64,000 nucleotides of DNA from Verrucomicrobiaceae bacterium (GTDB lineage: Bacteria; Verrucomicrobiota; Verrucomicrobiia; Verrucomicrobiales; Akkermansiaceae): contig JAIXQH010000047.1 in the NCBI GenBank assembly GCA_027484055.1, positions 1 to 64,000 on the forward strand. Direction: 5' to 3'. The position numbers and the translations under genes were made by a program. Within the stretch, counting starts at the first letter, position 1; each line of letters opens with the position of its first letter. This document shows, one piece after another, positions 1 to 64,000 of the stretch. Below the pieces are notes generated by a model. It saw only the letters and a program-made list of their open reading frames with translations, searched no databases and was not told the origin of the DNA.

Positions 1-717
1 CACGATTTGGGCGAATTCATGAAAGGGCTACTGCAACGCTTCACCCAATGGTTCAACTCCACGCAATCCCGGGTCGGGCGGCTGTGGGAGGATCGCTTCA
101 AGAGCGTGATCGTAGAAAGTGGCACCGCCGCGCGGACCATCGCAGCCTACATCGACCTCAATCCGGTGCGAGCCGGGATGGTCGCAGACCCGGCGGACTA
201 CCGCTGGAGCAGCTACGGCGAGGCGGTGGGTGGCGGGGCGAAAGGAAATGGAAAAACGGCTCGGCAAGGTCTAGTCCGCAACTACTTCGCCGATCAGGGA
301 GTGGGATTTGAGGCGGAAAAATGGCCGGAAGTATCGCGCTTGTTTCGGAGCATCATGGGCATCGCACTCGGGCGGAAACCGGGACGAGCCGACGAAGCAA
401 AGTCAGGAACATCAACAAAATCATCCACCCCTCGCCGGCCCATCACGAAGAACAGCGCCGAATTACTGGCTAGCGAAAGCGGTGACAACGAAACGGTTCT
501 CCCAGACCTCACGGTCGCAAAAATGCTGCATTGCCGAGTGAGATATTTCACTGACGGAGCCGTCATCGGGAGTCGGGACTTCGTCAATGAAGCCTTCACC
601 ACAGCGCGAACGCGCTTCGGCCTCAAGCGCAAAGACGGAGCACGAAAGATGAAAGGAAACGCCAGTGCAGTGAAGGGAACCTTGTGGAGTATGAGAGATT
701 TGCAGAAAGGTGTTTAG
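1..717 (+). CDS. REP-associated (Y1/HUH) transposase, 5' end cut by the window
   Basis: This is the C-terminal part of a RAYT-type transposase, a single-strand DNA transposase related to IS200/IS605 TnpA and linked to REP elements. The reading frame is open from base 1, so the true start and the HUH metal-binding histidines lie outside the window. Family signatures include 'GRLWEDRFKS' near residue 28, 'AYIDLNPVRAGMV' near residue 48, and the C-terminal 'RYFTDGAVIGSRDFV' and 'ARKMKG' segments. No frameshift is seen in the visible part, so it may be active. A degraded relative lies at 22871-23175, and inverted repeats that could be substrates are scattered through the window. Confidence 0.85.
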   Translation, partial: HDLGEFMKGLLQRFTQWFNSTQSRVGRLWEDRFKSVIVESGTAARTIAAYIDLNPVRAGMVADPADYRWSSYGEAVGGGAKGNGKTARQGLVRNYFADQGVGFEAEKWPEVSRLFRSIMGIALGRKPGRADEAKSGTSTKSSTPRRPITKNSAELLASESGDNETVLPDLTVAKMLHCRVRYFTDGAVIGSRDFVNEAFTTARTRFGLKRKDGARKMKGNASAVKGTLWSMRDLQKGV

Positions 718-900
718 ATCCGTGTGTCCATGTCGTTAGACGGGATAAGTGCCTTGGGAAATCGGATGCTATCGCTTTTCCATCGGCTCTTCCTGCCCGA
801 CTGCCAGGTGTTGACGGTCATTGACTCATCTCTTCAAGCGGGCGATTCAATTCAAATTACACCCAATCGATCATTTGGAGACCAATGTGTTATGGAGAAA

Positions 901-1263
901 TTACTCGGGAGAGTCTTCTTCTGGGGCTTTCGGAATCTTGTCCACTTCCTCGAGCAGGTTGACGATTTCCACTCCACGGATGGCGGAGTTATCGTGGTGA
1001 AAGCGAAGGACGGGAGTTGATTTTAGGACCACTCGTTTCATGACCTTGGATTGGATCGAGCCGTGGTCTTTATTCAGTTTGACGACGACTGAGTTCGCCT
1101 CGCCGCCTAAGACGCCGACCCAGACTTTGGCTTCTTTGAGGTCTTGGGTCACTTCCACTTCACTCACCGTCACAAGGCGGTTATGCCATTCGTAATCTTT
1201 TTGAATGACGGCACCGATTTCACGGCGGAGGAGTTCGTTGACTCTGACAAGGCGGCGGGACAT
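901..1263 (-). CDS. rbfA: 30S ribosome-binding factor A
   Basis: RbfA is a small KH-fold protein that binds the 30S subunit and helps mature the 5' end of 16S rRNA. The 120-residue product has the family start 'SRRLVRVNELLRREIGAVI', a helix-strand pattern of the right length, and the late segment 'LRFHHDNSAIRG', which matches the usual FxxDxSxxxG region. It has an acidic tail. It lies downstream of infB on the same strand, the usual nusA-infB-rbfA order. The 92-bp gap to infB holds an inverted repeat element, so the two may not be tightly co-transcribed. Confidence 0.93.
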   Translation of the reverse strand: MSRRLVRVNELLRREIGAVIQKDYEWHNRLVTVSEVEVTQDLKEAKVWVGVLGGEANSVVVKLNKDHGSIQSKVMKRVVLKSTPVLRFHHDNSAIRGVEIVNLLEEVDKIPKAPEEDSPE

Positions 1264-1268
1264 GGGAG

Positions 1269-1357
1269 TTAAGACTTAAGACTTGGAGACGTAAGACTCA
1301 AGAGAAGAGGCAGAGGGTGATTTCTTGCGTCTTGTGTCTTAAAGTCTTGGGTCTTTT
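1269..1357. repeat. Intergenic inverted repeat with GTCTTA/TAAGAC units
   Basis: The gap between infB and rbfA is almost filled by two arms rich in a repeated AAGACT unit (1269-1304) and its complement AGTCTT/GTCTTG (1324-1357). The arms can fold on each other. The right arm runs into the infB stop codon. It resembles a mobile or REP-like intergenic element rather than a classical terminator, although it could slow transcription between the genes. Confidence 0.5.
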
Positions 1358-3533
1358 AGAGCGTTTGTGCGTATTTTTCGAGCTTGTAGCACTCAATGAT
1401 GTCGCCTTCTTCGTATTCATTGAACTCGCCGAGACGAATGCCGCATTCGAAGTTGGTGCGGACTTCCTCGACCTCGTCCTTGAAGCGGCGGAGCGTGGAC
1501 ATGCGACCGTCGAAGACAGGCGTGCCGCCACGGATGACGCGCGCGTGGGCCTTGCGGTGGATGCGTCCGTCCATGACGAAGGAGCCGGCGACCCGGCCGC
1601 GGTTGAGCTTGAAGACTTGGCGGACTTCGGCGTGACCGATGATCGATTCGCGTGTGAGTGGCTCCAGGAGGCCGAGCATGGCTTCCCGGACTTGGTCGAT
1701 GAGTTCGTAAACGATCGAGTAGAGCTTTACTTCGACATTTGCAGCCTTGGCGGCTTTTACGGCCTTGGCCTCGACCTTAACGTTGAAGCCGAGGATGATG
1801 GCATCTGTGGAGGCGGCGTAGGAGATGTCCGACTCGGTGATCGGGCCTGCGGCAGCGGTGATGAAAGAGGACTCGACCTTGTCGGAAGTGATGGCGAGCA
1901 CGGCTTTTTTGATCGCTTCTACGGAGCCTTGCACGTCGCATTTGAGGATGAGCTTGAGCTGGGCCTTACCGCCGCCGTCACGGACCATCGAATAGAGGTC
2001 CTCCATGCGATTGCGGTGTTGGGGTTTCAATCGGATGAGGCGCTGAGCTTCTTGGCGTTCACCGGCGAGGGACTTGGCCTCGCGTTCGGTTTTCATCTCG
2101 GTGAGGTGGTCGCCGACGTTTGGCAACTCTTCGAAGCCAATGACTTCGACGGGCATACCAGGGTGGGCTGACTTCACGGCGACGCCACGGTCATTGATAA
2201 GGGATCGGACTTTGCCGGCGTAGGGGCCGCAGATGAATGGGGTTCCGACCTTCAAGGTGCCGGACTCGATGATGACGGTGGCGGTGGTGCCTCGACCGGG
2301 GACAACGCGGGCCTCGATGACGGCGGCGCGGGCGAGGCCTTTGGGGTTAGCCTTGAGTTCGAGAACTTCAGCTTGGAGAGCCATGAGGTCGAGAAGGTCG
2401 TCCATGCCCATGCCGGTGAGGGCGGAAACTTCGGCGAATTCAGTGTCGCCGCCGTAGTCGGTTGTTTGGAGGCCGTTTTCTGCGAGTTGGGACTTCACGC
2501 GGTCCACGTTTGCAGATGGGAGATCACATTTGTTAATGGCGACGATGACCGTTTTCTTGGATTTCTTGGCGTGTTTGATGGCCTCGACGGTCTGGGGCAT
2601 GATGCCGTCATTCGCGGCGACCACGAGCACGATGATGTCCGTGATGTCTGCGCCACGAGCGCGCATGTCTGAGAAAATGGCATGGCCGGGAGTGTCGAGG
2701 AAGGTGATTTCCTGGTCTCTATGGATGACTTGGTAGGCACCGATGTGCTGGGTGATGCCGCCTGCTTCGCCTGAGGTGATCTTGGTTTTACGGAGGAAAT
2801 CGAGCAGCGACGTCTTTCCGTGGTCCACGTGGCCCATGATGGTGATGATGGGTGGACGGAATTTAAGGAGGTCAACCGGTTCAGCGACAGGTGCTTCTGG
2901 CTCTTTGATGACTTCGACAATTTTGTGGATACCCTTGTCCTTGTCGCGTTTTTCACGCTCGAAGACGAAGCCGTGGATTTCACAAATTTTGGCAGCGATG
3001 TCCGGTTCCAGCGGCTGGTTCGGAGCTGGAAAGACGCCGATTTTGATCAAGTCCGCCATGATGTTGAACGGCTTTAACCCGAGTCGGGCGGCCAGATCAG
3101 GGATCAGGATCGGGGGTTTGATGACGATGAGCTTTGGATCGTCTGGTTGGAGTCCATCATCTTCTTCGGCCAGTTGAGCGGCGGCTAGGGCAGCGGCTTC
3201 TGCGGTGGCCGCAGCAGCGGCTAGACTCGCGGCGTGAGCGGCTTTTGCGGCGGCTTCGATGAGGACGGGGTCTTCTGCGTCGAGCAGCTTGGAAATCGTG
3301 CCGAGCACGGCTTTGCCGGTGCGGGTGGTTTTCTTGACCTTCGGCTTTTTCTCGTCTGCGAAGAGGTCGAGGGCATTTGCTTTCTGCTCATCGAGCACGC
3401 TAGGGCCCGGAACAATCGCTTCTGGCTCCACTACCTCCTTGCGTTGGCGCTCGCGCCGCGAAGGTTTTTTAGTCGTATCGAGTAGATCGAGGACTTTAGA
3501 TTTTTTGGGAGAGCTGTTGCTATTTTCGGGCAT
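1356..3533 (-). CDS. infB: Translation initiation factor IF-2
   Basis: IF-2 is the GTPase that delivers fMet-tRNA to the 30S subunit and promotes subunit joining. The 725-residue protein has a lysine/alanine-rich N-terminal region, an IF2_N segment near residues 140-190, and then the G domain with G1 'GHVDHGKTS', G3 'DTPGH' and G4 'NKCD'. Domains II-IV follow, ending in '[18 protein letters not shown]'. It is shorter than the E. coli form because the N-terminal linker is short. nusA lies 62 bp upstream, so they are probably one transcription unit. Confidence 0.97.
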
Positions 3534-3595
3534 CCGGGCTGGCTGAAGAGTTCGTGAGAGTGTGGAAATGGGACGGGAATCGGTAAGAGGGTAAT

Positions 3596-4870
3596 TTAGG
3601 AGGCCGAGCTGCCGGTGACGATGTCTTTGGCGCGGACGAGAATCGCTTCTGCGGCTTGCTCGGTGATTTCGAGGGCGGCGGCGATGTAGTCGGCAGGCAT
3701 GTCGATGACGTGCTCCGGGATGAAGCCACCGGCGAGGGTTAGCTTGTTGGCGAGTTCGTCGGAGATGCCGAGCTGTTCGCCGAGGGTATGTGCGGCCCCG
3801 CCGATGCGTTCTTTAAATTGTTCTTCCTTGGACTCGTCGCGGCGGACTTGCACGTCCCAACCCATGAGGCGTGAGGAGAGGCGGGCGTTTTGGCCTTTAC
3901 GGCCGATGGCTTTACTGAGGTCGATTTCGTCCACGGTGACGTGGACGATGCGGTTCGCTTCGTCCACGGTGATGGAGCGCAGTTCGGCGGGCTTCAGGGC
4001 CTCACGGACAAATTCTTTGGGGTCTTCGCTCCAGCGGATGATGTCCACTTTCTCGTTGTTGAGTTCGCGGACGATGTTTTTGACGCGGGCACCGCGCATG
4101 CCGACGCAGGCACCGACGGGATCGACCTTCGGGTCGCTGCTCCAGACGGCAACTTTGGTGCGGAAACCGGCTTCGCGAGCGATACCGCGAATTTCCACGG
4201 TGCGGTCTGAGATTTCATTCACCTCGGCTTCGAACAAGCGGCGGACGAAGTTCGGGTGGCTGCGGGAGAGGATGATTTCTGGGCCACGGCCTTCATTTTC
4301 AACGGCTAAGACGTAGGCACGAATGCGGTCACCGATGTTGTAGTCTTCGCCTTGGACGCGTTCGCGGTTCGGCATGATGCCTTCGAATTTTCCGAGGTCG
4401 ATCATCACGTCATTCCGCTCGAAGCGGCGGACGGTGCCGGAGACGACATCGCCGGCGCGGTCCTTGAACTCTTCGTAAATCATCTCTTTCTCCGCCTGGC
4501 GGAGGCGCTGCATCATGGTCTGCTTGGCAGTCTGGACGGCGATGCGGCCGAAATCTTTGGGTGTGACGTTGAATTCTTGGGTGTCGCCGATTTGTGCAGT
4601 GGCCGATTTTTTGACGGCGGTGGATAGCGGGACTTCGTTGAACTTGTCTTGGTGGTCGTCATCGGCGACGACGCTGAGAATGGCGAAGATGCGAGTTTCG
4701 CCTTTTTTCAGGTTCACTTCAGCGCGAAGAGTCTCGATGGCGTCGGCACCCGGGACCATTTTGCGGTAGGCGGAGATGAAAGAAAACTCGAGCGCGGCAA
4801 CGACCTTGTCTCGGTCGATGCCTTTTTCTTTTTCGTAATACTCAATGAGGGCGACGATATCGTTGGTCAT
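3596..4870 (-). CDS. nusA: Transcription termination/antitermination factor NusA
   Basis: NusA binds RNA polymerase and nascent RNA and modulates pausing, termination and antitermination. The 424-residue protein has the N-terminal polymerase-binding domain, an S1 domain ('GDVVSGTVRRFERNDVMIDL', around residue 139), and two KH domains ('DPVGACVGMRGARVKNIV' and 'LSKAIGRKGQNARLSSRL'). A short helical tail resembles a single helix-hairpin-helix repeat. It heads a nusA-infB-rbfA block. rimP, which usually precedes nusA, is not here: the next gene upstream is folA, behind a terminator-like hairpin. Confidence 0.96.
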   Translation of the reverse strand: MTNDIVALIEYYEKEKGIDRDKVVAALEFSFISAYRKMVPGADAIETLRAEVNLKKGETRIFAILSVVADDDHQDKFNEVPLSTAVKKSATAQIGDTQEFNVTPKDFGRIAVQTAKQTMMQRLRQAEKEMIYEEFKDRAGDVVSGTVRRFERNDVMIDLGKFEGIMPNRERVQGEDYNIGDRIRAYVLAVENEGRGPEIILSRSHPNFVRRLFEAEVNEISDRTVEIRGIAREAGFRTKVAVWSSDPKVDPVGACVGMRGARVKNIVRELNNEKVDIIRWSEDPKEFVREALKPAELRSITVDEANRIVHVTVDEIDLSKAIGRKGQNARLSSRLMGWDVQVRRDESKEEQFKERIGGAAHTLGEQLGISDELANKLTLAGGFIPEHVIDMPADYIAAALEITEQAAEAILVRAKDIVTGSSAS

Positions 4871-4914
4871 GGCGGGCGGTGTCTGCGATCGGCGCTGCTG
4901 ATGTCTGGAGACGC

Positions 4915-4940
4915 AAAAGAGTGGGTTGAAAGACCCACTC
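4915..4940 (-). terminator. Rho-independent terminator between folA and nusA
   Basis: A perfect 8-bp stem (4919-4926 with 4933-4940) closes a 6-base loop. Read on the minus strand it is followed by four T residues. It would end thyA-folA transcripts and isolate the nusA block, which then needs its own promoter in the short stretch before 4870. Read on the plus strand the tail is a pyrimidine run, but no plus-strand gene ends here. Confidence 0.7.
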
Positions 4941-5016
4941 CTTTCTTTCGTCAGAAGCTGTATGGGGGTTTCTTAAGGTGGAGGGATTCCGGTTGCAAGC
5001 CGAAACTCGGCAGGTG

Positions 5017-5487
5017 CTAGGTCTGGAAGTGACGACGCACTTGGAAGGAGGGGTGGGTTTCGAGGATTTCTGAGTTTGGAAAGTGAGATTCAAACTCGGG
5101 CAGGAAGGTGTCTCCGGGGTGATTTTCGTTGAGGTGGCTGACGAGTAGATCGTCGAGTGTGGTGAGAAAGGCGGCGTAGATTTCGGCCCCGCCGATGATA
5201 AAGACCTGGCCGTCGAGGCCGGGGATTTGGGCGAGTTCGCCAGGGTGATGAATGATTTCTAGGCCGGGTGCGGACCAACTGAGGTCGCGGGTGAGTATGA
5301 TATTGCGGCGATTTGGGAGTGGGCGTCCGATGGATTCGTAGGTTTTCCGACCCATGACGATGGGATGACCGGTGGTGGTGCGTTTGAAAAATGCGAGGTC
5401 CTCGGGCAGGTGCCAGGGGAGCTTGCCTGCGCGACCGATGACGCGTTCTGGGGTCATGGCGACCAGGGCGGTGAGGCGTAGGCTCAT
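5017..5487 (-). CDS. folA: Dihydrofolate reductase
   Basis: DHFR reduces dihydrofolate to tetrahydrofolate with NADPH. It regenerates the folate oxidised by thymidylate synthase, whose gene is directly upstream. The 156-residue protein has the classical landmarks: 'RVIGRAGKLPWHLPEDLAFF' with the active-site Trp and acidic residue, 'IVMGRKTYESIGRPLPNR', and the NADPH-binding 'VFIIGGAEIYAAFL'. The start is 6 bp after the thyA stop, so the two are surely co-transcribed. Confidence 0.96.
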   Translation of the reverse strand: MSLRLTALVAMTPERVIGRAGKLPWHLPEDLAFFKRTTTGHPIVMGRKTYESIGRPLPNRRNIILTRDLSWSAPGLEIIHHPGELAQIPGLDGQVFIIGGAEIYAAFLTTLDDLLVSHLNENHPGDTFLPEFESHFPNSEILETHPSFQVRRHFQT

Positions 5488-5493
5488 GGGATT

Positions 5494-6306
5494 TTAAATG
5501 GCGACTGGGGCCTTGATGGGGGGGGGGGGATCGTAGTGATCGAGACGGATGTCGTCGATGGTGAAGGCGTCGAGGTCTTTAACGTCGGGATTTAACCAGA
5601 GTGTGGGGAGGGGGCGGGGCTCGCGGCTGAGCTGGAGGATGGTTTGCTCTAGGTGATTCGAGTAGAGGTGGACGTCGCCCATGGTGTGGACGAAGTCGCG
5701 GGCCTCGAAGCCGCAGACGTGGGCGATCATCTGGGTGAGGAGGGCGTAGGAAGCGATATTAAAGGGAACGCCGAGAAAGAGGTCGGCGCTGCGTTGATAG
5801 AGTTGGCAGGACAGGCCGGGGCGTCCGTCGGGTGGGGCTTCATGGACGTAAAATTGGAAGAGAAGGTGGCAAGGAGGGAGTGCCATTTGGTGGATTTGGC
5901 CGACATTCCATGCGGAGACGATGTGTCGGCGCGAATGGGGATTTCCTAATAAGCCGTCGATGAGGAGGCGGATTTGATCGACCGTCCGCCCTTCTGGAGT
6001 GGGCCATGAGCGCCATTGCTTGCCATAGACGGGGCCGAGTTCGCCTTCTGCATCGGCCCATTCGTCCCAGATGGTGACGCCATTTTCCTTAAGGTAGCGG
6101 GTGTTCGTCTCGCCGCGGAGGAACCAGAGGAGTTCGTGGATGATGGAGCGGAGGTGGAGTTTCTTGGTGGTGACGCAGGGGAAGCCGAGGCGTAGATCGT
6201 AGCGGACTTGGCGGCCGAAAAGGGACCGCGTGCCGGTGCCGGTGCGATCGGAACGGGTTTCACCGTTTTCCAAAACGTCGCGCATAAGATCGAGGTAGGG
6301 CTTCAC
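5494..6306 (-). CDS. thyA: Thymidylate synthase (ThyA type)
   Basis: ThyA methylates dUMP to dTMP with methylene-tetrahydrofolate and produces dihydrofolate for FolA. The protein shows '[11 protein letters not shown]', '[16 protein letters not shown]', '[20 protein letters not shown]', the nucleophile in '[12 protein letters not shown]', and a conserved end 'IKAPVAI'. A GTG at 6304-6306 is chosen because it gives '[11 protein letters not shown]', the standard ThyA N-terminus. A TTG at 6342 would add 12 unsupported residues. Near the end, 12 consecutive G bases (plus strand 5518-5529) encode a run of four prolines where the family usually has a mixed DPHPxI segment. Confidence 0.95.
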
Positions 6307-6360
6307 GCGGGAGATCAAGCCATGCGAGAAATCTGGCCGCAAGGCATAAGGGAGCCATTC

Positions 6361-7350
6361 TCAGAGCACCCGGTCCAGCAGAGGTCGGCCGGAGAGGTAG
6401 CGGTTGAAATTTTCGAGAAAATGGCGGACGAGGCTGCCTGATTCATCGGCATGGCCACCGGCGATGTGTGGGGTGATGAAACAATTTGGCTCCGCGCGGA
6501 GTGGGTGCTCGGCGGGGAGGGGCTCAGGCTCGGTGACGTCTAGCCATGCGGCGGCGAGGTGATGATGGCGGAGGGCTGCTAAAAGTGCGTCTTGGTCGAT
6601 GGTGCTACCGCGGCCGATGTTGTAGAGGACGGCACCGGGTTTCATCTGAGCGAGGCGGGTGGCATTGATGAAGTGGTGGGATGCGGCGTTTTCCGGTAGA
6701 ATGTTGATGATATGGTCGGCGGTGGCGAGTGCGGCGGGGAGGTCTTCTTCGGTGATGGTGAGGTGGCCTTCGTCGCCACGGGGGCTGCGGCGCATGGCGG
6801 TGATGTTCATTTGGAAGGGTGCGAGCAGGTCCACCAAGCGAGTGGCGATCCCGCCGAAGCCGAGGATGAGGAGATTTTGGCCACGCAGGGAGATGCATTC
6901 GGAGCGGAGCTGGAACCAAGCGGGGGAGGCGTTCGCGGCTTGGCTGGCGAGGGCTTGGGGGAGTCTGCGTGACTGGGCGAGCATGAAGGAGAAGACGTGC
7001 TCGGCGCAGGCGGCGGCATAGACACTGGAGCTGTTGGTGAGGATGAGGCCACGCGCGATGGCCATTTCTCGAAACTCTGGGGTATCGTAGCGGGTGAATC
7101 CTGCGCTACTGACGTGGATCCATTTCAGTCGCTCGGATCGTGCGATGCTTTCGAGATCTGGCTGGCCGAACGCGATATCTGCGGAAGGAAATGATGGGTC
7201 GGGTGCGGGTGCGGAGAGGACGGAGGCGGGGCGATTGACCGGGATGATGAGCTCATGAGGGCCGATGCCTTGCTTGAGGAGGAGGGCGTTTGTTTCGGAA
7301 AATGGGGTATCTGAGAAAATTCGAAGCGTCTGCATGGTCGGGTGGATCAT
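6361..7350 (-). CDS. D-2-hydroxyacid dehydrogenase family protein
   Basis: This is an NAD(P)-dependent oxidoreductase of the D-isomer-specific 2-hydroxyacid dehydrogenase family. It has a Rossmann motif 'LLILGFGGIATRLVDLL' near residue 156, and the family catalytic set: Arg in 'NIGRGSTIDQDAL', Glu in 'VTEPEPLPAEHPL', and His in 'FITPHIAGGH'. The 329-residue length is usual. The substrate cannot be told from sequence; glyoxylate/hydroxypyruvate-type or phosphoglycerate-type activity are both possible. It lies upstream of thyA on the same strand and diverges from the putative diadenylate cyclase gene across about 90 bp. Confidence 0.85.
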   Translation of the reverse strand: MIHPTMQTLRIFSDTPFSETNALLLKQGIGPHELIIPVNRPASVLSAPAPDPSFPSADIAFGQPDLESIARSERLKWIHVSSAGFTRYDTPEFREMAIARGLILTNSSSVYAAACAEHVFSFMLAQSRRLPQALASQAANASPAWFQLRSECISLRGQNLLILGFGGIATRLVDLLAPFQMNITAMRRSPRGDEGHLTITEEDLPAALATADHIINILPENAASHHFINATRLAQMKPGAVLYNIGRGSTIDQDALLAALRHHHLAAAWLDVTEPEPLPAEHPLRAEPNCFITPHIAGGHADESGSLVRHFLENFNRYLSGRPLLDRVL

Positions 7351-7439
7351 AAATGGGAAAAATGAGAGTTGGCAACGACGAGGCGCTTTTTTTGAGGTTG
7401 CCCGCTTGGTGCTTACTCAGTGAGATAAAGGAACTTGAT

Positions 7440-8708
7440 ATGAACTCACTTTCACCACGACCGCTTGAACTCACGTTGGAGGAAATGGTGATGCAAGTGC
7501 ATGACTTACTGGCGGGTTCTGTGGATGGGCCGACGAGGGAAGAAATCGAAGCGGTGTGCAATGTCTTGTATGCGTCGAGTCTTTTAAAGGAAGAAGGGCG
7601 CGTGGTGAGGGCGCGGTTGATACTGGCACCGGCGGATGCATTTTCCTCGGCTGAAGAATCTCCGACAGGGGCGAACGTGGTGAGATTTGAGCGGCCTCAA
7701 CCGTTGACGAGTCATTCGATCAAGGGGCTGAGTCCGGCAGCGAGTTTTTTTCACTCGGCACTGGGAATCTGGCCGGACCGGGACCGAGGGTTTCGCATTT
7801 GGGGCATCATTAACACGGGGCCGCGCTGGTTGAACTTGGTGGCGGGCGGGCGGAAATCAGTGGGGGAGGTGATGCCGTATCCGATCATCCATGTGCGTGA
7901 TCCGGGGTGGTTACTTTTTTATTATGGGTATAGTTTGCTTGCCGAGTGGCGGGGGCGGGATTTTTTCGGGCCGCGGATGGATGTGTTTCAGTCGCGCTTG
8001 CTACACGAGCGTTTCGCCGGGCATCGGCTGGAATTTGTGCAGGGCTTGATCGAGTGTTGTCTGCCGGGCACTCTGAGCGTGGCGGTTTATGCGGATGTGT
8101 CGCATTTGATTTCCCTCCAGTTTGTCAAACGCATCATCAATCTTGTGCGATCAAGCGGCCATGGCGGGAGTTTGGTTTTCATCCCGCAGTCGCAGGAAGC
8201 GAGTGGCTGGATCGACTGTAAATTTCCCTTGGCTTCGGATGGTGAGGTCTCGCGGTTCCGGAAGCTGCTGCATGCGATGATCCGGCGCTTAGGTGAACTC
8301 TGCGAACCAGGGGCGAGTGCGGATGAGGCGTGGCAGGTGTTTCGAAATCATAGCGATACGCAGCTGGATCGCTTGGAGGAATCGTTTTTTGAATTGGCTC
8401 GGCTGCTCTCGGATATGATGCAAGTGGACGGGGCCTTAGTGCTCGACCAGTCGCTGCGAATCATCGGCTTCGGTGGGGAAATCCGGGTGGACCGGAATGT
8501 GTTAGCGGTGAGTCACGCACAGGACTTGGAGGGGAGGCATGTCACCCCGTGGAATGTGCAAAGTGATGGCACGCGGCATCGTTCGGTTTACCGATTGTGT
8601 TCGGTGGAGCCGAAGATGCTCGGGTTTGTCATTTCACAAGACAGCCATGTGCGGATGATTGCGAACGTGGATGACGCGGTGGTATTCTGGCAGCACTCGA
8701 TGATCTGA
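7440..8708 (+). CDS. Putative diadenylate cyclase (DAC domain) with an N-terminal sensor-like module
   Basis: The C-terminal part (about residues 300-415 of 422) carries both active-site motifs of the DisA/CdaA diadenylate cyclase domain: DGA at about 330-332 ('VDGALVLDQ') and GTRHRS at about 377-382. These bind ATP and form c-di-AMP in known enzymes. After the RHR motif comes 'GFVISQDSHVRMI', as in DAC folds. The first 300 residues match neither the DisA nor the CdaA layout; there is no membrane segment and no HhH domain. A segment 'GHGGSLVFIP' suggests the DACNV-type modules predicted to partner DAC domains. ATG 7440 is chosen because AAAGGAA precedes it; an in-frame ATG at 7353 lacks this. 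Cyclase activity is inferred. Confidence 0.7.
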   Translation: MNSLSPRPLELTLEEMVMQVHDLLAGSVDGPTREEIEAVCNVLYASSLLKEEGRVVRARLILAPADAFSSAEESPTGANVVRFERPQPLTSHSIKGLSPAASFFHSALGIWPDRDRGFRIWGIINTGPRWLNLVAGGRKSVGEVMPYPIIHVRDPGWLLFYYGYSLLAEWRGRDFFGPRMDVFQSRLLHERFAGHRLEFVQGLIECCLPGTLSVAVYADVSHLISLQFVKRIINLVRSSGHGGSLVFIPQSQEASGWIDCKFPLASDGEVSRFRKLLHAMIRRLGELCEPGASADEAWQVFRNHSDTQLDRLEESFFELARLLSDMMQVDGALVLDQSLRIIGFGGEIRVDRNVLAVSHAQDLEGRHVTPWNVQSDGTRHRSVYRLCSVEPKMLGFVISQDSHVRMIANVDDAVVFWQHSMI

Positions 8709-8715
8709 GAGAAGC

Positions 8716-9909
8716 TTAGCCTTTGATGGAGGGGATGCCGACGGAAGTGTCGGTGTCTGCCGAGTAATCCACGCCCCGGAGGCCGAAACCGAAGAGGCGG
8801 AGGAAGCTGGATTGGTAGCCCTCGAAATCCCCCAGTTCGGTGAAGTTTTCCGTAGTGACTTCTTTCCAGCGCGCGTCCACGAGGGCTTGCACTTGCGGTG
8901 CCATTTCCCAGTCATCCACCCGGATGCGACCGTGTTCGTCGGGCTGAGGTGAGTTGTTATAAAGACGCTCGCGGAAGAGGCGGTCCATTTGCTCAATGCA
9001 GTCTTCGTGAGTGCCTTCCGCCTTCATCACTTGATAGAGAAGTGAGATATAAAGTGGTACGACTGGGATGGCCGAGCTGGCTTGAGTGACGAGTGCCTTA
9101 TTCACGGATACCCAAGCTTTGCCGTGGAGTGGGGCGAGCTTGAGGTCAAGTGCGCGCTGTATATTTTCCAAGTCTTCCTTCGCTCGGCCGATGGTGCCAT
9201 TTTTATAAATGGGCCAAGTGACTTCTGGGCCGATGTAGGAATAGGCCACAGTTTTCACCCCGTCTGCTAGTACACCTGCTTCTAGCAGGGCGTCCATCCA
9301 TAAGGCCCAATCTGCGCCACCCATGACGGCGATGGTTTGTTCCACGTCGTCGCCTTCGGCAGGCTCGATGGTGATCTCGTTAACCACGCCGGTGCTGGTG
9401 TTGAGATTTTTATTGGTGTAGCTGGAGCCGACGGGCTTGAGAACGGATTTGTAAACTTCGCCGGATGTAGGATCGGTGCGGCGGGGTGAGGCGAGGCTGT
9501 AAACGACAAGATCGACTTGGCCGAGATCCTCTTTGATCGCGGCGATGACCTCGGATTTCACTGAGTTAGAAAAGGCGTCTCCGTTGAACGAGCGAGCATA
9601 GAGCCCGGCTGCGGTGGCGGCATTTTCGAAGGCGCGTGTGTTATACCAGCCCGCGGTGGCCGGGCGGTCGATCTCGCCGGGACGCTCAAAAAAGACACCG
9701 ATGGTCGAAGCCTTCGAACCAAATGCCGCCGCGATGCGTGACGCAAGGCCGTAGCCGGTGGATGAGCCGATGACCAAGACACGCTTTGGGCCATTTTCGA
9801 TGAAGCCCCGTTTTTCCACAACGGCAATTTGCTCGGCTACGTGCTGGGCGCAGCCTTCGGGGTGGGCAGTGGTGCAGATGAAACCGCGGATTTTTGGGGA
9901 AATGATCAT
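8716..9909 (-). CDS. fabV: Trans-2-enoyl-ACP/CoA reductase FabV
   Basis: FabV performs the last reduction of the fatty-acid elongation cycle with NADH. It replaces FabI, and in many species it confers natural triclosan resistance. The 397-residue product starts with 'MIISPKIRGFICTTAHPEGC', has the dinucleotide-binding 'VIGSSTGYGLASRIAAAFG' at about residue 46, and keeps the FabV-specific Tyr-x8-Lys pair at Tyr235 and Lys244. Its length matches the family. It converges on the cyclase gene with only 7 bp between the stop codons. No other enoyl reductase is visible in the window. Confidence 0.96.
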   Translation of the reverse strand: MIISPKIRGFICTTAHPEGCAQHVAEQIAVVEKRGFIENGPKRVLVIGSSTGYGLASRIAAAFGSKASTIGVFFERPGEIDRPATAGWYNTRAFENAATAAGLYARSFNGDAFSNSVKSEVIAAIKEDLGQVDLVVYSLASPRRTDPTSGEVYKSVLKPVGSSYTNKNLNTSTGVVNEITIEPAEGDDVEQTIAVMGGADWALWMDALLEAGVLADGVKTVAYSYIGPEVTWPIYKNGTIGRAKEDLENIQRALDLKLAPLHGKAWVSVNKALVTQASSAIPVVPLYISLLYQVMKAEGTHEDCIEQMDRLFRERLYNNSPQPDEHGRIRVDDWEMAPQVQALVDARWKEVTTENFTELGDFEGYQSSFLRLFGFGLRGVDYSADTDTSVGIPSIKG

Positions 9910-9992
9910 GTGCTGAGCACGCTATCTGCACTGCCGGGTGAGGCAACTGTTTTTGCAATGGTCAAATCGCCGGCGCCTCGCGAAGCTCGTCC

Positions 9993-10391
9993 ATGCAGAG
10001 GGAGCGGGCATACTGGGTGGTGCTGGGAGGGCTCGTTATCGGACTTGCGGCCTGTCTCATGCGGCAGTGGCGCCCACCGCTGCCTCGCTGTCTATTTCAT
10101 GAATGGACGGGGCTTCATTGCGCGGGCTGCGGCATGACTCGGGCGGTTTACGCCACGCTGGAGGGGCGGGTGGGGGAGGCTTTCCGGTGGAATCCACTCG
10201 GGATGATCTTGCTGGTAGGCCTCGCGCTGAGGCTTGGCTGGGGACTCGTCGGCTGGGTGCGTGGTCGGCCACGATCGATGACGCTGAAAATCGGCACCCG
10301 CGGGGCCTGGCTACTCGGAGGTCTGGTACTGGTATTCTGGGTTTTGAGAAATTGCCCGGTCTGGCCCTGCACCCTGCTCGCGCCGCCTTGA
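9993..10391 (+). CDS. DUF2752 membrane protein
   Basis: This is a 132-residue membrane protein of the DUF2752 family, whose function is unknown. The family core is visible: 'CLFHEWTGLHCAGCGMTRA' followed by 'FRWNPLGMILLVGLALRLGW'. Predicted helices lie near residues 8-24, 67-85 and 104-122. The CxxC-type cysteines after the first helix are the conserved family feature. It diverges from fabV across 83 bp and lies 37 bp before pdxJ, so it may be read into the pdxJ-acpS-hemB run. Confidence 0.8.
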   Translation: MQRERAYWVVLGGLVIGLAACLMRQWRPPLPRCLFHEWTGLHCAGCGMTRAVYATLEGRVGEAFRWNPLGMILLVGLALRLGWGLVGWVRGRPRSMTLKIGTRGAWLLGGLVLVFWVLRNCPVWPCTLLAPP

Positions 10392-10428
10392 GCCTTGCGG
10401 GAAATGATTCCTGAGCCTATTTCCAGAC

Positions 10429-11181
10429 ATGCCGCTGCTGCTTGGAGTCAATATCGACCACATCGCCACCCTTCGTCAGGCCCGTTATTCCGGGTCTGTC
10501 GATTCACCGAATGCCGAACCCTGCCCGGTCCAAGGCGGCCACGACGCGCTCGCGGGTGGCGCGGACTCGCTCACCATCCACGTCCGGGGTGATCGCCGCC
10601 ACATGCAGGATGCCGATGCCTTCCGCATCCGCGCGGAGGTGCCGCTGCCGCTGAATTTTGAAATGGGCGTGACGGAGGAAATGATCGGCATCGCCCTCAA
10701 GTTGAAGCCAGATTTTGCCTGTTTGGTGCCTGAGACTCGCCAAGAAATCAGCACCGAGGGCGGGCTGGACGTCTGCGCGGGATTTGAAAAAATCCACGAG
10801 GCCGTCACCCGCCTCCAGGCCGCAGGCATCCGGGTGAGCCTGTTTGTCGATCCTGACCCCGCCCAACTCGAAGCCTCGGTGAAAACCGGAGCCGCCATGA
10901 TCGAGCTGCACACCGGATGCTTCGCAAATGCCTTGGGAAATGACGTGGACACCGAGCTCGCCCGGCTCAGTGCTGCCGCCCGGCTCGGTCACGCCAGTGG
11001 CCTCCAAGTGAATGCCGGCCATGGGCTCAATTACCACAATCTCTCCCGCATCCTTACCGTGCCCCATCTCACCGAGCTCAACATCGGCCACAGCATCGTC
11101 GCCCGTGCCATCCGCATTGGCTTCACCCCGGCAGTCCGGGAAATGAAAGCCCTCATGGCCGCCTACACCCTTGCCTCATGA
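10429..11181 (+). CDS. pdxJ: Pyridoxine 5'-phosphate synthase
   Basis: PdxJ condenses 1-deoxyxylulose-5-phosphate with 3-amino-2-oxopropyl phosphate to form pyridoxine 5'-phosphate, the last ring-forming step of DXP-dependent vitamin B6 synthesis. The TIM-barrel protein (250 residues) has 'GVNIDHIATLRQARY' at its start, 'FEMGVTEEMIGIAL', 'VNAGHGLNYHN' with the catalytic His, and the phosphate-binding 'LNIGHSIVARAI'. Its stop overlaps the acpS start (ATGA). pdxJ-acpS adjacency is widespread in bacteria. Confidence 0.97.
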   Translation: MPLLLGVNIDHIATLRQARYSGSVDSPNAEPCPVQGGHDALAGGADSLTIHVRGDRRHMQDADAFRIRAEVPLPLNFEMGVTEEMIGIALKLKPDFACLVPETRQEISTEGGLDVCAGFEKIHEAVTRLQAAGIRVSLFVDPDPAQLEASVKTGAAMIELHTGCFANALGNDVDTELARLSAAARLGHASGLQVNAGHGLNYHNLSRILTVPHLTELNIGHSIVARAIRIGFTPAVREMKALMAAYTLAS

Positions 11182-11573
11182 GGATCTTCGGCATCGGCAT
11201 CGACGTGGTGGAAGTGGCCCGGATTTCCCAAGCCATCGAGCGCCAAGGGGAGCGCTTTCTCGTGAAAATTTTCACCCCGGCTGAGCGCGCCTATTGCGAG
11301 CTACAGAAAAACTCCGCCCTCAACTACGCCGCCCGCTTTGCCGCGAAGGAGGCCGTCTCGAAAGCACTCGGCACCGGCATCGGTGCGAATGCTGGCTGGC
11401 TCGATCTTGAAATCACCCGCCTGCCATCCGGCGCACCCGCCCTCACGCTCCATGGGGCCGCCGCCGCTTTCGCCCGCCAACAAGGCATCTCCGAGGTGAA
11501 AATCAGCCTCACCCACGCCCGCGACTACGCGGCTGCGAATGCCATCGCGCTCGCTGGAGAATCGATTCCTTAA
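11178..11573 (+). CDS. acpS: Holo-[acyl-carrier-protein] synthase
   Basis: AcpS transfers the 4'-phosphopantetheine arm from CoA to the acyl-carrier protein. The 131-residue product has the metal-binding 'GIGIDVVEVARI' at the N-terminus and the signature 'RFAAKEAVSKALGTGIG'. A late 'ISLTHARDYAAANAIAL' replaces the usual SISHxxxYAxA motif. It overlaps pdxJ by 4 bp and ends 16 bp before the hemB start, so the three are translationally coupled or nearly so. Confidence 0.95.
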   Translation: MRIFGIGIDVVEVARISQAIERQGERFLVKIFTPAERAYCELQKNSALNYAARFAAKEAVSKALGTGIGANAGWLDLEITRLPSGAPALTLHGAAAAFARQQGISEVKISLTHARDYAAANAIALAGESIP

Positions 11574-11589
11574 CGAAAATCCCACCCAC

Positions 11590-12570
11590 ATGATCCGCCC
11601 TCGTCGCAACCGCCGCACGCCAGCCATCCGCTCCATGGTTCGGGAAACCACGCTCTGCCCGGCGGACTTCATTTTACCGATGTTCTTCCATGAAGACGCG
11701 AGTGACTGCCCCATCGCCTCCATGCCGGGTGTCACTCGCTGGTCGCTGGACAGTCTCATTCGGGAGGCGGGTGAAGCTTATGCGATTGGGATTCCTGCCA
11801 TCGTGCTATTTCCGAAAATCGAGGAAGCCCTCAAGTCGCCATTCGCCGAGGAATCCGCCAACGACGAGGGCCTCGTCCCCCGCGCCATCCGCGCGCTTAA
11901 AGCCGCCTATCCTGGCCTCTGTGTCATCACCGACGTGGCGCTCGATCCCTACAATTCCGACGGTCACGACGGCCTCGTCCAGCGCGACGCCCGCGGCGAG
12001 CTGCACATCCTCAATGATGAAACGGTCGCCATTCTCTGCCAGCAAGCCCTCTGCCATGCCCGCGCCGGGGCGGACATCGTCGCGCCGTCTGACATGATGG
12101 ACGGTCGAGTCGCCGCGATCCGTGAGGCGCTGGATGAGGAAAATTTCACTCAAGTCTCCATCCTCGCCTACACCGCCAAGTATGCCTCCGCCTTTTACGG
12201 ACCCTTCCGTGGAGCGCTTGATTCCGCGCCGAAGGATGGCGATAAAAAAACCTATCAAATGGACCCCGCGAATGCTCGCGAAGCCATCCGCGAGACGCTG
12301 CTCGATGAAGCCGAAGGCGCGGACATGCTCATGGTCAAGCCCGCTGGACTCTACCTCGACATCATCGCGAAGGTCCGGGAAACCAGCACCCTCCCCATCG
12401 CCGCTTACCAAGTGAGCGGCGAGTATCTCATGCTGAAAAACGCCGCTGCCGGTGGCTGGTTGGATGAAAAGGCGGTGGTGCTTGAGTCACTGCTCGCCAT
12501 CAAGCGCGCCGGTGCCGACCTCATCCTGACTTACTACGCCAAGCAGGCCTGCGGGTGGCTGAGCGAGTGA
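11590..12570 (+). CDS. hemB: Porphobilinogen synthase (delta-aminolevulinic acid dehydratase)
   Basis: HemB condenses two 5-aminolevulinate molecules into porphobilinogen in heme and corrinoid synthesis. Both Schiff-base lysines are visible: 'ILAYTAKYASAFYGPFR' and 'MLMVKPAGLYLDII'. Also present are 'RRNRRTPAIRSMVRETTL' at the N-terminus and 'YQVSGEYLML' near the end. The ATG at 11590 gives the normal HemB start; an in-frame ATG at 11539 lies inside acpS and would add 17 unlike residues. It closes the pdxJ-acpS-hemB run. Confidence 0.96.
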   Translation: MIRPRRNRRTPAIRSMVRETTLCPADFILPMFFHEDASDCPIASMPGVTRWSLDSLIREAGEAYAIGIPAIVLFPKIEEALKSPFAEESANDEGLVPRAIRALKAAYPGLCVITDVALDPYNSDGHDGLVQRDARGELHILNDETVAILCQQALCHARAGADIVAPSDMMDGRVAAIREALDEENFTQVSILAYTAKYASAFYGPFRGALDSAPKDGDKKTYQMDPANAREAIRETLLDEAEGADMLMVKPAGLYLDIIAKVRETSTLPIAAYQVSGEYLMLKNAAAGGWLDEKAVVLESLLAIKRAGADLILTYYAKQACGWLSE

Positions 12571-12599
12571 GTGGGGAGCAGCCCGTGGAAATTCCTACG

Positions 12600-12735
12600 G
12601 CATCAAGCTAGGGAAATCATGGATATAAACCACAGATCAACGGCATAAACGCAGATGAAAAATGGGATCAGAAATGTAATCCTGGAAGTTCACTCGCGAA
12701 TTCCGCCTCTTCATGCGGGTTTATCTTTATAGGTT
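12600..12735. repeat. Degenerate intergenic repeat element
   Basis: The 251-bp gap after hemB begins with CATCAAGCTAGGGAAAT (12601-12617), which nearly matches 14796-14812 in the next large gap. Then come spaced units AAACCACAGATCA and AAACGCAGATGAA, and a distal TTCATGCGGGTTTAT that is partly complementary to them. I read it as an eroded member of the repeat family that is clearer at 14793-14968. No gene is seen here. Confidence 0.35.
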
Positions 12736-12821
12736 AGGCACAGGGTTCGTGATGGTCACTTAATGTGATGAGATAGGCCGATCTTCTTGACGCTAGATCC
12801 TAAAAGAGGCAGGTATGAGCC

Positions 12822-14204
12822 GTGAAAAAAAATCATTTCCACGTCTGTGCGCTGATTGGAATCCTCGCATGGTCGGATGCGGCCCCTGTTTTCGGGATCG
12901 AACTGCGCGAGGCGGGAACTGAGGTGGATACGGTGGTGATCGATACCAGCTACAGTTTGGAAATTACCCCGGCGGCGGCTCCCATTCCATTCGCCAATTT
13001 CCGCTACCCCTATGTCGATGAGCTAGAGAACGTGCTTTTCATCGGCAACGATCCCTATCGCTACGTTCCGGCGACACGGGGGAACGGCATTTACCGATCC
13101 TATGCGGCGGATGGGAGAATCGAGTCGTTAGTGATTCAGGATGATCCTGCGCCGGACGACGGGAAGCCCATCGGAGTCATCTTGGGGCTGCGAACGGATT
13201 TTGATTCGTTCGTTTTCCACCGGGGCGAAATGGGAACGGGTATTTACGGAAGTTTCCGAGGTGAGCCGCTTGTGACCATCGCGAACACGAATATGACCGC
13301 GCCCGGACTGGGGACGAATTTCCAGTGGTTCAGCTACGCGGATGTTGCGGGAGATTTGGTGGTTTTCAAAGGAAACTCAGGGACGGATTCAAAAAATCAG
13401 GATGGCCTCTACCTTTATCAGCACAGCAAGCGGAAGGTGACGCGTTTGCTGGACTCGAACCAAGCGATTCCAGCGGTTGGTGGCGCAATCCTAACTGGAT
13501 TTTCCCATCAACCGCGTCTCGACAAGGATTGGCTGGTCTTCTCTGCGGAAGATCTCGCCGATGGAGATCCGACAAAGCCAAAGAAAATAGGGATATTCGG
13601 TTGGCAGGTGAAACCTGGCGGAGATCCGGAGAAGATATTCGCACTGGATCAACTCAAGGTGCTGGCCCCCCTCGGCATGGAAATCCCCGAAAGCGGTGGC
13701 CGTCCTCTAACGTATGGCTGGAACGTGACGACCGATGGCGGCTGGATGGCAGTGGCGGTTGGCAGCGAATTGGGAGGCAGTTACGGCGCGGTGCCCCAAT
13801 GGCAGGCGATCTGCATGCGGACGCCGGATGGGGTATGGCGCAATCCCGTGGATACCAACACGCTCAATCCAATCCTCAATGATGGAAGCTGTTTCACCGG
13901 CTTCAATAAATGGGTGGGCTTGGATGAAGGAAAGGTGATTTTCCGCGCCTATGGCACGGGCTATGAAGCGCTTTACGTCTATGACGCTGTCACCGATTTA
14001 TTATACTTTGTCGCAGATACTCGTTTAAGTATCTCAGGAAAAAGCGTCAGTGCATTCGAGACCAGCTCCCGGCCCCTTGTCGGTAAGCGTCTGGCAATGA
14101 TGATTTACTTCACAGATGGCACGAGCGGACAATACCTCGCCACCCTGCCCAAGCTCGCCACCAAAATCGAGCGAAAGCCCTCTCCCGCCACTCAGTCCCG
14201 CTAA
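12822..14204 (+). CDS. Secreted protein of unknown function, beta-propeller-like repeats
   Basis: The 460-residue product begins with a signal peptide (basic 'MKKNHFH', a hydrophobic core, cleavage likely near residue 25). The rest is rich in beta-strand and glycine, with recurring short blocks ending in G-I-Y or G-L-Y, for example 'NGIYRSYAADGR', 'TGIYGSFRGEP', 'DGLYLYQHSKRK' and 'ALYVYDAVTDL'. This suggests blades of a propeller-like fold. No catalytic motif is recognised. The start is GTG behind AGAGGCAGG. It stands alone between two repeat-filled gaps. Confidence 0.65.
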   Translation: MKKNHFHVCALIGILAWSDAAPVFGIELREAGTEVDTVVIDTSYSLEITPAAAPIPFANFRYPYVDELENVLFIGNDPYRYVPATRGNGIYRSYAADGRIESLVIQDDPAPDDGKPIGVILGLRTDFDSFVFHRGEMGTGIYGSFRGEPLVTIANTNMTAPGLGTNFQWFSYADVAGDLVVFKGNSGTDSKNQDGLYLYQHSKRKVTRLLDSNQAIPAVGGAILTGFSHQPRLDKDWLVFSAEDLADGDPTKPKKIGIFGWQVKPGGDPEKIFALDQLKVLAPLGMEIPESGGRPLTYGWNVTTDGGWMAVAVGSELGGSYGAVPQWQAICMRTPDGVWRNPVDTNTLNPILNDGSCFTGFNKWVGLDEGKVIFRAYGTGYEALYVYDAVTDLLYFVADTRLSISGKSVSAFETSSRPLVGKRLAMMIYFTDGTSGQYLATLPKLATKIERKPSPATQSR

Positions 14205-14329
14205 CAATAGCTATCGGGGGATCCTTGGGAAGTTTGGAGCGTCCAAGTGACCGGGCACTTGGCTTGCGAGCAGGAATCCCATGGAAAGTGCATCGGTATC
14301 ATTCCTAAATAACAGACATTGCACTCACC

Positions 14330-14365
14330 AAAAAAAGCCCGCTCCAGATGATACTGGGGCGGGCT
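14330..14365 (-). terminator. Strong rho-independent terminator on the minus strand
   Basis: A 12-bp stem with one mismatch (14336-14347 with 14354-14365) encloses a 6-base loop. On the minus strand it is followed by seven T residues. The nearest annotated minus-strand gene ending here would have to lie between 14366 and 15035, where no recognisable gene exists. The terminator therefore implies an unannotated minus-strand transcript. Confidence 0.75.
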
Positions 14366-14516
14366 GATGGGAGAAGGAGGGTTTTTCCTCGCCGATGAAG
14401 GTGCGGTCTGCGGCGTCTTGTAGGGCGCTGCGCAGGGCGTTGATGCGTTTGACGAGGGCATCGCGGGTGACGCGTTCGCTGCTGGATTTTTCTTGGCGGA
14501 TCAAATTCCTCCACAT
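14366..14516 (-). other. Possible short minus-strand transcript or relic gene ahead of the terminator
   Basis: Directly upstream of the terminator, one minus-strand frame starting at an ATG (14514-14516) reads a plausible helical peptide, 'ERVTRDALVKRINALRSAL'. It then runs through the terminator without a stop, so it is either the remains of a gene whose end was lost or not coding at all. A small RNA is the alternative. I cannot name a family. Confidence 0.3.
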
Positions 14517-14720
14517 CCGTGATTTCCCTGAAGTTCTCCCTCGTTCAGCCGCCCTGCTGTCTGAGATTTTGGCTGGAAACTCGGCAATTTGGGGAATGGA
14601 GGGAATTTTCGGTTGTTTGGGGCAAAAACGGGTGTTTTTCGACTGGGGTGGGGTGTTTGGGAGCTGGAATCGGGGCTTTGTTGAGCGGATTTGGGGCCTT
14701 GTCAGAAGATCATCGAACGC

Positions 14721-14760
14721 AGCCTCACGCGAAGCCGCGAAAGCGCTAAGGAAGAGAAGA
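14721..14760. repeat. Short intergenic repeat with GCGAAG/GCGAAAGCGC units
   Basis: CCTCACGCGAAGCCGCGAAA and the following AGCGCTAAGGAAGAG form a run of about 9-base units of the 'CACGCGAAGGCGCAAAG' type. Similar runs are widespread between genes in PVC-group and other genomes. It lies in a gap without genes, next to the larger inverted repeat at 14793. Assignment rests on resemblance only. Confidence 0.4.
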
Positions 14761-14792
14761 TGAAAAGAGATTGCGAATGCCTTCCAAGACAG

Positions 14793-14968
14793 GGCGATCA
14801 AGCTAGGGATTTTTTAACCGCGAATGAACACGAATGAACGCGAATGAAGTAATTTTTGGTACAGAAATCCTGATTCTGAGAACGAAGTTCTAAAAATTCG
14901 CGTCCATTCGCGTTCATTCGCGGTTTAACTCACATGGAATCCCCGTGGTTTCTCCCAAGCTTGATCGC
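14793..14968. repeat. Nested inverted repeat element (CGCGAATGAA units)
   Basis: An outer perfect 12-bp inverted repeat, GGCGATCAAGCT at 14793-14804 and its complement at 14957-14968, encloses an inner pair of about 30 bases. The left inner arm (14816-14848) is three tandem units of roughly 10 bases, AACCGCGAATG, AACACGAATG, AACGCGAATG. The right arm (14897-14926) is its near-complement. The centre of about 48 bp is AT-rich. The structure fits a REP-like or miniature mobile element. No gene is seen between 14517 and 15035. Confidence 0.7.
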
Positions 14969-15035
14969 CATGAGGAAATTCCTTGTGAAACTCGTTGGTG
15001 ATTTCTGGGAGACCTGATTATGCTGTGCGGAATTC

Positions 15036-16307
15036 ATGGCTGACTACGAACCGACTCAACGCTTTAAAATCGAGCCCTTGCTAGGTGGCCTTGCCCTGCT
15101 GCTGCTGTTTGTGGGCTGTTTTTCCGTGTTGCAGCCGTTCATGACGGCCTTGATGTGGGCGACGATTTTGGCGTATGCCCTGCATCCCTTGCAGCGGAGT
15201 TTCACGCGGTGGTTCCGTGGCTCGCGGACTCTGGCGGCGTGTTTGGTGACGCTGACGCTGACAGCCGTGCTGGCGGGGCCGATCATCTTGGTGAGCTTCA
15301 GCGTGGCGGAGGATGGTAAAAATTTGGTCGAGGCGACGCGGAAATGGTTTACCTCAGCCCCCCAGCAAGCGCCGCAGTGGGTGGAGCAGGTGCCCTTGGT
15401 GGGAAATGATTTAAAGGTGTATTGGGCGAAATTTTCGGAAGATCGGAATCGCTGGATGGCGGAGCTGGACAAGCAGGTGAAGACACCGCCGCCCAGACCG
15501 AAGATCGTGATCGAGAGTGAGCAGGGCTTGATTCTAAAAGACGCGCCGCCACCGATTGAGGACGGTGAGCCCGTTTTGGAGAATGCACCACAGGCGGCGG
15601 CCTCGCCGCAGTTGGTGGTGATCTTGGGGCAGTTTCTGGTGTGGGCGCGGACTTGGTTGATCTCGGCGGGCCTGGCGGTGACGCAGGGGGTGACGCAGGT
15701 GGTGCTGAGTGGGTTCCTGGCTTTTTTCCTACTGCGAGATGCGCCGACGCTGGCCGAGCGGCTGGCGATCGGGGTGGAGCGCTTGGCAGGCTCGCGGGGG
15801 AAACGACTGATCAAGGTGGCGGGAGATACGGTGCGCGGGGTGATTTATGGAGTTTTAGGGACCGCCATCGCGCAAGCCTTGGTGGCAGGGCTGGGCTTCT
15901 GGATCGCAGGGGTGCCGGGGGCGGTGCTGCTGTCGGTGCTGACGTTTTTTTTAGCGGTGATCCCCTTCGGCCCGCCGATGATTTGGGTGCCGGCTACGCT
16001 GTGGCTGTTCGCGCAGAATCAAGTGGGGATGGGGATTTTCATGGCCTTGTGGGGCTTGTTGGGGATCAGCAGTGTGGATAATTTCCTGAGGCCGTATCTG
16101 ATCAGCCAGGGGAATAAGATGCCGTTTGTGCTGATCTTCTGCGGGGTCATCGGTGGGGCGATTACCTTCGGGCTGGTGGGGATTTTCCTCGGGCCGACCT
16201 TGCTGGCGGTGGGGTTTCGGTTGATTGAAGAATGGTCGGCGCAGCGCTTGGAGCAGGAGGGCGAGGCGGGCGCAGCATCGGTGAATGAGGGGGGATCGGT
16301 CGGATAG
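15036..16307 (+). CDS. AI-2E family transporter (PerM/YdiK-like permease)
   Basis: This is a 423-residue inner-membrane protein of the AI-2 exporter/PerM superfamily, which includes exporters of small molecules and sodium/proton antiporters. Helices cluster at residues 15-50 and 65-90, followed by a polar loop of about 120 residues that is typical of the family. A second helix block (about 195-385) contains 'ISAGLAVTQGVTQVVLSGFL', 'FFLAVIPFGPPMIWVPA' and 'SVDNFLRPYLISQGNKMPF', the last two being family hallmarks. The substrate is unknown. The serine hydrolase gene follows within 5 bp, so they are likely co-transcribed. Confidence 0.87.
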   Translation: MADYEPTQRFKIEPLLGGLALLLLFVGCFSVLQPFMTALMWATILAYALHPLQRSFTRWFRGSRTLAACLVTLTLTAVLAGPIILVSFSVAEDGKNLVEATRKWFTSAPQQAPQWVEQVPLVGNDLKVYWAKFSEDRNRWMAELDKQVKTPPPRPKIVIESEQGLILKDAPPPIEDGEPVLENAPQAAASPQLVVILGQFLVWARTWLISAGLAVTQGVTQVVLSGFLAFFLLRDAPTLAERLAIGVERLAGSRGKRLIKVAGDTVRGVIYGVLGTAIAQALVAGLGFWIAGVPGAVLLSVLTFFLAVIPFGPPMIWVPATLWLFAQNQVGMGIFMALWGLLGISSVDNFLRPYLISQGNKMPFVLIFCGVIGGAITFGLVGIFLGPTLLAVGFRLIEEWSAQRLEQEGEAGAASVNEGGSVG

Positions 16308-16311
16308 AGTT

Positions 16312-17451
16312 ATGGCGGTGCATGCTTCGGTATTAGGGCGGGTTCTGGAGGTGTTTGAGCGGAATTTCCGGGAGCGGGGTGAGTTGGGAGCCTCGGTGAG
16401 CATTTGGTGGAATGGGACGGAGCTATTTTCAAAAGGCCATGGTTGGTGCGAGCGGGAGCAGCAGCGAGCTTGGACGGAGAAGACGTTGGTGCCGGTCTAT
16501 TCGGGGACGAAAGTGCCGTCGGCAGTGACTTTATTGATGGCTTTAGAAAGCCGTGGGCTGTCCGTGGGGACGCCGGTGGCAGAGGTCTGGCCCTCATTCC
16601 CGGTGGCGGGGGCGCGGTTCTCGCATCTTCTCTCCCATCAGTGCGGCTTGGCTGGACTGGACCAGGCGGCGGATGTGTTTGATCACGAAAACGTCGTGGC
16701 CGCGCTAGAGGCGCAGATGCCGGCATGGGCGCTGGGGGAGGGGCACGGCTACCACCCGCGGACTTTCGGCGCTCTGACAGAAGAGTCCGTGCGGCGGCTG
16801 ACGGGGATGTCCTTGGGGGCGTATTGGCGCGAGACGGTGGCGGGGCCGCTGGACTTGGATTTCTGGATCGGCCTGCCGGAGCATGAGTGGCCACGAGTGG
16901 CGCGGCTCTACCCCGGGAAGGCGAGCAAGGAGGACATGGCGGAGGGATTTTACCAACAATTGACGACTTCGGGGACAGTGACGCGCAAGGCATTCACCTC
17001 GCCGCGTGGGCTGCACTCGATCCATGAGATGAATGACCCGAAGGTATGGTCCGCAGGCCTCCCGGCCTTGGGCGGGGTGGGGACGGCCTCGGCGTTGGCG
17101 AAATTTTACCAAGCGGCGATCGGCGCGATCGAAAGCCCGCTGAGTGCGGCGGTGAAGCTGGCATTGGTGACGCCGCAGTCACGCGGTGAGGACAAGGTGC
17201 TACTGCGGCAGACTGTTTTCACGAATGGGGCGCAGCAAGATCCGGTGGACGAGCTGGGGGTGAAGACTCGGCAGATTTATGGCCCCTCGATGACCTCCTT
17301 CGGCCACCCTGGTGCGGGGGGGAGTCATGGCTTGGGAGATCCCGAGACGGGGATTTCCTTCGCCTATGTGATGAATCAGATGGACCTGAGCGTCATGCCG
17401 GGCGTGAAGTGCCTAGAGATGGTGGCTGCGTTGTTCTCTGAGCTGGAGTAG
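16312..17451 (+). CDS. Beta-lactamase-family serine hydrolase
   Basis: The protein belongs to the class C beta-lactamase/penicillin-binding fold (Pfam Beta-lactamase), which includes esterases and peptidases as well as true lactamases. The SxxK catalytic motif appears as 'YSGTKVPSAVTLLMALE' near residue 60. A late 'GHPGAGGSHGLGDPETGISF' corresponds to the HxG region near the C-terminus. There is no signal peptide, which argues against a periplasmic lactamase and for a cytoplasmic esterase-like enzyme. ATG 16312 follows the permease stop; an in-frame ATG at 16285 overlaps that gene. Its last 59 bp overlap the convergent Band-7 gene. Confidence 0.82.
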   Translation: MAVHASVLGRVLEVFERNFRERGELGASVSIWWNGTELFSKGHGWCEREQQRAWTEKTLVPVYSGTKVPSAVTLLMALESRGLSVGTPVAEVWPSFPVAGARFSHLLSHQCGLAGLDQAADVFDHENVVAALEAQMPAWALGEGHGYHPRTFGALTEESVRRLTGMSLGAYWRETVAGPLDLDFWIGLPEHEWPRVARLYPGKASKEDMAEGFYQQLTTSGTVTRKAFTSPRGLHSIHEMNDPKVWSAGLPALGGVGTASALAKFYQAAIGAIESPLSAAVKLALVTPQSRGEDKVLLRQTVFTNGAQQDPVDELGVKTRQIYGPSMTSFGHPGAGGSHGLGDPETGISFAYVMNQMDLSVMPGVKCLEMVAALFSELE

Positions 17452-18340
17452 CCTGCTCCGGCTGGCCGGCCATGAGCTGGGCGAGGAGTTCACTATTCCG
17501 GGGGAGCACAGTGAGGCGTGCGCCACTGCCGATGATTTTCTGAGTTTCTAGAATCTCGAACATCGCTTCCGAGACCTCGTGATCTTGGGAAATGTTCTGC
17601 AACGCTTGGCCGACGATTTCCGGGCGGATGGCGGCGGCTTTGGCAAACTCGATGGCGGCCTCGCGCTCTGCCGTGCTGGCGATGATGCTGACTTGGTTCG
17701 CCCCGTCTTGCTTGATGGCGGAGGTGACTTGGCGGAGGCGGTTGACGACTTTACTCTCGATCTGGGAGATCATGCCGATGTCGCGGAAGTGGACCTTGCG
17801 GATGTAGATGGAGCCGAGCTTGTAGCCCCATTCGTGGGATTTCGGTGACACTTCATTTCGCACATTATCGCTCATGGTATGGCGGTTCACCATCATGGTG
17901 GCGAGTGGCATGTTGCTGAGGCAGCGGACGGTGGAGTTGCTGACATTCGCGGAAAGTGAGCCACGTGGGTCGCTGTTTTTAAACAGGTAGGCGACGGGAT
18001 CACTGATGAACATTTCATGCCAGATGCCGATGCCCATGGGGGCACCTTCCTCGGAGTTGACGGGTTGGCTGCGGAGGTATTCTTGGTCGAGCCGCATGTC
18101 GAGAATGTGGCAGTTTCCCAGCCAATTGACGATCAAGGCGGCGGGGCCGAGCTTCAAGGGGAGGAGGTAGAAGCCTGGCTCGTCGATGGTGGCGAGCACC
18201 TTGCCGAAGAGCACATAAACATGGCAGCGGCGCTCTTGGACGATGGCGTAGAGCCCGAGAGTCCTGGTTAGGGCCAGGAAAATGGGTAGCCCGACTGAGC
18301 AGGCGACGAAGGTGATGACGGCGGAGATGATAAAGTTCAT
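17393..18340 (-). CDS. SPFH/Band-7 domain protein (second of a pair)
   Basis: A 315-residue membrane-anchored SPFH protein with an N-terminal helix at about residues 5-28, a Band-7 domain ('YVLFGKVLATIDEPGFYLLP' and 'GYKLGSIYIRKVHFRDIGMI'), and a helical coiled-coil stretch rich in Ala/Glu before a Pro/Thr/Gln-rich tail. Such proteins form large membrane rings (HflK/HflC, prohibitin, stomatin) that organise proteases or lipid domains. Its start overlaps the stop of the upstream SPFH gene by 4 bp. This strongly suggests a two-component complex like HflK-HflC, although ftsH itself is elsewhere in the window. Confidence 0.82.
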   Translation of the reverse strand: MNFIISAVITFVACSVGLPIFLALTRTLGLYAIVQERRCHVYVLFGKVLATIDEPGFYLLPLKLGPAALIVNWLGNCHILDMRLDQEYLRSQPVNSEEGAPMGIGIWHEMFISDPVAYLFKNSDPRGSLSANVSNSTVRCLSNMPLATMMVNRHTMSDNVRNEVSPKSHEWGYKLGSIYIRKVHFRDIGMISQIESKVVNRLRQVTSAIKQDGANQVSIIASTAEREAAIEFAKAAAIRPEIVGQALQNISQDHEVSEAMFEILETQKIIGSGARLTVLPRNSELLAQLMAGQPEQATPAQRTTQPPSLGTSRPA

Positions 18341-19317
18341 TTATTGGATTCTACGAAGACTTGTTGAGCTTTTTCAAAAAGGGCGAGGCGCACATTCCGC
18401 ACATAGGCGCGGAGGGCTTCGCTGCCGCTGCTTCTTAACGCAAGCAGCTGCGTGGCAAGCCGTGTGAGTGGCTCGACTTCGGCCAGTGCTCGGAGCGTCT
18501 CGATTTCTACGGCCCGGCGCGACTGGACGATTTTCTGGTCCGCTGAGGCTTGGGCAAGGCTGATGTCTGAGGAAACTTGGTTGTAGGCGGTATTAATCGC
18601 AGCAAGCGCCGACTCCACTTCGGGTGGGGGATCGATGCTGGTGATGAGTGTCGCATCGAGTACCATGCCGTAACGGGCGGCGGAAGAGGTGCACTCGCGG
18701 TCCATGTGTTCATTCAGGTCGCGGAGATTTTTCCGGAGGTCATTGATGGAGATGCCGATAACGGCTGCGGTATCCGGACCGCCGTCCTGCTGCGGCTCGC
18801 GAGGGGCTTCGAAATTGGCGATGCGCTCGCGGAGGACCGAGACGAAATAGCCCATGATGTGGGCGTAGGGGTTTTTGATGCCGAAGAGGAAGGCATAAAG
18901 ATTCCGCTCGGCGACACGATAGCGGATTTGGCCGGTCAGGCCGGTGTTAAGTTGGTCTTTGGTGACGGCTTCGAGCATCGTCCCGTTGTAGTTCGCGACG
19001 CCATCTTCGGGGTCCCACGCCATATTCACGGTCTCGGTGGCGATGGAGACTTTGTAAATTTTTTCCCATGGCCATTTGAAAAACGGGCCGCCGGGCATGA
19101 TGACTCGGACTTGGGGGTAGTTGTAGCGGAGTTTTTGGTCCGCGGTGAGCATGTCAGAAATCGGGTCTTGGCCGGTGGTGAGATGGTCAATCCTAGTGGC
19201 TCGGCCGAAGCTCGTTTTTACGGCCCGTTCATTTTGATCCACCGTGTAGATCCCTGCGACGAGGTAGTTGATCAAAAACCAGACGACGAAACCTACGATG
19301 CAGCCAGTGATAATCAT
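18337..19317 (-). CDS. SPFH/Band-7 domain protein (first of a pair)
   Basis: A 326-residue SPFH protein with an N-terminal transmembrane helix ('IITGCIVGFVVWFLINYLVA') followed by 'VDQNERAVKTSFGRA', the classical Band-7 entry. It contains 'YRVAERNLYAFLF', 'LRERIANF' and a long C-terminal helix ending near 'VRLALFEKAQQVFVESNK'. The pairing and overlap with the next SPFH gene mirror hflK-hflC. Direct assignment to HflK is not safe because many stomatin-like families look alike at this level. Confidence 0.83.
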   Translation of the reverse strand: MIITGCIVGFVVWFLINYLVAGIYTVDQNERAVKTSFGRATRIDHLTTGQDPISDMLTADQKLRYNYPQVRVIMPGGPFFKWPWEKIYKVSIATETVNMAWDPEDGVANYNGTMLEAVTKDQLNTGLTGQIRYRVAERNLYAFLFGIKNPYAHIMGYFVSVLRERIANFEAPREPQQDGGPDTAAVIGISINDLRKNLRDLNEHMDRECTSSAARYGMVLDATLITSIDPPPEVESALAAINTAYNQVSSDISLAQASADQKIVQSRRAVEIETLRALAEVEPLTRLATQLLALRSSGSEALRAYVRNVRLALFEKAQQVFVESNK

Positions 19318-19444
19318 AAAAATGTCTTAAACTGATCCACAGTCGCCAATGCCAGCGTGCCTGCCAAGCAGAAAGAAAACGCCCGCCGCCGCTCAAAAAA
19401 GTCAGAGCTTGCGATGCGTGAATCTGCTTCTTACTCTGACGCCG

Positions 19445-19945
19445 ATGTCGATTTCCTTTCGTTTGCTGTTACTTCTAGGCTCGTGTGCTCTTCTGACACA
19501 GTGCGCCACTTCTTCGATGCAAAACGGAAATTTAGGTGGCCCGACGCTTGAGGAGCGGAACGCCCAAATCGCCAATGAACCGACCGGCGATTTTTTCTAC
19601 GGCCGCCGCTACTTTGTCGAAAAAACCCGCTTCTGGGGCTACGTCCGCCAACCCCGTCAGTCGTGGAACAAGGCAAAACTCGTCATGATGCGGGAGGATC
19701 GTAAACACAGTCCAGATCGCCTGCCTGAAAACGGGCCTCCTGGACAGCGCTACGGCCACGACTCCAATCAGGAATATCGCCTCTATGGAGCCTACACCGG
19801 CCAGCAGGCGTATGACCCGAATAGTAATCAATTTCTCCCAGAGTTCATGCTCAGCCGCTACGAGCTGATCAACCCCAAACCAGGTTGGCTCTTCCGCCCG
19901 GACGACCGCTACGATTCAGTCCGCATCACGATGATGCCGCGTTAG
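19445..19945 (+). CDS. Small lipoprotein of unknown function
   Basis: The chosen ATG (19445) gives a 166-residue protein with a clear lipoprotein signal: 'MSISFRLLLLLGSCALLTQC', with Cys20 as the lipidation site. An upstream ATG at 19349 would bury the signal, so it is rejected. The mature part is polar and Tyr/Arg-rich ('FFYGRRYFVEKTRFWGYVR', 'GWLFRPDDRYDSVRI'). I recognise no family. It diverges from the SPFH pair and could be an envelope protein specific to this lineage. Confidence 0.7.
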   Translation: MSISFRLLLLLGSCALLTQCATSSMQNGNLGGPTLEERNAQIANEPTGDFFYGRRYFVEKTRFWGYVRQPRQSWNKAKLVMMREDRKHSPDRLPENGPPGQRYGHDSNQEYRLYGAYTGQQAYDPNSNQFLPEFMLSRYELINPKPGWLFRPDDRYDSVRITMMPR

Positions 19946-19997
19946 GTTATTTCTGCCCCGCAGTATGATTAACCCATTCAAATCATGAAATCCGACC

Positions 19998-20981
19998 ATG
20001 AGAAAAATCTCCCTTTCTGAGAGTCAGAAAACCCGAGGAGCCGGAGCCGGGCCTGGCATTGGGCGCGTTTCCCGCATGCATACGCAGGAAATCTCAGCGC
20101 AACTCACGCGCCAACGAGGAGAGCGGGATGCAGTCGCAAAACACAACCGCAGCCCGGTCATGCGGTGGGCCTTCGTCTTGATCAGCCTGCTGCTCCTCAG
20201 TCTGGGTCTATTAGGAGGATGGTGGTTTTTCTTATTCAAAGGGGACATGGCGTCGATCATGGACTTTTCTAAAACGCCCAGCCCTCCAGCCAAAACCGCC
20301 CTATCGCAGTTCAAAGCTCCCACCAAGGACGAGGCGCTCGCTCTCATCAAACGGGCATTGGCCGCAGGAGAATCCACCAGTGAGATTTCGGCATGTTTCG
20401 CGCTCGGGAAATCCACTCCCGAGAACGTTGTTGAGTTTCTCAGCAACTTGGAGCAGAGCGATGGTCAACTCGGCGAACTCGAATGGCTCGGCACCCGGAA
20501 CACCTCGCAGCTTCAAATCGAGGTGGTATCCATCAGTTTTAAAGCCACCGACAGCGTGAAAAAACGGCTCGCCCTCCTCACTCCGGATGCCCACGGAGTC
20601 TGGAAAATCGACTTCGACGCATTCACCAGAGCCGCGAATCCCTCATGGGGAGAATTTATCAACCAAGAGGCAGACGTCGCCACGGTGCGAGTGTCGCTAT
20701 CCCCGGGGATTTTTTACCAAGGCGCGTTCCGGAATGATCAGGAATGGATGTGCTACCGAATGGAATCCCCAGATCGCACCCATCTCATGCACGGATACTG
20801 CAAAAAAGGTTCCCCAGCCGAGCGGACCCTAGTGGGGCTTTTCGGGAGAGGTGACAGTGATTGTCGCGTCATCTTGCAGCTGCGCCGAGTCGAGTATTCA
20901 CAACCCTACCAATTCGAGATTTCTCGGGTTTATGCCGAAGATTGGGTCATGCCACCCATCCCACTGGATGAAGTGCATTAG
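19998..20981 (+). CDS. Single-pass membrane protein of unknown function
   Basis: A 327-residue protein with a basic N-terminal stretch of about 55 residues, one strong transmembrane helix at about 55-76 ('AFVLISLLLLSLGLLGGWWF'), and a soluble C-terminal region that would lie outside the cytoplasm. That region opens with a helical segment ('KDEALALIKRALAAGESTSE') and continues with mixed alpha/beta sequence. No motif is recognised. It lies 52 bp after the lipoprotein gene. The start is uncertain: no clear ribosome-binding site precedes the ATG, and a later Met near residue 24 is possible. Confidence 0.6.
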   Translation: MRKISLSESQKTRGAGAGPGIGRVSRMHTQEISAQLTRQRGERDAVAKHNRSPVMRWAFVLISLLLLSLGLLGGWWFFLFKGDMASIMDFSKTPSPPAKTALSQFKAPTKDEALALIKRALAAGESTSEISACFALGKSTPENVVEFLSNLEQSDGQLGELEWLGTRNTSQLQIEVVSISFKATDSVKKRLALLTPDAHGVWKIDFDAFTRAANPSWGEFINQEADVATVRVSLSPGIFYQGAFRNDQEWMCYRMESPDRTHLMHGYCKKGSPAERTLVGLFGRGDSDCRVILQLRRVEYSQPYQFEISRVYAEDWVMPPIPLDEVH

Positions 20982-21050
20982 GCACTTGTGATAACCGGAA
21001 AGAACCAAACAATGGTTCACGTCTTTAGAGGCCATTTTAACCCACCCGCC

Positions 21051-22517
21051 ATGCTCCATTTCCCGCGCCTCGCACTCCTCTCTCTTCTCGCGAGCGTTCC
21101 GGTCCACGCCGCCTCGCCAAATGTCTTGTTCATCGCCATCGATGACCAAAACGACTGGGTCACCTGCCTAGGCGGCCACCCCCAAGCAAAGACCCCCAAT
21201 CTCGACGCCCTCGCCCAGCGCGGTACCCTGTTCACCAACGCGCACTGCCAAGCACCGCTCTGCAACCCCTCGCGCTCCAGCGTGCTCACCGGCTTGCGTC
21301 CCTCCACCACCGGCATCCACGGACTCACTCCCGGCATCCGGGCCGTCGCGGCGACGAAAAATGTCATCACCCTGCCCCAGACCTTCACTCGTGCGGGCTG
21401 GACCACCTTCACCTGTGGGAAAGTCTACCATGACGGCTCCATGTCACCGGCGGATCGCGCGGCCGAATTCCAGAAATGGGGGGTCGAATCTCACACCGCG
21501 TTGCCACCCCAGCGTCTCGCCCAGCTACCCAGCACCTTCATCAAGGCCATGGACTGGGGCGCATTTCCCGCACGGGATGAAGACGTCGGCGACTACAAGA
21601 TCGCCAGCAATGCCATCGAGGCACTCACCACCGCTCCTACGGATAAGCCCTTTTTCATCGCCTGTGGCTTCCGTCTCCCGCACGTCCCGATTTTCGTCCC
21701 GCAACGTTGGTTCGACCTCTATCCGCTCGATCAAGTCCAGCTCCCACCCGTGCTCGAAGACGATCGCGACGACACCCCAGCTTTCTCATGGAACCTCCAC
21801 TGGAAGCTGCCCGAGCCACGCCTCTCTGTCGTCCGGAAAGCCGGTGAGTGGAAATCCCTCGTCCGGGCTTACCTCGCGGGAACCTCCTTCATGGATGCGC
21901 AGATCGGCCGCGTGCTCGATGCGCTCAAGAAAAACGGCCGTGCAGATGACACCATCGTCGTCATCTGGAGCGACCACGGCTATCACCTCGGTGAAAAACT
22001 CATCACCGGGAAAAACACCCTCTGGGAGCCCTCCACCCACGTCCCGCTGCTCTTCGCCGGCCCCGGCATCGCGGAAAATGCCAAGTGCAAGCGCGCCGTC
22101 GAGCTGCTCGACATCTATCCCACTCTCCTCGAACTCACCGCCCAGCCCACCCACTCCGGGCTAGAAGGCCATAGCCTCATGCCCCTGCTCCAGGACGCTG
22201 CCGCCACCCGCGAGTGGCCAGCCATCACCACTCACAATCAAGGGAATCACTCCATTCGTAACGACCGCTGGCGCTACATCCACTACGCCGATGGCAGTGA
22301 AGAACTCTACGACGAGAGCGCCGATCCCCACGAATGGAAAAACCTCGCCAGCCTCCCCGAATACGCCGCCACCAAGGCAGACCTCGCCAAGTGGCTGCCG
22401 AAAATCGACGTGCCCATGGCTCCCGGCAGTAAAAATCGGACCCTAAGCTACGACCCCGTCACCCATGTCGCGACCTGGGAAGGGAAAGTGATCCGCCCCG
22501 AAGAACTTGAGCGCTAG
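21051..22517 (+). CDS. Exported sulfatase (iduronate-2-sulfatase-like)
   Basis: This type I sulfatase hydrolyses sulfate esters, probably on polysaccharides. It has a signal peptide ('FPRLALLSLLASVPVHA'), metal-binding 'NVLFIAIDDQNDWV', the formylglycine motif C-x-P-S-R as 'LCNPSRSSVLTG' near residue 83, 'FTCGKVYHDG', and 'VIWSDHGYHLGE'. The 488-residue length is usual. The active cysteine must be converted to formylglycine by a maturase encoded elsewhere. ATG 21051 is chosen because it starts the signal peptide; ATG 20988 adds 21 non-signal residues. Sulfatases are abundant in Verrucomicrobiota and Planctomycetota. Confidence 0.92.
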   Translation: MLHFPRLALLSLLASVPVHAASPNVLFIAIDDQNDWVTCLGGHPQAKTPNLDALAQRGTLFTNAHCQAPLCNPSRSSVLTGLRPSTTGIHGLTPGIRAVAATKNVITLPQTFTRAGWTTFTCGKVYHDGSMSPADRAAEFQKWGVESHTALPPQRLAQLPSTFIKAMDWGAFPARDEDVGDYKIASNAIEALTTAPTDKPFFIACGFRLPHVPIFVPQRWFDLYPLDQVQLPPVLEDDRDDTPAFSWNLHWKLPEPRLSVVRKAGEWKSLVRAYLAGTSFMDAQIGRVLDALKKNGRADDTIVVIWSDHGYHLGEKLITGKNTLWEPSTHVPLLFAGPGIAENAKCKRAVELLDIYPTLLELTAQPTHSGLEGHSLMPLLQDAAATREWPAITTHNQGNHSIRNDRWRYIHYADGSEELYDESADPHEWKNLASLPEYAATKADLAKWLPKIDVPMAPGSKNRTLSYDPVTHVATWEGKVIRPEELER

Positions 22518-22569
22518 GTCTGCCCCATAGATGTTTCATATATAGATTATTGGAAAATCAAATGATCAG

Positions 22570-22767
22570 ATGAAACTAATAAATAAAATAGTATTTGTAT
22601 TGGGAATTATAGCATACCTCTTGGCTGCTCTATATCTGGGAAGCGTTACAGCGGAAATCCTGTCAGATGTCGGTAACGCTCTTATGTTAATTTCTATAAA
22701 TATTCGACTCCTAAATCAGCGCGAAAGGGTTATTGAAAGCGCTGGGATACACGAGCTTGATACATAG
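22570..22767 (+). CDS. Small AT-rich membrane protein, unknown
   Basis: A 65-residue ORF with two hydrophobic stretches ('IVFVLGIIAYLLAALYLG' and 'VGNALMLISINIRLL') and a polar tail. Its codon use is AT-rich, unlike the surrounding 60% G+C genes but like the gene at 23218. This suggests both came in together. No ribosome-binding site is obvious, and coding status is moderately supported only. Confidence 0.45.
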   Translation: MKLINKIVFVLGIIAYLLAALYLGSVTAEILSDVGNALMLISINIRLLNQRERVIESAGIHELDT

Positions 22768-22800
22768 AATGCAAGAGCATCGGTGTCCAAATTTCTTGAG

Positions 22801-22830
22801 TCTGGGGTTAGTCCGCGCATCGTGACAAAA
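22801..22830. repeat. Left copy of a 30-bp direct repeat flanking the foreign patch
   Basis: TCTGGGGTTAGTCCGCGCAT and the following CGTGACAAAA match the sequence at 23806-23835 with about five differences. The two copies flank the transposase relic and the AT-rich lipoprotein gene. They may be element ends or duplicated REP units. Confidence 0.55.
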
Positions 22831-22870
22831 AGCGGTTTGACGCGGTAACGGGTATCGTAGAGGAGCAGGC

Positions 22871-23175
22871 ATGGCGAGACCGTTGAGATTCCAGTATCCG
22901 GGGGCGGTGGATCATGTCATGGCCCGTGGCGATGGCGGAAAGATAGTTTGTTAAACCGACGATGACCGCTTGGGTGTCCTGAAGCGGCTTGAAGAGACAA
23001 GCGCAAGGCGATGCTGGCGGCATTGCTGCGCATGCGGACGACCGTGGGATACGAATGGATTGCCACACGGCTGCAAATGTGGCATCCTGGCTCGGTGAGC
23101 CGTTTCGAGTGCGGCGTGAAGCGTGACCAAAAACTGGAAAAGAGAGTCAATGAACGGGAGAAACCGTTGCAATGA
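22871..23175 (+). pseudogene. Internally deleted RAYT transposase relic
   Basis: The N-terminus is intact in sequence but not in frame function: from ATG 22871 it reads 'MARPLRFQYPGAVDHVMARG', the hallmark start of REP-associated transposases. A TAA stop follows at 22952-22954. The homology resumes as 'DDRLGVLKRLEETS', and then, after a frame change and loss of the whole catalytic middle, as the family C-terminus 'TTVGYEWIATRLQMWHPGSV' up to TGA at 23173-23175. About two thirds of the gene, including the HUH and Tyr residues, is missing. It is dead. Confidence 0.85.
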
Positions 23176-23217
23176 GCGGACTGCCCCCAAGGAAGGGGAT
23201 ATAACTAATATTACAAA

Positions 23218-23772
23218 ATGAAAAAATACTTTTTGAGATTCTCGGTAGTTTTGATATTGTTTATAGGAGCTCAATGCCGAAATCCTTCGGTTAAATTGAA
23301 TGTGGCGAGCGTTATATTCGAAGATAATAATCTTCGTTCACAATTTAAAATATGGGGTGATACAATCCATAAATTATCACAAGACAAAATGATTGGTAAT
23401 TGGACAGATAGCAAATTGAGTGTTGATGTGTCAGTTTTTCAAAATTGCTTTATTATGAAAAACTCACAAGAACGGCATAGCAATGGTGTTTTTGCTAAAA
23501 GAAATGATTTTCAATTCACTGTTGGCAATATAACATATAATGGTCTCTCAATAACCCTCCCACCAGATATAGAGGAAAGACTTGGCAAGATAAATGAATA
23601 TATCAATATAGACATAGATGTTTTTGAATCTAAGAATGGCGAAGACATAATCATAAGCGTAAAATTTAACCGTTCGCTCTTAGTCTTTCTAAATAATTCA
23701 CCTCGGGACGAGCTACCATGGTTAGCAAATCCTCTGAAATCTGACGGGAAATTACATTTATTTAGTCTCTAA
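23218..23772 (+). CDS. AT-rich lipoprotein of unknown function
   Basis: A 184-residue protein with a lipoprotein signal ('FSVVLILFIGAQC', lipidation likely at the Cys near residue 20). The rest contains strand-rich polar sequence such as 'VASVIFEDNNLRSQFKIWG' and 'YINIDIDVFESKNGEDIII'. G+C is far below that of neighbours and codons are AT-ending, a clear sign of transfer. It sits directly after a transposase relic and before a direct-repeat copy at 23806. No family is recognised. Confidence 0.65.
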   Translation: MKKYFLRFSVVLILFIGAQCRNPSVKLNVASVIFEDNNLRSQFKIWGDTIHKLSQDKMIGNWTDSKLSVDVSVFQNCFIMKNSQERHSNGVFAKRNDFQFTVGNITYNGLSITLPPDIEERLGKINEYINIDIDVFESKNGEDIIISVKFNRSLLVFLNNSPRDELPWLANPLKSDGKLHLFSL

Positions 23773-23805
23773 ATTGACAGACATCTGTACGAAAAACTGC
23801 TGCTT

Positions 23806-23835
23806 TCTGGGTTCAGTCCGCGCATTGCGACAAAT
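23806..23835. repeat. Right copy of the 30-bp direct repeat
   Basis: TCTGGGTTCAGTCCGCGCAT plus TGCGACAAAT mirrors 22801-22830. From here to purH (24153), base composition returns to GC-rich. No gene is supported in 23836-24073. Confidence 0.55.
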
Positions 23836-24073
23836 GAGGATATCTCGGCCAGAACAAAAGCGGCCAGCGACAAGACCTAGCGTTGCTCGCAGAGCCCCCA
23901 TAATGCGCCTCCGACCGAGGGCACCCGAGCGTCATCGCCGTTCGAGATGAACGACCCAGACACGGAACCTCACAGAGCGCGGTCATTCCGCACGCTATTT
24001 ACAGCGGACCTACTGCCCGCTGCCCGGCTTGCGGAGTTGCGGCGTTTGGCTGCCCCAGCTATTCCGCTTGCCC

Positions 24074-24121
24074 GGCGGCGGTGGGTTGGTTACGCCAACC
24101 GCGCCGCCCGTGACCGGGCGG
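24074..24121 (+). promoter_or_regulatory. Structured purH leader: two mutually exclusive hairpins
   Basis: Hairpin A pairs 24074-24080 with 24102-24108 (7 bp) and 24084-24089 with 24095-24100 (6 bp). Hairpin B is a perfect 7-bp stem, 24104-24110 with 24115-24121, around a TGAC loop. The two share bases 24104-24108, so only one can form. The purH ATG is 31 bases further on and lacks a Shine-Dalgarno sequence. This is the geometry of an attenuator or translational switch. It does not match the ZTP (pfl) or purine riboswitch consensus. High G+C could create such pairing by chance. Confidence 0.4.
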
Positions 24122-24152
24122 TTCTCGATCTTCACCGCGAACGACTCATTTT

Positions 24153-25694
24153 ATGCCCATTACCCGCGCCCTTCTCTCTGTTTCCGATAAAACTGGCCTC
24201 GCTGAATTTGCCAAAGAACTCCACGACATGGGCGTGGAGCTGCTCTCGACCGGCGGCACTTCCGCCGTATTGCGCGAGGCTGGCCTGCCCGTGATCGACG
24301 TCTCGGAGTTCACCGGTGCGCCCGAGCTTTTTGACGGTCGGCTCAAGACGCTCCACCCGAAAGTCCACGGCGGCCTGCTCCAGCGCCGGGACGACGCCGA
24401 ACACATCGCCCAAGCCAAAGCGAACGACATCCCACCCATCGACCTCGTGGTCGTGAACCTTTATCCCTTCGAGGAAACGGTCGCCAAGCCGGATGTCACC
24501 CTCGAAGAAGCCATCGAGAAAATCGACATCGGCGGCCCCTCGATGCTGCGGAGCGCGGCGAAAAATCATGCCAGCGTCACCGTCATCGTCGATCCTGCAG
24601 ACTACTCACGAGTTATCGCAGAGATGAAGGAAAACGCCGGAAACACCACCAAAGGCTTCCGCGAGCAGCTCGCGGTCAAAGTCTTCCTCCGCACCTCACA
24701 ATACGACGCCGCCATCACCAACTACCTCGGCCAATGCCGCACCGGCACCGGCTGCAACTTCACTCTCAGCCTGCCGCTCGAACAAGAACTCCGTTACGGG
24801 GACAACCCGCACCAGAAATGCTCGCTCTACGGCAATTTCGGCGACTTTTTCACCCAAGTCCAAGGCAAGGAACTCAGCTACACCAACGTGCTCGACATCG
24901 AGGCCGCCGCTGACCTCATCCTCGACTTCGTCCGCCCCACGGTTGCCATCCTCAAGCACACCAACCCCTGCGGCATCGGCCAGGACGACGAGGATCTGCG
25001 CGTCGCATGGCAAAAAGCCTTCGAGACCGACCGCCAAGCGCCCTTCGGCGGCGTCATCGTCTGCAACCGCCCGCTCACCCTCGAACTGGCACGGGTGATT
25101 TCAGAAATTTTCACCGACGTCATCATCGCCCCCGACTTCGAAAGCGACGCCCGCGCCTTGCTTCAGAAGAAGAAAAACCTGCGGCTCATGAAAATGAACG
25201 ACGCCTACCGCATCGAGAAAAAATCCTCCGTCATCCGTTCCTGCCCAGGCGGCATCATGGTCATGGACCGCGACCACACCGCGCTCGGACTGGAAAATCT
25301 AGAGTCCAAGGTCGTCACCAAGCGCCCACCGACCGAGGCGGAAATGCGCGCCATGCGCTTCGGCTGGCGCATCGTGAAGCATGTGAAATCCAACGCCATC
25401 GTCTATTCCAGTGCCGACCGCACCCTCGGCATCGGCGCGGGGCAAATGAGTCGGGTGGATTCTTCCCGTATCGCCATTTGGAAAGCCAAGGAAGCGGGCC
25501 TCGATCTCAAGGGCAGCATCGTCGCCTCCGACGCCATGTTCCCCTTCGCCGACGGCTTGCAATCCGCCATCGACGCCGGTGCCACTGCCTGCATCCAGCC
25601 TGGCGGCTCCGTGCGTGATGAAGAAGTCATCGCCGCCGCAGACGCCGCTGGCATGGCCATGGTCTTCACCGGCCACCGCCACTTCAGGCATTGA
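24153..25694 (+). CDS. purH: Bifunctional AICAR formyltransferase/IMP cyclohydrolase
   Basis: PurH carries out the last two steps of IMP synthesis: formylation of AICAR with 10-formyl-THF, then ring closure. The N-terminal MGS-like cyclohydrolase domain shows '[19 protein letters not shown]', '[18 protein letters not shown]' and '[20 protein letters not shown]'. The formyltransferase domain has '[16 protein letters not shown]' and the catalytic '[11 protein letters not shown]', and ends '[11 protein letters not shown]'. The 513-residue length is normal. The gene is followed by a short hairpin, so it probably forms its own unit. Confidence 0.97.
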
Positions 25695-25704
25695 TCTGAG
25701 TATG

Positions 25705-25725
25705 GCCCAAAGCGCTTCTTTGGGC
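25705..25725 (+). terminator. Hairpin after purH, probable weak terminator
   Basis: A perfect 8-bp stem GCCCAAAG/CTTTGGGC with a 5-base loop lies 10 bp after the purH stop. The tail is only GTTTG, so termination would be weak or Rho-assisted. Confidence 0.45.
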
Positions 25726-25769
25726 GTTTGGGCTTGCGGGGTTTCTGCGAGCTCCTTATTTCAAGTGGC

Positions 25770-26069
25770 ATGGATCATCATGTGTATTTCTGGTTGAAGG
25801 AAGAGCGACAAAACGCAGCGGACCGTGCCGAGTTTGAAAAGGGCCTGTCCGCCTTGTTTGAAATCGAGACCGTCGTCGGTGGCCGCTGGGCGGTGCCGGC
25901 CAAGGTGATGCCGCGCCCGGTGATCGACCAGTCATGGGATTACGCGACGAGCATGCAATTTGCCTCGGTGGAGGATCAGGATGCGTATCAGGTGGACCCG
26001 CAGCATGAGGTCTTCATCCATGCCTTTAAAGATTGGTGGTCCCAAGTGCAGGTGCGCGATTTGGCGTAA
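25770..26069 (+). CDS. Dabb-family (stress-responsive alpha/beta barrel) protein
   Basis: A 99-residue ferredoxin-like fold protein of the Dabb family. The start '[18 protein letters not shown]', then '[21 protein letters not shown]' and '[20 protein letters not shown]', follow the usual 'H...F.LK......FE.GL..L..I......G', '...F.......Y..hP.H..F' pattern. Bacterial members are dimeric and mostly of unknown function. ATG 25770 is chosen because it gives the family start; an in-frame ATG at 25728 adds 14 unrelated residues. It converges with the large gene ending at 26074. Confidence 0.82.
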
Positions 26070-26073
26070 GCGC

Positions 26074-28638
26074 TCAGCGCATGAACTGGCGGAGGGTCGA
26101 TTTCAGCTCATCCGGCCAGCTTAGGCTGTCGAGGGTGGCGGGATCGTTCCAAGCGGGGTCAATTCTCAGTAGATCGTTGAAATAGACCGTCGCGTCATCT
26201 TCTGAGCCGCTTTGTGAGGCGGCGATGGTGAGCAGCGCGGTGGCATTTTCCTGCTTGGCGGGCGGGAAGCCGATGCGCTGGCCCTCACGGAGGAAGCGGT
26301 AGGCCTTTTCCGAATTCCCGGTGAGCAGGGCGACCCAACCTGCGCGCAGGGCGAAATTTCCGTCTTGCGGGAAGCGGTGGAGGCCGGTGGTGAGGATTTC
26401 CATCGCTTGGCGGGGATCCGAATTTTCGAAGGAGGTGTAGGCCGCTTCTGCGTAGTCGCCGGGTTGCTGGGCCGCGACGGGGTGCTCGGTGATGAGCTCG
26501 ATCCAGCGCGTGTGGGCATTTTTAAAATCGCCCAAATTCGTCAGGGCGATGGCTTCGACGCGGAGGCAGGGCTCGGGAGTTGCGCCTTGAGTTCGGGCGA
26601 AATTCGCGAGTTGGAAGGCAGTCGCGGTGTCTTCCTTGAGATCGGCAAGCACGAGTGCGGCCTTGAGGCAGGCATCCACGAAGCGGCGCTTGCCGACCCG
26701 GTCCACGGTTTGGGGATCACTGAGGTGGGCGATGACGGATTTGCGTTGCTCCGGGCTGGAATTTTCCGGGATCTGGAGTGCGGTGAGCTCGTCTTGCACC
26801 ACTTGCCGGACTTGGGCGAGGGCGGGTTCGAAATCGGCTTGCTCCCAGCCGAGCCAATCCTCTCGTAGCCGGGCGGCGCTGAGTTCTGGGAACTGCTCGG
26901 GCCAATCGGCGAGTGCTTCGGCGCGCTGGCCGTGGAGCAGCGCCAAGCGCGAGCGAGCCACTTTCCGTAGTAGGGGGGGCAGTTGAGTGGCGGAGGTGAG
27001 ACAGGCATCGATCCATTCCGGGTGCTCAGAGGCGAGGGAAATGGCGAGTGCGTGGGCAGCGGCTGGGCCTGAGCCACCTGCGGCTTGGATCGCAGCGTTG
27101 ATCGCAATCGGGTCTTGGCTGCGGAAGGTCTCGATGAGGTCCTGGGCGGCTGGGGAGGGGGCGGCAGCCGCGAGGCGCTCGGTCAGTGGAAGTAATGCTT
27201 GAGGGCTTGCCTGCCGGGGTGGAGTCGTGCTGAAGGCAGCACTGAGCGCGCTGAAATCCAGCTCCGGGAAGCCACTGCGGAGGGCGCTGAAATCGCAGTC
27301 TTTCAACGCCGCGAAGCGCTGCTCAGGGCTGAGGCGGTGGAAGGTGCGTTTCTCGTAAAGCGTGCCGCTGAGCGCAGCGCTGAGTTTTTCCAACGCCATG
27401 ACGGTGTTCGTTGAGACGACGGCGTGCGTTCCCGCCGGCAGCATGCTGGGATGTGGCAAAAACTGGTGCAGGGTGAGACGGCCATTTTCCTCCCCGGTGA
27501 TGAGAGTGCTGCTTTGAAAGGCGATGGCGGTGATGGGTGAGTCGGTGCGGATCGGAGCATCGCCGGGCTGCTCTAGAGTCACTCCGGTCACGCGTAGCTC
27601 CGAGTCCTTCATGAGCCCGGTCCAGAGTGTGGGTTGGCGGCTCCATGGGAAACGCTGGGCGAGGCCGATGCTCTCCAGGGAGCTGTCCGTCGTGCCAGCG
27701 GCTGGGAGGAGCGTGCGAGTGGCTGCCCGGTGCGGACCTTGATCTTGGAGCGCGAGCACGGTTTTTTGATCGGTCGAGAACTGGGCATGAAGCAGGGTGA
27801 TGGGACTGGCTGCGGCCTCGGTGTGGATCGGTTCCACGGGTGAGATGGGCATTTCCATGAGGCTGCCATCGGCATGAATCACGCGGAGGCTGGTTCGATC
27901 AAGCGTGGCACTGAGGGCTTGAGGCGCGGTGGGATGGAGCGGTTCGGAGGAGCGCAGGATTTCTCCGGTGGCGACGTCTCGGAGCTGCCAGAGGATCGAC
28001 GGGTCATCCGGGGAAGCGACGGTGGGGTGGGCCATGAGTAGGCCGTCTGGGGAGAAAACGATGACGGAGGCCGGGGTGAAGATTTCTGGGAGCGTGCCAA
28101 GGTCACGGATCGGCTTCAGGGTCAGCGCATCGCACAGCAAGGTGATGGCACCGCGCTGGATAACGACGGAGCGGTGGGCGGAATCGAAGACTAGGCAGCG
28201 CGTCTGGGAGGCTGGAACGGGAAAGAGCACGCTCTTGATCTGGAGTGACTCAAGATCCCACCGGACCGTAGTGTTTTGCGGCCCATGGAGGCTGACCCAC
28301 GCGGAATTGGGCTTGGAAAAGGCGATTTGATCGATCGGCGAGGAATGAGCGATCGATACCAGTGGAACACTCCAACGCGTTTCACGCAGGAGGTTCAGGG
28401 CGAGTTCGCGAGCTTCGGTGGACGTCTCATCGGCCTTTAAGGCGGAAACGAGAAGCGCAAGTGCATGGTCGGCAGGGGCGGCCTTCGCGGAGTCGATCCA
28501 AGCTTCGGCGAGTGCGACATTGCGCGGGGGAGGGTCGGAGGATTTCGGGGTTTCCTGCGGTTTACAAGCGCCCCACGAGGCGAAAAAAAGCCCAAGCACC
28601 ACCCGGATGGAGGCGCGGCGCGAGAGGGGAAGTGGCAT
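26074..28638 (-). CDS. Large lipoprotein with WD40-like propeller and TPR-like repeats
   Basis: About 854 residues from ATG 28638; a TTG at 28653 is less likely. The N-terminus is a lipoprotein signal ending 'GLFFASWGACKP'. Residues 80-400 resemble WD40/YVTN blades: 'LVSIAHSSPIDQIAFSKPNS', 'IVFSPDGLLMAHPT' and 'DSPITAIAFQSSTLITGEEN'. After an Ala/Leu-rich helical centre, the C-terminal third has TPR-like helix pairs ('HTRWIELITEHPVAAQQPGD', 'ALRAGWVALLTGNSEKAYRF'). It is presumably an envelope scaffold. No catalytic motif is seen. It is last in a minus-strand run after the 147-residue gene. Confidence 0.65.
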   Translation of the reverse strand: MPLPLSRRASIRVVLGLFFASWGACKPQETPKSSDPPPRNVALAEAWIDSAKAAPADHALALLVSALKADETSTEARELALNLLRETRWSVPLVSIAHSSPIDQIAFSKPNSAWVSLHGPQNTTVRWDLESLQIKSVLFPVPASQTRCLVFDSAHRSVVIQRGAITLLCDALTLKPIRDLGTLPEIFTPASVIVFSPDGLLMAHPTVASPDDPSILWQLRDVATGEILRSSEPLHPTAPQALSATLDRTSLRVIHADGSLMEMPISPVEPIHTEAAASPITLLHAQFSTDQKTVLALQDQGPHRAATRTLLPAAGTTDSSLESIGLAQRFPWSRQPTLWTGLMKDSELRVTGVTLEQPGDAPIRTDSPITAIAFQSSTLITGEENGRLTLHQFLPHPSMLPAGTHAVVSTNTVMALEKLSAALSGTLYEKRTFHRLSPEQRFAALKDCDFSALRSGFPELDFSALSAAFSTTPPRQASPQALLPLTERLAAAAPSPAAQDLIETFRSQDPIAINAAIQAAGGSGPAAAHALAISLASEHPEWIDACLTSATQLPPLLRKVARSRLALLHGQRAEALADWPEQFPELSAARLREDWLGWEQADFEPALAQVRQVVQDELTALQIPENSSPEQRKSVIAHLSDPQTVDRVGKRRFVDACLKAALVLADLKEDTATAFQLANFARTQGATPEPCLRVEAIALTNLGDFKNAHTRWIELITEHPVAAQQPGDYAEAAYTSFENSDPRQAMEILTTGLHRFPQDGNFALRAGWVALLTGNSEKAYRFLREGQRIGFPPAKQENATALLTIAASQSGSEDDATVYFNDLLRIDPAWNDPATLDSLSWPDELKSTLRQFMR

Positions 28639-28688
28639 GACTACCGGTTTCAACGCCGCAGGACGGCTTCTGTGTCTGTTGTCTCTGC

Positions 28689-29132
28689 TTAGAGACCACT
28701 CTGGCGGATTAACTCGCGCAGCTGAATTTGGAATTCTTGGATATCCTCCGGGTTTGGTCGGTAGCCCACAGTGTCAGGATCCAAGCTCGGGCGGCCGGTC
28801 TGATCGAGCATCCAGATCCCAGCTTCGCCATCGCTGAAAGTGACTTTCCCGCTGACGAGAGCGCCAGGGCGGGTGAGCGCATCCATGGTGACGGTGACAA
28901 TGCCGGTGGGGATGGGGGCGGGCTTGTCCTCTTCTTTTTTCGGCTCTGCTTTGGGCGCTTCTACCAGCTCGATGCCGAGGTCTAGAATGAGGAAACGGGT
29001 GTCCATGTAGGTCAGGGTGTGGCCGAAGTCGTCTTTCAAATGACGCTGGAGGTCCGACATGGTGGCTCCGGCGGCGGCCCATTCGCTGAGGGCGTTTTTT
29101 TGTTCCGGTGTGAGTTTGCTGGCGCTGAACAT
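28689..29132 (-). CDS. Conserved-looking hypothetical protein with a flexible middle
   Basis: A 147-residue soluble protein with three parts. The N-terminal helical region ('LTPEQKNALSEWAAAGATMS') resembles a small DNA-binding or helix-turn-helix fold ('DLQRHLKDDFGHTLTYMDTR'). A charged Lys/Glu/Pro linker lies at about residues 58-75. The C-terminal part is strand-rich ('IVTVTMDALTRPGALVSGKV', 'GIWMLDQTGRPSLDPDTVGY'). I know no characterised homologue. It lies downstream of ftsH behind a terminator. Confidence 0.6.
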   Translation of the reverse strand: MFSASKLTPEQKNALSEWAAAGATMSDLQRHLKDDFGHTLTYMDTRFLILDLGIELVEAPKAEPKKEEDKPAPIPTGIVTVTMDALTRPGALVSGKVTFSDGEAGIWMLDQTGRPSLDPDTVGYRPNPEDIQEFQIQLRELIRQSGL

Positions 29133-29152
29133 GGGAGGATAATGAGGATTTT

Positions 29153-29189
29153 AAAAAGCAACGCCACCCGGAAAAACTCAGGGTGGCGT
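29153..29189 (-). terminator. Rho-independent terminator after ftsH
   Basis: A perfect 9-bp stem (29161-29169 with 29181-29189) is followed on the minus strand by TGC and five T residues. It sits 29 bp after the ftsH stop and before the 147-residue gene, which therefore probably uses its own promoter. Confidence 0.8.
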
Positions 29190-29217
29190 CGAATGAGCGG
29201 CGAAAGGGCCGAAATGA

Positions 29218-31581
29218 TCAGGCGGGCGCGCCGATGGCTCCGGGAAGCGGGCCAGAACCATCCGGGCGCTCTTCTTCGGCCGCTTTGGTCACGGGCTTTT
29301 TCTTATGCTCGTCCGGGATCGGCGGTGGATTGGGGGCGCTAGGTGGGTTGTTCATTTTCCCGGTGTCGATGAGGTCGCGGAGGTGGCTGGCGTCGAGTGT
29401 CTCATATTCGAGCAGGGCGAGGGCGATGAGTTCGACTTTGTCGCGGCCTTCATTGAGGATGCGGGTGGCGGTGGCGTAGGCCTCGTCGATGAAGCGCTTG
29501 ATTTCGCTGTCGATGGTCTTGGAGGTTTCTTCGCTGTAGTTCGCCCGGCGGCCGCCCATGTCGCCGCGACCGAGGAAGACGGGGCCGTCACCTTCGCCGT
29601 ATTCGACCATGCCGAGTTTGTCGCTCATGCCCCATTCGCAGACCATGTGGCGGGCGAGTGAGGTGGCTTGGCGGATGTCACCGGAAGCGCCATTGGAGAC
29701 GTCGTCGCTGTGGAAGCCTTCGGCGATGCGGCCACCCATGGTGACGATGAGGTTGGCGAGAGCCTCCTTTTTCTGGGTGGAGTATTTATCGCCGTCTGGA
29801 AGATACATCGTGGCACCGAGGTAAGGCCCGCGCGGGATGATGGTGACTTTGTGGAGTGGATTGGTGTCAGGCAGCACCATGTTCAGATAAGCATGGCCAG
29901 CTTCGTGCCAGGCGGTGCCGGTTTTTTCCTTGTCGGACATGGCGAGGCTGCGGCGCTCACGGCCCCAGCGGACCTTGTCGCGAGCCTCTTCCATTTCGTC
30001 GAGCGTGACGGCGGTCAGTCCACGGCGGGCGGCGAGCAGGGCGGACTCATTGATGAGGTTGGCGAGTTCGGCACCGGAGAAGCCGGGCGTGCCACGGGCG
30101 ATTTTTGAGAGATCGACCCCAGCGGCGAGTTTGATTTTTTTGACGTGGACGCGGAGGATTTCCTCACGGCCATTCACGTCGGGCAGGGAAATGGTGACTT
30201 GGCGGTCGAAGCGACCGGGACGGAGCAGCGCGGGGTCAAGCACGTCTGGGCGGTTCGTCGCGGCGATGATGATGACGCCTTCTTGGGTGTCGAAGCCGTC
30301 CATCTCGACGAGGAGTTGGTTGAGCGTTTGCTCGCGTTCGTCGTGACCGCCGCCCATGCCGTGGCCGCGATGGCGTCCGACGGCGTCGATTTCGTCGATG
30401 AAAATGAGGCAAGGTGCGTGTTTGCGGCCTTGTTCGAACATGTCACGAACGCGGGAAGCGCCGACCCCGACGAACATTTCGACGAAGTCCGAGCCGGAAA
30501 TCGAGAAGAACGGCACATCTGCCTCGCCGGCGATGGCGCGGGCAAGGAGGGTCTTACCAGTGCCGGGGGAGCCGACCATGAGCACGCCTTTCGGGATGGA
30601 GCCGCCGAGTTTTTGGAATTTTTTCGGATCGCGGAGAAAATCGACGATTTCGAAGAGTTCTTCTTTGGCCTCTTGGATACCGGCTACGTCTTTGAACGTG
30701 ACTTTATTCCGGTCCATCGTGAGCAAGCGGGCCTTGCTTTTGCCGAAGGACATCGCGCCGCGACCGGCGGACTTCATTTGTTGGCGGAAGAGGAAAAACA
30801 GGATGCCGATGATGAGCAGGAAGGGCAGGAAGGTGAAAATGATGCTGCCGAGGTAGTCTTTGTTCACTTCATAAGTGGCCTTACCCTTGACGAGGCGGGC
30901 GAGATCGTCGCCTTGGATGCTGGTCTGAACGGGGACTGTAAACTGCGAACTTGGGGAGATGAGCCCTTTGTCATCGGCTTTCGGCGGGGTGGTGGCGACG
31001 ACGCGGCGGCTGCCGACGATGACGGCGTCGCTGGAGCCGGGGGTGGTTAGGATGCGGAGGGGATTCCCCGGGTCGTTAACGTCGATCCATTTTGAAGCGA
31101 GGGACTTTCTGAGGTCGGCGAGCGAGAGGGTCTCGACGACGCCAGCGAGGGGTTTCTCGGTGCCGGAGTTGGCAGGCTCAAAGCGGATGTTTTTACCGAG
31201 CAGGTCGTTGATTTCGTATTGTTGGACCGCGAGGTTGACCGGGACTTGGAAATCTTGTTTCGGCGCAGTTGCCGGTGGTTCAGCAGGCTCTGGGGTGATC
31301 CATCCGGAGATGGTCGCGTTGAAGGGCGAATCGGTGGTGATGACTTTGAGCGGTTGTTTCGCTTGATCGAGGATGATGCGCTCTTGGTCCCAAGCCTCGC
31401 GGAATTGGGCGTAGGTGAGGGTTTTTAACTGCTTATTCTGGAAATTTCCGAAGTAGGCCAGACTCAGGACGGCGGCGGTGGCACTCAGAAGGCCAACGAG
31501 ACGCCAGTTAAATCCATTTGGCTCGCCGGACGGGCGCTGCGGGCTGGATGAAGGTGGGGTTGAGTTCGGGGATTCGGACAT
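29218..31581 (-). CDS. ftsH: ATP-dependent zinc metalloprotease FtsH
   Basis: FtsH is the membrane AAA+ protease that degrades misfolded membrane proteins and some regulators. The 787-residue protein has a Pro/Ser-rich cytosolic start, a first transmembrane helix at about 28-45, a long periplasmic region of about 200 residues, and a second helix ('[19 protein letters not shown]'). The AAA domain has Walker A 'GSPGTGKT' and Walker B '[11 protein letters not shown]', with second-region-of-homology '[20 protein letters not shown]'. The zinc site is 'HEAGH'. The periplasmic region is longer than in E. coli. The gene diverges from the ABC fusion. Confidence 0.96.
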
Positions 31582-31735
31582 GATGAAGAGGAGAGGAGCA
31601 GATTCGAATGGGCAGACGTCCGGGAATGATCTGACATTTGATCCGCACGAGTGGGAAATGATAGCTTGTGGGTCTGAAAAGCAAACCCCTTTTTTTGCAC
31701 AGGTCTTGCGGGTGCGTGATGCGTCTGCCTAGAAC

Positions 31736-34700
31736 GTGCGCGTGGAATCACCCTTGCCGACGAAAGACCCGCTGCGGCTGCCCAAAAGACGGTTGTGGGT
31801 GCTGCGCTGGCTGCAAGCGATCCCGTGGGTCGGGCGATTGCGGGCGCTGCGGCCGGGGACCGATGCGCAGGTGGGGGTGTTGGTCGATGCGTTCGCCGCG
31901 TTTGCGACTTTGGATGATGAATTGAGCACGCTGGAGGCAGACTTGATTTTAGACATGCTGCGGAGTGCTTTTCCCGAGGTGGATCATGGCTGGCTGGGGC
32001 GGCGCTTGCAGCGAGCGGTGAGGAGTCCACAACCGATTCAGGGCTTGGCGCTGGAGTTGAAAGACAGCTTTGACGACGTGGGGAAACTGGCGCTCGGCTT
32101 GCAATTGTTCACCTTGGTGGATGCGGCGGGGCGCTCGGAGCGGAATCGCTCGAGTTTTGAAATTTTCATGAGGCGGCTGGGTCGGCCGGACTATGGGGTG
32201 GCGATTTTACGCGAGATGCGGGGAGACGCGGGTGAGGCGGCGGATGAGGACTTGCCATTTGAGCGGCTGATTTTCGGGACGCAGGAGGCGGATGTGACCT
32301 TACCTCCAGCGGCAGATGATCATGAATTCCGGGTTTACCGAGCGGGGGATTTGATCCTGGTGAGAAATACCGGGATGGCTCCTCTGTGGATTCGCGGGCG
32401 CTCGGTCGAGACGGGCTCATTCCTGAGAATGCGTGAGCGGCAGCCCTTAGTGGTGCCGGGTTGGACGCTCAGTCACGAGGATCTGATGTTCTTCCTCGAC
32501 GTCAAACGCACGGGAAACGCACCGGCCATTTACCTCGCCTCGGGAGATCAAGGCATGACGGCCGAGCGAACGCGCGGACGACTCAGCGAGTTGCGAGTGA
32601 AGTTCGGTCTCGTCGCCGAAGTGGAGGCGCTGCGAGATACCGAGCTGCATGCGGGGAGTAACGGGGCTTTAAAAAAGGGTGCCATGCTGACCTGCCTGAA
32701 TCACGAGCGGCTGGGTGATGCATCTGGATTTAGCCTATCGATCAATGAGTTACGCCGAAAGGCGACCCAGTCTGCGCGTCGTTTCCGCCTCGCGGGAGAT
32801 CGGCAAGAGTATCTGGTTTCCAACGACGCGGGCGCACTTTCAGCAGGGGATTTGCTACTAGGGCCGAAATTATCGCCCAAGACCGTGCTCTTCATTCGCT
32901 ACGACGCGGAGCGTGCGCTGGGTGAGCTGGATGTCCGCGAAAGCCATGGGCCGATCCTAGTGGACGGGGTGCAAGTGAGGATGAATGCGGCGTTACGCGA
33001 TGGGTCACTGATTCGCTTGTCCGGCAGTCAGGCGGTGCGCTGCCGCTTCAAGGAAGGATTTCTGGATGAAGAGCGCACCTTGATCGAGGCGCTTCAGGTT
33101 GAAGACTTGATTCACGATTTCGCTCCAGAATCGCGGGCTTTGGATCATTTGAACTTCGAGGTCAAACGAGGGGAAATGATGTGCATCATCGGCCCCAGCG
33201 GCAGTGGGAAAAGCACCCTGCTGGCGGTGCTTTCCGGGCAGCGTGAACCGACACGTGGCAAGGTGAAGCTGAATGGGATTCATCTTTATGACCGCCGCGA
33301 GCAGCTAGTGCCATTCATCGCCCACATGCCGCAGGAAGAGGCGCTGAATCCCCAACTCACGGTGCGGGAGCATCTGCGACATGCGGTCTCGATCCGGCGG
33401 CCTGCCCTGTCACAGGCGGAGCATGAACGGCGGGTCGATGGCATGCTGGCCGAGCTGGGCTTGCAGTCGATCGCCCAACGCAGGGTCGGGGCGCCAGGCG
33501 ATAAAACCATCTCGGGAGGTGAGCGCAGCCGACTCAATCTCGGGGTGGACCTAGGAAGTCGGGCGGAAGTGTTTCTCTTCGACGAGCCGATTTCCGGGCT
33601 TTCCTCCAAGGATTCCGAGCATGTCGCAGAGACGCTGCGTTCACTAGCGCGGGAGAAAATCGTCATCGCCTCGCTGCACCGTCCGGGAGCCTCCGTGTTG
33701 CGGCTTTTTGACAAGGTTTTGTTACTCGATAGTGGTGGGCGCTTGGCCTATTTCGGCGCGCCGACGGCGATGGTTGGGTATTTCCGGGACGCGTGTGAAG
33801 AGTTGGCCATTTCCCATCCATCGGTGACCGCGCAATCGCCGTTAGGGGCGGACTTTGTGTTCGATGTACTAGAAACGCCGTTGAGCCTCATCGGCGGAGG
33901 TTCGAATACGGGGGCCGCGCGCAGATTTCCGCCGTCGTTTTGGCAAGAGCGGTTCGAGAGTGTGGATCTGATGCAGTCGCTGCGTCTGGGCAGCAGCGCG
34001 GTCTCACAACTGGTGGAAATCAAAGAGGGCGAGCGACTGCCTGTGCCGCCGAAACCGGTGCGGCGGACTCGCGCGGTGGTGACGGTGTTTGCCACTCATT
34101 TCATGCGCTCGTTGTTGTCGAAATTGCGCAATCGCGGGACGGTTTATAGCACCTGCTTGGAGGCTCCGCTGTTAGCGGCTTTGATCTCGATCACCCTGCG
34201 CTCTTCGCCACAAGGGGCTTACCAGTTTGCCACCGCCTTGCACATTCCGGCCTATTTGTTTTTGAGTGCGACGGTAGCGATGTTTTTAGGGCTAACCAAC
34301 TCAGCGACAGAAGTCCTGCGCGACCGGCCAATTTTACGGCGCGAGCGAAATTGTCAACCGGGGGCGGGTTCGTATGTGTTGGCGAAGTTTACGGCGCTGG
34401 GACTGGTGGCTTCGGTCCAGTGTTTAGTCTATCTCATTGTGGGAAATTATTTCTTAGGCATCGAAGGGACGCTAGTCTATCTATGGCTTTGGATGACCCT
34501 AACGGCGTGGACAGGCACCGGAATGGCGCTGGTGGTTTCTTCAGTGGTGAAGAGTGAGCGTGCGGCACTAACGGCTGTGCCACTTTTGCTGGTTCCTCAG
34601 ATGTTACTCGCGGGTGCGCTTGTGCCATACCGGGAAATGAATCATGGCTTATTTAGTAATGCTGTTAGCGTTAGAGAGCGGGGAGGAGTGCCGATTCCAG

Positions 34701-35305
34701 CGTCGATCATGCCACTCCGCTATGCCTATGAGGCGATGATCGTGGCACAGGCCACGCGCAATCCCTTCGAGTCAGAACGCCTCCGCTTACAACGCCGGAT
34801 TGATCGCGCTCGCTCCTCGGGTGGGGCGATGAATGCGTCCCTTGCCGAGCGGTTTGACTTGGTAAAAGAAGGTCTGAGAGGGCTACTCGCATCCGGTGCA
34901 AGTTCGCCGACAGAAGCTCGTGAACTCATCGAGCGCATCGGGCGGCTCGCTATTTCTGGCACGCGAGTGGAAGTGGAAACGATGAAAGTCTGGCCGAAAG
35001 AATCCAAGGATCTCAGGCCCGCGTCTGAGTTCTTTGTGAATGAGCGGATCGACTTGTTAATCCGCGAAGCAGAAACATTCCGGAATGACTATCGTGACAA
35101 GGAGCGGCGGGTGATCTTTTACGGCCTGAAAAAGCCGATCCCATTTGCTGGTGATAAAGTTTACAGCGAGTCGATCGACTATGTGGAACGAGATGATGAA
35201 ATCGAAACCCAGAAATTTTGCGGAATCATCCTCTTCACAGTCATACTCGGCTGCGGCCTGGTCACCACGGTCATCATCACCCGCCAAAATCGTCAGACGA
35301 GCTAG
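31736..35305 (+). CDS. TerB/FHA-like/ABC ATPase/ABC-2 membrane fusion transporter
   Basis: A 1,189-residue ABCG-like half-transporter with unusual N-terminal additions. Residues 40-160 resemble a TerB domain ('DAFAAFATLDDELSTLEADL'). Residues 190-290 and 370-450 look like FHA-type beta-sandwiches ('GDLILVRNTGMAPLWIRGRS'). The ATPase follows: Walker A 'GPSGSGKST' at about 486, signature 'ISGGERSRLNLG' at about 592, Walker B 'VFLFDEP' at about 613. The ABC-2 membrane domain covers about 770-1000, with one more helix at the very C-terminus ('GIILFTVILGCGLVTTVII') after a soluble segment of about 150 residues. The substrate is unknown. Confidence 0.82.
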   Translation: MRVESPLPTKDPLRLPKRRLWVLRWLQAIPWVGRLRALRPGTDAQVGVLVDAFAAFATLDDELSTLEADLILDMLRSAFPEVDHGWLGRRLQRAVRSPQPIQGLALELKDSFDDVGKLALGLQLFTLVDAAGRSERNRSSFEIFMRRLGRPDYGVAILREMRGDAGEAADEDLPFERLIFGTQEADVTLPPAADDHEFRVYRAGDLILVRNTGMAPLWIRGRSVETGSFLRMRERQPLVVPGWTLSHEDLMFFLDVKRTGNAPAIYLASGDQGMTAERTRGRLSELRVKFGLVAEVEALRDTELHAGSNGALKKGAMLTCLNHERLGDASGFSLSINELRRKATQSARRFRLAGDRQEYLVSNDAGALSAGDLLLGPKLSPKTVLFIRYDAERALGELDVRESHGPILVDGVQVRMNAALRDGSLIRLSGSQAVRCRFKEGFLDEERTLIEALQVEDLIHDFAPESRALDHLNFEVKRGEMMCIIGPSGSGKSTLLAVLSGQREPTRGKVKLNGIHLYDRREQLVPFIAHMPQEEALNPQLTVREHLRHAVSIRRPALSQAEHERRVDGMLAELGLQSIAQRRVGAPGDKTISGGERSRLNLGVDLGSRAEVFLFDEPISGLSSKDSEHVAETLRSLAREKIVIASLHRPGASVLRLFDKVLLLDSGGRLAYFGAPTAMVGYFRDACEELAISHPSVTAQSPLGADFVFDVLETPLSLIGGGSNTGAARRFPPSFWQERFESVDLMQSLRLGSSAVSQLVEIKEGERLPVPPKPVRRTRAVVTVFATHFMRSLLSKLRNRGTVYSTCLEAPLLAALISITLRSSPQGAYQFATALHIPAYLFLSATVAMFLGLTNSATEVLRDRPILRRERNCQPGAGSYVLAKFTALGLVASVQCLVYLIVGNYFLGIEGTLVYLWLWMTLTAWTGTGMALVVSSVVKSERAALTAVPLLLVPQMLLAGALVPYREMNHGLFSNAVSVRERGGVPIPASIMPLRYAYEAMIVAQATRNPFESERLRLQRRIDRARSSGGAMNASLAERFDLVKEGLRGLLASGASSPTEARELIERIGRLAISGTRVEVETMKVWPKESKDLRPASEFFVNERIDLLIREAETFRNDYRDKERRVIFYGLKKPIPFAGDKVYSESIDYVERDDEIETQKFCGIILFTVILGCGLVTTVIITRQNRQTS

Positions 35306-35332
35306 CCAAGGGCCGCTGGGGACTTTCACGGA

Positions 35333-36109
35333 TCAGCCTTCACTCGGCGGTGAGGCGACGAGCAAAAGCGCATTCATCACCGCACTCACTGATGGAGGGT
35401 TAAGGGATTCTGGCACCACCGCGCCGAGCACTAGGCAGCCGTATGGCGTCTCGACGGGGATGACTTCGAGTGTGGCTCCGGCGCTGATTTTTACATGCAC
35501 ATTCCGCCCGGTCGCGCCTGGCCGCCGTGAGGCGAGGGCGAGACTGCGGGCTAGGAAATGCAGGCGACCGTGGTTGCTCTCGTCGTAGATGACGGCCCCT
35601 TCGCGATCGAGAATGAAGATGCCGGTGGCTGCGAAATTATGACGCATCCAGTCGCGGAAGCGGGTGATGCGTTCGAGAAATGGCCCGCGAGCCGCGACCG
35701 GGGTCTCCACGGCGCTAGGTGCGCTTTGATAGAGCGGGTAAACTGGGATTGCGACTTGTGCCTCGGGAATGACGTGCATCACTCGTGGAGTGAGCGTCGG
35801 CGTCACACGAGAGGCAGATCCTGGCGTATATCGCGGGGCGATGGCGATGGGAGCAGCGTTAGGAAATGGGTTTGCGGAAGGGGGGCGAGGGGGGGCATGG
35901 TTTGACATTTCCCAGACTTCCTTTACCGGTGTAAGCCCTGGGATAGATGCAGGGATGGAAGGCTGAGTTGCCTCGGGACCGAAGCCGATGAATGCCTCGT
36001 CGAAGCCCGGATCTACCAGCGGGACCGCCTGCTCGCGAGCTGGCTGCATCAGCCGCTCCGCCATGCGGCGCACCTCGATGGGGTCAAGCCATGGATTGAT
36101 GGGGTCCAT
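35333..36109 (-). CDS. ParA-associated protein with a roadblock/LC7-like C-terminal domain
   Basis: A 258-residue protein. The first half is Pro/Ala-rich and probably disordered. The second half, from about residue 145, reads as an alpha/beta sensor-like fold ('FRDWMRHNFAATGIFILDRE', 'VIPVETPYGCLVLGAVVP') reminiscent of roadblock/LC7 or profilin-like domains; this is resemblance, not proof. It starts within the stop codon of the ParA-like gene (TAATG overlap), so the two are coupled and probably interact. A role as an ATPase regulator or localisation partner is inferred. Confidence 0.6.
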   Translation of the reverse strand: MDPINPWLDPIEVRRMAERLMQPAREQAVPLVDPGFDEAFIGFGPEATQPSIPASIPGLTPVKEVWEMSNHAPPRPPSANPFPNAAPIAIAPRYTPGSASRVTPTLTPRVMHVIPEAQVAIPVYPLYQSAPSAVETPVAARGPFLERITRFRDWMRHNFAATGIFILDREGAVIYDESNHGRLHFLARSLALASRRPGATGRNVHVKISAGATLEVIPVETPYGCLVLGAVVPESLNPPSVSAVMNALLLVASPPSEG

Positions 36110-36900
36110 TATCCGCGTGCGGTGAGTTGGCCGCCATTTGGCTCAAGTTTAGCTTCGATTTCCATGCGCAGCGAGTCGAAGACGACTTGGGCACCCGCGC
36201 CATCTTCGAGCACGCCGATGGGCAGCCCGCGTGCACTGGCCCGGACGAATAACCCGTCGCGTGGGATTTGGGTTTGTAAGACCATTTCCGCTGGCAGCAG
36301 CTGTCTGAGGGCCACGGCTGCTTCGCGACTCTCGGCGAGATCATTTTGGACCATGGTGAGACACACGCCGAGCACGCTGAGGCGTGGATTCATGACGCGA
36401 AGCCGGTTGAGACCTTCGAGGAGCTTAGGCACCGAGCGGATGCCAAGTGGCTCGGCTTGTTGGGGGATGAGGATGGCGTCGCTGGAGGTGATGACGTCTC
36501 CGGTCACTCCAAATAGCCCGGCGGCGGTATCGATGAGGCACAGTTCGAAGCCACTCGTCGCCGCACTGCGGAGGAAGGCGCGGACGCGGGCTAGATGCGC
36601 GCCCATCGTCCCACCGCTGGCTTCGTAATCACTCGCTTGGCCGCTGGCGACGAGTGAAAAGGTCTCCAAGCGGGTCGGCACGATCAAGCGCTCCATCGGG
36701 ATGCCTGGATCGGCAAGGTAGTCGTAGAATCCGGTCAAAAGCCGCGACTGACGGGTGAGTGAGAGTCCGACGGAGCCCTGAGGGTCTGCGTCAACTAGCA
36801 GGGTTTTGACCCCAGCTCGGGCGAAGGAGTGGGCGAGGTTGATTGAGAGGGTGGTTTTACCGACCCCTCCTTTTTGGCTGGAAATGGCAATGCTGATCAC
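36109..36900 (-). CDS. ParA/MinD-family ATPase
   Basis: A 263-residue deviant-Walker ATPase. The signature Walker A 'SSQKGGVGKTTLSINLA' sits at residues 7-23, with the lysine pair of the family, followed by 'LLVDADPQGSVGLSL' and 'LCLIDTAAGLFG'. It starts with GTG. It is not next to parB, oriC genes or a replication locus, so it is an orphan ParA of the type that positions protein cargo rather than the chromosome. The coupled downstream gene is the best candidate partner. Confidence 0.88.
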   Translation of the reverse strand: MISIAISSQKGGVGKTTLSINLAHSFARAGVKTLLVDADPQGSVGLSLTRQSRLLTGFYDYLADPGIPMERLIVPTRLETFSLVASGQASDYEASGGTMGAHLARVRAFLRSAATSGFELCLIDTAAGLFGVTGDVITSSDAILIPQQAEPLGIRSVPKLLEGLNRLRVMNPRLSVLGVCLTMVQNDLAESREAAVALRQLLPAEMVLQTQIPRDGLFVRASARGLPIGVLEDGAGAQVVFDSLRMEIEAKLEPNGGQLTARG

Positions 36901-37020
36901 GCGGAGTGAGGTAATTCTGACGCGACGTTAGCTTCCGCTTGCCACATCGGAAGTCTTTTCTTTAGGGTGAAGGGGTGATTGACGCGGAAATAACTGCGGC
37001 ACGCAAGTTTCTCAGTATTT

Positions 37021-39198
37021 ATGAAATTTCAGTCATTCATCGTCCCGTTTTCTCGGCTTTTACTCGGCTTGACGCTCTTGGGTGGGCAGATTTCCTGTCA
37101 AAAAAAGGCCGATCAATCCTCGAGGGCAAGTGGTCCCGAGCCCACGATGGCCACTGAGCTATTGTCCAACGGACTCGGGCAGTTCCCAGGGGCGCTCTTC
37201 CAAGCTCAGGCGGATTCGCCGATCCATTGGCAGCCGTGGACGCCGGAGACGCTGGCACGGGCGAAGGCGGCACAGCGGCTGATCTTCGGCGTGATCGTCG
37301 TCCCCCAGCAGCCAGGCTATCAGAGTGTTTTGCGGGCCTTGTCGACCGATTCGAAACTCGTGACGGCGATCCATGAGAACTACGTGCCGATGCTCATCGA
37401 CGGGGACACATCCCGTGAAATGGGCCTGCTGACGTCGGTGCTCTGCGCAGAAGTCAAGCGTCCAGTGCAGTTGCCCCTATTCGTGTGGATGACGAGTGAG
37501 GGTGCGCCGGTGGCATGGACGCCGGTGAGTTCTCTCTCCTCGAAGAGTGTGTCGGAAGTTTTCAATCAAATGCACTCCACGGTCTCGCGGCTGTGGTCGG
37601 AAGATGCGGGTTATGTGATGAAGAACGGTGGCCTAGACCAAGAAGGCCGTCGCAACCGGATGCTTGAGCGGAAAGCGGCTCAGCTCAATAGTGAAAACCC
37701 GAAGGAGGATGCTGTGTCAGGCCTGCGGCAGCTGGCGTCTCTCTACGATACGCTGTCCGGCACCTTCGACGAGACGGGCGGCCTTTTTCCGGCGAGTGCG
37801 CTGGAATTGCTGGCGACTTCAGCCATCCAGCCAAGCTTGCCTGCGGATTTGCAGGCGAAATGCTTGGCGACGACGCGCTATCTGCTCAATGACCTGCTGC
37901 CGAGCCCGATGTTTGATCCGCTGGATGGTGGTGCCTTTTCGTCACGCGTGGGGAAATCATGGGCACTACCCCTATTTCACCGGGATTGTGGCTCACAGGC
38001 GCGGGCGGGAGTCGCGCTGCTTTCCGCCTACCGAGCGACTGGAGATCCCCGCGCCTTGGACAAGGTGCAGGGTTTGATTTCCTTCGCTGAAAAATCCTAC
38101 GCCACACCTGAGGGATTGTTTGCGGCTGGGTTAGTGACCGAGGCGAATTCAGCGGCATGGCTGTGGACGGTGGAAGACATCAGGAAAGTCCTATCCGCGG
38201 AAGACGCCGCTTGGTGGATCCGAGCGACAGGGATGCAAGGACTTGGGAATCTCCCACCCGAGGTGGATCCCTTCAAAGAATATTTCCGGAGTAATACCTT
38301 AGGTCTGAAAAAATCGGTGGCAGAAATCGCCGCAGAACTTGGCCAGACGGTGGAGGTCTTCCTGCCACGGTTCCAGGCCGCACGGGATAAGCTGCTTAGT
38401 TTGAGGAACTCACGCCTCGGGAGCTCCAAGAAGGACGACTGCTCCCACGCAGGATCGAGCTTCCGCATGGTGTCCCTTTACGCGGCGGCCTATGCGGCGA
38501 CTGGGGATGCGGCGTTCCGCGAGAAGGCGGTTAGCCTACTGGAGCGCTGCCAAGCGTCCTTCACCTCCGGTCCCAAGCTGCGCATGTTTACCCAAGATGC
38601 CCCAGCGTCGATCGGTGCAGGGCGGGCGTTTTTATACGGGTTGGCGATTCAAGCGGCGTTGGATGTCTCCGCGATCACGACAGACGGGCGTTGGTCCGCT
38701 TGGTCCGATGAGCTGAGCACGACGGCGGCTGAGTTATTTCATGACGAGACCATGCTTCGGGAGTGCCCAGAAAATGCCAACCTCATGGCCCTGCCGGTGA
38801 CGGATCTCGTGATGTTGTTCGACGATTCTTCGACCGGTCTCTTCTCTCTGGCTGCGCATCGTCTCGCTCAAGCGGGCCACCCAGTCGTGCAGTCTCTCCG
38901 CGACTTGGTCACCCAGCTTCCCGCCTACTCGGTCGAGCGGCCGATGCTCTACACGGACCTGATTCAAGCCAGCATCGCTCGTCATTTTGAGGTCGTTTTG
39001 ATCACCGGCGCAGACCTTCCTGCGGAGATGAAGCTCGCCATCGAGCGCATGCCACTGCGCATGATTCAGCGCCGCGCCGGTAAAAAATCCGATGCGGTAC
39101 CGAGCGGCGCGGTGAAGGTGATTTTAGGAAATAGCGAGCCGACCTTCGTCAGCGATCTCCAAAGTCTGCAACGAGCAGTCTTGCCAGTCACCCCGTAA
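37021..39198 (+). CDS. DUF255/YyaL-like lipoprotein without the thioredoxin cysteines
   Basis: This 725-residue relative of the thioredoxin-domain/six-hairpin family (DUF255, SPATA20/YyaL) has an N-terminal lipoprotein signal ('LGLTLLGGQISC') absent from classical members. The thioredoxin-like part keeps the family frame 'QADSPIHWQPWTPETLARAK', but where active homologues have CHWCH it reads 'GVIVVPQQPGYQSV', so the redox cysteines are gone. The remainder resembles the alpha/alpha toroid ('LRQLASLYDTLSGTFDETGG', 'FRMVSLYAAAYAATGDAAFR'). It is probably a structural or binding protein in the envelope. It diverges from parA. Confidence 0.75.
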   Translation: MKFQSFIVPFSRLLLGLTLLGGQISCQKKADQSSRASGPEPTMATELLSNGLGQFPGALFQAQADSPIHWQPWTPETLARAKAAQRLIFGVIVVPQQPGYQSVLRALSTDSKLVTAIHENYVPMLIDGDTSREMGLLTSVLCAEVKRPVQLPLFVWMTSEGAPVAWTPVSSLSSKSVSEVFNQMHSTVSRLWSEDAGYVMKNGGLDQEGRRNRMLERKAAQLNSENPKEDAVSGLRQLASLYDTLSGTFDETGGLFPASALELLATSAIQPSLPADLQAKCLATTRYLLNDLLPSPMFDPLDGGAFSSRVGKSWALPLFHRDCGSQARAGVALLSAYRATGDPRALDKVQGLISFAEKSYATPEGLFAAGLVTEANSAAWLWTVEDIRKVLSAEDAAWWIRATGMQGLGNLPPEVDPFKEYFRSNTLGLKKSVAEIAAELGQTVEVFLPRFQAARDKLLSLRNSRLGSSKKDDCSHAGSSFRMVSLYAAAYAATGDAAFREKAVSLLERCQASFTSGPKLRMFTQDAPASIGAGRAFLYGLAIQAALDVSAITTDGRWSAWSDELSTTAAELFHDETMLRECPENANLMALPVTDLVMLFDDSSTGLFSLAAHRLAQAGHPVVQSLRDLVTQLPAYSVERPMLYTDLIQASIARHFEVVLITGADLPAEMKLAIERMPLRMIQRRAGKKSDAVPSGAVKVILGNSEPTFVSDLQSLQRAVLPVTP

Positions 39199-39219
39199 GC
39201 GCGCAACCTGAGCACCTCA

Positions 39220-39813
39220 ATGTCCACTTCACGCAGCACCAGCCGCAGCCGTAAGACGGCGGAAACATCCATCGAGCTATCGATCAACCTCGACGGCTCT
39301 GGCGTCTCCTCCATCGATACGGGAATCCCGTTTTTCGATCACATGCTCACGCTTTTTTCCAAGCACGGCCTTTTCGATCTCACCGTGAAAACCGTCGGTG
39401 ACATCGAGGTGGACTTCCATCACACCATTGAAGACACCGGCATCGTCATCGGCGACTGCATCCGGCAAGCGCTGGGCACCAAGGAGGGCATCCGCCGCTA
39501 CGGCTGCGCCTATTTACCGATGGATGAAACGCTTGCCCGCGTGGTGGTGGATCTGAGCAATCGCCCGCATTTGGAGTTCCGCGCACCGGCTGGCACTCCT
39601 TCTGCACCGAACATGCCGTTCACTCTGGTGGAAGAGTTCTGCCGCGCGGTGGCGTCCAATCTCCGGGCAAACATCCACGTCGAGCTGCTCTACGGACGGG
39701 ATGGTCACCACATCGCGGAGGCGATTTTCAAGGGGCTCGCGCGTGCCCTGCGTGAGGCCTGTGAGCGTGACTCACGAGTCATCGGTATCCCCAGCACCAA
39801 GGACGCACTGTGA
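39220..39813 (+). CDS. hisB: Imidazoleglycerol-phosphate dehydratase
   Basis: HisB dehydrates imidazole-glycerol phosphate to imidazole-acetol phosphate in histidine synthesis. It is the stand-alone dehydratase (197 residues), without the N-terminal HAD phosphatase of E. coli HisB. Metal-binding motifs are present: '[17 protein letters not shown]', '[17 protein letters not shown]', and '[19 protein letters not shown]'. The stop overlaps the hisH start by 4 bp (GTGA), so the two are translationally coupled. Confidence 0.96.
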
Positions 39814-40424
39814 AAGTAGGCATCATCGACTACGGCGGGGGAAATCTCCGCAGCGTGGCCAATGCGCTGCGCTCACTCGGCGAGGAGCCGCGCATCCTCG
39901 CCAGCCCGGATGAAGTGGCAGATTGCACGCACTTGCTACTGCCGGGGCAAGGCTCCTTCGGCGACACCATGGACCGCCTCGACGCGCGGGGACTCACCGG
40001 ATTTCTCAAGGAATGGATCGCTGCGGATCGCCCGTATTTCGGGATTTGCGTCGGCTACCAAATCCTCTTTGACGGCAGCGAGGAAGCCCCGGAAACACCC
40101 GGTCTCGGCATTATACCCGGCCAAGTGAAACGCTTTCAGGATGAACCCGGTTTGAAAATTCCCCACATGGGCTGGAATTCCGCCACGGCCACCCGGGGCG
40201 ACACCCGCGTCTGGCAAGGTCTCGGCGTGGACCCCTATTTCTATTACATTCATTCGTATTTCCCCGAGCCGGTTGATCGGTCTTCTGTTGTCGCCGAAAC
40301 CACTCACGGCTCACAGCGATTCGCCGGCGCTGTCGAGCAGGGAAATCTGTTTGCCGCGCAGTTCCATCCGGAAAAAAGCCAGCAAGCCGGCCTCCGCCTG
40401 ATCCAGAATTTCCTGGGGATTTGA
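39810..40424 (+). CDS. hisH: Imidazole glycerol phosphate synthase, glutaminase subunit
   Basis: HisH is the class I glutamine amidotransferase that feeds ammonia to HisF. The triad is visible: nucleophile Cys in '[15 protein letters not shown]', His and Glu in '[14 protein letters not shown]'. The oxyanion region is '[15 protein letters not shown]'. The start is GTG. Position +2 after the nucleophile reads Gly-Tyr where Gly-Met is usual. hisA and hisF are not in the window, so the pathway is split across the genome. Confidence 0.95.
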
Positions 40425-40508
40425 GTTAAGTGGATAAGAAGAAATTCGAACCACAACGGGAGCGCAGCGGACATGGACGAACTGACTGATTATAAAACCT
40501 TCGTCAAA

Positions 40509-40593
40509 TTAACGCGGATAGACGCGGATTATAAGAGTTAGAAGACTCAGGAAATTTCTTTATCCGCGTTCATCAGCGTCCATCCGTGGTTCT
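40509..40593. repeat. Intergenic inverted repeat (ACGCGGAT units)
   Basis: In the 223-bp gap between the convergent hisH and ychF genes, the left arm TTAACGCGGATAGACGCGGA (40509-40528) is partly complementary to the right arm 40559-40593 (TTTATCCGCGTTCATCAGCG and on). Both are built from roughly 9- to 10-base units, like the element at 14816-14926 but with GCGGAT instead of GCGAAT. It is probably a second member of the same class of REP-like repeat. It may also act as a bidirectional transcription barrier. Confidence 0.6.
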
Positions 40594-40647
40594 CTTTTCG
40601 TCTGCCTGAGGCTGTTGAGAACTGGGAGGCTCGTTCAGAAAGGCGCC

Positions 40648-41763
40648 TCACACGTTGAACCTGAACTCGACGACGTCGCCGTCTTTCATGACGTATTGCT
40701 TGCCTTCGATCCGGACCTTCCCGGCGACCTTGGCGGCGGACATGCTGCCAGCGGCCACGAGATCGTCATAATGCACAATTTCCGCAGCGATGAATCCGCG
40801 CTCGAAATCGGTGTGGATCACGCCCGCTGCCGCCGGGGCCTTGTCGCCAGCGATGATCGTCCAAGCGCGAGTCTCCTGCACGCCAGTCGTTAGATACGTC
40901 CGCAGCCCCAGCAAATGGTAAACCCCACGGATCAACGCGGACACGCCGGAATCCGTCACGCCCATTTCTGCGAGAAATTCGTTCGCTTCCTCGACCGGCA
41001 TTTCACTGAGCTCTTCCTCAATGCGTGCGGAAATCACCACCGCTTCCGAACCGGTATGCTCAGCGGCATATTTCCGCACCCGCGCGACCTGGGCGTGCGA
41101 GTCGGGATCGGCGATGGCCCCGGCGAGTTCGTCTTCCGCCACGTTGCAGGCGTAGATGGTCTTCTTGGAGGAAAGTAGGAAAAACTCCTTCACGATCGCC
41201 TTGTCATCGTCGGTGAAGTCGATCGTCAGCGCCGGGTTCCCTTGATCGAGATGCGGCATGATGATGTCGATGAGCTCGACCTCTTTTTTTGCCTCTTTAT
41301 CACCGCCTTTGGCCTTTTTCTCACGCGAGTGGCGGCGTTTTTCCAGCGAGGCCATGTCCGCGAGGATCAGCTCGGAATTGATGATGTCGATGTCGCGGAT
41401 CGGGTCCACCGAGCCGAGTTCGTGAATGATGTCGTCATTTTCAAAACAACGCACCACCTGCACGATGGCGTCCGTCTCGCGGATGTTCGCGAGGAATTGG
41501 TTGCCGAGTCCGGCACCTTCGGAAGCACCTTTCACCAGCCCGGCGATGTCCACAAACTCAATAGCCGTGGGCACCAGCTTGTGCGAGCCGGAGATTTTCG
41601 AAAGCACCGCCAGTCGCGGGTCCGGCACGCTGACGATTCCCACATTCGGGTCGATCGTGCAGAATGGATAATTCGCCGCCTCCGCCTTACGAGTGCGGGT
41701 GACAGCATTGAAGAGTGTCGATTTTCCGACATTGGGTAGTCCTACGATTCCGGCCTTGAGCAT
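40648..41763 (-). CDS. ychF: Ribosome-binding ATPase YchF (OBG family)
   Basis: YchF is a universally conserved P-loop protein that prefers ATP, binds ribosomes and influences stress responses. The 371-residue product has G1 '[16 protein letters not shown]', G3 '[20 protein letters not shown]', and the divergent fourth motif 'CNVAEDEL' in place of NKxD, the feature that makes YchF an ATPase. A C-terminal TGS domain ends '[13 protein letters not shown]'. It is transcribed from a promoter in the 51 bp downstream of the WYL regulator stop, or reads on from that gene. Confidence 0.97.
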
Positions 41764-41814
41764 TGCGGCGGGAGGGTGGGGGAGAGGCGGGCGGCAGGAC
41801 GAGGAAAAAGTTTT

Positions 41815-42657
41815 TCAAGCCGGCGGGTCTTGCAGCACGAAGTGAGCAGGCAAGGTGGGCGACTCGCGGGTGGCGATGAATAGCTCAGCCATCAAGTAGT
41901 GCTTCATCGAGCGGCGCACGGGGATCTCGATGGTGTCATTTTCCAGGCTGTAATCCATTTTCAAAGCCTCTCGCGACGACTCCCCCAGCGCGGGATTGAC
42001 CTGCAAGCGCACCGTTTCCCACGTCTGCCAATCCGTATCCACCGGCACCTCGCCCGTCACCGGCTGTGGCCACTCGGCCTCGGAAATCCGCCCGATGACG
42101 AAATCCCGCCAGCCTTGACGCGTCTCACACCAGGCCCGCACATGCCAGCGCCGCCCATCCCACGCCAGCGCCGCCGGACGCAGCACCCGCCATTCTGAAG
42201 TGTCTGAAGAGAGCGAATGGTAATTCACCCGCACACCTTGACCTGAGAGGAGAGCCATGAAAACGAGCCGCTCCACCTCCCGGTTGGCAAGGCGTAGTGG
42301 GAGCTGGAGTCGCTCAAGACGCTCGTTTTTCTCTCCCACTTGGTCAGCCCAGTCGGTCCGTAGCCCCGTCGCGCCAGTGCCCCCAAGCAGGCTCAGCGCC
42401 TCTTCCAGCCGTGGCACATGCAGCAGGCATTTGAAGGCTGCGGTCGCCTCATAGCGCTTGCGACTGGTCTGGTAAATGATCTGCGAGCCATTGAGCTCCA
42501 GATACTTCTGGAAATCACTCGATGCCTGCGCCGGAGACAAGCGGAAGCGCTCCAGCAAGTCGGTGCGCCCCGCCCAGCCACGCCACCACAGCAGCACTTC
42601 CACCGCCCGCAATCGCTCGCGTGCCGCCCAGTTCTCCTCGTTGGTTTGATTCGCCAT
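41815..42657 (-). CDS. WYL-domain transcription regulator (BrxR/CapW-like)
   Basis: A 280-residue regulator of the winged-HTH plus WYL plus C-terminal extension family. BrxR and CapW in this family repress phage-defence operons and sense nucleic acids or other ligands. The N-terminal 'RAVEVLLWWRGWAGRTDLLE' and 'RFRLSPAQASSDFQKYLEL' form the wHTH. The WYL region, about 125-205, reads 'VNYHSLSSDTSEWRVLRPAA', 'WDGRRWHVRAW' and 'RDFVIGRI'. It is divergent from the vWA gene across a 19-bp perfect palindrome, the expected operator. It stands at the left edge of the accessory island. Repression of the vWA gene is inferred. Confidence 0.8.
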   Translation of the reverse strand: MANQTNEENWAARERLRAVEVLLWWRGWAGRTDLLERFRLSPAQASSDFQKYLELNGSQIIYQTSRKRYEATAAFKCLLHVPRLEEALSLLGGTGATGLRTDWADQVGEKNERLERLQLPLRLANREVERLVFMALLSGQGVRVNYHSLSSDTSEWRVLRPAALAWDGRRWHVRAWCETRQGWRDFVIGRISEAEWPQPVTGEVPVDTDWQTWETVRLQVNPALGESSREALKMDYSLENDTIEIPVRRSMKHYLMAELFIATRESPTLPAHFVLQDPPA

Positions 42658-42751
42658 GGCCTCCCCTAATCTGCCCGACCCTCAGGTCATTTGCAATTTC
42701 GTAAACTCTTCCTAATCAATTTGAAGCCAGTTTGTCATCAAATTTCATATA

Positions 42752-42770
42752 CAATCGTTAAAAACGATTG
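42752..42770. promoter_or_regulatory. Perfect palindrome, probable operator of the WYL regulator
   Basis: CAATCGTT-AAA-AACGATTG is a perfect 8+3+8 inverted repeat between the divergent regulator and vWA genes. On the minus strand it fills the 17-bp spacer between a possible TAGTCA (-35) and TATATG (-10) reading into the regulator. On the plus strand a TTGACT overlaps its right edge and could serve as a -35 for the vWA gene. Binding there would block both directions. Promoter boxes are weak matches; the palindrome itself is certain. Confidence 0.7.
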
Positions 42771-42821
42771 ACTATTTTTAAAACACGGTCCGAATGAGTG
42801 GGTCAACCGTCACACGCCATT

Positions 42822-43490
42822 ATGAAAACAGAAATTGCCTTCATCCTCGACCGCTCCAGCTCCATGGAATCCATCCGTGCCGCTGCCATCACCGGCTTCA
42901 ACTCCTACCTCCGCGACCAACAGGCCGCCCAAGGTGAGAACCGCCTCAGCCTTGTCTTTTTCGATTCCAGCATCGAAACCCACCTCGACTCCATCCCCGT
43001 CGCGGAAGCGCTCCCTCTCGACATGGACACCTACGTCCCGCGTGGCTCCACCGCTTTGCTCGATGCCATCGGCGACACCATCGACCGCCTCGGCACCCGC
43101 TTTGCCGCGCTACCAGCCGCCTCCCGACCGGATCACGTCTCCTTCGCCATCCTCACCGATGGGGAAGAAAATAGCTCCACCCGCTACACCTGGGCAGACG
43201 TCGCCAAACGCATCAAGCACCAGACCGAGAAATACTCCTGGGAATTCCTCTTCCTCGGAGCCAGCGAAGACGCCATCGCCACCGCCGCGAAGATGAACAT
43301 CCACGCGGCCAATGCCTCCCAATTCCATGCCGACGATGCAGGTCAGCGCGCCGCCATGGCCAGCTTTTCGCGGAAAATTCAATCCAGCCGCGATCTCAAG
43401 TCAGGAAACGCCACCCCCGAACAAGTCCAAGAAGCCGCTCGCCCGCTGCAAGACCTCGTCTGCGAGGAAGACCACAAATACCGGAATTGA
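42822..43490 (+). CDS. Small von Willebrand factor A domain protein
   Basis: A 222-residue protein that is almost entirely one vWA domain. The metal-ion-dependent adhesion site is complete: 'FILDRSSSMESI' (DxSxS), 'PRGSTALLDAIGDTIDRL' (Thr) and 'FAILTDGEENS' (Asp). There is no signal peptide or membrane helix, so it is cytoplasmic and probably binds a partner through Mg2+. The C-terminal helical tail ('AAMASFSRKIQSSRDLKSG') may carry specificity. ATG 42822 is chosen; an ATG at 42798 would add eight residues. Cytoplasmic vWA proteins often pair with MoxR-type ATPases or defence systems. None is adjacent except the WYL regulator. Confidence 0.85.
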   Translation: MKTEIAFILDRSSSMESIRAAAITGFNSYLRDQQAAQGENRLSLVFFDSSIETHLDSIPVAEALPLDMDTYVPRGSTALLDAIGDTIDRLGTRFAALPAASRPDHVSFAILTDGEENSSTRYTWADVAKRIKHQTEKYSWEFLFLGASEDAIATAAKMNIHAANASQFHADDAGQRAAMASFSRKIQSSRDLKSGNATPEQVQEAARPLQDLVCEEDHKYRN

Positions 43491-43722
43491 CCTCTTTGGG
43501 AAACCGGGGTGGGCCCCTGCCCCTCACCCGTGACCAGCGTGCCCGCCCCGGTTTCTCATCCTTATCTACCTCCTCGCTGCTGCATCACCCGCCGTGTCCA
43601 CGATCTCCCACACCACCGAAAAACGAGTCCGCTGCACCCCGCACTTCTGGGCGACCACTTGTCCTCCAGTTGAAATATCCAACGCCGGTGGGGGAAAAAG
43701 TCTCAAGGATGAGGGAAACGAA

Positions 43723-43743
43723 ACCATGACAAATTGTCACGGT
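43723..43743. promoter_or_regulatory. 21-bp near-perfect palindrome upstream of the repeat array
   Basis: ACCATGACA-AAT-TGTCACGGT is symmetric except for one pair; its core TGACAAATTGTCA is fully symmetric around the central A. It lies in the 672-bp stretch between the vWA gene and the 236-residue gene, upstream of the tandem array. It could be an operator for a dimeric repressor or a transcript hairpin. It is unrelated in sequence to the palindrome at 42752. Confidence 0.4.
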
Positions 43744-43944
43744 TTGAAAACGCCCGCCGCCTCTTTATTTGCCCACATTCGCAACAGCTACCGGTACACA
43801 GCGAGCCGCATTTTTCTAGGGAGTGGTCTCGACGACTCCCAGCCTAACATCTCATCGAATTGGCTGAATCAGGCTTGTGACCTGACTCGTTCTCCCCGCC
43901 CGTCATTCCCTATGACTTATTTCGTCAATCGGCACTTCGCCCCT

Positions 43945-44133
43945 CGTAGAGGCCATTTCGGTCGCTGCAACGACCCCTTCGGTCGGCGTTTCCTCCCCTT
44001 AAGCTTTCGCAACGACCCCTTAGGCCCTCGTAACCGGCACTTAAGCCTTCGTAACGAGCATTTAAGTCACCGTAACCGCCATTTAGGCCTCCGCACTCAC
44101 CGCTTCGGTCATTTCACCTGCCGTTTCGCCCCT
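43945..44133 (+). repeat. Tandem array of nine 21-bp units
   Basis: Units start at 43945, 43966, 43987, 44008, 44029, 44050, 44071, 44092 and 44113, all exactly 21 bases and in register; a 22-base degenerate unit precedes at 43923. A typical unit is CGTAACCGCCATTTAGGCCT followed by C. One frame stays open through the array: from ATG 43912 it would give a 76-residue peptide of heptads such as 'RNRHLSL', 'RNEHLSH', 'RNRHLGL', stopping just after the last unit at 44142. It may encode a basic repeat peptide or act as RNA or DNA. It lies 29 bp before the 236-residue gene. Confidence 0.85.
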
Positions 44134-44162
44134 CTCCCCTAGAAAATAACACAAAATACATC

Positions 44163-44873
44163 ATGCAAAACGAGTTCGCCAATCGCCAAAACATGCATCT
44201 CACCGTCCTCCAGCTCCTGGAAAACCCTCAGTATCAAGGAGCTTGGAAAAATCAGAAGCCGACTGCGTTCACCACCCGCGCCGCTCAGCTTGGTCCCCTC
44301 GTCAATGAACTCACCGACCTCATCGCCGCCCAACAGACCGCCACCACCGGTTATGCCGCAGCGAAGGAGCGCGAGGAGCAAGAGCTCGAAGACCTCGCCT
44401 ATGAGATCGGCCAGACCCTCGCCGATTGGTATGAGGAAAATGGCCGCGAAGGGGACTCCGCCCAGATCGAGCTTTCGCTCAGCACTTGGCAACGCCTGCG
44501 CGACACCGAGCTCATCGCCAAGGCCCGTCTGCTCCACGGGAAACTCACCGAGGCTCTCGCCACTCATGCTGCAGACCTCGCTGAATATGACCTCACCGCC
44601 GCAGACGCCACCCTGCTCGCCAAGGAACTCGCCGACTTCGAGAAAATCACCGCAGATCCATCCGCTGCGATTTCCGTCCGCCGCTCGCTCACCGTCACCC
44701 TCCGGCCCAAGTTCCGAGTCGTGAGTGATCTCCTCGCCAAAATGGACCGTCTCGTCATCCGCCTGGGTCGCACCGAACCCGGCGCCGCCTTCGCCAACGC
44801 CTGGTCCGCCTCCCGCATCGTCCGCGATCTGGGCGGCTCCGCCCCCGAGGACAAAGCCGCTCCCGCCGCATAA
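44163..44873 (+). CDS. Helical protein of unknown function next to the tandem array
   Basis: A 236-residue, almost fully alpha-helical soluble protein. It begins 'MQNEFANRQNMHLTVLQLLE', has an acidic coiled-coil-like stretch ('AKEREEQELEDLAYEIGQTL', about residues 66-85), further helices ('LIAKARLLHGKLTEALATHA'), and a C-terminal 'LLAKMDRLVIRLGRTEPGAA' region. No enzymatic motif is seen. Codon use is GC-rich and like the host. It is followed at once by a strong terminator, so it ends a unit that may start at the vWA gene or at a promoter in the repeat region. Confidence 0.7.
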   Translation: MQNEFANRQNMHLTVLQLLENPQYQGAWKNQKPTAFTTRAAQLGPLVNELTDLIAAQQTATTGYAAAKEREEQELEDLAYEIGQTLADWYEENGREGDSAQIELSLSTWQRLRDTELIAKARLLHGKLTEALATHAADLAEYDLTAADATLLAKELADFEKITADPSAAISVRRSLTVTLRPKFRVVSDLLAKMDRLVIRLGRTEPGAAFANAWSASRIVRDLGGSAPEDKAAPAA

Positions 44874-44884
44874 ATACAACCCTA

Positions 44885-44921
44885 CCCCGGCGCGGCTCAT
44901 CCCGCGTCGGGGTTTCTTTTT
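44885..44921 (+). terminator. Rho-independent terminator after the 236-residue gene
   Basis: An 11-bp stem (44885-44895 with 44102-equivalent partner at 44902-44912, one G-T pair) with a 6-base loop is followed by TTTCTTTTT. It lies 11 bp after the stop and separates this unit from the VapBC-like pair. Confidence 0.88.
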
Positions 44922-44932
44922 CATTCTCCCAA

Positions 44933-44961
44933 TTCTAGAAAATTGAATTGCATTTTATAAT
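44933..44961 (+). promoter_or_regulatory. Probable promoter of the VapBC-like pair
   Basis: A consensus -10 TATAAT (44956-44961) has a weak -35 TTCTAG (44933-44938) at 17-bp spacing. The ATG of the antitoxin gene follows 23 bases downstream. It lies directly after the terminator and in locally AT-rich DNA. Confidence 0.45.
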
Positions 44962-44984
44962 CGGAACCCCAAATTCACTTCCGT

Positions 44985-45197
44985 ATGACAACCTCGCTTT
45001 TGTCACCCAAATACCAAGTCGTTATCCCAAAGGAGATTCGGAAGGCTCTGGAACTGAAACCGGGGCAGAAGCTCAGCGTCATCGAGAAGGATGGCCACAT
45101 CGAGCTGCGCCCCATCCTCACTCCGGAGCAGCTCGTCGGGTTTCTGAAAGGTGAAACTCCGCTTGAATTCGAGCGCGAGCCGGATCGCGAGTTCTGA
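44985..45197 (+). CDS. AbrB/SpoVT-type antitoxin (VapB-like)
   Basis: A 70-residue swapped-hairpin DNA-binding protein: 'LLSPKYQVVIPKEIRKALEL' and 'KPGQKLSVIEKDGHIELRPI' are the classical AbrB-type strands. The acidic C-terminal tail ('GETPLEFEREPDREF') would occupy the toxin's active site. It precedes the PIN toxin by 23 bp and probably represses its own promoter as a complex with the toxin. Confidence 0.9.
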   Translation: MTTSLLSPKYQVVIPKEIRKALELKPGQKLSVIEKDGHIELRPILTPEQLVGFLKGETPLEFEREPDREF

Positions 45198-45220
45198 GCA
45201 ACCCTGGTTTTCCCCGCACC

Positions 45221-45607
45221 ATGAAGCTCGATCTCCTCGATTCCAGCGGCTGGCTTGAATGTCTCGACGCCGGACCCAACACGGTCCATTTCAGCCCCAT
45301 TCTGCTCAAGCTCCCCACCCTGCTCATCCCGAGCATCGTCATCACGGAAGTCCGCAAGGTGGCTCTCAAACAACGGACCTTGGAAAAGGCCGATGAAGTC
45401 ACCCAAGCCATGCGCTCCGGCATCGTCGTCCCCATCGACGAGGAAATCGCCATCTCCGCCGCCGATCTCTTCATCCGCCACAAGCTCCCCCTCGCCGATT
45501 CCCTGATCTACGCCGTCGCCCTCTCCCACAAGGCCACCCTCTGGACTCAGGACCAACATTTTGAAGGACTGCCGCAGGTTCGCTACATCCCGAAGATCAA
45601 AGCGTGA
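45221..45607 (+). CDS. PIN-domain ribonuclease toxin (VapC-like)
   Basis: A 128-residue PIN nuclease. The acidic active-site residues are recognisable: Asp in 'LDLLDSSGWLECLD', Glu in 'SIVITEVRKVAL', Asp in 'KLPLADSLIYAVAL', and the final 'ATLWTQDQHF'. VapC toxins cleave tRNA or rRNA when freed from the antitoxin. The pair sits immediately before the methyltransferase operon (4 bp to the next start) and may stabilise the restriction island by addiction. Confidence 0.88.
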   Translation: MKLDLLDSSGWLECLDAGPNTVHFSPILLKLPTLLIPSIVITEVRKVALKQRTLEKADEVTQAMRSGIVVPIDEEIAISAADLFIRHKLPLADSLIYAVALSHKATLWTQDQHFEGLPQVRYIPKIKA

Positions 45608-45611
45608 TTCC

Positions 45612-46826
45612 ATGATCTGTCTCATTCCAATTGCCCCAGATGAGACCCCTCACCTCGACACCAAACTTTACATGCCCAAATCAACTCGCGATCTTCAAAT
45701 TTTCGGAAACGACAAAGAATTTCTACGTCTTCGAAAATTTCCCGCCTCAAAAAACAGCAAACCTCCGCTGCGTTTGGTGGATCTCTTTTGTGGCTGCGGA
45801 GGCATCACTCTTGGGTGTGTTCTCGCAGCTCACGACCTAGGCAGTGAGGTCGATATTCCATTAGCGGTCGATTGTGACGCTGCTGCACTTGCCTGCTATA
45901 AACAAAATTTCCCAAAGGCGACGACTCAGTGTGCTGACGTGACGACCCTATTCGAAAGCGATTGGCAAGCGAAGCTCACCAAGGGAGAAACAGAAATGAG
46001 AAGGAACGCGGGAAAAGTTGATATGCTTGTGGGAGGTCCTCCTTGCCAAGGCCACTCGGATCTTAATAATTTTACTCGCAGGCGTGACCCCAAAAATCAG
46101 CTCATGCAAGTTATGGCCCGAGCAGCTGTCGTGTTCAGACCCGAATCCATCATGATTGAAAACGTCGTCGGTTCGCTCAAGGACAGCAATGGTATTGTCC
46201 ACTCAGTCGAAGCAATTTTCCGAGAACTTGGATATAATGTAAACGTTGGAATTCTAGACTTTGCGGCACTTGGTGTGCCACAGCGCAGAAAGCGCATGAT
46301 CATGCTGGCTACAAAAGGCGAGGAGCTGCGTATCGATGAGTTGCAGACCAAATTTTCTCTCAAAGAGAGAACAATTGGATGGGCTATCAAAGATATTGCA
46401 GACCAACCGCGCGACCTCTTAGTTGACCGCGTTGCAGTTCCGCAAGCACAGACACAGAAGCGCATAGATTATCTATTTGATAACGCTCTTTACGAACTCC
46501 CAAATGAGGAGAGGCCGCCATGCCACAGGGATAAATCGCACAGCTACGATACCGTTTATGGCCGACTTCATTGGGATAGACTCGCCCAAACCATCACCAG
46601 TGGTTTTTACTGCATGTGCATGGGACGATATGTTCATCCTGAACAACGACGCACGTTAACCGCTCATGAAGCGGCAAGGCTCCAGTTCTTCCCCGATTTT
46701 TTTGATTTTTCTCCAGCTCAATCGAGAACCAAGCTTGCCGAGATAATCGGAAACGCGGTCCCTCCCAAAGGTGCCTATGCAGTCGCCCGATCTCTTATTC
46801 CAACCTTGAAAATCGCATCATCATGA
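45612..46826 (+). CDS. DNA (cytosine-5) methyltransferase, LlaJI-like M1
   Basis: A C5-cytosine methyltransferase of the Dcm family. After a leader of about 50 residues come motif I 'LRLVDLFCGCGGITLG', motif IV with the catalytic Cys 'LVGGPPCQGHSDLN' near residue 145, motif VI 'IMIENVV', motif VIII 'QRRKRMIMLA', and motif X 'IIGNAVPPKGAYAVA'. A target-recognition region separates VIII from IX. ATG 45612 follows the toxin stop; ATG 45672 is also possible. Codons are AT-richer than the genome. Its stop overlaps the second methyltransferase start (ATGA), matching systems with one enzyme per strand of an asymmetric site. Confidence 0.92.
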   Translation: MICLIPIAPDETPHLDTKLYMPKSTRDLQIFGNDKEFLRLRKFPASKNSKPPLRLVDLFCGCGGITLGCVLAAHDLGSEVDIPLAVDCDAAALACYKQNFPKATTQCADVTTLFESDWQAKLTKGETEMRRNAGKVDMLVGGPPCQGHSDLNNFTRRRDPKNQLMQVMARAAVVFRPESIMIENVVGSLKDSNGIVHSVEAIFRELGYNVNVGILDFAALGVPQRRKRMIMLATKGEELRIDELQTKFSLKERTIGWAIKDIADQPRDLLVDRVAVPQAQTQKRIDYLFDNALYELPNEERPPCHRDKSHSYDTVYGRLHWDRLAQTITSGFYCMCMGRYVHPEQRRTLTAHEAARLQFFPDFFDFSPAQSRTKLAEIIGNAVPPKGAYAVARSLIPTLKIASS

Positions 46827-47944
46827 AATGTGTTGGGCTTTTTGCTGGAATAGGTGGAATGGAGCTTGGCCTGCATTCCGCAGGATTCGAGCCCGGGCTG
46901 CTTTGCGAAATCTTACCTGAAGCACAGGCTGTATTAAAAGAGCGTTTCCCAGGCGTAGATCTTCATACTGATGTAAAGAAACTGCGATCCATACCAAAGA
47001 ATACATCAATTCTTTGCGCCGGTTTCCCATGCCAGGATCTGAGTTCATCAGGTCATAAACACGGCATTGCTGGATTAAGATCCAGTCTTGTTGGCGATGT
47101 GTTTCGCCTTCTTGCAAAGAAAAAATGTGATTGGGTATTGCTAGAGAATGTGAAATTCATGCTGCACTTGAACGGTGGGGAGGCAATGGCGAACATTACC
47201 CAAGCATTGGAAGAATTGGGCTACCGATGGGCATATCGTGTAATGAATTCTCAAAATTTTGGTGTCCCGCAAAGACGGGAACGCGTCTATATCCTCGCGT
47301 CACGAACAATGAATCCTGAAAATGTATTATTCAGAGATTGTGTTCATGAACCTGCAACCATATCTCGTCCTGTCGATATTTCTGCTCCTGTAGGTTTTTA
47401 TTGGACAGAGGGAACTTTCGCTACCGGCCTCGCAGATAATGCCTTGCCGCCATTGAAAGGCGGCTCCACTATCGGAATTCCTTCGGCTCCTGCTATTTTA
47501 TTTCCCTCGGGAATAGTTGGCACTCCCGACTTGCGAGACGCCGAAAGGATGCAAGGTTTTGATGAAGGATGGACACGTGCCGCAGAGGCGGTAGTTAAGC
47601 CCTCATTTCGTTGGAAGCTCGTTGGAAACGCAGTCACGGTGAATGTGTGCAAGTGGATAGCGGAGGGGCTTTTGCATCCCCCGAAAACAGGCCCAACGAA
47701 TTTCCATCCGCATACCGCAAAACGCTGGCCTGGTGCAGCATTTGGGGCAAAAGGAAAAATCTGGCGCGTGGACGGTGTTTACGGGCCTTTTAATCGCACC
47801 TCGTTGTCTTCGTTTTTACAATACCCAACAAAGCCACTTTCCCACCGCGCTGTAACAGGTTTTATTGGACGAGCCTTGAAGGGCAACCTGCAATACCCGC
47901 TAGGATTCATTCAAGCCTTAGAGAAATACGCAAAAACACTATAA
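46823..47944 (+). CDS. DNA (cytosine-5) methyltransferase, LlaJI-like M2
   Basis: A second C5-cytosine methyltransferase (373 residues), unlike the first in detail. It has motif I 'CVGLFAGIGGMELGLHSAGF', motif IV 'ILCAGFPCQDLSSSG' with the catalytic Cys near residue 70, motif VI 'VLLENV', motif VIII 'FGVPQRRERVYILA', and motifs IX/X around 'RDAERMQGFDEGW' and 'LVGNAVTV'. It has an extra C-terminal stretch of about 90 residues after motif X. AT-rich codons suggest transfer. Together with M1 it would protect both strands of a non-palindromic site against the nuclease that follows. Confidence 0.92.
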   Translation: MKCVGLFAGIGGMELGLHSAGFEPGLLCEILPEAQAVLKERFPGVDLHTDVKKLRSIPKNTSILCAGFPCQDLSSSGHKHGIAGLRSSLVGDVFRLLAKKKCDWVLLENVKFMLHLNGGEAMANITQALEELGYRWAYRVMNSQNFGVPQRRERVYILASRTMNPENVLFRDCVHEPATISRPVDISAPVGFYWTEGTFATGLADNALPPLKGGSTIGIPSAPAILFPSGIVGTPDLRDAERMQGFDEGWTRAAEAVVKPSFRWKLVGNAVTVNVCKWIAEGLLHPPKTGPTNFHPHTAKRWPGAAFGAKGKIWRVDGVYGPFNRTSLSSFLQYPTKPLSHRAVTGFIGRALKGNLQYPLGFIQALEKYAKTL

Positions 47945-48035
47945 TTTATATCTTGATAAACATGCTTTTTACGCATGCCACATAATATTTTTTACTATCT
48001 CAGCAGCCAACTAAAAATTAAACAAAAACACGCAA

Positions 48036-49811
48036 ATGGAAGAAAGTAATTTTTTGAATGCTGTGACCGCCGCTATTTCAGCAGATCCTAAGAATGGATC
48101 TAAATGGAATAGTCTGGAAACGTGGTTTTCCGAGAAAGGCCTACGAGGGAACGGGGCTTTGAATAATTCAGGCGGTGCCGATCGAACCACCCGTATTAGA
48201 CAGCTCGCCACGTCAAAGACACACTCAGGACATAGCACTAGGGAAGTGGCAAATCACTCCGTATTTGTGATTGGCGGAGAAACAATTGACGGCTATCAGG
48301 CCAATCCTGATCATTACTTAGAGGAAATCGAGAAGTCACTGAAGGATGAGCATTCAAACTTCGAATCTTGTCTTATTATTGTAGCAGCTCCAAATCATCC
48401 TCCAGAGCCGGTCCGCCTAATCAAAAGATCCGACCAGCCACTGCCAATCCCGTATGAAGAATGGTGGCCGGATTTGCAGGTCTCAATAATCCCGAAAAAT
48501 TCCACCAACTTAATACCTGAGAGGGCAGCGGCTAGCGTAGAGATTTCACATCCTACGGCAATTCTCAAAGAGTCCTTGAAAAAGTGCCATAAGATATTCT
48601 GCGACAATGCTGAACAGTGTGACTTTCGTGTAAACTTGGACGGCGGATTGAGATTCATATCTTCCCTGCTATCCAAAAGATTTCTTATTCTTACCGGCCT
48701 AGCGGGTTCGGGAAAAACAAAAGTTGCACAGGCTCTCGCACGGTGGATTACGGAAGATCCGGGCTGGATTGATTCAACCGACCACACCAAAGGAAAAAAT
48801 CCCAATCCCTGTTATGAACTCGTTTCTGTCGGGGCAGACTGGAACGGGAACGAAAACATTCTCGGCTATCCCAGCGGATTGGAGGCGTCAGCCTACGTCA
48901 CGAAGCCGGCGCTGGATCTGATTCTTCACGCAAGTGCTCAAGAAAACTCGGATGTTCCCCACTTCCTGATACTCGATGAGATGAATCTTTCCCATGTGGA
49001 GCGTTATTTCGCTGACCTGCTCTCCGCCATCGAATCGGACGAGCCCATCCACCTCCATCAGGACGCGGAACGCAAAGCGGGCGACATTGTCATCCCCAGA
49101 AAGATCACCCTTCCTAAAAACCTCTTCATCATCGGAACAGTGAATGTGGACGAGACGACTTACATGTTCTCCCCAAAGGTCCTGGATCGGGCGAATGTGA
49201 TCGAGTTTCGCATGGATGAGAGCGATCTGATGGCATTTCTTGAGCATCCGGCCAAACCCAATCTTGAGAACCTCGACGAGAAGGGAGTGTCGTTTAGCAA
49301 AGCATTCGTGGAAGCAGCGAGGAAACCGGCAGTGATTCCCGAAGAGATCAAGAAGCGCTACGATACCGAGTTGCTCCTGCTCTTCAAAACCCTTCAGGAC
49401 CACGGTGCGGAATTCGGCTACCGCACCGCTTACGAAGCATCCCGATTCGTGCATTTCTACAAGTTGCTGGGCGACGGCAAGGTGTGGAATTCCAGCGCGA
49501 ATGAAAGCCGAGGCGCTTGGACCGATCTGGATAACGAAGGCCGTGACTGGCTGGATGATGCCATGGACTCCGTGATTTTCCAAAAACTGCTGCCCAAGCT
49601 GCATGGGTCGCGGGCCAAGCTGGGTCCGGTGTTGAAAAAGCTTTGGTTCCTCTGCGTGAATGATGTGGACGCCCGTTCCGGTGATGCGCTTCAAGGCGAG
49701 CCGTTCACAACGGTCCCAAGAGGTGCCCCCTATCCGCTGAGCGCAGAGAAGATCGGCCGGATGTGGAAACTTTTGTTGGAGAACGGATTCGCCTCATTCG
49801 CGGAGGCCTGA
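48036..49811 (+). CDS. McrB-like AAA+ motor with N-terminal recognition domain (R1)
   Basis: A 591-residue McrB-family motor, probably GTP-driven. Walker A is 'LTGLAGSGKTKVAQALA' (about 219-235), Walker B 'ILDEMNLSHVERYFADLL' (about 310-327, a McrB hallmark), and the sensor region 'IIGTVNVDETTYMFSPKVLD' (about 365-384). The first 190 residues match no domain I know and probably read the target DNA, as the N-terminal domain of LlaJI R1 does. Base composition shifts within the gene: the first half is around 45% G+C, the second half approaches the genome average. The nuclease gene follows after 4 bp. Confidence 0.87.
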   Translation: MEESNFLNAVTAAISADPKNGSKWNSLETWFSEKGLRGNGALNNSGGADRTTRIRQLATSKTHSGHSTREVANHSVFVIGGETIDGYQANPDHYLEEIEKSLKDEHSNFESCLIIVAAPNHPPEPVRLIKRSDQPLPIPYEEWWPDLQVSIIPKNSTNLIPERAAASVEISHPTAILKESLKKCHKIFCDNAEQCDFRVNLDGGLRFISSLLSKRFLILTGLAGSGKTKVAQALARWITEDPGWIDSTDHTKGKNPNPCYELVSVGADWNGNENILGYPSGLEASAYVTKPALDLILHASAQENSDVPHFLILDEMNLSHVERYFADLLSAIESDEPIHLHQDAERKAGDIVIPRKITLPKNLFIIGTVNVDETTYMFSPKVLDRANVIEFRMDESDLMAFLEHPAKPNLENLDEKGVSFSKAFVEAARKPAVIPEEIKKRYDTELLLLFKTLQDHGAEFGYRTAYEASRFVHFYKLLGDGKVWNSSANESRGAWTDLDNEGRDWLDDAMDSVIFQKLLPKLHGSRAKLGPVLKKLWFLCVNDVDARSGDALQGEPFTTVPRGAPYPLSAEKIGRMWKLLLENGFASFAEA

Positions 49812-49815
49812 GACC

Positions 49816-52227
49816 ATGAAAGTCCGCCCCCACATCGTTCTTCCGTTTCGCACGCCGTCCGGCCGGTTGCTTGCGGAAATGGCGCTGGTTCCCGCGAAGG
49901 ACGGGCAAAACGCGGCCACCGCCCCGCTGGTGGAGACGGATGAGGAGGACGCCCGTGAGCATGGAGAGACCACTTTCCAACTACGCGAGTCCGAGCGTTA
50001 TGAATATGAGGTGACCAAGCAGCCGGTAGGTGCCGATCTGCGGCTGCGGTGCAGTCTATCCAGCCGCCGCCGGAGCCTTGGCAGTGGAGGAGGAAAGGCG
50101 GATGCCGGATTGATCGAGACCCGGTCGTTTTGCGGAACGCTGCTGCTGGAGCTGGTGGAGGGCGAGGTGGACGGTGCGAAATCCGCCGTGGCGTCGGCCT
50201 TGGTGGATGTGCGCTCCCTGAAGCTGGACTACCGGACGGAATACCGGGGAATGCTGCGGCGACTGTCCAACGAGATGGCCGGACTGGTGGCGGATGCGAG
50301 GCAATCGACCAAAGCGGGCTACCGTTCAACTTTTGAGGAACGGAAGGATGCTGGCTGGTTGCAAATCCAACTGGAGCTGCTGCGCGAGACGCTGGATAGC
50401 GCCGACTTTTCCGCAGCGCTCCAGCGCATCCTGAGCTTTCCGCATGAGCGGCTGTCCACGGTGAGTGATTCCGTTTCCACCGATAGACCGATCCGCTGGA
50501 CTCCATCAGCGGTGCGCCAACTGGTGACGGGCAGTCCGCGTCGCGAGGTTCCCGCTTCGCATCCGCTGAGAACGGAACTGGGGCTGGAATCGGTCGCCGG
50601 CCGGGTGATGGTCCAGCGCAGATCGCGGGATCTGGACACTCTGGAGAATCGGTTCGTGAAGTTCGCGCTGGAAGATTTCCGGGCGTTTCTCACGCATGCG
50701 CAGGGAGTTTTCGAATCGTCCAAAGGCTGGGGTGCTTCTTTGGCACTGTCGCGGCGGTTGGCGGCGACGGTGGAGGATTGGCTTGGGCGCGGGATGTTCC
50801 GCGAGGTAGGGCAGATGAGCTTCGCACCGCTGGGCAGTCCGGTCCTGCAACGGAAGGCTGGCTACCGGGAGGTGCTGCGCTGGTGGCTGCGTTTTCGCAC
50901 GGCGGCGGAACTTTCCTGGGAAGGTGGTGAGGAGTTGTTCCGCGCGGGGCAACGGGATGTGGCGAGTCTTTACGAGTATTGGTTGTTCTTCGAACTTCTG
51001 AATTGGTTTTGCAAGAAATGCCGGGGCGGAGAACGTCCGGCGGTGGAGGAGCTCATCGACGGGCTGGAAGAAGGTTCTCCGAATCTGCGGTTGAAGATGC
51101 GGACGGAGTTAGGCCCGTTCACCGGAACGTTCGGCAGGACGAGCCGGCAGCTTCAGGCGCGTTTTTCCTATAACAAAAGTTTCCAAGTGACGGACGAACG
51201 GGAACTGGGAGGAAGTTGGACACGAAGGCTTCATCCGGATTATACGCTGACGTTCTGGCCCGCTGGACTGAGCGAGGCGGCTGCGGAGCGCGATGAACTG
51301 CTGGTGCATGTGCATCTCGATGCGAAGTATCGCGTGGAGGCGATAAAGGAACTCTTCGGTGATCCAGATGCCGATGACGTGGATCAGGAGGTGGAAGGCA
51401 ACTACAAGCGGCAGGATTTGCTGAAGATGCATGCGTATCGGGATGCCATCAAACGCTCGCAAGGGGCGTATGTCATCTATCCGGGCCGAATGAACGCGCC
51501 GGTAACGCTAACCGGTTTTCATGAGATTTTACCGGGTTTGGGCGCGTTCGCAGTCGCGCCGGACGACGAGGGAGAGGCACAGGGCTTCAAGTCTTTGGAG
51601 ATTTTTCTGGATCAGGTGCTGGAACATCTCAGCAATCAGACGACGGCGATGGAGCGAATGAGCTATCATCTGGCCGAGACCTATCGGGGCAAGACTGCTG
51701 CGATTCTATATGGATCGCAGGTTCTGCCGGAGCGCGACGAAATGAGCGATACCTCGCGCGCGCTACCACCCGCCGAGCATCATGTGGTGGTCGCATGGTA
51801 TAACACGCCGGCCCAGCTTGCATGGACCCGTGCAACGGGCATCGCCAACGTGAGGCTGGGTGATCGTCCGGGATCATGGCATATACCGCCGGAAATGGCG
51901 TCAGCCCGTCACCTTCTTCTCCGCACATATAATGGTGTGGTGGCGGATGGTTTATTTCGTCTCAGAAATCCGGGATACAAGGTTTTCACTGCCAACGATC
52001 TGATGGAGACAGGCTACCCAGGAACCGCAGCAGGTGAAATTTATGCAGTCTTCGAAGTGGAACCCGATCCAGACTATGAGGGCCGGAAATGGGACGGCGC
52101 GAAGATTTGGGAACAAATCAAGGCATTCGCAGCACGGAGAACATATCGTCAGGTGAACCTCAATGACCGGCGCTCTCCCGATCCGCGGGTGATGAGTTTG
52201 CAGGAGTTGCTCAAAGCCATGCTCTGA
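49816..52227 (+). CDS. McrC-like DUF2357 / PD-(D/E)XK restriction endonuclease (R2)
   Basis: An 803-residue DUF2357-family protein, the nuclease partner of McrB-like motors. The DUF2357 core includes 'SHPLRTELGLESVAGRVMVQ' and 'RDLDTLENRFVKFALEDFRA'. The PD-(D/E)XK site is seen as 'HPDYTLTFWP' (Asp475) and 'VHLDAKYRV' (Asp501, Lys503), followed by 'QDLLKMHAYRDAI' and 'AYVIYPG', the usual helix and strand. The last 170 residues form an extra domain not assigned here. G+C is about 60%. It completes a four-gene LlaJI-like restriction-modification operon that would cut DNA lacking both methyl marks. Confidence 0.87.
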   Translation: MKVRPHIVLPFRTPSGRLLAEMALVPAKDGQNAATAPLVETDEEDAREHGETTFQLRESERYEYEVTKQPVGADLRLRCSLSSRRRSLGSGGGKADAGLIETRSFCGTLLLELVEGEVDGAKSAVASALVDVRSLKLDYRTEYRGMLRRLSNEMAGLVADARQSTKAGYRSTFEERKDAGWLQIQLELLRETLDSADFSAALQRILSFPHERLSTVSDSVSTDRPIRWTPSAVRQLVTGSPRREVPASHPLRTELGLESVAGRVMVQRRSRDLDTLENRFVKFALEDFRAFLTHAQGVFESSKGWGASLALSRRLAATVEDWLGRGMFREVGQMSFAPLGSPVLQRKAGYREVLRWWLRFRTAAELSWEGGEELFRAGQRDVASLYEYWLFFELLNWFCKKCRGGERPAVEELIDGLEEGSPNLRLKMRTELGPFTGTFGRTSRQLQARFSYNKSFQVTDERELGGSWTRRLHPDYTLTFWPAGLSEAAAERDELLVHVHLDAKYRVEAIKELFGDPDADDVDQEVEGNYKRQDLLKMHAYRDAIKRSQGAYVIYPGRMNAPVTLTGFHEILPGLGAFAVAPDDEGEAQGFKSLEIFLDQVLEHLSNQTTAMERMSYHLAETYRGKTAAILYGSQVLPERDEMSDTSRALPPAEHHVVVAWYNTPAQLAWTRATGIANVRLGDRPGSWHIPPEMASARHLLLRTYNGVVADGLFRLRNPGYKVFTANDLMETGYPGTAAGEIYAVFEVEPDPDYEGRKWDGAKIWEQIKAFAARRTYRQVNLNDRRSPDPRVMSLQELLKAML

Positions 52228-52290
52228 GTCCAATTCGGAAGCCCTATTCCCCGCAAATAGTCACTGGCGGTCATAGACCCGCCGCTTCAC

Positions 52291-52324
52291 AAAAAAACGA
52301 CGGCCCTCATGGAAAGCCGTTTTT
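52291..52324. terminator. Bidirectional terminator-like hairpin after the restriction operon
   Basis: ACGGC (52300-52304) pairs with GCCGT (52316-52320). There are seven A residues on the left and four T residues on the right, so it can terminate both the plus-strand operon and minus-strand transcripts. It may be the original terminator of the gap gene whose 3' end survives at 52350. Confidence 0.6.
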
Positions 52325-52349
52325 GATTAGATTTCTAGAAACTCAGGAA

Positions 52350-52433
52350 TCAGATTTCCTTTTTCACGATGTCCGTGAGGAGGTTCATGATGCGGTTGGA
52401 GTAGCCCCACATGGTGTCATACCAGCTCACGAT
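52350..52433 (-). pseudogene. 3' fragment of a glyceraldehyde-3-phosphate dehydrogenase gene
   Basis: The minus strand encodes only the C-terminus of GAPDH, 'VSWYDTMWGYSNRIMNLL' then 'TDIVKKEI' and a stop at 52350-52352. The canonical family end is SWYDNEWGYS. Upstream of 52433 the homology stops abruptly. It is a remnant left by a rearrangement or deletion, apparently with its own downstream terminator (52291-52324). Confidence 0.85.
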
Positions 52434-52441
52434 CCTCATTC

Positions 52442-52543
52442 ATGCCTGCTAAGCTCCAATCATCCGCCACCATCGGCTCTGAGGCCGAGCTCAGGCTCGC
52501 CGCCGATAGCGTGGAAGAAACGACCCACATCGAAAAGAGGTAA
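52442..52543 (+). pseudogene. Possible N-terminal relic of a type I restriction methylase (hsdM)
   Basis: A 33-codon frame reads 'MPAKLQSSATIGSEAELRLA' then 'ADSVEETTHIEKR' and stop. Its 'ATIG-EA-L-LAAD' spacing matches the start of many HsdM proteins, in which 'GFEAKLWLAADKLR' is common. The match is short and the rest of the gene is gone. The following stretch 52544-52757 holds no clear gene apart from a 45-codon frame at 52549-52686 of unknown meaning. Confidence 0.4.
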
Positions 52544-52757
52544 AGCCCATGAGCAAACAGAAGCCGACGCCCGGAAAAGCGGCGTGGATTGAAGCAAGAA
52601 ACCCAAGCGAAACAGATCACTCGTCGTCCAGCACCACCGCCCAAATCGCCGCCAACGGCCACGGCCGCCTCGGCGCTGAGCATTAAGGTCAGTTCGCCGA
52701 TTCCGCGAAACAGGAAACTGCTATACGTGGCGGCTTGAAATCGCTAAACTTCAACCC

Positions 52758-53162
52758 ATGAGCAAAGAACGATTCACCGAGCGACAGGCCGACGTGCGCG
52801 CGAGCGCCTCTCGCCTCGCCGAAGCCGTTGCTCAGCCGGAAAGCGAACTCATCCGCGATGCCACCATCCAGCGCTTCGAGTTCACCTTTGAAGTCGTCTG
52901 GAAGACCCTTAAACTCTACCTCGAACGCCAGGGGCACGAATGCGGCGGACCCCGTCCGACCCTTAAAAAGGCCTTTGCCGAGAATCTCATCCCAACCGCT
53001 GAGGAAGCCGACCACTGGCTCCAGATGCTTGAGCAGCGCAATCTCACTACCCATGCCTACGACGAGGCGCTCGCCAGACAGATCTACCAGCACATCGTGT
53101 GGGACTACGCCCCCTTGCTCAGCGGCATGGCGGAAAAGATCCAAACCTTGCAATGGGACTGA
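52758..53162 (+). CDS. HEPN-domain toxin of an MNT/HEPN pair (HI0074-like)
   Basis: A 134-residue four-helix HEPN protein of the nucleotidyltransferase-substrate-binding (HI0074/HepT-like) family. The core 'RFEFTFEVVWKTLKLYLERQ' and the RNase-type motif R-x4-H seen in 'LEQRNLTTHAYDEALA' are present. In HepT toxins this motif cleaves RNA, and the MNT partner silences it by adenylylating a Tyr three residues after the His. Here Tyr follows at 'HAY', two after the His. It lies 5 bp before the MNT gene. Confidence 0.87.
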   Translation: MSKERFTERQADVRASASRLAEAVAQPESELIRDATIQRFEFTFEVVWKTLKLYLERQGHECGGPRPTLKKAFAENLIPTAEEADHWLQMLEQRNLTTHAYDEALARQIYQHIVWDYAPLLSGMAEKIQTLQWD

Positions 53163-53166
53163 ATGC

Positions 53167-53484
53167 ATGAAGACCTTTGCCCTCCGCGACCAAGATCTCG
53201 CCGTGCTTCGCCGCACCTTCCGCCGCTTCCCCTGGGTTCGTGAAGTGCGTCTCTTCGGCTCCCGCGTCACCGGCCACGCCCGCCGTGCCTCGGACATTGA
53301 TCTCGCCATTTCCGCTCCGGACGCCACCACCGACGAATGGTTGGAACTCACCGACGCGCTCGACGAAGCGCCCATCATCTATGAATTCGATGTGGTCCGC
53401 ATCGAACGCGCGCACAATCCCCGGCTGATGGAGAAGATCGCCCGTGAAGGTGTGCCCATTTACCCTGAGACCACTCCCGCATAA
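53167..53484 (+). CDS. Minimal nucleotidyltransferase antitoxin (MNT)
   Basis: A 105-residue MNT-fold protein with the signature 'VRLFGSRVTGHARRASDIDL' (GSx10DxD type) and the third acid in 'YEFDVVRIER'. Such proteins AMPylate and inactivate the paired HEPN toxin. The ATG at 53167 is the only sensible start after the HEPN stop. The pair sits between short remnants that look like the two ends of hsdM. Confidence 0.9.
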   Translation: MKTFALRDQDLAVLRRTFRRFPWVREVRLFGSRVTGHARRASDIDLAISAPDATTDEWLELTDALDEAPIIYEFDVVRIERAHNPRLMEKIAREGVPIYPETTPA

Positions 53485-53486
53485 AT

Positions 53487-53570
53487 GTGGCAGAGGAAAA
53501 GATGCCGCGCCTCGTCGCAGAACTACACGCCCAGTTCGCGAATCCGGAGCATGCCATCAAGCAAACCTGA
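53487..53570 (+). pseudogene. Possible C-terminal relic of hsdM
   Basis: In frame from 53487, 'VAEEKMPRLVAELHAQFANP' leads to a stop at 53568-53570. The ends of HsdM proteins often read 'MxRLxAxLxxQxAE', so this may be the other end of the methylase suggested at 52442. The evidence is a short motif only. Confidence 0.35.
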
Positions 53571-54139
53571 GGGGGCTGGGTTAGGACGGGTGAACCTATT
53601 GAACTTCCGCTAGGCGAGGTCTGCGATGTAAATCAAGGATGCTGGCGTAAGAATCGAAACGCGGAGCCGGGGAGGTCGCGGAGAGATGCGTGGAGGATGG
53701 GCAAAAATTTCGATCAACCTTAGAGCTCTTTCAACTTCGCGTCTCTCAACTGCCTGATCGGCGGCACCCGTTTCGCCCGTGGCCGCCGTCTTCTGGATGA
53801 TGAGGCGGTGGCCAAAATCACCGAATGCAGTGGCCGACTGGGACTTCACCGTGATCCCTCGCTACGGCAGGCATGAGGAGTCCGCCATCTCGGCTACAAC
53901 CCACAAAAACCCGGACACCCCAGCCAGCCCGTCAGCCGTCACATGACCCACGTGCACTCCCCACCCGCTTTCCAAGTGCGGATTCTGGGATCATTCGTGT
54001 GGTCGATCCACTGCTCTTGCTGCCCGTTCGGCGGGGTAGGCTCAGCCGCAGAAAGCGCAGCTGCCGTGGCGATCAAGAGGGTGAGAAAGAAGGTCCGGCA
54101 GTGAGCTTTTGCGCGATGCTTGAAGGATGGGGAGGGGTC
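53571..54139. other. Gene-free degraded stretch ending the island
   Basis: There is no supported gene in 569 bp. A run of roughly 9-base GCGGAG units at about 53659-53696 resembles the dispersed repeats elsewhere in the window. One frame around 53740-53870 reads 'IGGTRFARGRRLLDDEAVAK', possibly an eroded gene of unknown type. The right end adjoins the rng stop codon. The region looks like the scar of past insertions. Confidence 0.4.
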
Positions 54140-55726
54140 TTAGGCTTGGTCGATGGTTTTCTCGGTAGCGGCGTCGATGATGACGAATTTTTCCCGGTTG
54201 AGGGTCGGGTCCGAGCGGAAAATGAGGCGTCCGGAGTGAGAGCGCTCTAGCTCGACGAGGAGCTTGGCATCTTCGCTTTTGAAGCGGTTGAGCACGTCGC
54301 TGTTCACGATGATGATGACGTCGCCGAGGGTGTCGCGGTGCTTCTGGATCACGGAGTTGAGGCGACGTTGGATCTCGACGGACATGGTCATGGGGGTTTT
54401 GACACGGGCGCGGCCTTGGCAATACGGGCAGGGCTCGTACATGGAGTCACGGAGCGACTCGCTCAGGCGCTGGCGAGTCATTTCCATGAGGCCGACCGGG
54501 GAAATTTGGAGGACTTGGGTCTTGGCCTTGTCGCGCTTGAGGCGGTCTTTGATGGCTTTATAAACCGTCTGCTGGTCCTTGCGGTGACGCATGTCGATGA
54601 GGTCGATGACGACGAGTCCACCGATATTGCGGAGGCGGAGTTGGCGGGCAACTTCGACGGCAGCTTCGACGTTGGTTTCGAGGATCATTTTATCGACGTC
54701 CTTGGAGCCGCGGTTGCGGCCGGTGTTGACGTCGATGGCGATGAGGGCCTCGGTCTCGTCGATGACGATGTAGCCGCCGCAGGGGAGCCAGACTTGGCGG
54801 GAGAAGGATTCGTCGATTTGTTTCTGAATGTTGACGCGCTCGAAGATGGGGATGCCGACGGAGGGCATGTGGTGAATGCGGCGTTTGGCACGGCGGGAGA
54901 TTTTCCCGGCGATGGTGCGAATCATTTCGGTGGTCTCGGCGTCGTCACAGATGACTTGGTCGATCTCGTCAGTGAGGAAATCGCGGGCGGTGCGCTCGAT
55001 GAGGCCGGGCTCTTGGAAGATGCAGGCGGGGGCGGGGTTGTTCGCACGGCGGGCTTCGATTTCATCCCACTGTTCGAGCAGCATGTGGAGATCCCGGACG
55101 AAGTGGCGGGCGCGGGTGCCTTGGGCAACGGTGCGCATGATGATGCCCATGCCTTCTGGGATGGCGAGTTTTTGGACGATTTTACGGAGTCGTGCGCGTT
55201 CTTTGGGATCTTCGATTTTCCGAGAAATACCGAATTGCTCGGTGAAGGGCATGAGGACGAGGTAGCGCCCGGCGAGGGAAATGTTGGTGGTGACGCGGGG
55301 GCCCTTGGTGCCGATGGGACCTTTGGAAACTTGGATGACGATTTCTGAGCCGATGGGGTAAATGTCTGGGATGTCGCGGGAGGTGATTTTTTTCTGAGTT
55401 TTCTTTTTCCCTTCGCGTTGGATTTCTTCAAGGCCGGCGTCGAGCGCGGCGGGGATGGCGTCCCAGAAGTGGAGGAAGGCGTTTTTATCGAGGCCGATGT
55501 CCACGAACATGGCTTTGAGGCCGCCTTCGATGTTTTTGACGCGACCTTTGAAAATGCCGCCGACGATGTTTTGGTCGCCTTCGCGCTCAACGGTGTATTC
55601 TTCGAGGCTACCGTTTTCGAGCAGGGCGACGCGGCGTTCGAGTTTTTCGACGTTGACGATGATGGTGTTGCCTCGCGAGGGGTCGGGTTTGCCGATGCCG
55701 AGGAGTCGTTTGATGTGTTGGATCAT
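54140..55726 (-). CDS. rng: Ribonuclease E/G family endoribonuclease
   Basis: An endoribonuclease that processes rRNA and initiates mRNA decay. The 528-residue protein has an N-terminal S1 region ('VGGIFKGRVKNIEGGLKAMF', 'DIGLDKNAFLHFWD'), the DNase I-like catalytic domain with 'YIVIDETEALIAIDVNTGR' (first catalytic Asp) and 'GGLVVIDLIDM' (second), and the Zn-link 'EPCPYCQG'. Its length fits RNase G rather than RNase E, because no long disordered tail follows. It ends the mre-mrdA operon, as in many bacteria where rng follows mreBCD. Confidence 0.94.
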   Translation of the reverse strand: MIQHIKRLLGIGKPDPSRGNTIIVNVEKLERRVALLENGSLEEYTVEREGDQNIVGGIFKGRVKNIEGGLKAMFVDIGLDKNAFLHFWDAIPAALDAGLEEIQREGKKKTQKKITSRDIPDIYPIGSEIVIQVSKGPIGTKGPRVTTNISLAGRYLVLMPFTEQFGISRKIEDPKERARLRKIVQKLAIPEGMGIIMRTVAQGTRARHFVRDLHMLLEQWDEIEARRANNPAPACIFQEPGLIERTARDFLTDEIDQVICDDAETTEMIRTIAGKISRRAKRRIHHMPSVGIPIFERVNIQKQIDESFSRQVWLPCGGYIVIDETEALIAIDVNTGRNRGSKDVDKMILETNVEAAVEVARQLRLRNIGGLVVIDLIDMRHRKDQQTVYKAIKDRLKRDKAKTQVLQISPVGLMEMTRQRLSESLRDSMYEPCPYCQGRARVKTPMTMSVEIQRRLNSVIQKHRDTLGDVIIIVNSDVLNRFKSEDAKLLVELERSHSGRLIFRSDPTLNREKFVIIDAATEKTIDQA

Positions 55727-55774
55727 GTTAATAAAAGTTGAGAGGTTTGGGTTGTGGTGAGTGAGTTGGGAAAA

Positions 55775-57997
55775 TCAGGGTTCGGTGATGGGCACTGCCT
55801 TTGGGATGACAGAGCCGTTTGAGTCAAGTTCGGGAGTGATGGTGGGAGTGGGGATGACGTTGGTCGAGGTGGGAGGGACTGGGATGAGTTGGGAGGGATC
55901 GGCATCGCCGACTTCGTCACCGGTTTCTCCGGCGATTTCGGTGGGGGCAGGCACAGCGGCGGCGGCCGCGGCGATGGCTTGGGGCTGGGGATCAGTGTCT
56001 CCCGCTTCGACGGCGGCGATCATTTCTGGGGTGATGTCGATGGGTTTCTCGATGCGGTTGGTATTTCCGGTGAAGCGGGTGAGTGGCTTGACAGGGAGAC
56101 GGGCACCGGCGTCGCGGGCGAAGAGGCCGCGGTAGATGAGATTGACGAGCGGGCCGCAGACTCCACCGCCGGAGTAGCCGCCTTGGACGAGGACGCAGAC
56201 GGCGTATTTTGGCTGCTCGTATGGGGCGAAGCTCATGATCCATGAGTTATGGGAGGGCTTGCCGTCGTCTGAGGTCTGGGCGGTGCCGCTTTTGGCGGCG
56301 GCTTGGATGGTGGGGAGTTTGACCTTGGCGGAGGTGCCGCCTTCGTTAACGGACATCCACATGCCGCGGCGGATGAGTTCGAGGTCGGAGGTTTTCACGC
56401 CGGACTGGATGAGGTCGACTTCGAGCTTGGGGGTGTCTTCGATGATGATTTTCCCGTTTTCGGCGACGGCTTGTTTGACGATACGGGGTTTGTAGTATTT
56501 GCCACCGTTGGCGACGCAGGCAGCCATGGAACAGACTTGGATCGGCGTGGCCATGGTGTCACCTTGGCCGATGGAGAACATGGCGCTGAGGGCGGGCGTC
56601 ATGAAAGCGTTAGGATTAGCGCGTTTCCAAGCGGGGCTGCCTGGGAGGATGCCGGGGTCTTCCTTGGGGAGTTCGATGCCGGTTTTTTTACCGATGCTGA
56701 CGAGTTGGCAGCCCTCGACCATGGCGCGCGGGCCGATGGCGTTAGCGAGTTTGTTGAAGTAGGGGTTGCAGGAGTTTTTAATGGCGAGAGACATGGTCTG
56801 CGAACCGTGCATGCCGCGGTGCATGTTCCAGATCCAGCAGCCGATGGGGCGGTTCCCATACATGACGAAGCCGTCACAGGAAAAGGTGCGGTCACCCATG
56901 CCATGGACTGCACCAGCGATGGCGGTGGCGACTTTCATGGTGGAGCCGGGGGCAAAGCCGGAGATGGCGCGGTTGGTGAGGGGGGCGAGCTGTTTGTTCG
57001 TCCGGTAGGCGTTCCAGTTCGCTTGTGAGATGCTGGGGATGAAGTCGTTCGGGTTGTAGTCCGGGACGGAGGCCATGGCGAGAACCTCGCCGGTGTTGAC
57101 GTCCATGATGACGCCGGCGGCGCGGCCTGCGAGGCGGAGGGTATTTTCGAGGAGGTATTGAGCTTGGGCGTCGATGGTGAGTCGGACTGCTGCGCCGATG
57201 CCGGGCTTGATGTAGTCTGACATGCGGATCGCGCGGCCTTTTTCGTCTTTGACGATGGTTTTTTGACCTTCAGGTCCGCGAAGCACGTCGTCCATGGAGG
57301 CTTCGATGCCTGCGATGCCTTTTTCGTCGCCGATGTAGTGGTCAAATTTGCGGGTCGCGCTGTCGGGAACGTCGCCCTTTTCCCATTGCTTGAGGTAGCC
57401 GAGAACGTGGCTGGCGAGGGCTCCGTAGGGGTAGTTGCGCTGGGGGCGTATGTTGAGGTAAACGCCGGGGAGTTCGAGGTTGTGTTCGGCGAATTTGGCA
57501 AATTCGTCGTAGCTGAGATCGGCGCGGTAGCTGAAGGGGATTAGTCCGCCGTGGGTGAGGAAATGGGAGCGGAGGTCGCCTTTAATGGGCTTGGCGAGGT
57601 TGAGCCTTGGGTTTTGGAGGATGGAGAGTGGCCCCTCGGCGACGATGGCGGCGATGTCTTTTTCGCTGCGTTTGCGGAGCAGTCCATTTTCGCGAGTGAG
57701 GCGCAGGAGAGTGGGGTCTTCGGTGTGTTGGTTGAGGTAGGCTTGACGGATTTCGTCGAGGTTGAAGGAAGCTTCGTAGTTACGGAGATTGCGAGCGAGG
57801 GTGATGCCGTTGCGGTCGGTGATTTCGCCGCGGATGCCGGGCTCGCGGACGGTGACGTTGCGATTTCCTGGAACGAGTTGGAGGAAGTCGTCACGCCTTT
57901 CGATTTGGAATTCGTGGAGCCGAGACAAAAGGGCTCCAAATCCCACCAGCACGAGTGCGGTGAGAAGATAGAGCCGGATGCGGTAGCTAGGTTCCAA
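55775..57997 (-). CDS. mrdA: Penicillin-binding protein 2 (elongasome transpeptidase)
   Basis: PBP2 crosslinks peptidoglycan during side-wall growth with MreB/RodA. The 740-residue class B PBP has an N-terminal membrane helix ('IRLYLLTALVLVGFGALLS'), a pedestal domain ('NVTVREPGIRGEITDRNG', 'SHVLGYL'), the active-site SxxK at Ser352 ('FAPGSTMKVATA'), SxN ('KNSCNPY'), and KSGT near Lys569. The C-terminal extension of about 100 residues is Pro/Thr/Ala-rich and low-complexity, longer than usual. mreD lies immediately upstream. rodA is not in the cluster. Confidence 0.95.
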   Translation of the reverse strand: MEPSYRIRLYLLTALVLVGFGALLSRLHEFQIERRDDFLQLVPGNRNVTVREPGIRGEITDRNGITLARNLRNYEASFNLDEIRQAYLNQHTEDPTLLRLTRENGLLRKRSEKDIAAIVAEGPLSILQNPRLNLAKPIKGDLRSHFLTHGGLIPFSYRADLSYDEFAKFAEHNLELPGVYLNIRPQRNYPYGALASHVLGYLKQWEKGDVPDSATRKFDHYIGDEKGIAGIEASMDDVLRGPEGQKTIVKDEKGRAIRMSDYIKPGIGAAVRLTIDAQAQYLLENTLRLAGRAAGVIMDVNTGEVLAMASVPDYNPNDFIPSISQANWNAYRTNKQLAPLTNRAISGFAPGSTMKVATAIAGAVHGMGDRTFSCDGFVMYGNRPIGCWIWNMHRGMHGSQTMSLAIKNSCNPYFNKLANAIGPRAMVEGCQLVSIGKKTGIELPKEDPGILPGSPAWKRANPNAFMTPALSAMFSIGQGDTMATPIQVCSMAACVANGGKYYKPRIVKQAVAENGKIIIEDTPKLEVDLIQSGVKTSDLELIRRGMWMSVNEGGTSAKVKLPTIQAAAKSGTAQTSDDGKPSHNSWIMSFAPYEQPKYAVCVLVQGGYSGGGVCGPLVNLIYRGLFARDAGARLPVKPLTRFTGNTNRIEKPIDITPEMIAAVEAGDTDPQPQAIAAAAAAVPAPTEIAGETGDEVGDADPSQLIPVPPTSTNVIPTPTITPELDSNGSVIPKAVPITEP

Positions 57998-58002
57998 GGT
58001 GA

Positions 58003-58587
58003 TCAGTGGGGGCGATGGCGTTTTTTACCCGCTTCCGGGTGGATGGAGTGGTTGCAAATCTTGGCGATGCTGAAGAGCAGCCAGAAGATCAACGGCGAGA
58101 AGAGCATGGTCAAAAGTGAAGTGAAGGCCATCTGGCGCAGGGTGCTGCGGGAGATGGAAAATTCACCACGAACGAAGGTGATGATGGCGTATTCTGCCAT
58201 GAGGTAGAGGAAAATGGAGATGCCGGAAAGGAGGGCTGAAAACTGCCATTTGCCTTGTTTGAAAAGGGGTTGGATGCCTTGCATGAGAAAGCCCATGGCA
58301 CCAAAGAGCAGGATGGAATACCCGAAGCGGAGTGACTCAACCGGCTGCGTGTAAATGTCGGGATCGCCCGTGTGGGGGCCAAGTGCACAGTGTGCATCCC
58401 AGAAAAACCCACCGATGAAAGCGAGTAACAACATGGTCGGTAACTCGACGGTGACTGCAGCACAGAGAAAGACCAGTTGGACAAAAAGGATACGCGAGTG
58501 GTGAACCGCCGTGAATGCAGGGAGGAACTGCTGCAAGACGAAGGATGCAAGCAGGAGTAAGATCGTGATGAGTGAGTAGCGGATCAC
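58003..58587 (-). CDS. mreD: MreD-like rod-shape membrane protein
   Basis: A 194-residue integral membrane protein with about five helices (for example 'YSLITILLLLASFVLQQFLP', 'LPTMLLLAFIGGFFWDAHCA' and 'LLTMLFSPLIFWLLFSIAKI'). MreD sequences are poorly conserved; the assignment rests on topology, length and position between mreC and mrdA. The 'GGFFWDAHCALGP' segment corresponds to the GLxxDxxxxxPxG hallmark. It starts 6 bp after the mreC stop. Confidence 0.85.
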   Translation of the reverse strand: MIRYSLITILLLLASFVLQQFLPAFTAVHHSRILFVQLVFLCAAVTVELPTMLLLAFIGGFFWDAHCALGPHTGDPDIYTQPVESLRFGYSILLFGAMGFLMQGIQPLFKQGKWQFSALLSGISIFLYLMAEYAIITFVRGEFSISRSTLRQMAFTSLLTMLFSPLIFWLLFSIAKICNHSIHPEAGKKRHRPH

Positions 58588-58593
58588 GGGGCG

Positions 58594-59403
58594 TCACGGG
58601 TCCGCGGAGAGGACGACGAAAACGGTGCCAAGATTCGCGAAGTTCACCGATGGACGGACGAGAGCTTCGGAATCCAGCACGCCTTTTTCGACGGACTCGA
58701 CGGTTCCTAGTAAGATGTTTGCCTGGAAGGTGCCTCCCCGGCCGGTGGTGAAGACTCGCTGCCCTTTACGGAGAGCGGCTTCGGTGGATAAAAATTTCAA
58801 TTTCAGGAGAGGGTTTTCGTCGAAAGCACGTTGGCCGCACAAGATGCCGACTTCGGGCGAGCCTTCGACACGTGCTGAAACCTGGCATTTTTCGTCGGTG
58901 AGTAGGAGGACCGAGGAGCGATTCTGGCCGGTGTAAATCCGGTCGATTTTTCCGACGAGGCCTTCGTTTGAAAGCACGGCCAACTGGGTGCCGACGCCGC
59001 GTTCTTGGCCGGCGTCGATGTCGATAGTTTGCCACCAAGTGGTCGGCTGGCGGCGAATGACTTGGGCAGCGACGACGTCGAAGTGGGTGGCTTTTTTAAA
59101 GTCTAGGGCGTGGCGGAGTTGGAGGTTTTCGCGTTCGAGATCCCGGAAGCGAGACTCGATGACGCGGAGACGTCCCATTTCCCCTTGGAATGCGGCCAGC
59201 TCTTTTTCCAGTGACTTCGAGTGGCGAGTCTCATTCATGAAGGCACGGGCTTGGGTCTCCAGCTTGGAACCCGATTTTAGAAATGGGGACATTGCCGAAA
59301 AATAGAGATCCTGCATCTCACGCACGCCGCGATCACTGAGCGTGAACGCCCATACAGCACTTCCGAGGAAGAACAGTAAAGCGATGAGATTGAGCGGCTT
59401 CAT
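58594..59403 (-). CDS. mreC: Rod-shape determining protein MreC
   Basis: MreC is the periplasmic scaffold that activates PBP2. The 269-residue protein has an N-terminal helix ('PLNLIALLFFLGSAVWAFTL'), a coiled coil ('SLEKELAAFQGEMGRLRVIE', 'RDLERENLQLRHALDF'), and two beta-barrel domains containing 'DIDAGQERGVGTQLAVLSNE', 'GLVGKIDRI' and 'VFTTGRGGTFQANILLGTVE'. Length and order are standard. It lies 30 bp after mreB. Confidence 0.93.
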   Translation of the reverse strand: MKPLNLIALLFFLGSAVWAFTLSDRGVREMQDLYFSAMSPFLKSGSKLETQARAFMNETRHSKSLEKELAAFQGEMGRLRVIESRFRDLERENLQLRHALDFKKATHFDVVAAQVIRRQPTTWWQTIDIDAGQERGVGTQLAVLSNEGLVGKIDRIYTGQNRSSVLLLTDEKCQVSARVEGSPEVGILCGQRAFDENPLLKLKFLSTEAALRKGQRVFTTGRGGTFQANILLGTVESVEKGVLDSEALVRPSVNFANLGTVFVVLSADP

Positions 59404-59433
59404 GGCCGTAAGGTGTCCAACAAGAGTGGAGGC

Positions 59434-60600
<1,167 letters not shown>

Positions 60601-60714
60601 TCACTTTTCCTCATTTGTAGGTCAAGAGTGAATCTGGGAGACCTTGGAATCGGCGTCTTGATTTTGAGGCGGCCGAGGTGGTTGGGACAAGTGAGTCCTC
60701 AATCCGATGAAAAG

Positions 60715-60787
60715 TGGAGCGTAGCGGATTCGAACCGCTGACCCCTTGCATGCCATGCAAGTGCTCTACCAACTGAGCTAACGCCCC
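60715..60787 (-). tRNA. tRNA-Ala, anticodon GGC
   Basis: The minus strand folds as a 73-base cloverleaf starting GGGGCGTTAGCTCAGTTGGT. The anticodon stem CTTGC/GCAAG encloses ATGGCAT with anticodon GGC; the T arm is GCGGTTCGAATCCGC. The acceptor stem contains the G3-U70 pair that identifies alanine tRNAs. The discriminator is A and CCA is not encoded, so it must be added after transcription. Confidence 0.97.
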
Positions 60788-60927
60788 TTTCGGGTGGGGC
60801 GGAGGTGTATCGGCGGCGGTGAGTCCGGGCAAGAGGATTTTTTCAAAAATACGAGGATCGATGGCAAGCGGTGGAATCCGCGTGATCCAGACTTGGCGAA
60901 ACGGTGCGCTGACGTATGCTGCCCGGC

Positions 60928-61551
60928 ATGTCGAAATACGCAGGTGAAGAGGTGTTGGTGGTCAAACGAGCCCTGTTGGAGGAGTTGGGCAGCTTTGAAG
61001 GGGTGAAGACGGCGGGCCTGACAGAGGCGGTGGATGGCTTGCTGGATCCTGGGAATCACTTTTTTATGGATCGTGCATTGGCGGAAGAAGATCCCCAATT
61101 CAAGCAGCTCATTCCCTACTGCATTTTTCGCTGCGGAAATCGGATTTTACACTACACGCGCGGCAAAGCGGGGGGGGAAAGTCGCCTTCACGCGAAGATC
61201 TCGGTCGGTGTGGGTGGGCATGTGAATCCGGTGGATATGGGGGAGGGGAGGACCGGTGCTGCGGCTTACCACGCAGCGGTGACTCGGGAAATCGAGGAGG
61301 AGCTGAGCATGGCGGAAGTGCATGAACACCGGATCATCGCTTTGTTGAACGACGAGTCCAACACGGTCGGCCAAGTCCATCTCGGGGTGGTGCATTTAAT
61401 TGAGCTAAAATCGGACCAAGTGAGCTCGCGTGAGGACGCCCTGCTGGATCTCTGTTTCACCCCGCTGGAGGACTTGAATGGGGTGCTTTTTGATCGACTG
61501 GAAACATGGAGCCAATTCTGTGTGCGTTACCTCGTCGAGTCGGGAATCTAA
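60928..61551 (+). CDS. NUDIX hydrolase domain protein
   Basis: A 207-residue protein with a C-terminal NUDIX fold. 'KISVGVGGHVNPVD' and 'AAYHAAVTREIEEELSM' cover the Nudix box, the RExxEE core being 'REIEEEL'. The insertion between the glycine and the helix is longer than in the textbook box. The N-terminal part ('EEVLVVKRALLEELGSFEGV') resembles the phosphoesterase-associated NUDIX proteins that act on unknown nucleotides. ATG 60928 is taken because it fits the family start better than 60916. It diverges from the tRNA gene and may share a transcript with glgA 133 bp downstream. Confidence 0.8.
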   Translation: MSKYAGEEVLVVKRALLEELGSFEGVKTAGLTEAVDGLLDPGNHFFMDRALAEEDPQFKQLIPYCIFRCGNRILHYTRGKAGGESRLHAKISVGVGGHVNPVDMGEGRTGAAAYHAAVTREIEEELSMAEVHEHRIIALLNDESNTVGQVHLGVVHLIELKSDQVSSREDALLDLCFTPLEDLNGVLFDRLETWSQFCVRYLVESGI

Positions 61552-61684
61552 GGCGCGCGGCGACCAAGGTGGCCTCATCCGAACCGCTAAATAAATCACC
61601 ATGAAGCAAGATTGAGGTAGCGGATTCCTCTGTTTGCCGCCACTCTCCCCCCGTATGGAAGTCATCACTCACCCATGATATCTG

Positions 61685-63256
61685 ATGCCGACTAAGCCAG
61701 ATAAACCTCGAATTCTGATCGTTACGCCCGAGATCACGTATCTACCGACGGGCATGGGAAATTTAATGCAGCGCACGGCTGCGAAGGCGGGCGGCTTAGC
61801 GGACGTTTCTGCGTCGCTAGTCTCTGCACTTTTCGAGCTGGGCGCGGATGTCCACGTGGCGATGCCGAACTACCGGCGGATGTTTCAAGGTGACATTTTC
61901 AGCCTGCATGAAAAGGAGCTGAGGAAATACCACGAAGTGCTGCCGGAGGCTCACATCCACTTGGCGGAAGACCGCATTTTTTATTACCGGGAGCAGGTTT
62001 ACAGCAATAGCAACGATGAGGCGATGAGGATCGCCCTCGTTTTCCAGCGCGAGTTGATCAATCACATCGTCCCGCGGGTGATGCCGGACTTGATCCATTG
62101 CAATGACTGGATGACCGCGCTGATTCCTGGGATGGCGCGTCGCCGGGGCATTAAGTGTTTATTCACGGTGCATAACATCCACACGAGGCAAGTTTCGCTG
62201 GCGCAAATCGAAGAGGCGGGGATCGATGCGGCGGAATTCTGGATGAATCTTTATTTTTCTGGGAACCCCGTTTCCTATGACCACGCCCGCTCGCATGTGC
62301 CGGTGGATTTACTGACGTCTGGGATTTTTGCGGCCCACTTTATCAATACGGTGAGTCCACGATTTCTTTGGGAAATCGTAGAGGGCTGGCATTCCGTGGT
62401 GCCGGATTCTGTGCGTGCTGAGCTGCGGGCCAAGTATGGCGCGGGCTGCTCTGCTGGGATCCTCAATGCGCCGGATGCTTCTTATAATCCGGCGACGGAT
62501 GAAGCGCTGGTGCAGAAGTATGGAGTTGCGGATTTCGTCTCAGGAAAAGCGGCGAACAAGCGAGCGCTCCAGCGCGAACTCCAGCTGAAGGAAGATCCGA
62601 ATGCTCCTATCTTTTTCTGGCCCTCCCGCTTAGACCCTGTTCAAAAAGGTCCTCAGCTCTTGGCGGATATCCTGCACAAGCTCGTTTCCGACTATTGGGA
62701 ACGAGACTTGCAGGTGGTCATCGTCGCCAATGGCCCGCACCAACACTGGATTGACCAGATCGTCAGCACTTTCGATCTCAGAGAAAGGGTCGCCATCGTG
62801 GACTTTGAAGAGCGACTCTCGCGGCTCGCCTACGCCGCCTCCGATTTCATGCTGATGCCCTCGTTATTCGAGCCTTGTGGTCTGCCGCAGATGACAGCCC
62901 CGCTTTATGGCTCGCTTCCGGTCGTGCATTCCACCGGTGGGCTTTACGATACGATCCGCCCGCTCGACATCGAACGCTCAGTCGGAAACGGCTTTCGTTT
63001 TGAAAATTACAACCCTGAAGGATTCCGTTGGGCCGTCGATCAGGCGATGCTGTTCCACTCGCTGCCAGAGCCGATCAAGGAGCGGGAAATCCGCCGGATA
63101 ATGATCGAGAGTAAGTTGGAGTTCAGTCATCAAGAAGTGGCCCGGCGCTATATCAACATCTATGAGGAAATGCTGGCCCGGCCGCTGGTGGAAAAGGAAT
63201 CAGGCGAGGCGATCAAGGCCATCGCCGAGAGCCTCACCGAGGTCATGAAGTCCTAG
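61685..63256 (+). CDS. glgA: Glycogen synthase (GT5 family)
   Basis: GlgA extends alpha-1,4-glucan chains from ADP-glucose (UDP-glucose in some lineages). The 523-residue protein has the N-terminal sugar-nucleotide site 'RTAAKAGGLADVSASLVSAL' (K-x-G-G-L), 'DLIHCNDWMTALIPGMA', and the C-terminal 'FMLMPSLFEPCGLPQMTAPL' and 'STGGLYDTI' signatures. The N-terminal insertion 'YLPTGMGNLMQRT' before the KxGGL motif is longer than in the E. coli enzyme, so donor choice is uncertain. The last 4 bp overlap the convergent DUF1460 gene. Confidence 0.92.
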   Translation: MPTKPDKPRILIVTPEITYLPTGMGNLMQRTAAKAGGLADVSASLVSALFELGADVHVAMPNYRRMFQGDIFSLHEKELRKYHEVLPEAHIHLAEDRIFYYREQVYSNSNDEAMRIALVFQRELINHIVPRVMPDLIHCNDWMTALIPGMARRRGIKCLFTVHNIHTRQVSLAQIEEAGIDAAEFWMNLYFSGNPVSYDHARSHVPVDLLTSGIFAAHFINTVSPRFLWEIVEGWHSVVPDSVRAELRAKYGAGCSAGILNAPDASYNPATDEALVQKYGVADFVSGKAANKRALQRELQLKEDPNAPIFFWPSRLDPVQKGPQLLADILHKLVSDYWERDLQVVIVANGPHQHWIDQIVSTFDLRERVAIVDFEERLSRLAYAASDFMLMPSLFEPCGLPQMTAPLYGSLPVVHSTGGLYDTIRPLDIERSVGNGFRFENYNPEGFRWAVDQAMLFHSLPEPIKEREIRRIMIESKLEFSHQEVARRYINIYEEMLARPLVEKESGEAIKAIAESLTEVMKS

Positions 63257-64000
63257 CGCGTCGCTTGTTTCTGCCAGAGTGAGGAGGGTGGGATGTCGTT
63301 CGGGCGGCACACGATGATGCCCTCGTGCTTGGACATGCTATTGACGTAATCTGAAATGGGGCGGTCGATGACGGCCATGCGTCCCTTGTCGTAATCCGAA
63401 GTCGCGTGGGTGAAGTAGGCTCGGTCTTTCAGTTTGATGATTAAGCCGACATGCGAGGTGTAACCATTTTTATCATTCGTGGTGATGGCGCAGATGTCGC
63501 CACTCTGAAGGTATTTCTCTGCGGCCCGGACTTTCGACTTTGGGACTTGGTAAACGGGTAAATTGGAGACTTGAGCTTCGATTTTACCCATCGGCTCGAT
63601 CAATGCCGGATTCGCCCGCAGGTAGCGGTAGGCTCGCCATTGCACAGTCATTTCATGAATTTCGCGTTTCATGCGTTCCGCTCCCGGGATTCGTGAAGTG
63701 ATATTCGTCGCATACCCGCGGCGCTGATTGTCGGCGAAGACTTCTTCTAAATGATGCATCCGGCTGAGGTAGCTACCCGTGCAGATACCGTTGCGATACC
63801 GCTCGATTTCCACCATTTGGAGTAAATCCTCCGGGCGATACGGACCTGGCTTGTAGCGGAGAAGTCGCGCGAGTGCGAGGGAGTTCTCGTAAAAGGTCCA
63901 GCAGTCCATCGCCTTTAAATTGGCGACCGGGGACTCGATGCGGTCATCCACCTCGAGTGTGTAATTCAGATACGGGGTGCCGACGAACTCTCGCGCCACG
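63253..64000 (-). CDS. DUF1460 (amidase-like) protein, 5' end cut by the window
   Basis: This is the C-terminal 248 residues of a DUF1460 protein, a papain-like NlpC/P60-related fold acting as N-acetylmuramoyl-L-alanine amidase or peptidoglycan-fragment hydrolase. The nucleophile Cys is in 'LKAMDCWTFYENSLALARLL', the catalytic His in 'NGYTSHVGLIIKLKDRAYF'. The coding frame continues past base 64000, so the start and any signal peptide are outside. It probably recycles or degrades muropeptides. Confidence 0.85.
   Translation of the reverse strand, partial: VAREFVGTPYLNYTLEVDDRIESPVANLKAMDCWTFYENSLALARLLRYKPGPYRPEDLLQMVEIERYRNGICTGSYLSRMHHLEEVFADNQRRGYATNITSRIPGAERMKREIHEMTVQWRAYRYLRANPALIEPMGKIEAQVSNLPVYQVPKSKVRAAEKYLQSGDICAITTNDKNGYTSHVGLIIKLKDRAYFTHATSDYDKGRMAVIDRPISDYVNSMSKHEGIIVCRPNDIPPSSLWQKQATR

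Follow-up and report, generated by a model that had tools for sequence, protein, structure and literature searches.

The DNA analysed (the window, 64,000 nucleotides in all) carries at positions 7440 to 8708 of the + strand a gene for a protein of 422 amino acids. From its reading frame, Pfam matches and predicted structure, the product is predicted to be a soluble auxiliary diadenylate cyclase, here called the DACNV-DAC protein. The reading frame is open over 7353–8708, with the start codon ATG at 7440 and the stop codon at 8706–8708, and a Shine-Dalgarno-like AAAGGAA, read from the sequence, precedes the ATG at 7427–7433 (+ strand). The maximum Kyte-Doolittle hydropathy in 19-residue windows is 1.36, with no window at 1.6 or above, and the protein is probably soluble and free of membrane helices.

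The gene is flanked by a divergent 2-hydroxyacid dehydrogenase gene on one side and a convergent trans-2-enoyl-CoA reductase gene on the other. When 16 loci were compared, the downstream neighbourhood was common only to that of one relative (L008), and among 595 frames in flanks of up to 6 kb (shorter at some loci) no family besides DACNV and shadows in other frames occurred in more than three loci. An operon partner was therefore rejected for want of a conserved neighbour family. A defence or phage origin was likewise rejected, as no PADLOC family, PHROG or phage record was found; relatives of the protein were also absent among 46 pattern-matched stretches of viral contigs. Elsewhere in the window, a tRNA gene at 60715–60787 (- strand) is the sole Rfam match above threshold, and translations from 1356–6342 (- strand) resemble, by eye, IF-2, NusA, dihydrofolate reductase and thymidylate synthase.

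The DACNV family and its members

Residues 31–124 (7530–7811, + strand) match the Pfam family DACNV (PF21751) with 80.9 bits for the whole protein (E 7.7e-23) and 82.8 bits for the N-terminus (E 2e-23), against a curated cut-off of 27 bits. The second half of the protein scores 13.6 bits with the DAC profile PF02457, below the curated cut-off of 27 bits; a Hymenobacter relative reaches 24.9 bits. Thus, of the two profile searches proposed in the preliminary description, one returned a match over its cut-off and the other did not, and the suggestion of a DACNV-type protein was borne out. Related Hymenobacter plasmid proteins are named 'putative sensor domain DACNV-containing protein' in RefSeq, and the window protein is a member of this already named family. 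It shares the domain with DACNV-containing proteins (E 2e-23 to 8e-23), and its architecture over the whole length with a Hymenobacter monticola plasmid protein, to which it is 28–30% identical; there is no difference in kind from the family. The DACNV domain stands N-terminal to a predicted DAC fold (residues about 214–422). Word searches of the open-licence literature found no relevant paper on DACNV by name and no experimental work on the family. A comparative genomics paper of 2015 is reportedly the source of the DACN names. Searches of the PDB by sequence gave no meaningful solved relative.

A pattern scan of 84,980 species genomes gave 15 loci, all from Verrucomicrobiota, with 41–69% identity to the window protein. 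Loci L008–L022 were retrieved by two peptide patterns, one of which contained VDGA, so that DGA was partly selected there while GTRHR and SQD were not. Further relatives, including one on a Bacteroidota plasmid at 28% identity, came from PF21751, from tblastn (both independent of the C-terminal motifs) or from whole-length alignment. The frames of seven loci were picked by the strings TRHR and EEG; six passed, L052, which carries GTRHR and lacks EEG, was brought in by its coordinates, and no locus was lost for want of TRHR. The resulting conservation set comprises 22 distinct sequences, the window protein and 21 relatives. Duplicates and two partial sequences, L004 and L022, were left out, as was L043, which is in pieces. 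L004 and L022 seem to be the halves of a single gene of genome G119, lying at contig ends, and L022 carries VDGA, GTRHR and SQD. L043 (5905–7147, on a Hymenobacter volaticus plasmid) is a DACNV gene annotated as two adjacent frames, matched piecewise and perhaps broken. All seven loci not fetched by pattern (L003, L005, L042, L047, L048, L051 and L052) carry VDG, GTRHR and SQD.

The predicted C-terminal DAC domain

The DGA motif lies at residues 330–332 (8427–8435, + strand) and GTRHR at 377–381 (8568–8582, + strand), 47 residues apart, in agreement with the preliminary description, which had both intact about 45 residues apart. In the alignment, DG 330–331, GTRHR 377–381, HGG 241–243 and SQD 399–401 are invariant in 22/22 sequences, and residue 332 is Ala in 21 of the 22, with Val in L047. 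With DG and GTRHR unvarying and A332 nearly so, the alignment indicates that these motifs are no chance occurrence. The preliminary description correctly listed both as present and overlooked the place of a third. Literal GALI and (V/I)SEE are absent; HGG (8160–8168, + strand), at the expected strand, is the probable counterpart of GALI as inferred from the secondary structure, and (V/I)SQD (SQD at 8634–8642, + strand) is in register with SEE in the profile comparisons. The second Glu of SEE is described as coordinating metal in DACs (PMC7288161). In the window protein an Asp occupies this position, so that an acid is kept there together with the Ser.

The whole protein was modelled from 16 sequences. 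The best of five models had pLDDT 82.8 and pTM 0.78, and the other four pLDDT 62.9–73.4. In the Foldseek search of the PDB, rows 1–22 were all DisA, CdaA or DacA chains (E 4e-4 to 2e-2; ≤0.001 for three), and VIA gave Z 10.2–12.7 for 40 DAC entries, with the ten next rows at 2.8–3.6. The predicted fold is thus that of DisA and CdaA, a comparison the preliminary description had proposed for DisA. The matches start at residues 179–220 and end at 421–422, and a catalytic-type DAC domain of about 205 residues is predicted (214/218–422 in the model; residues about 214–422 correspond to 8079–8705, + strand). This is nearly twice the C-terminal 120 residues to which the catalytic part had been assigned. 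What had been taken for a separate scaffold of 300 residues before the motifs would comprise an N-terminal module of about 175 residues followed by the first half of the DAC domain; it indeed lacks CdaA helices, CdaA_N and HhH, but its DACNV domain is known to Pfam.

From the GALI place to DGA there are about 88 residues, versus 42 in the CdaA encoded in the same genome, and from DGA to RHR 47 versus 30, while RHR and the SEE place are separated by 22 versus 21. Compared with that CdaA, the DAC domain is therefore longer by about 65 residues, which probably accounts for the poor PF02457 score. In the model and by this spacing, an extra helical segment lies between the GALI-like strand and DGA at residues about 264–306 (8229–8357, + strand; limits uncertain). 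Profile comparison by hhalign with 34 CdaA domains of the phylum gave E 6e-4 (for one comparison) and a probability of 28%, with DGA, GTRHR and S-Q-D paired with DG, GTRHR and SEE; with only four CdaA sequences the values were E 0.026 and 1.9%, and the register was unchanged.

Compared with CdaA (DacA), the window protein shares the DAC fold (Z 10–12) and the DG and RHR motifs but lacks transmembrane helices and any CdaA_N match, has the DACNV domain in front, and has the longer DAC domain with SQD for SEE. Its best fold match is the DAC domain of DisA (Z 12.7), like it a soluble DAC; in DisA, however, this domain is N-terminal, whereas in the window protein it is C-terminal, the fold runs to the C-terminus and no HhH match was found in the Pfam scan. 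The CdaS N-terminus is helical and is not known to include a second DAC-like domain. The CdaS homologue of Bacillus cereus, identified as PDB 2fb5 in PMC8573169, has the DAC fold and matches the C-terminal half with Z 12.3.

The N-terminal domain as a probable degenerate DAC

Because VIA with the whole model barely tested the N-terminus, residues 1–190 were modelled separately, with 15 sequences as input (pLDDT 76.0, range over five models 73.0–76.0; pTM 0.76). Among 998 chains aligned from the 1000 best chains of Foldseek, 70 had Z of at least 2 and the others were below 2. These 70 fall in 40 entries, all of them DACs and the same 40 that match the C-terminal half; 39 are titled DisA, CdaA, DacA, DacM, CdaM or diadenylate cyclase, the title of 2fb5 being hypothetical protein. 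The Z values were 6.3–9.4 (most 7–8, and 31 of the 40 rows below 8, where a match may reflect a common arrangement), with rmsd 3.6–4.7 Å over 113–133 of the 190 residues. The best match was 2fb5 (Z 9.4, 133 residues, 3.8 Å). The aligned range is mostly residues 28–174 (7521–7961, + strand), and its end corresponds to position 143/144 of the CdaA structures, the same place as residue 422 of the whole-protein model.

In the predicted models, the order of helices (H) and strands (E) agrees between the two halves. The N-terminal domain has H33–47, E58–62, E79–88, H91–101, E106–113, E117–125, H129–134, E148–154, E157–162 and E165–171. The C-terminal domain has H214–239, E243–248, E258–263, helices to 326, E332–336, E341–348, H378–389, E394–398, E404–410 and E413–419, with two short extra strands at 357–371. 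In the register suggested by the model, the DGA place would be taken by HSA (105–107), the GTRHR place by GPRWLN (127–132) and the SEE place by RDPG (153–156). S106, G127, P155 and G156 are invariant, and the Bacteroidota copy and L052 deviate from these strings at other positions. With this register, the conserved N-terminal positions would sit where a DAC holds its nucleotide. The strings DGA and RHR are absent from the part aligned to residues 1–190 in all 22 rows.

The likeness is one of predicted structure. In hhalign, with DACNV-family profiles that are shallow (Neff ≤2.7), the N-terminal half showed no relation to either the C-terminal half or the CdaA domains, and PF02457 matched none of the 15 N-terminal sequences. 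A sequence-profile search of the PDB with the N-terminal domain gave no DAC, the Foldseek PDB list for its model showed no DAC and nothing credible among the best 50 of 157 matches, and the viral structure library gave no match at E 0.001. When ungapped diagonals were scored at the positions that the structure predicts, two ranked 1523 of 33810 and 655 of 33440 (501 of 32706 with a longer comparison window on the same strand). A third ranked 524 of 28130 as the best of four offsets (the others 3350, 4113 and 15351), and a fourth 304 of 28470 as the best of eight (the others 2007 to 25163). At best these lie in the top 1–5%, a weak and partly picked signal.

Taken from the models, the DACNV domain is likely to be a degenerate DAC, or pseudo-DAC. 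Given a DAC-like N-terminal fold lacking DGA and RHR, the protein reads as a tandem of pseudo-DAC and DAC. The preliminary description of a soluble sensor-coupled cyclase is thus supported as to probable solubility and revised as to the N-terminus, which would most likely be a degenerate DAC and not a foreign sensor fold. The family name DACNV was already known; the new element is this model-based reading of the domain, which is absent from the family name. No description of such a tandem architecture was found in word searches of the open-licence literature.

Genomic setting and proposed function

In the genome of the window, the single DAC over the Pfam cut-off is a CdaA with CdaA_N and transmembrane windows, so the label of an unconventional c-di-AMP synthase must be read beside this conventional enzyme. 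The search for phosphodiesterases and receptors recommended in the preliminary description revealed a PgpH-like 7TM-HD protein, a DHH-DHHA1 protein and TrkA_C matches at four places (three over cut-off); no c-di-AMP riboswitch scored over cut-off in this genome (best 13.2 bits, versus 38). With a conventional CdaA and a PgpH-like protein encoded in the same genome, the DACNV-DAC protein is here predicted to be an auxiliary cyclase. This CdaA (L006, 1168–2004) and those of three relatives (L024, L025 and L026) have DGG/GLRHR instead of DGA/GTRHR.

Among sampled genomes of the phylum, 5 of 240 had a PF21751 match, and when alignment was added DACNV proteins were found in 10 of 387. A canonical DAC over cut-off is present in 371 of the 387 and in nine of the ten genomes with DACNV. 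The remaining one, G257 (97% complete; locus L052), has the DACNV protein and PF07698 but no DAC over cut-off, its best PF02457 match (15.4 bits) being the DACNV gene. This gene is possibly the sole DAC of that genome, or an assembly gap may account for the finding. PF07698 occurs in all ten DACNV genomes (the HD domain was checked in the genome of the window), and with CdaA and the TrkA_C domains this makes c-di-AMP turnover plausible there. A genome of the same genus (G215) has a DAC over cut-off and no DACNV gene. The DACNV gene is thus patchy and accessory in the phylum, given its presence in 10 of 387 genomes, its absence from G215 and the usual presence of a canonical DAC over cut-off. 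In G119 and G134, the only DAC over cut-off is a fusion of PTS_EIIA_2, DacZ_P and DAC (L027, 1459–2820, - strand; L028, 541–1920, + strand) with altered motifs, GARHS or GSRHS and SSST or SAST. PF02457 matches of comparable strength (about E 1e-24 to 1e-16) occur in many further genomes of the class.

The reading that we favour, and hold to be reasonably probable, is that of a soluble stand-alone auxiliary diadenylate cyclase in which the C-terminal DAC makes c-di-AMP and the degenerate N-terminal DAC tunes the output. The gene, its motifs and their conservation, and the genes for CdaA and the PgpH-like protein are observed, the two DAC folds come from models, and solubility, catalysis, ligand binding and regulation are inferred. 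The C-terminal DAC (about 214–422) would bind ATP via DGA, GTRHR and S-Q-D, and the DAC domains of two chains would pair face to face to form c-di-AMP. Such pairing of two DAC domains is stated to be required for catalysis, and GlmM to block CdaA by preventing it (PMC8573169). The DACNV domain (about 28–174) would have lost the catalytic residues, while conserved ones around the former pocket persisted. It may bind a ligand, perhaps a nucleotide, and/or hold the DACs in or out of the face-to-face arrangement. By its ligand or by occupying a face, it would set the frequency of pairing and thereby tune output beside the housekeeping CdaA. Counted against this reading were the PF02457 score of 13.6 versus 27 bits, SQD in place of SEE and HGG in place of GALI, the variation among the five whole-protein models (mean pLDDT from 82.8 to 62.9, the best being kept), the lack of an N-terminal sequence signal to DACs and the lack of a conserved partner gene.

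A more specific form, in which DACNV proteins are asymmetric cyclases with pseudo-DAC facing DAC within one chain like the halves of a DAC dimer, is tentative and rather doubtful. The pseudo-DAC would then park the active site until a ligand in the former ATP pocket relieved the autoinhibition, or alternatively would supply an allosteric half-site. The C1/C2 pair of mammalian adenylyl cyclases would be a parallel to pseudo-DAC and DAC. On this reading, further Pfam 'probable sensor' domains found in DAC proteins might conceal the same origin.

If the DACNV domain were instead an independent alpha/beta fold, its likeness to DACs a coincidence of modelling or alignment, the protein would be a catalytic DAC with an unrelated sensor. 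The Pfam name implies a sensor, no sequence signal joins DACNV to any DAC, no DAC is among the best 50 of 157 Foldseek matches, and the alignment is shallow (15 rows). However, all 40 entries at Z of at least 2 (70 of 998 chains) are DACs and the same 40 as for the C-terminal half, 113–133 of 190 modelled residues align, and the order of helices and strands matches, so that this alternative appears unlikely. Alternatively, the altered SEE and GALI places and the extra helices might stop turnover, leaving a protein that binds a nucleotide or c-di-AMP through motifs kept for ligand binding. Such a receptor would fit SQD, HGG, the ~65 extra residues, the low PF02457 score and the presence of CdaA to supply c-di-AMP. 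It is nevertheless improbable in view of the invariance in 22 sequences of Asp-Gly, GTRHR, the Ser and the acidic residue at the metal position, and of the single genome in which DACNV occurs and no CdaA passes the cut-off. A different product, for example a linear or mixed dinucleotide formed when a DAC pairs with a pseudo-DAC, be it in the same chain or in a different one, would be in keeping with the tandem, with one catalytic site per chain and with the altered motifs of the metal and base pocket. Two intact DAC sites, one from each of two chains, can come together in the manner of DisA or CdaA, which leaves this proposal very improbable indeed.

According to PMC8573169, a DAC is active only once two catalytic domains have come face to face, and control of pairing is therefore control of c-di-AMP. 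The protein would place a second, soluble DAC (predicted) in Verrucomicrobiota, where c-di-AMP seems little studied, as judged by a search of open-licence full texts. If the favoured reading is true, the natural fusion of a dead DAC with a live one would act as an inbuilt device for pairing or inhibition, and the 'probable sensor domain DACNV' would gain a concrete origin; a single purified protein would suffice to test its ligand and mechanism.
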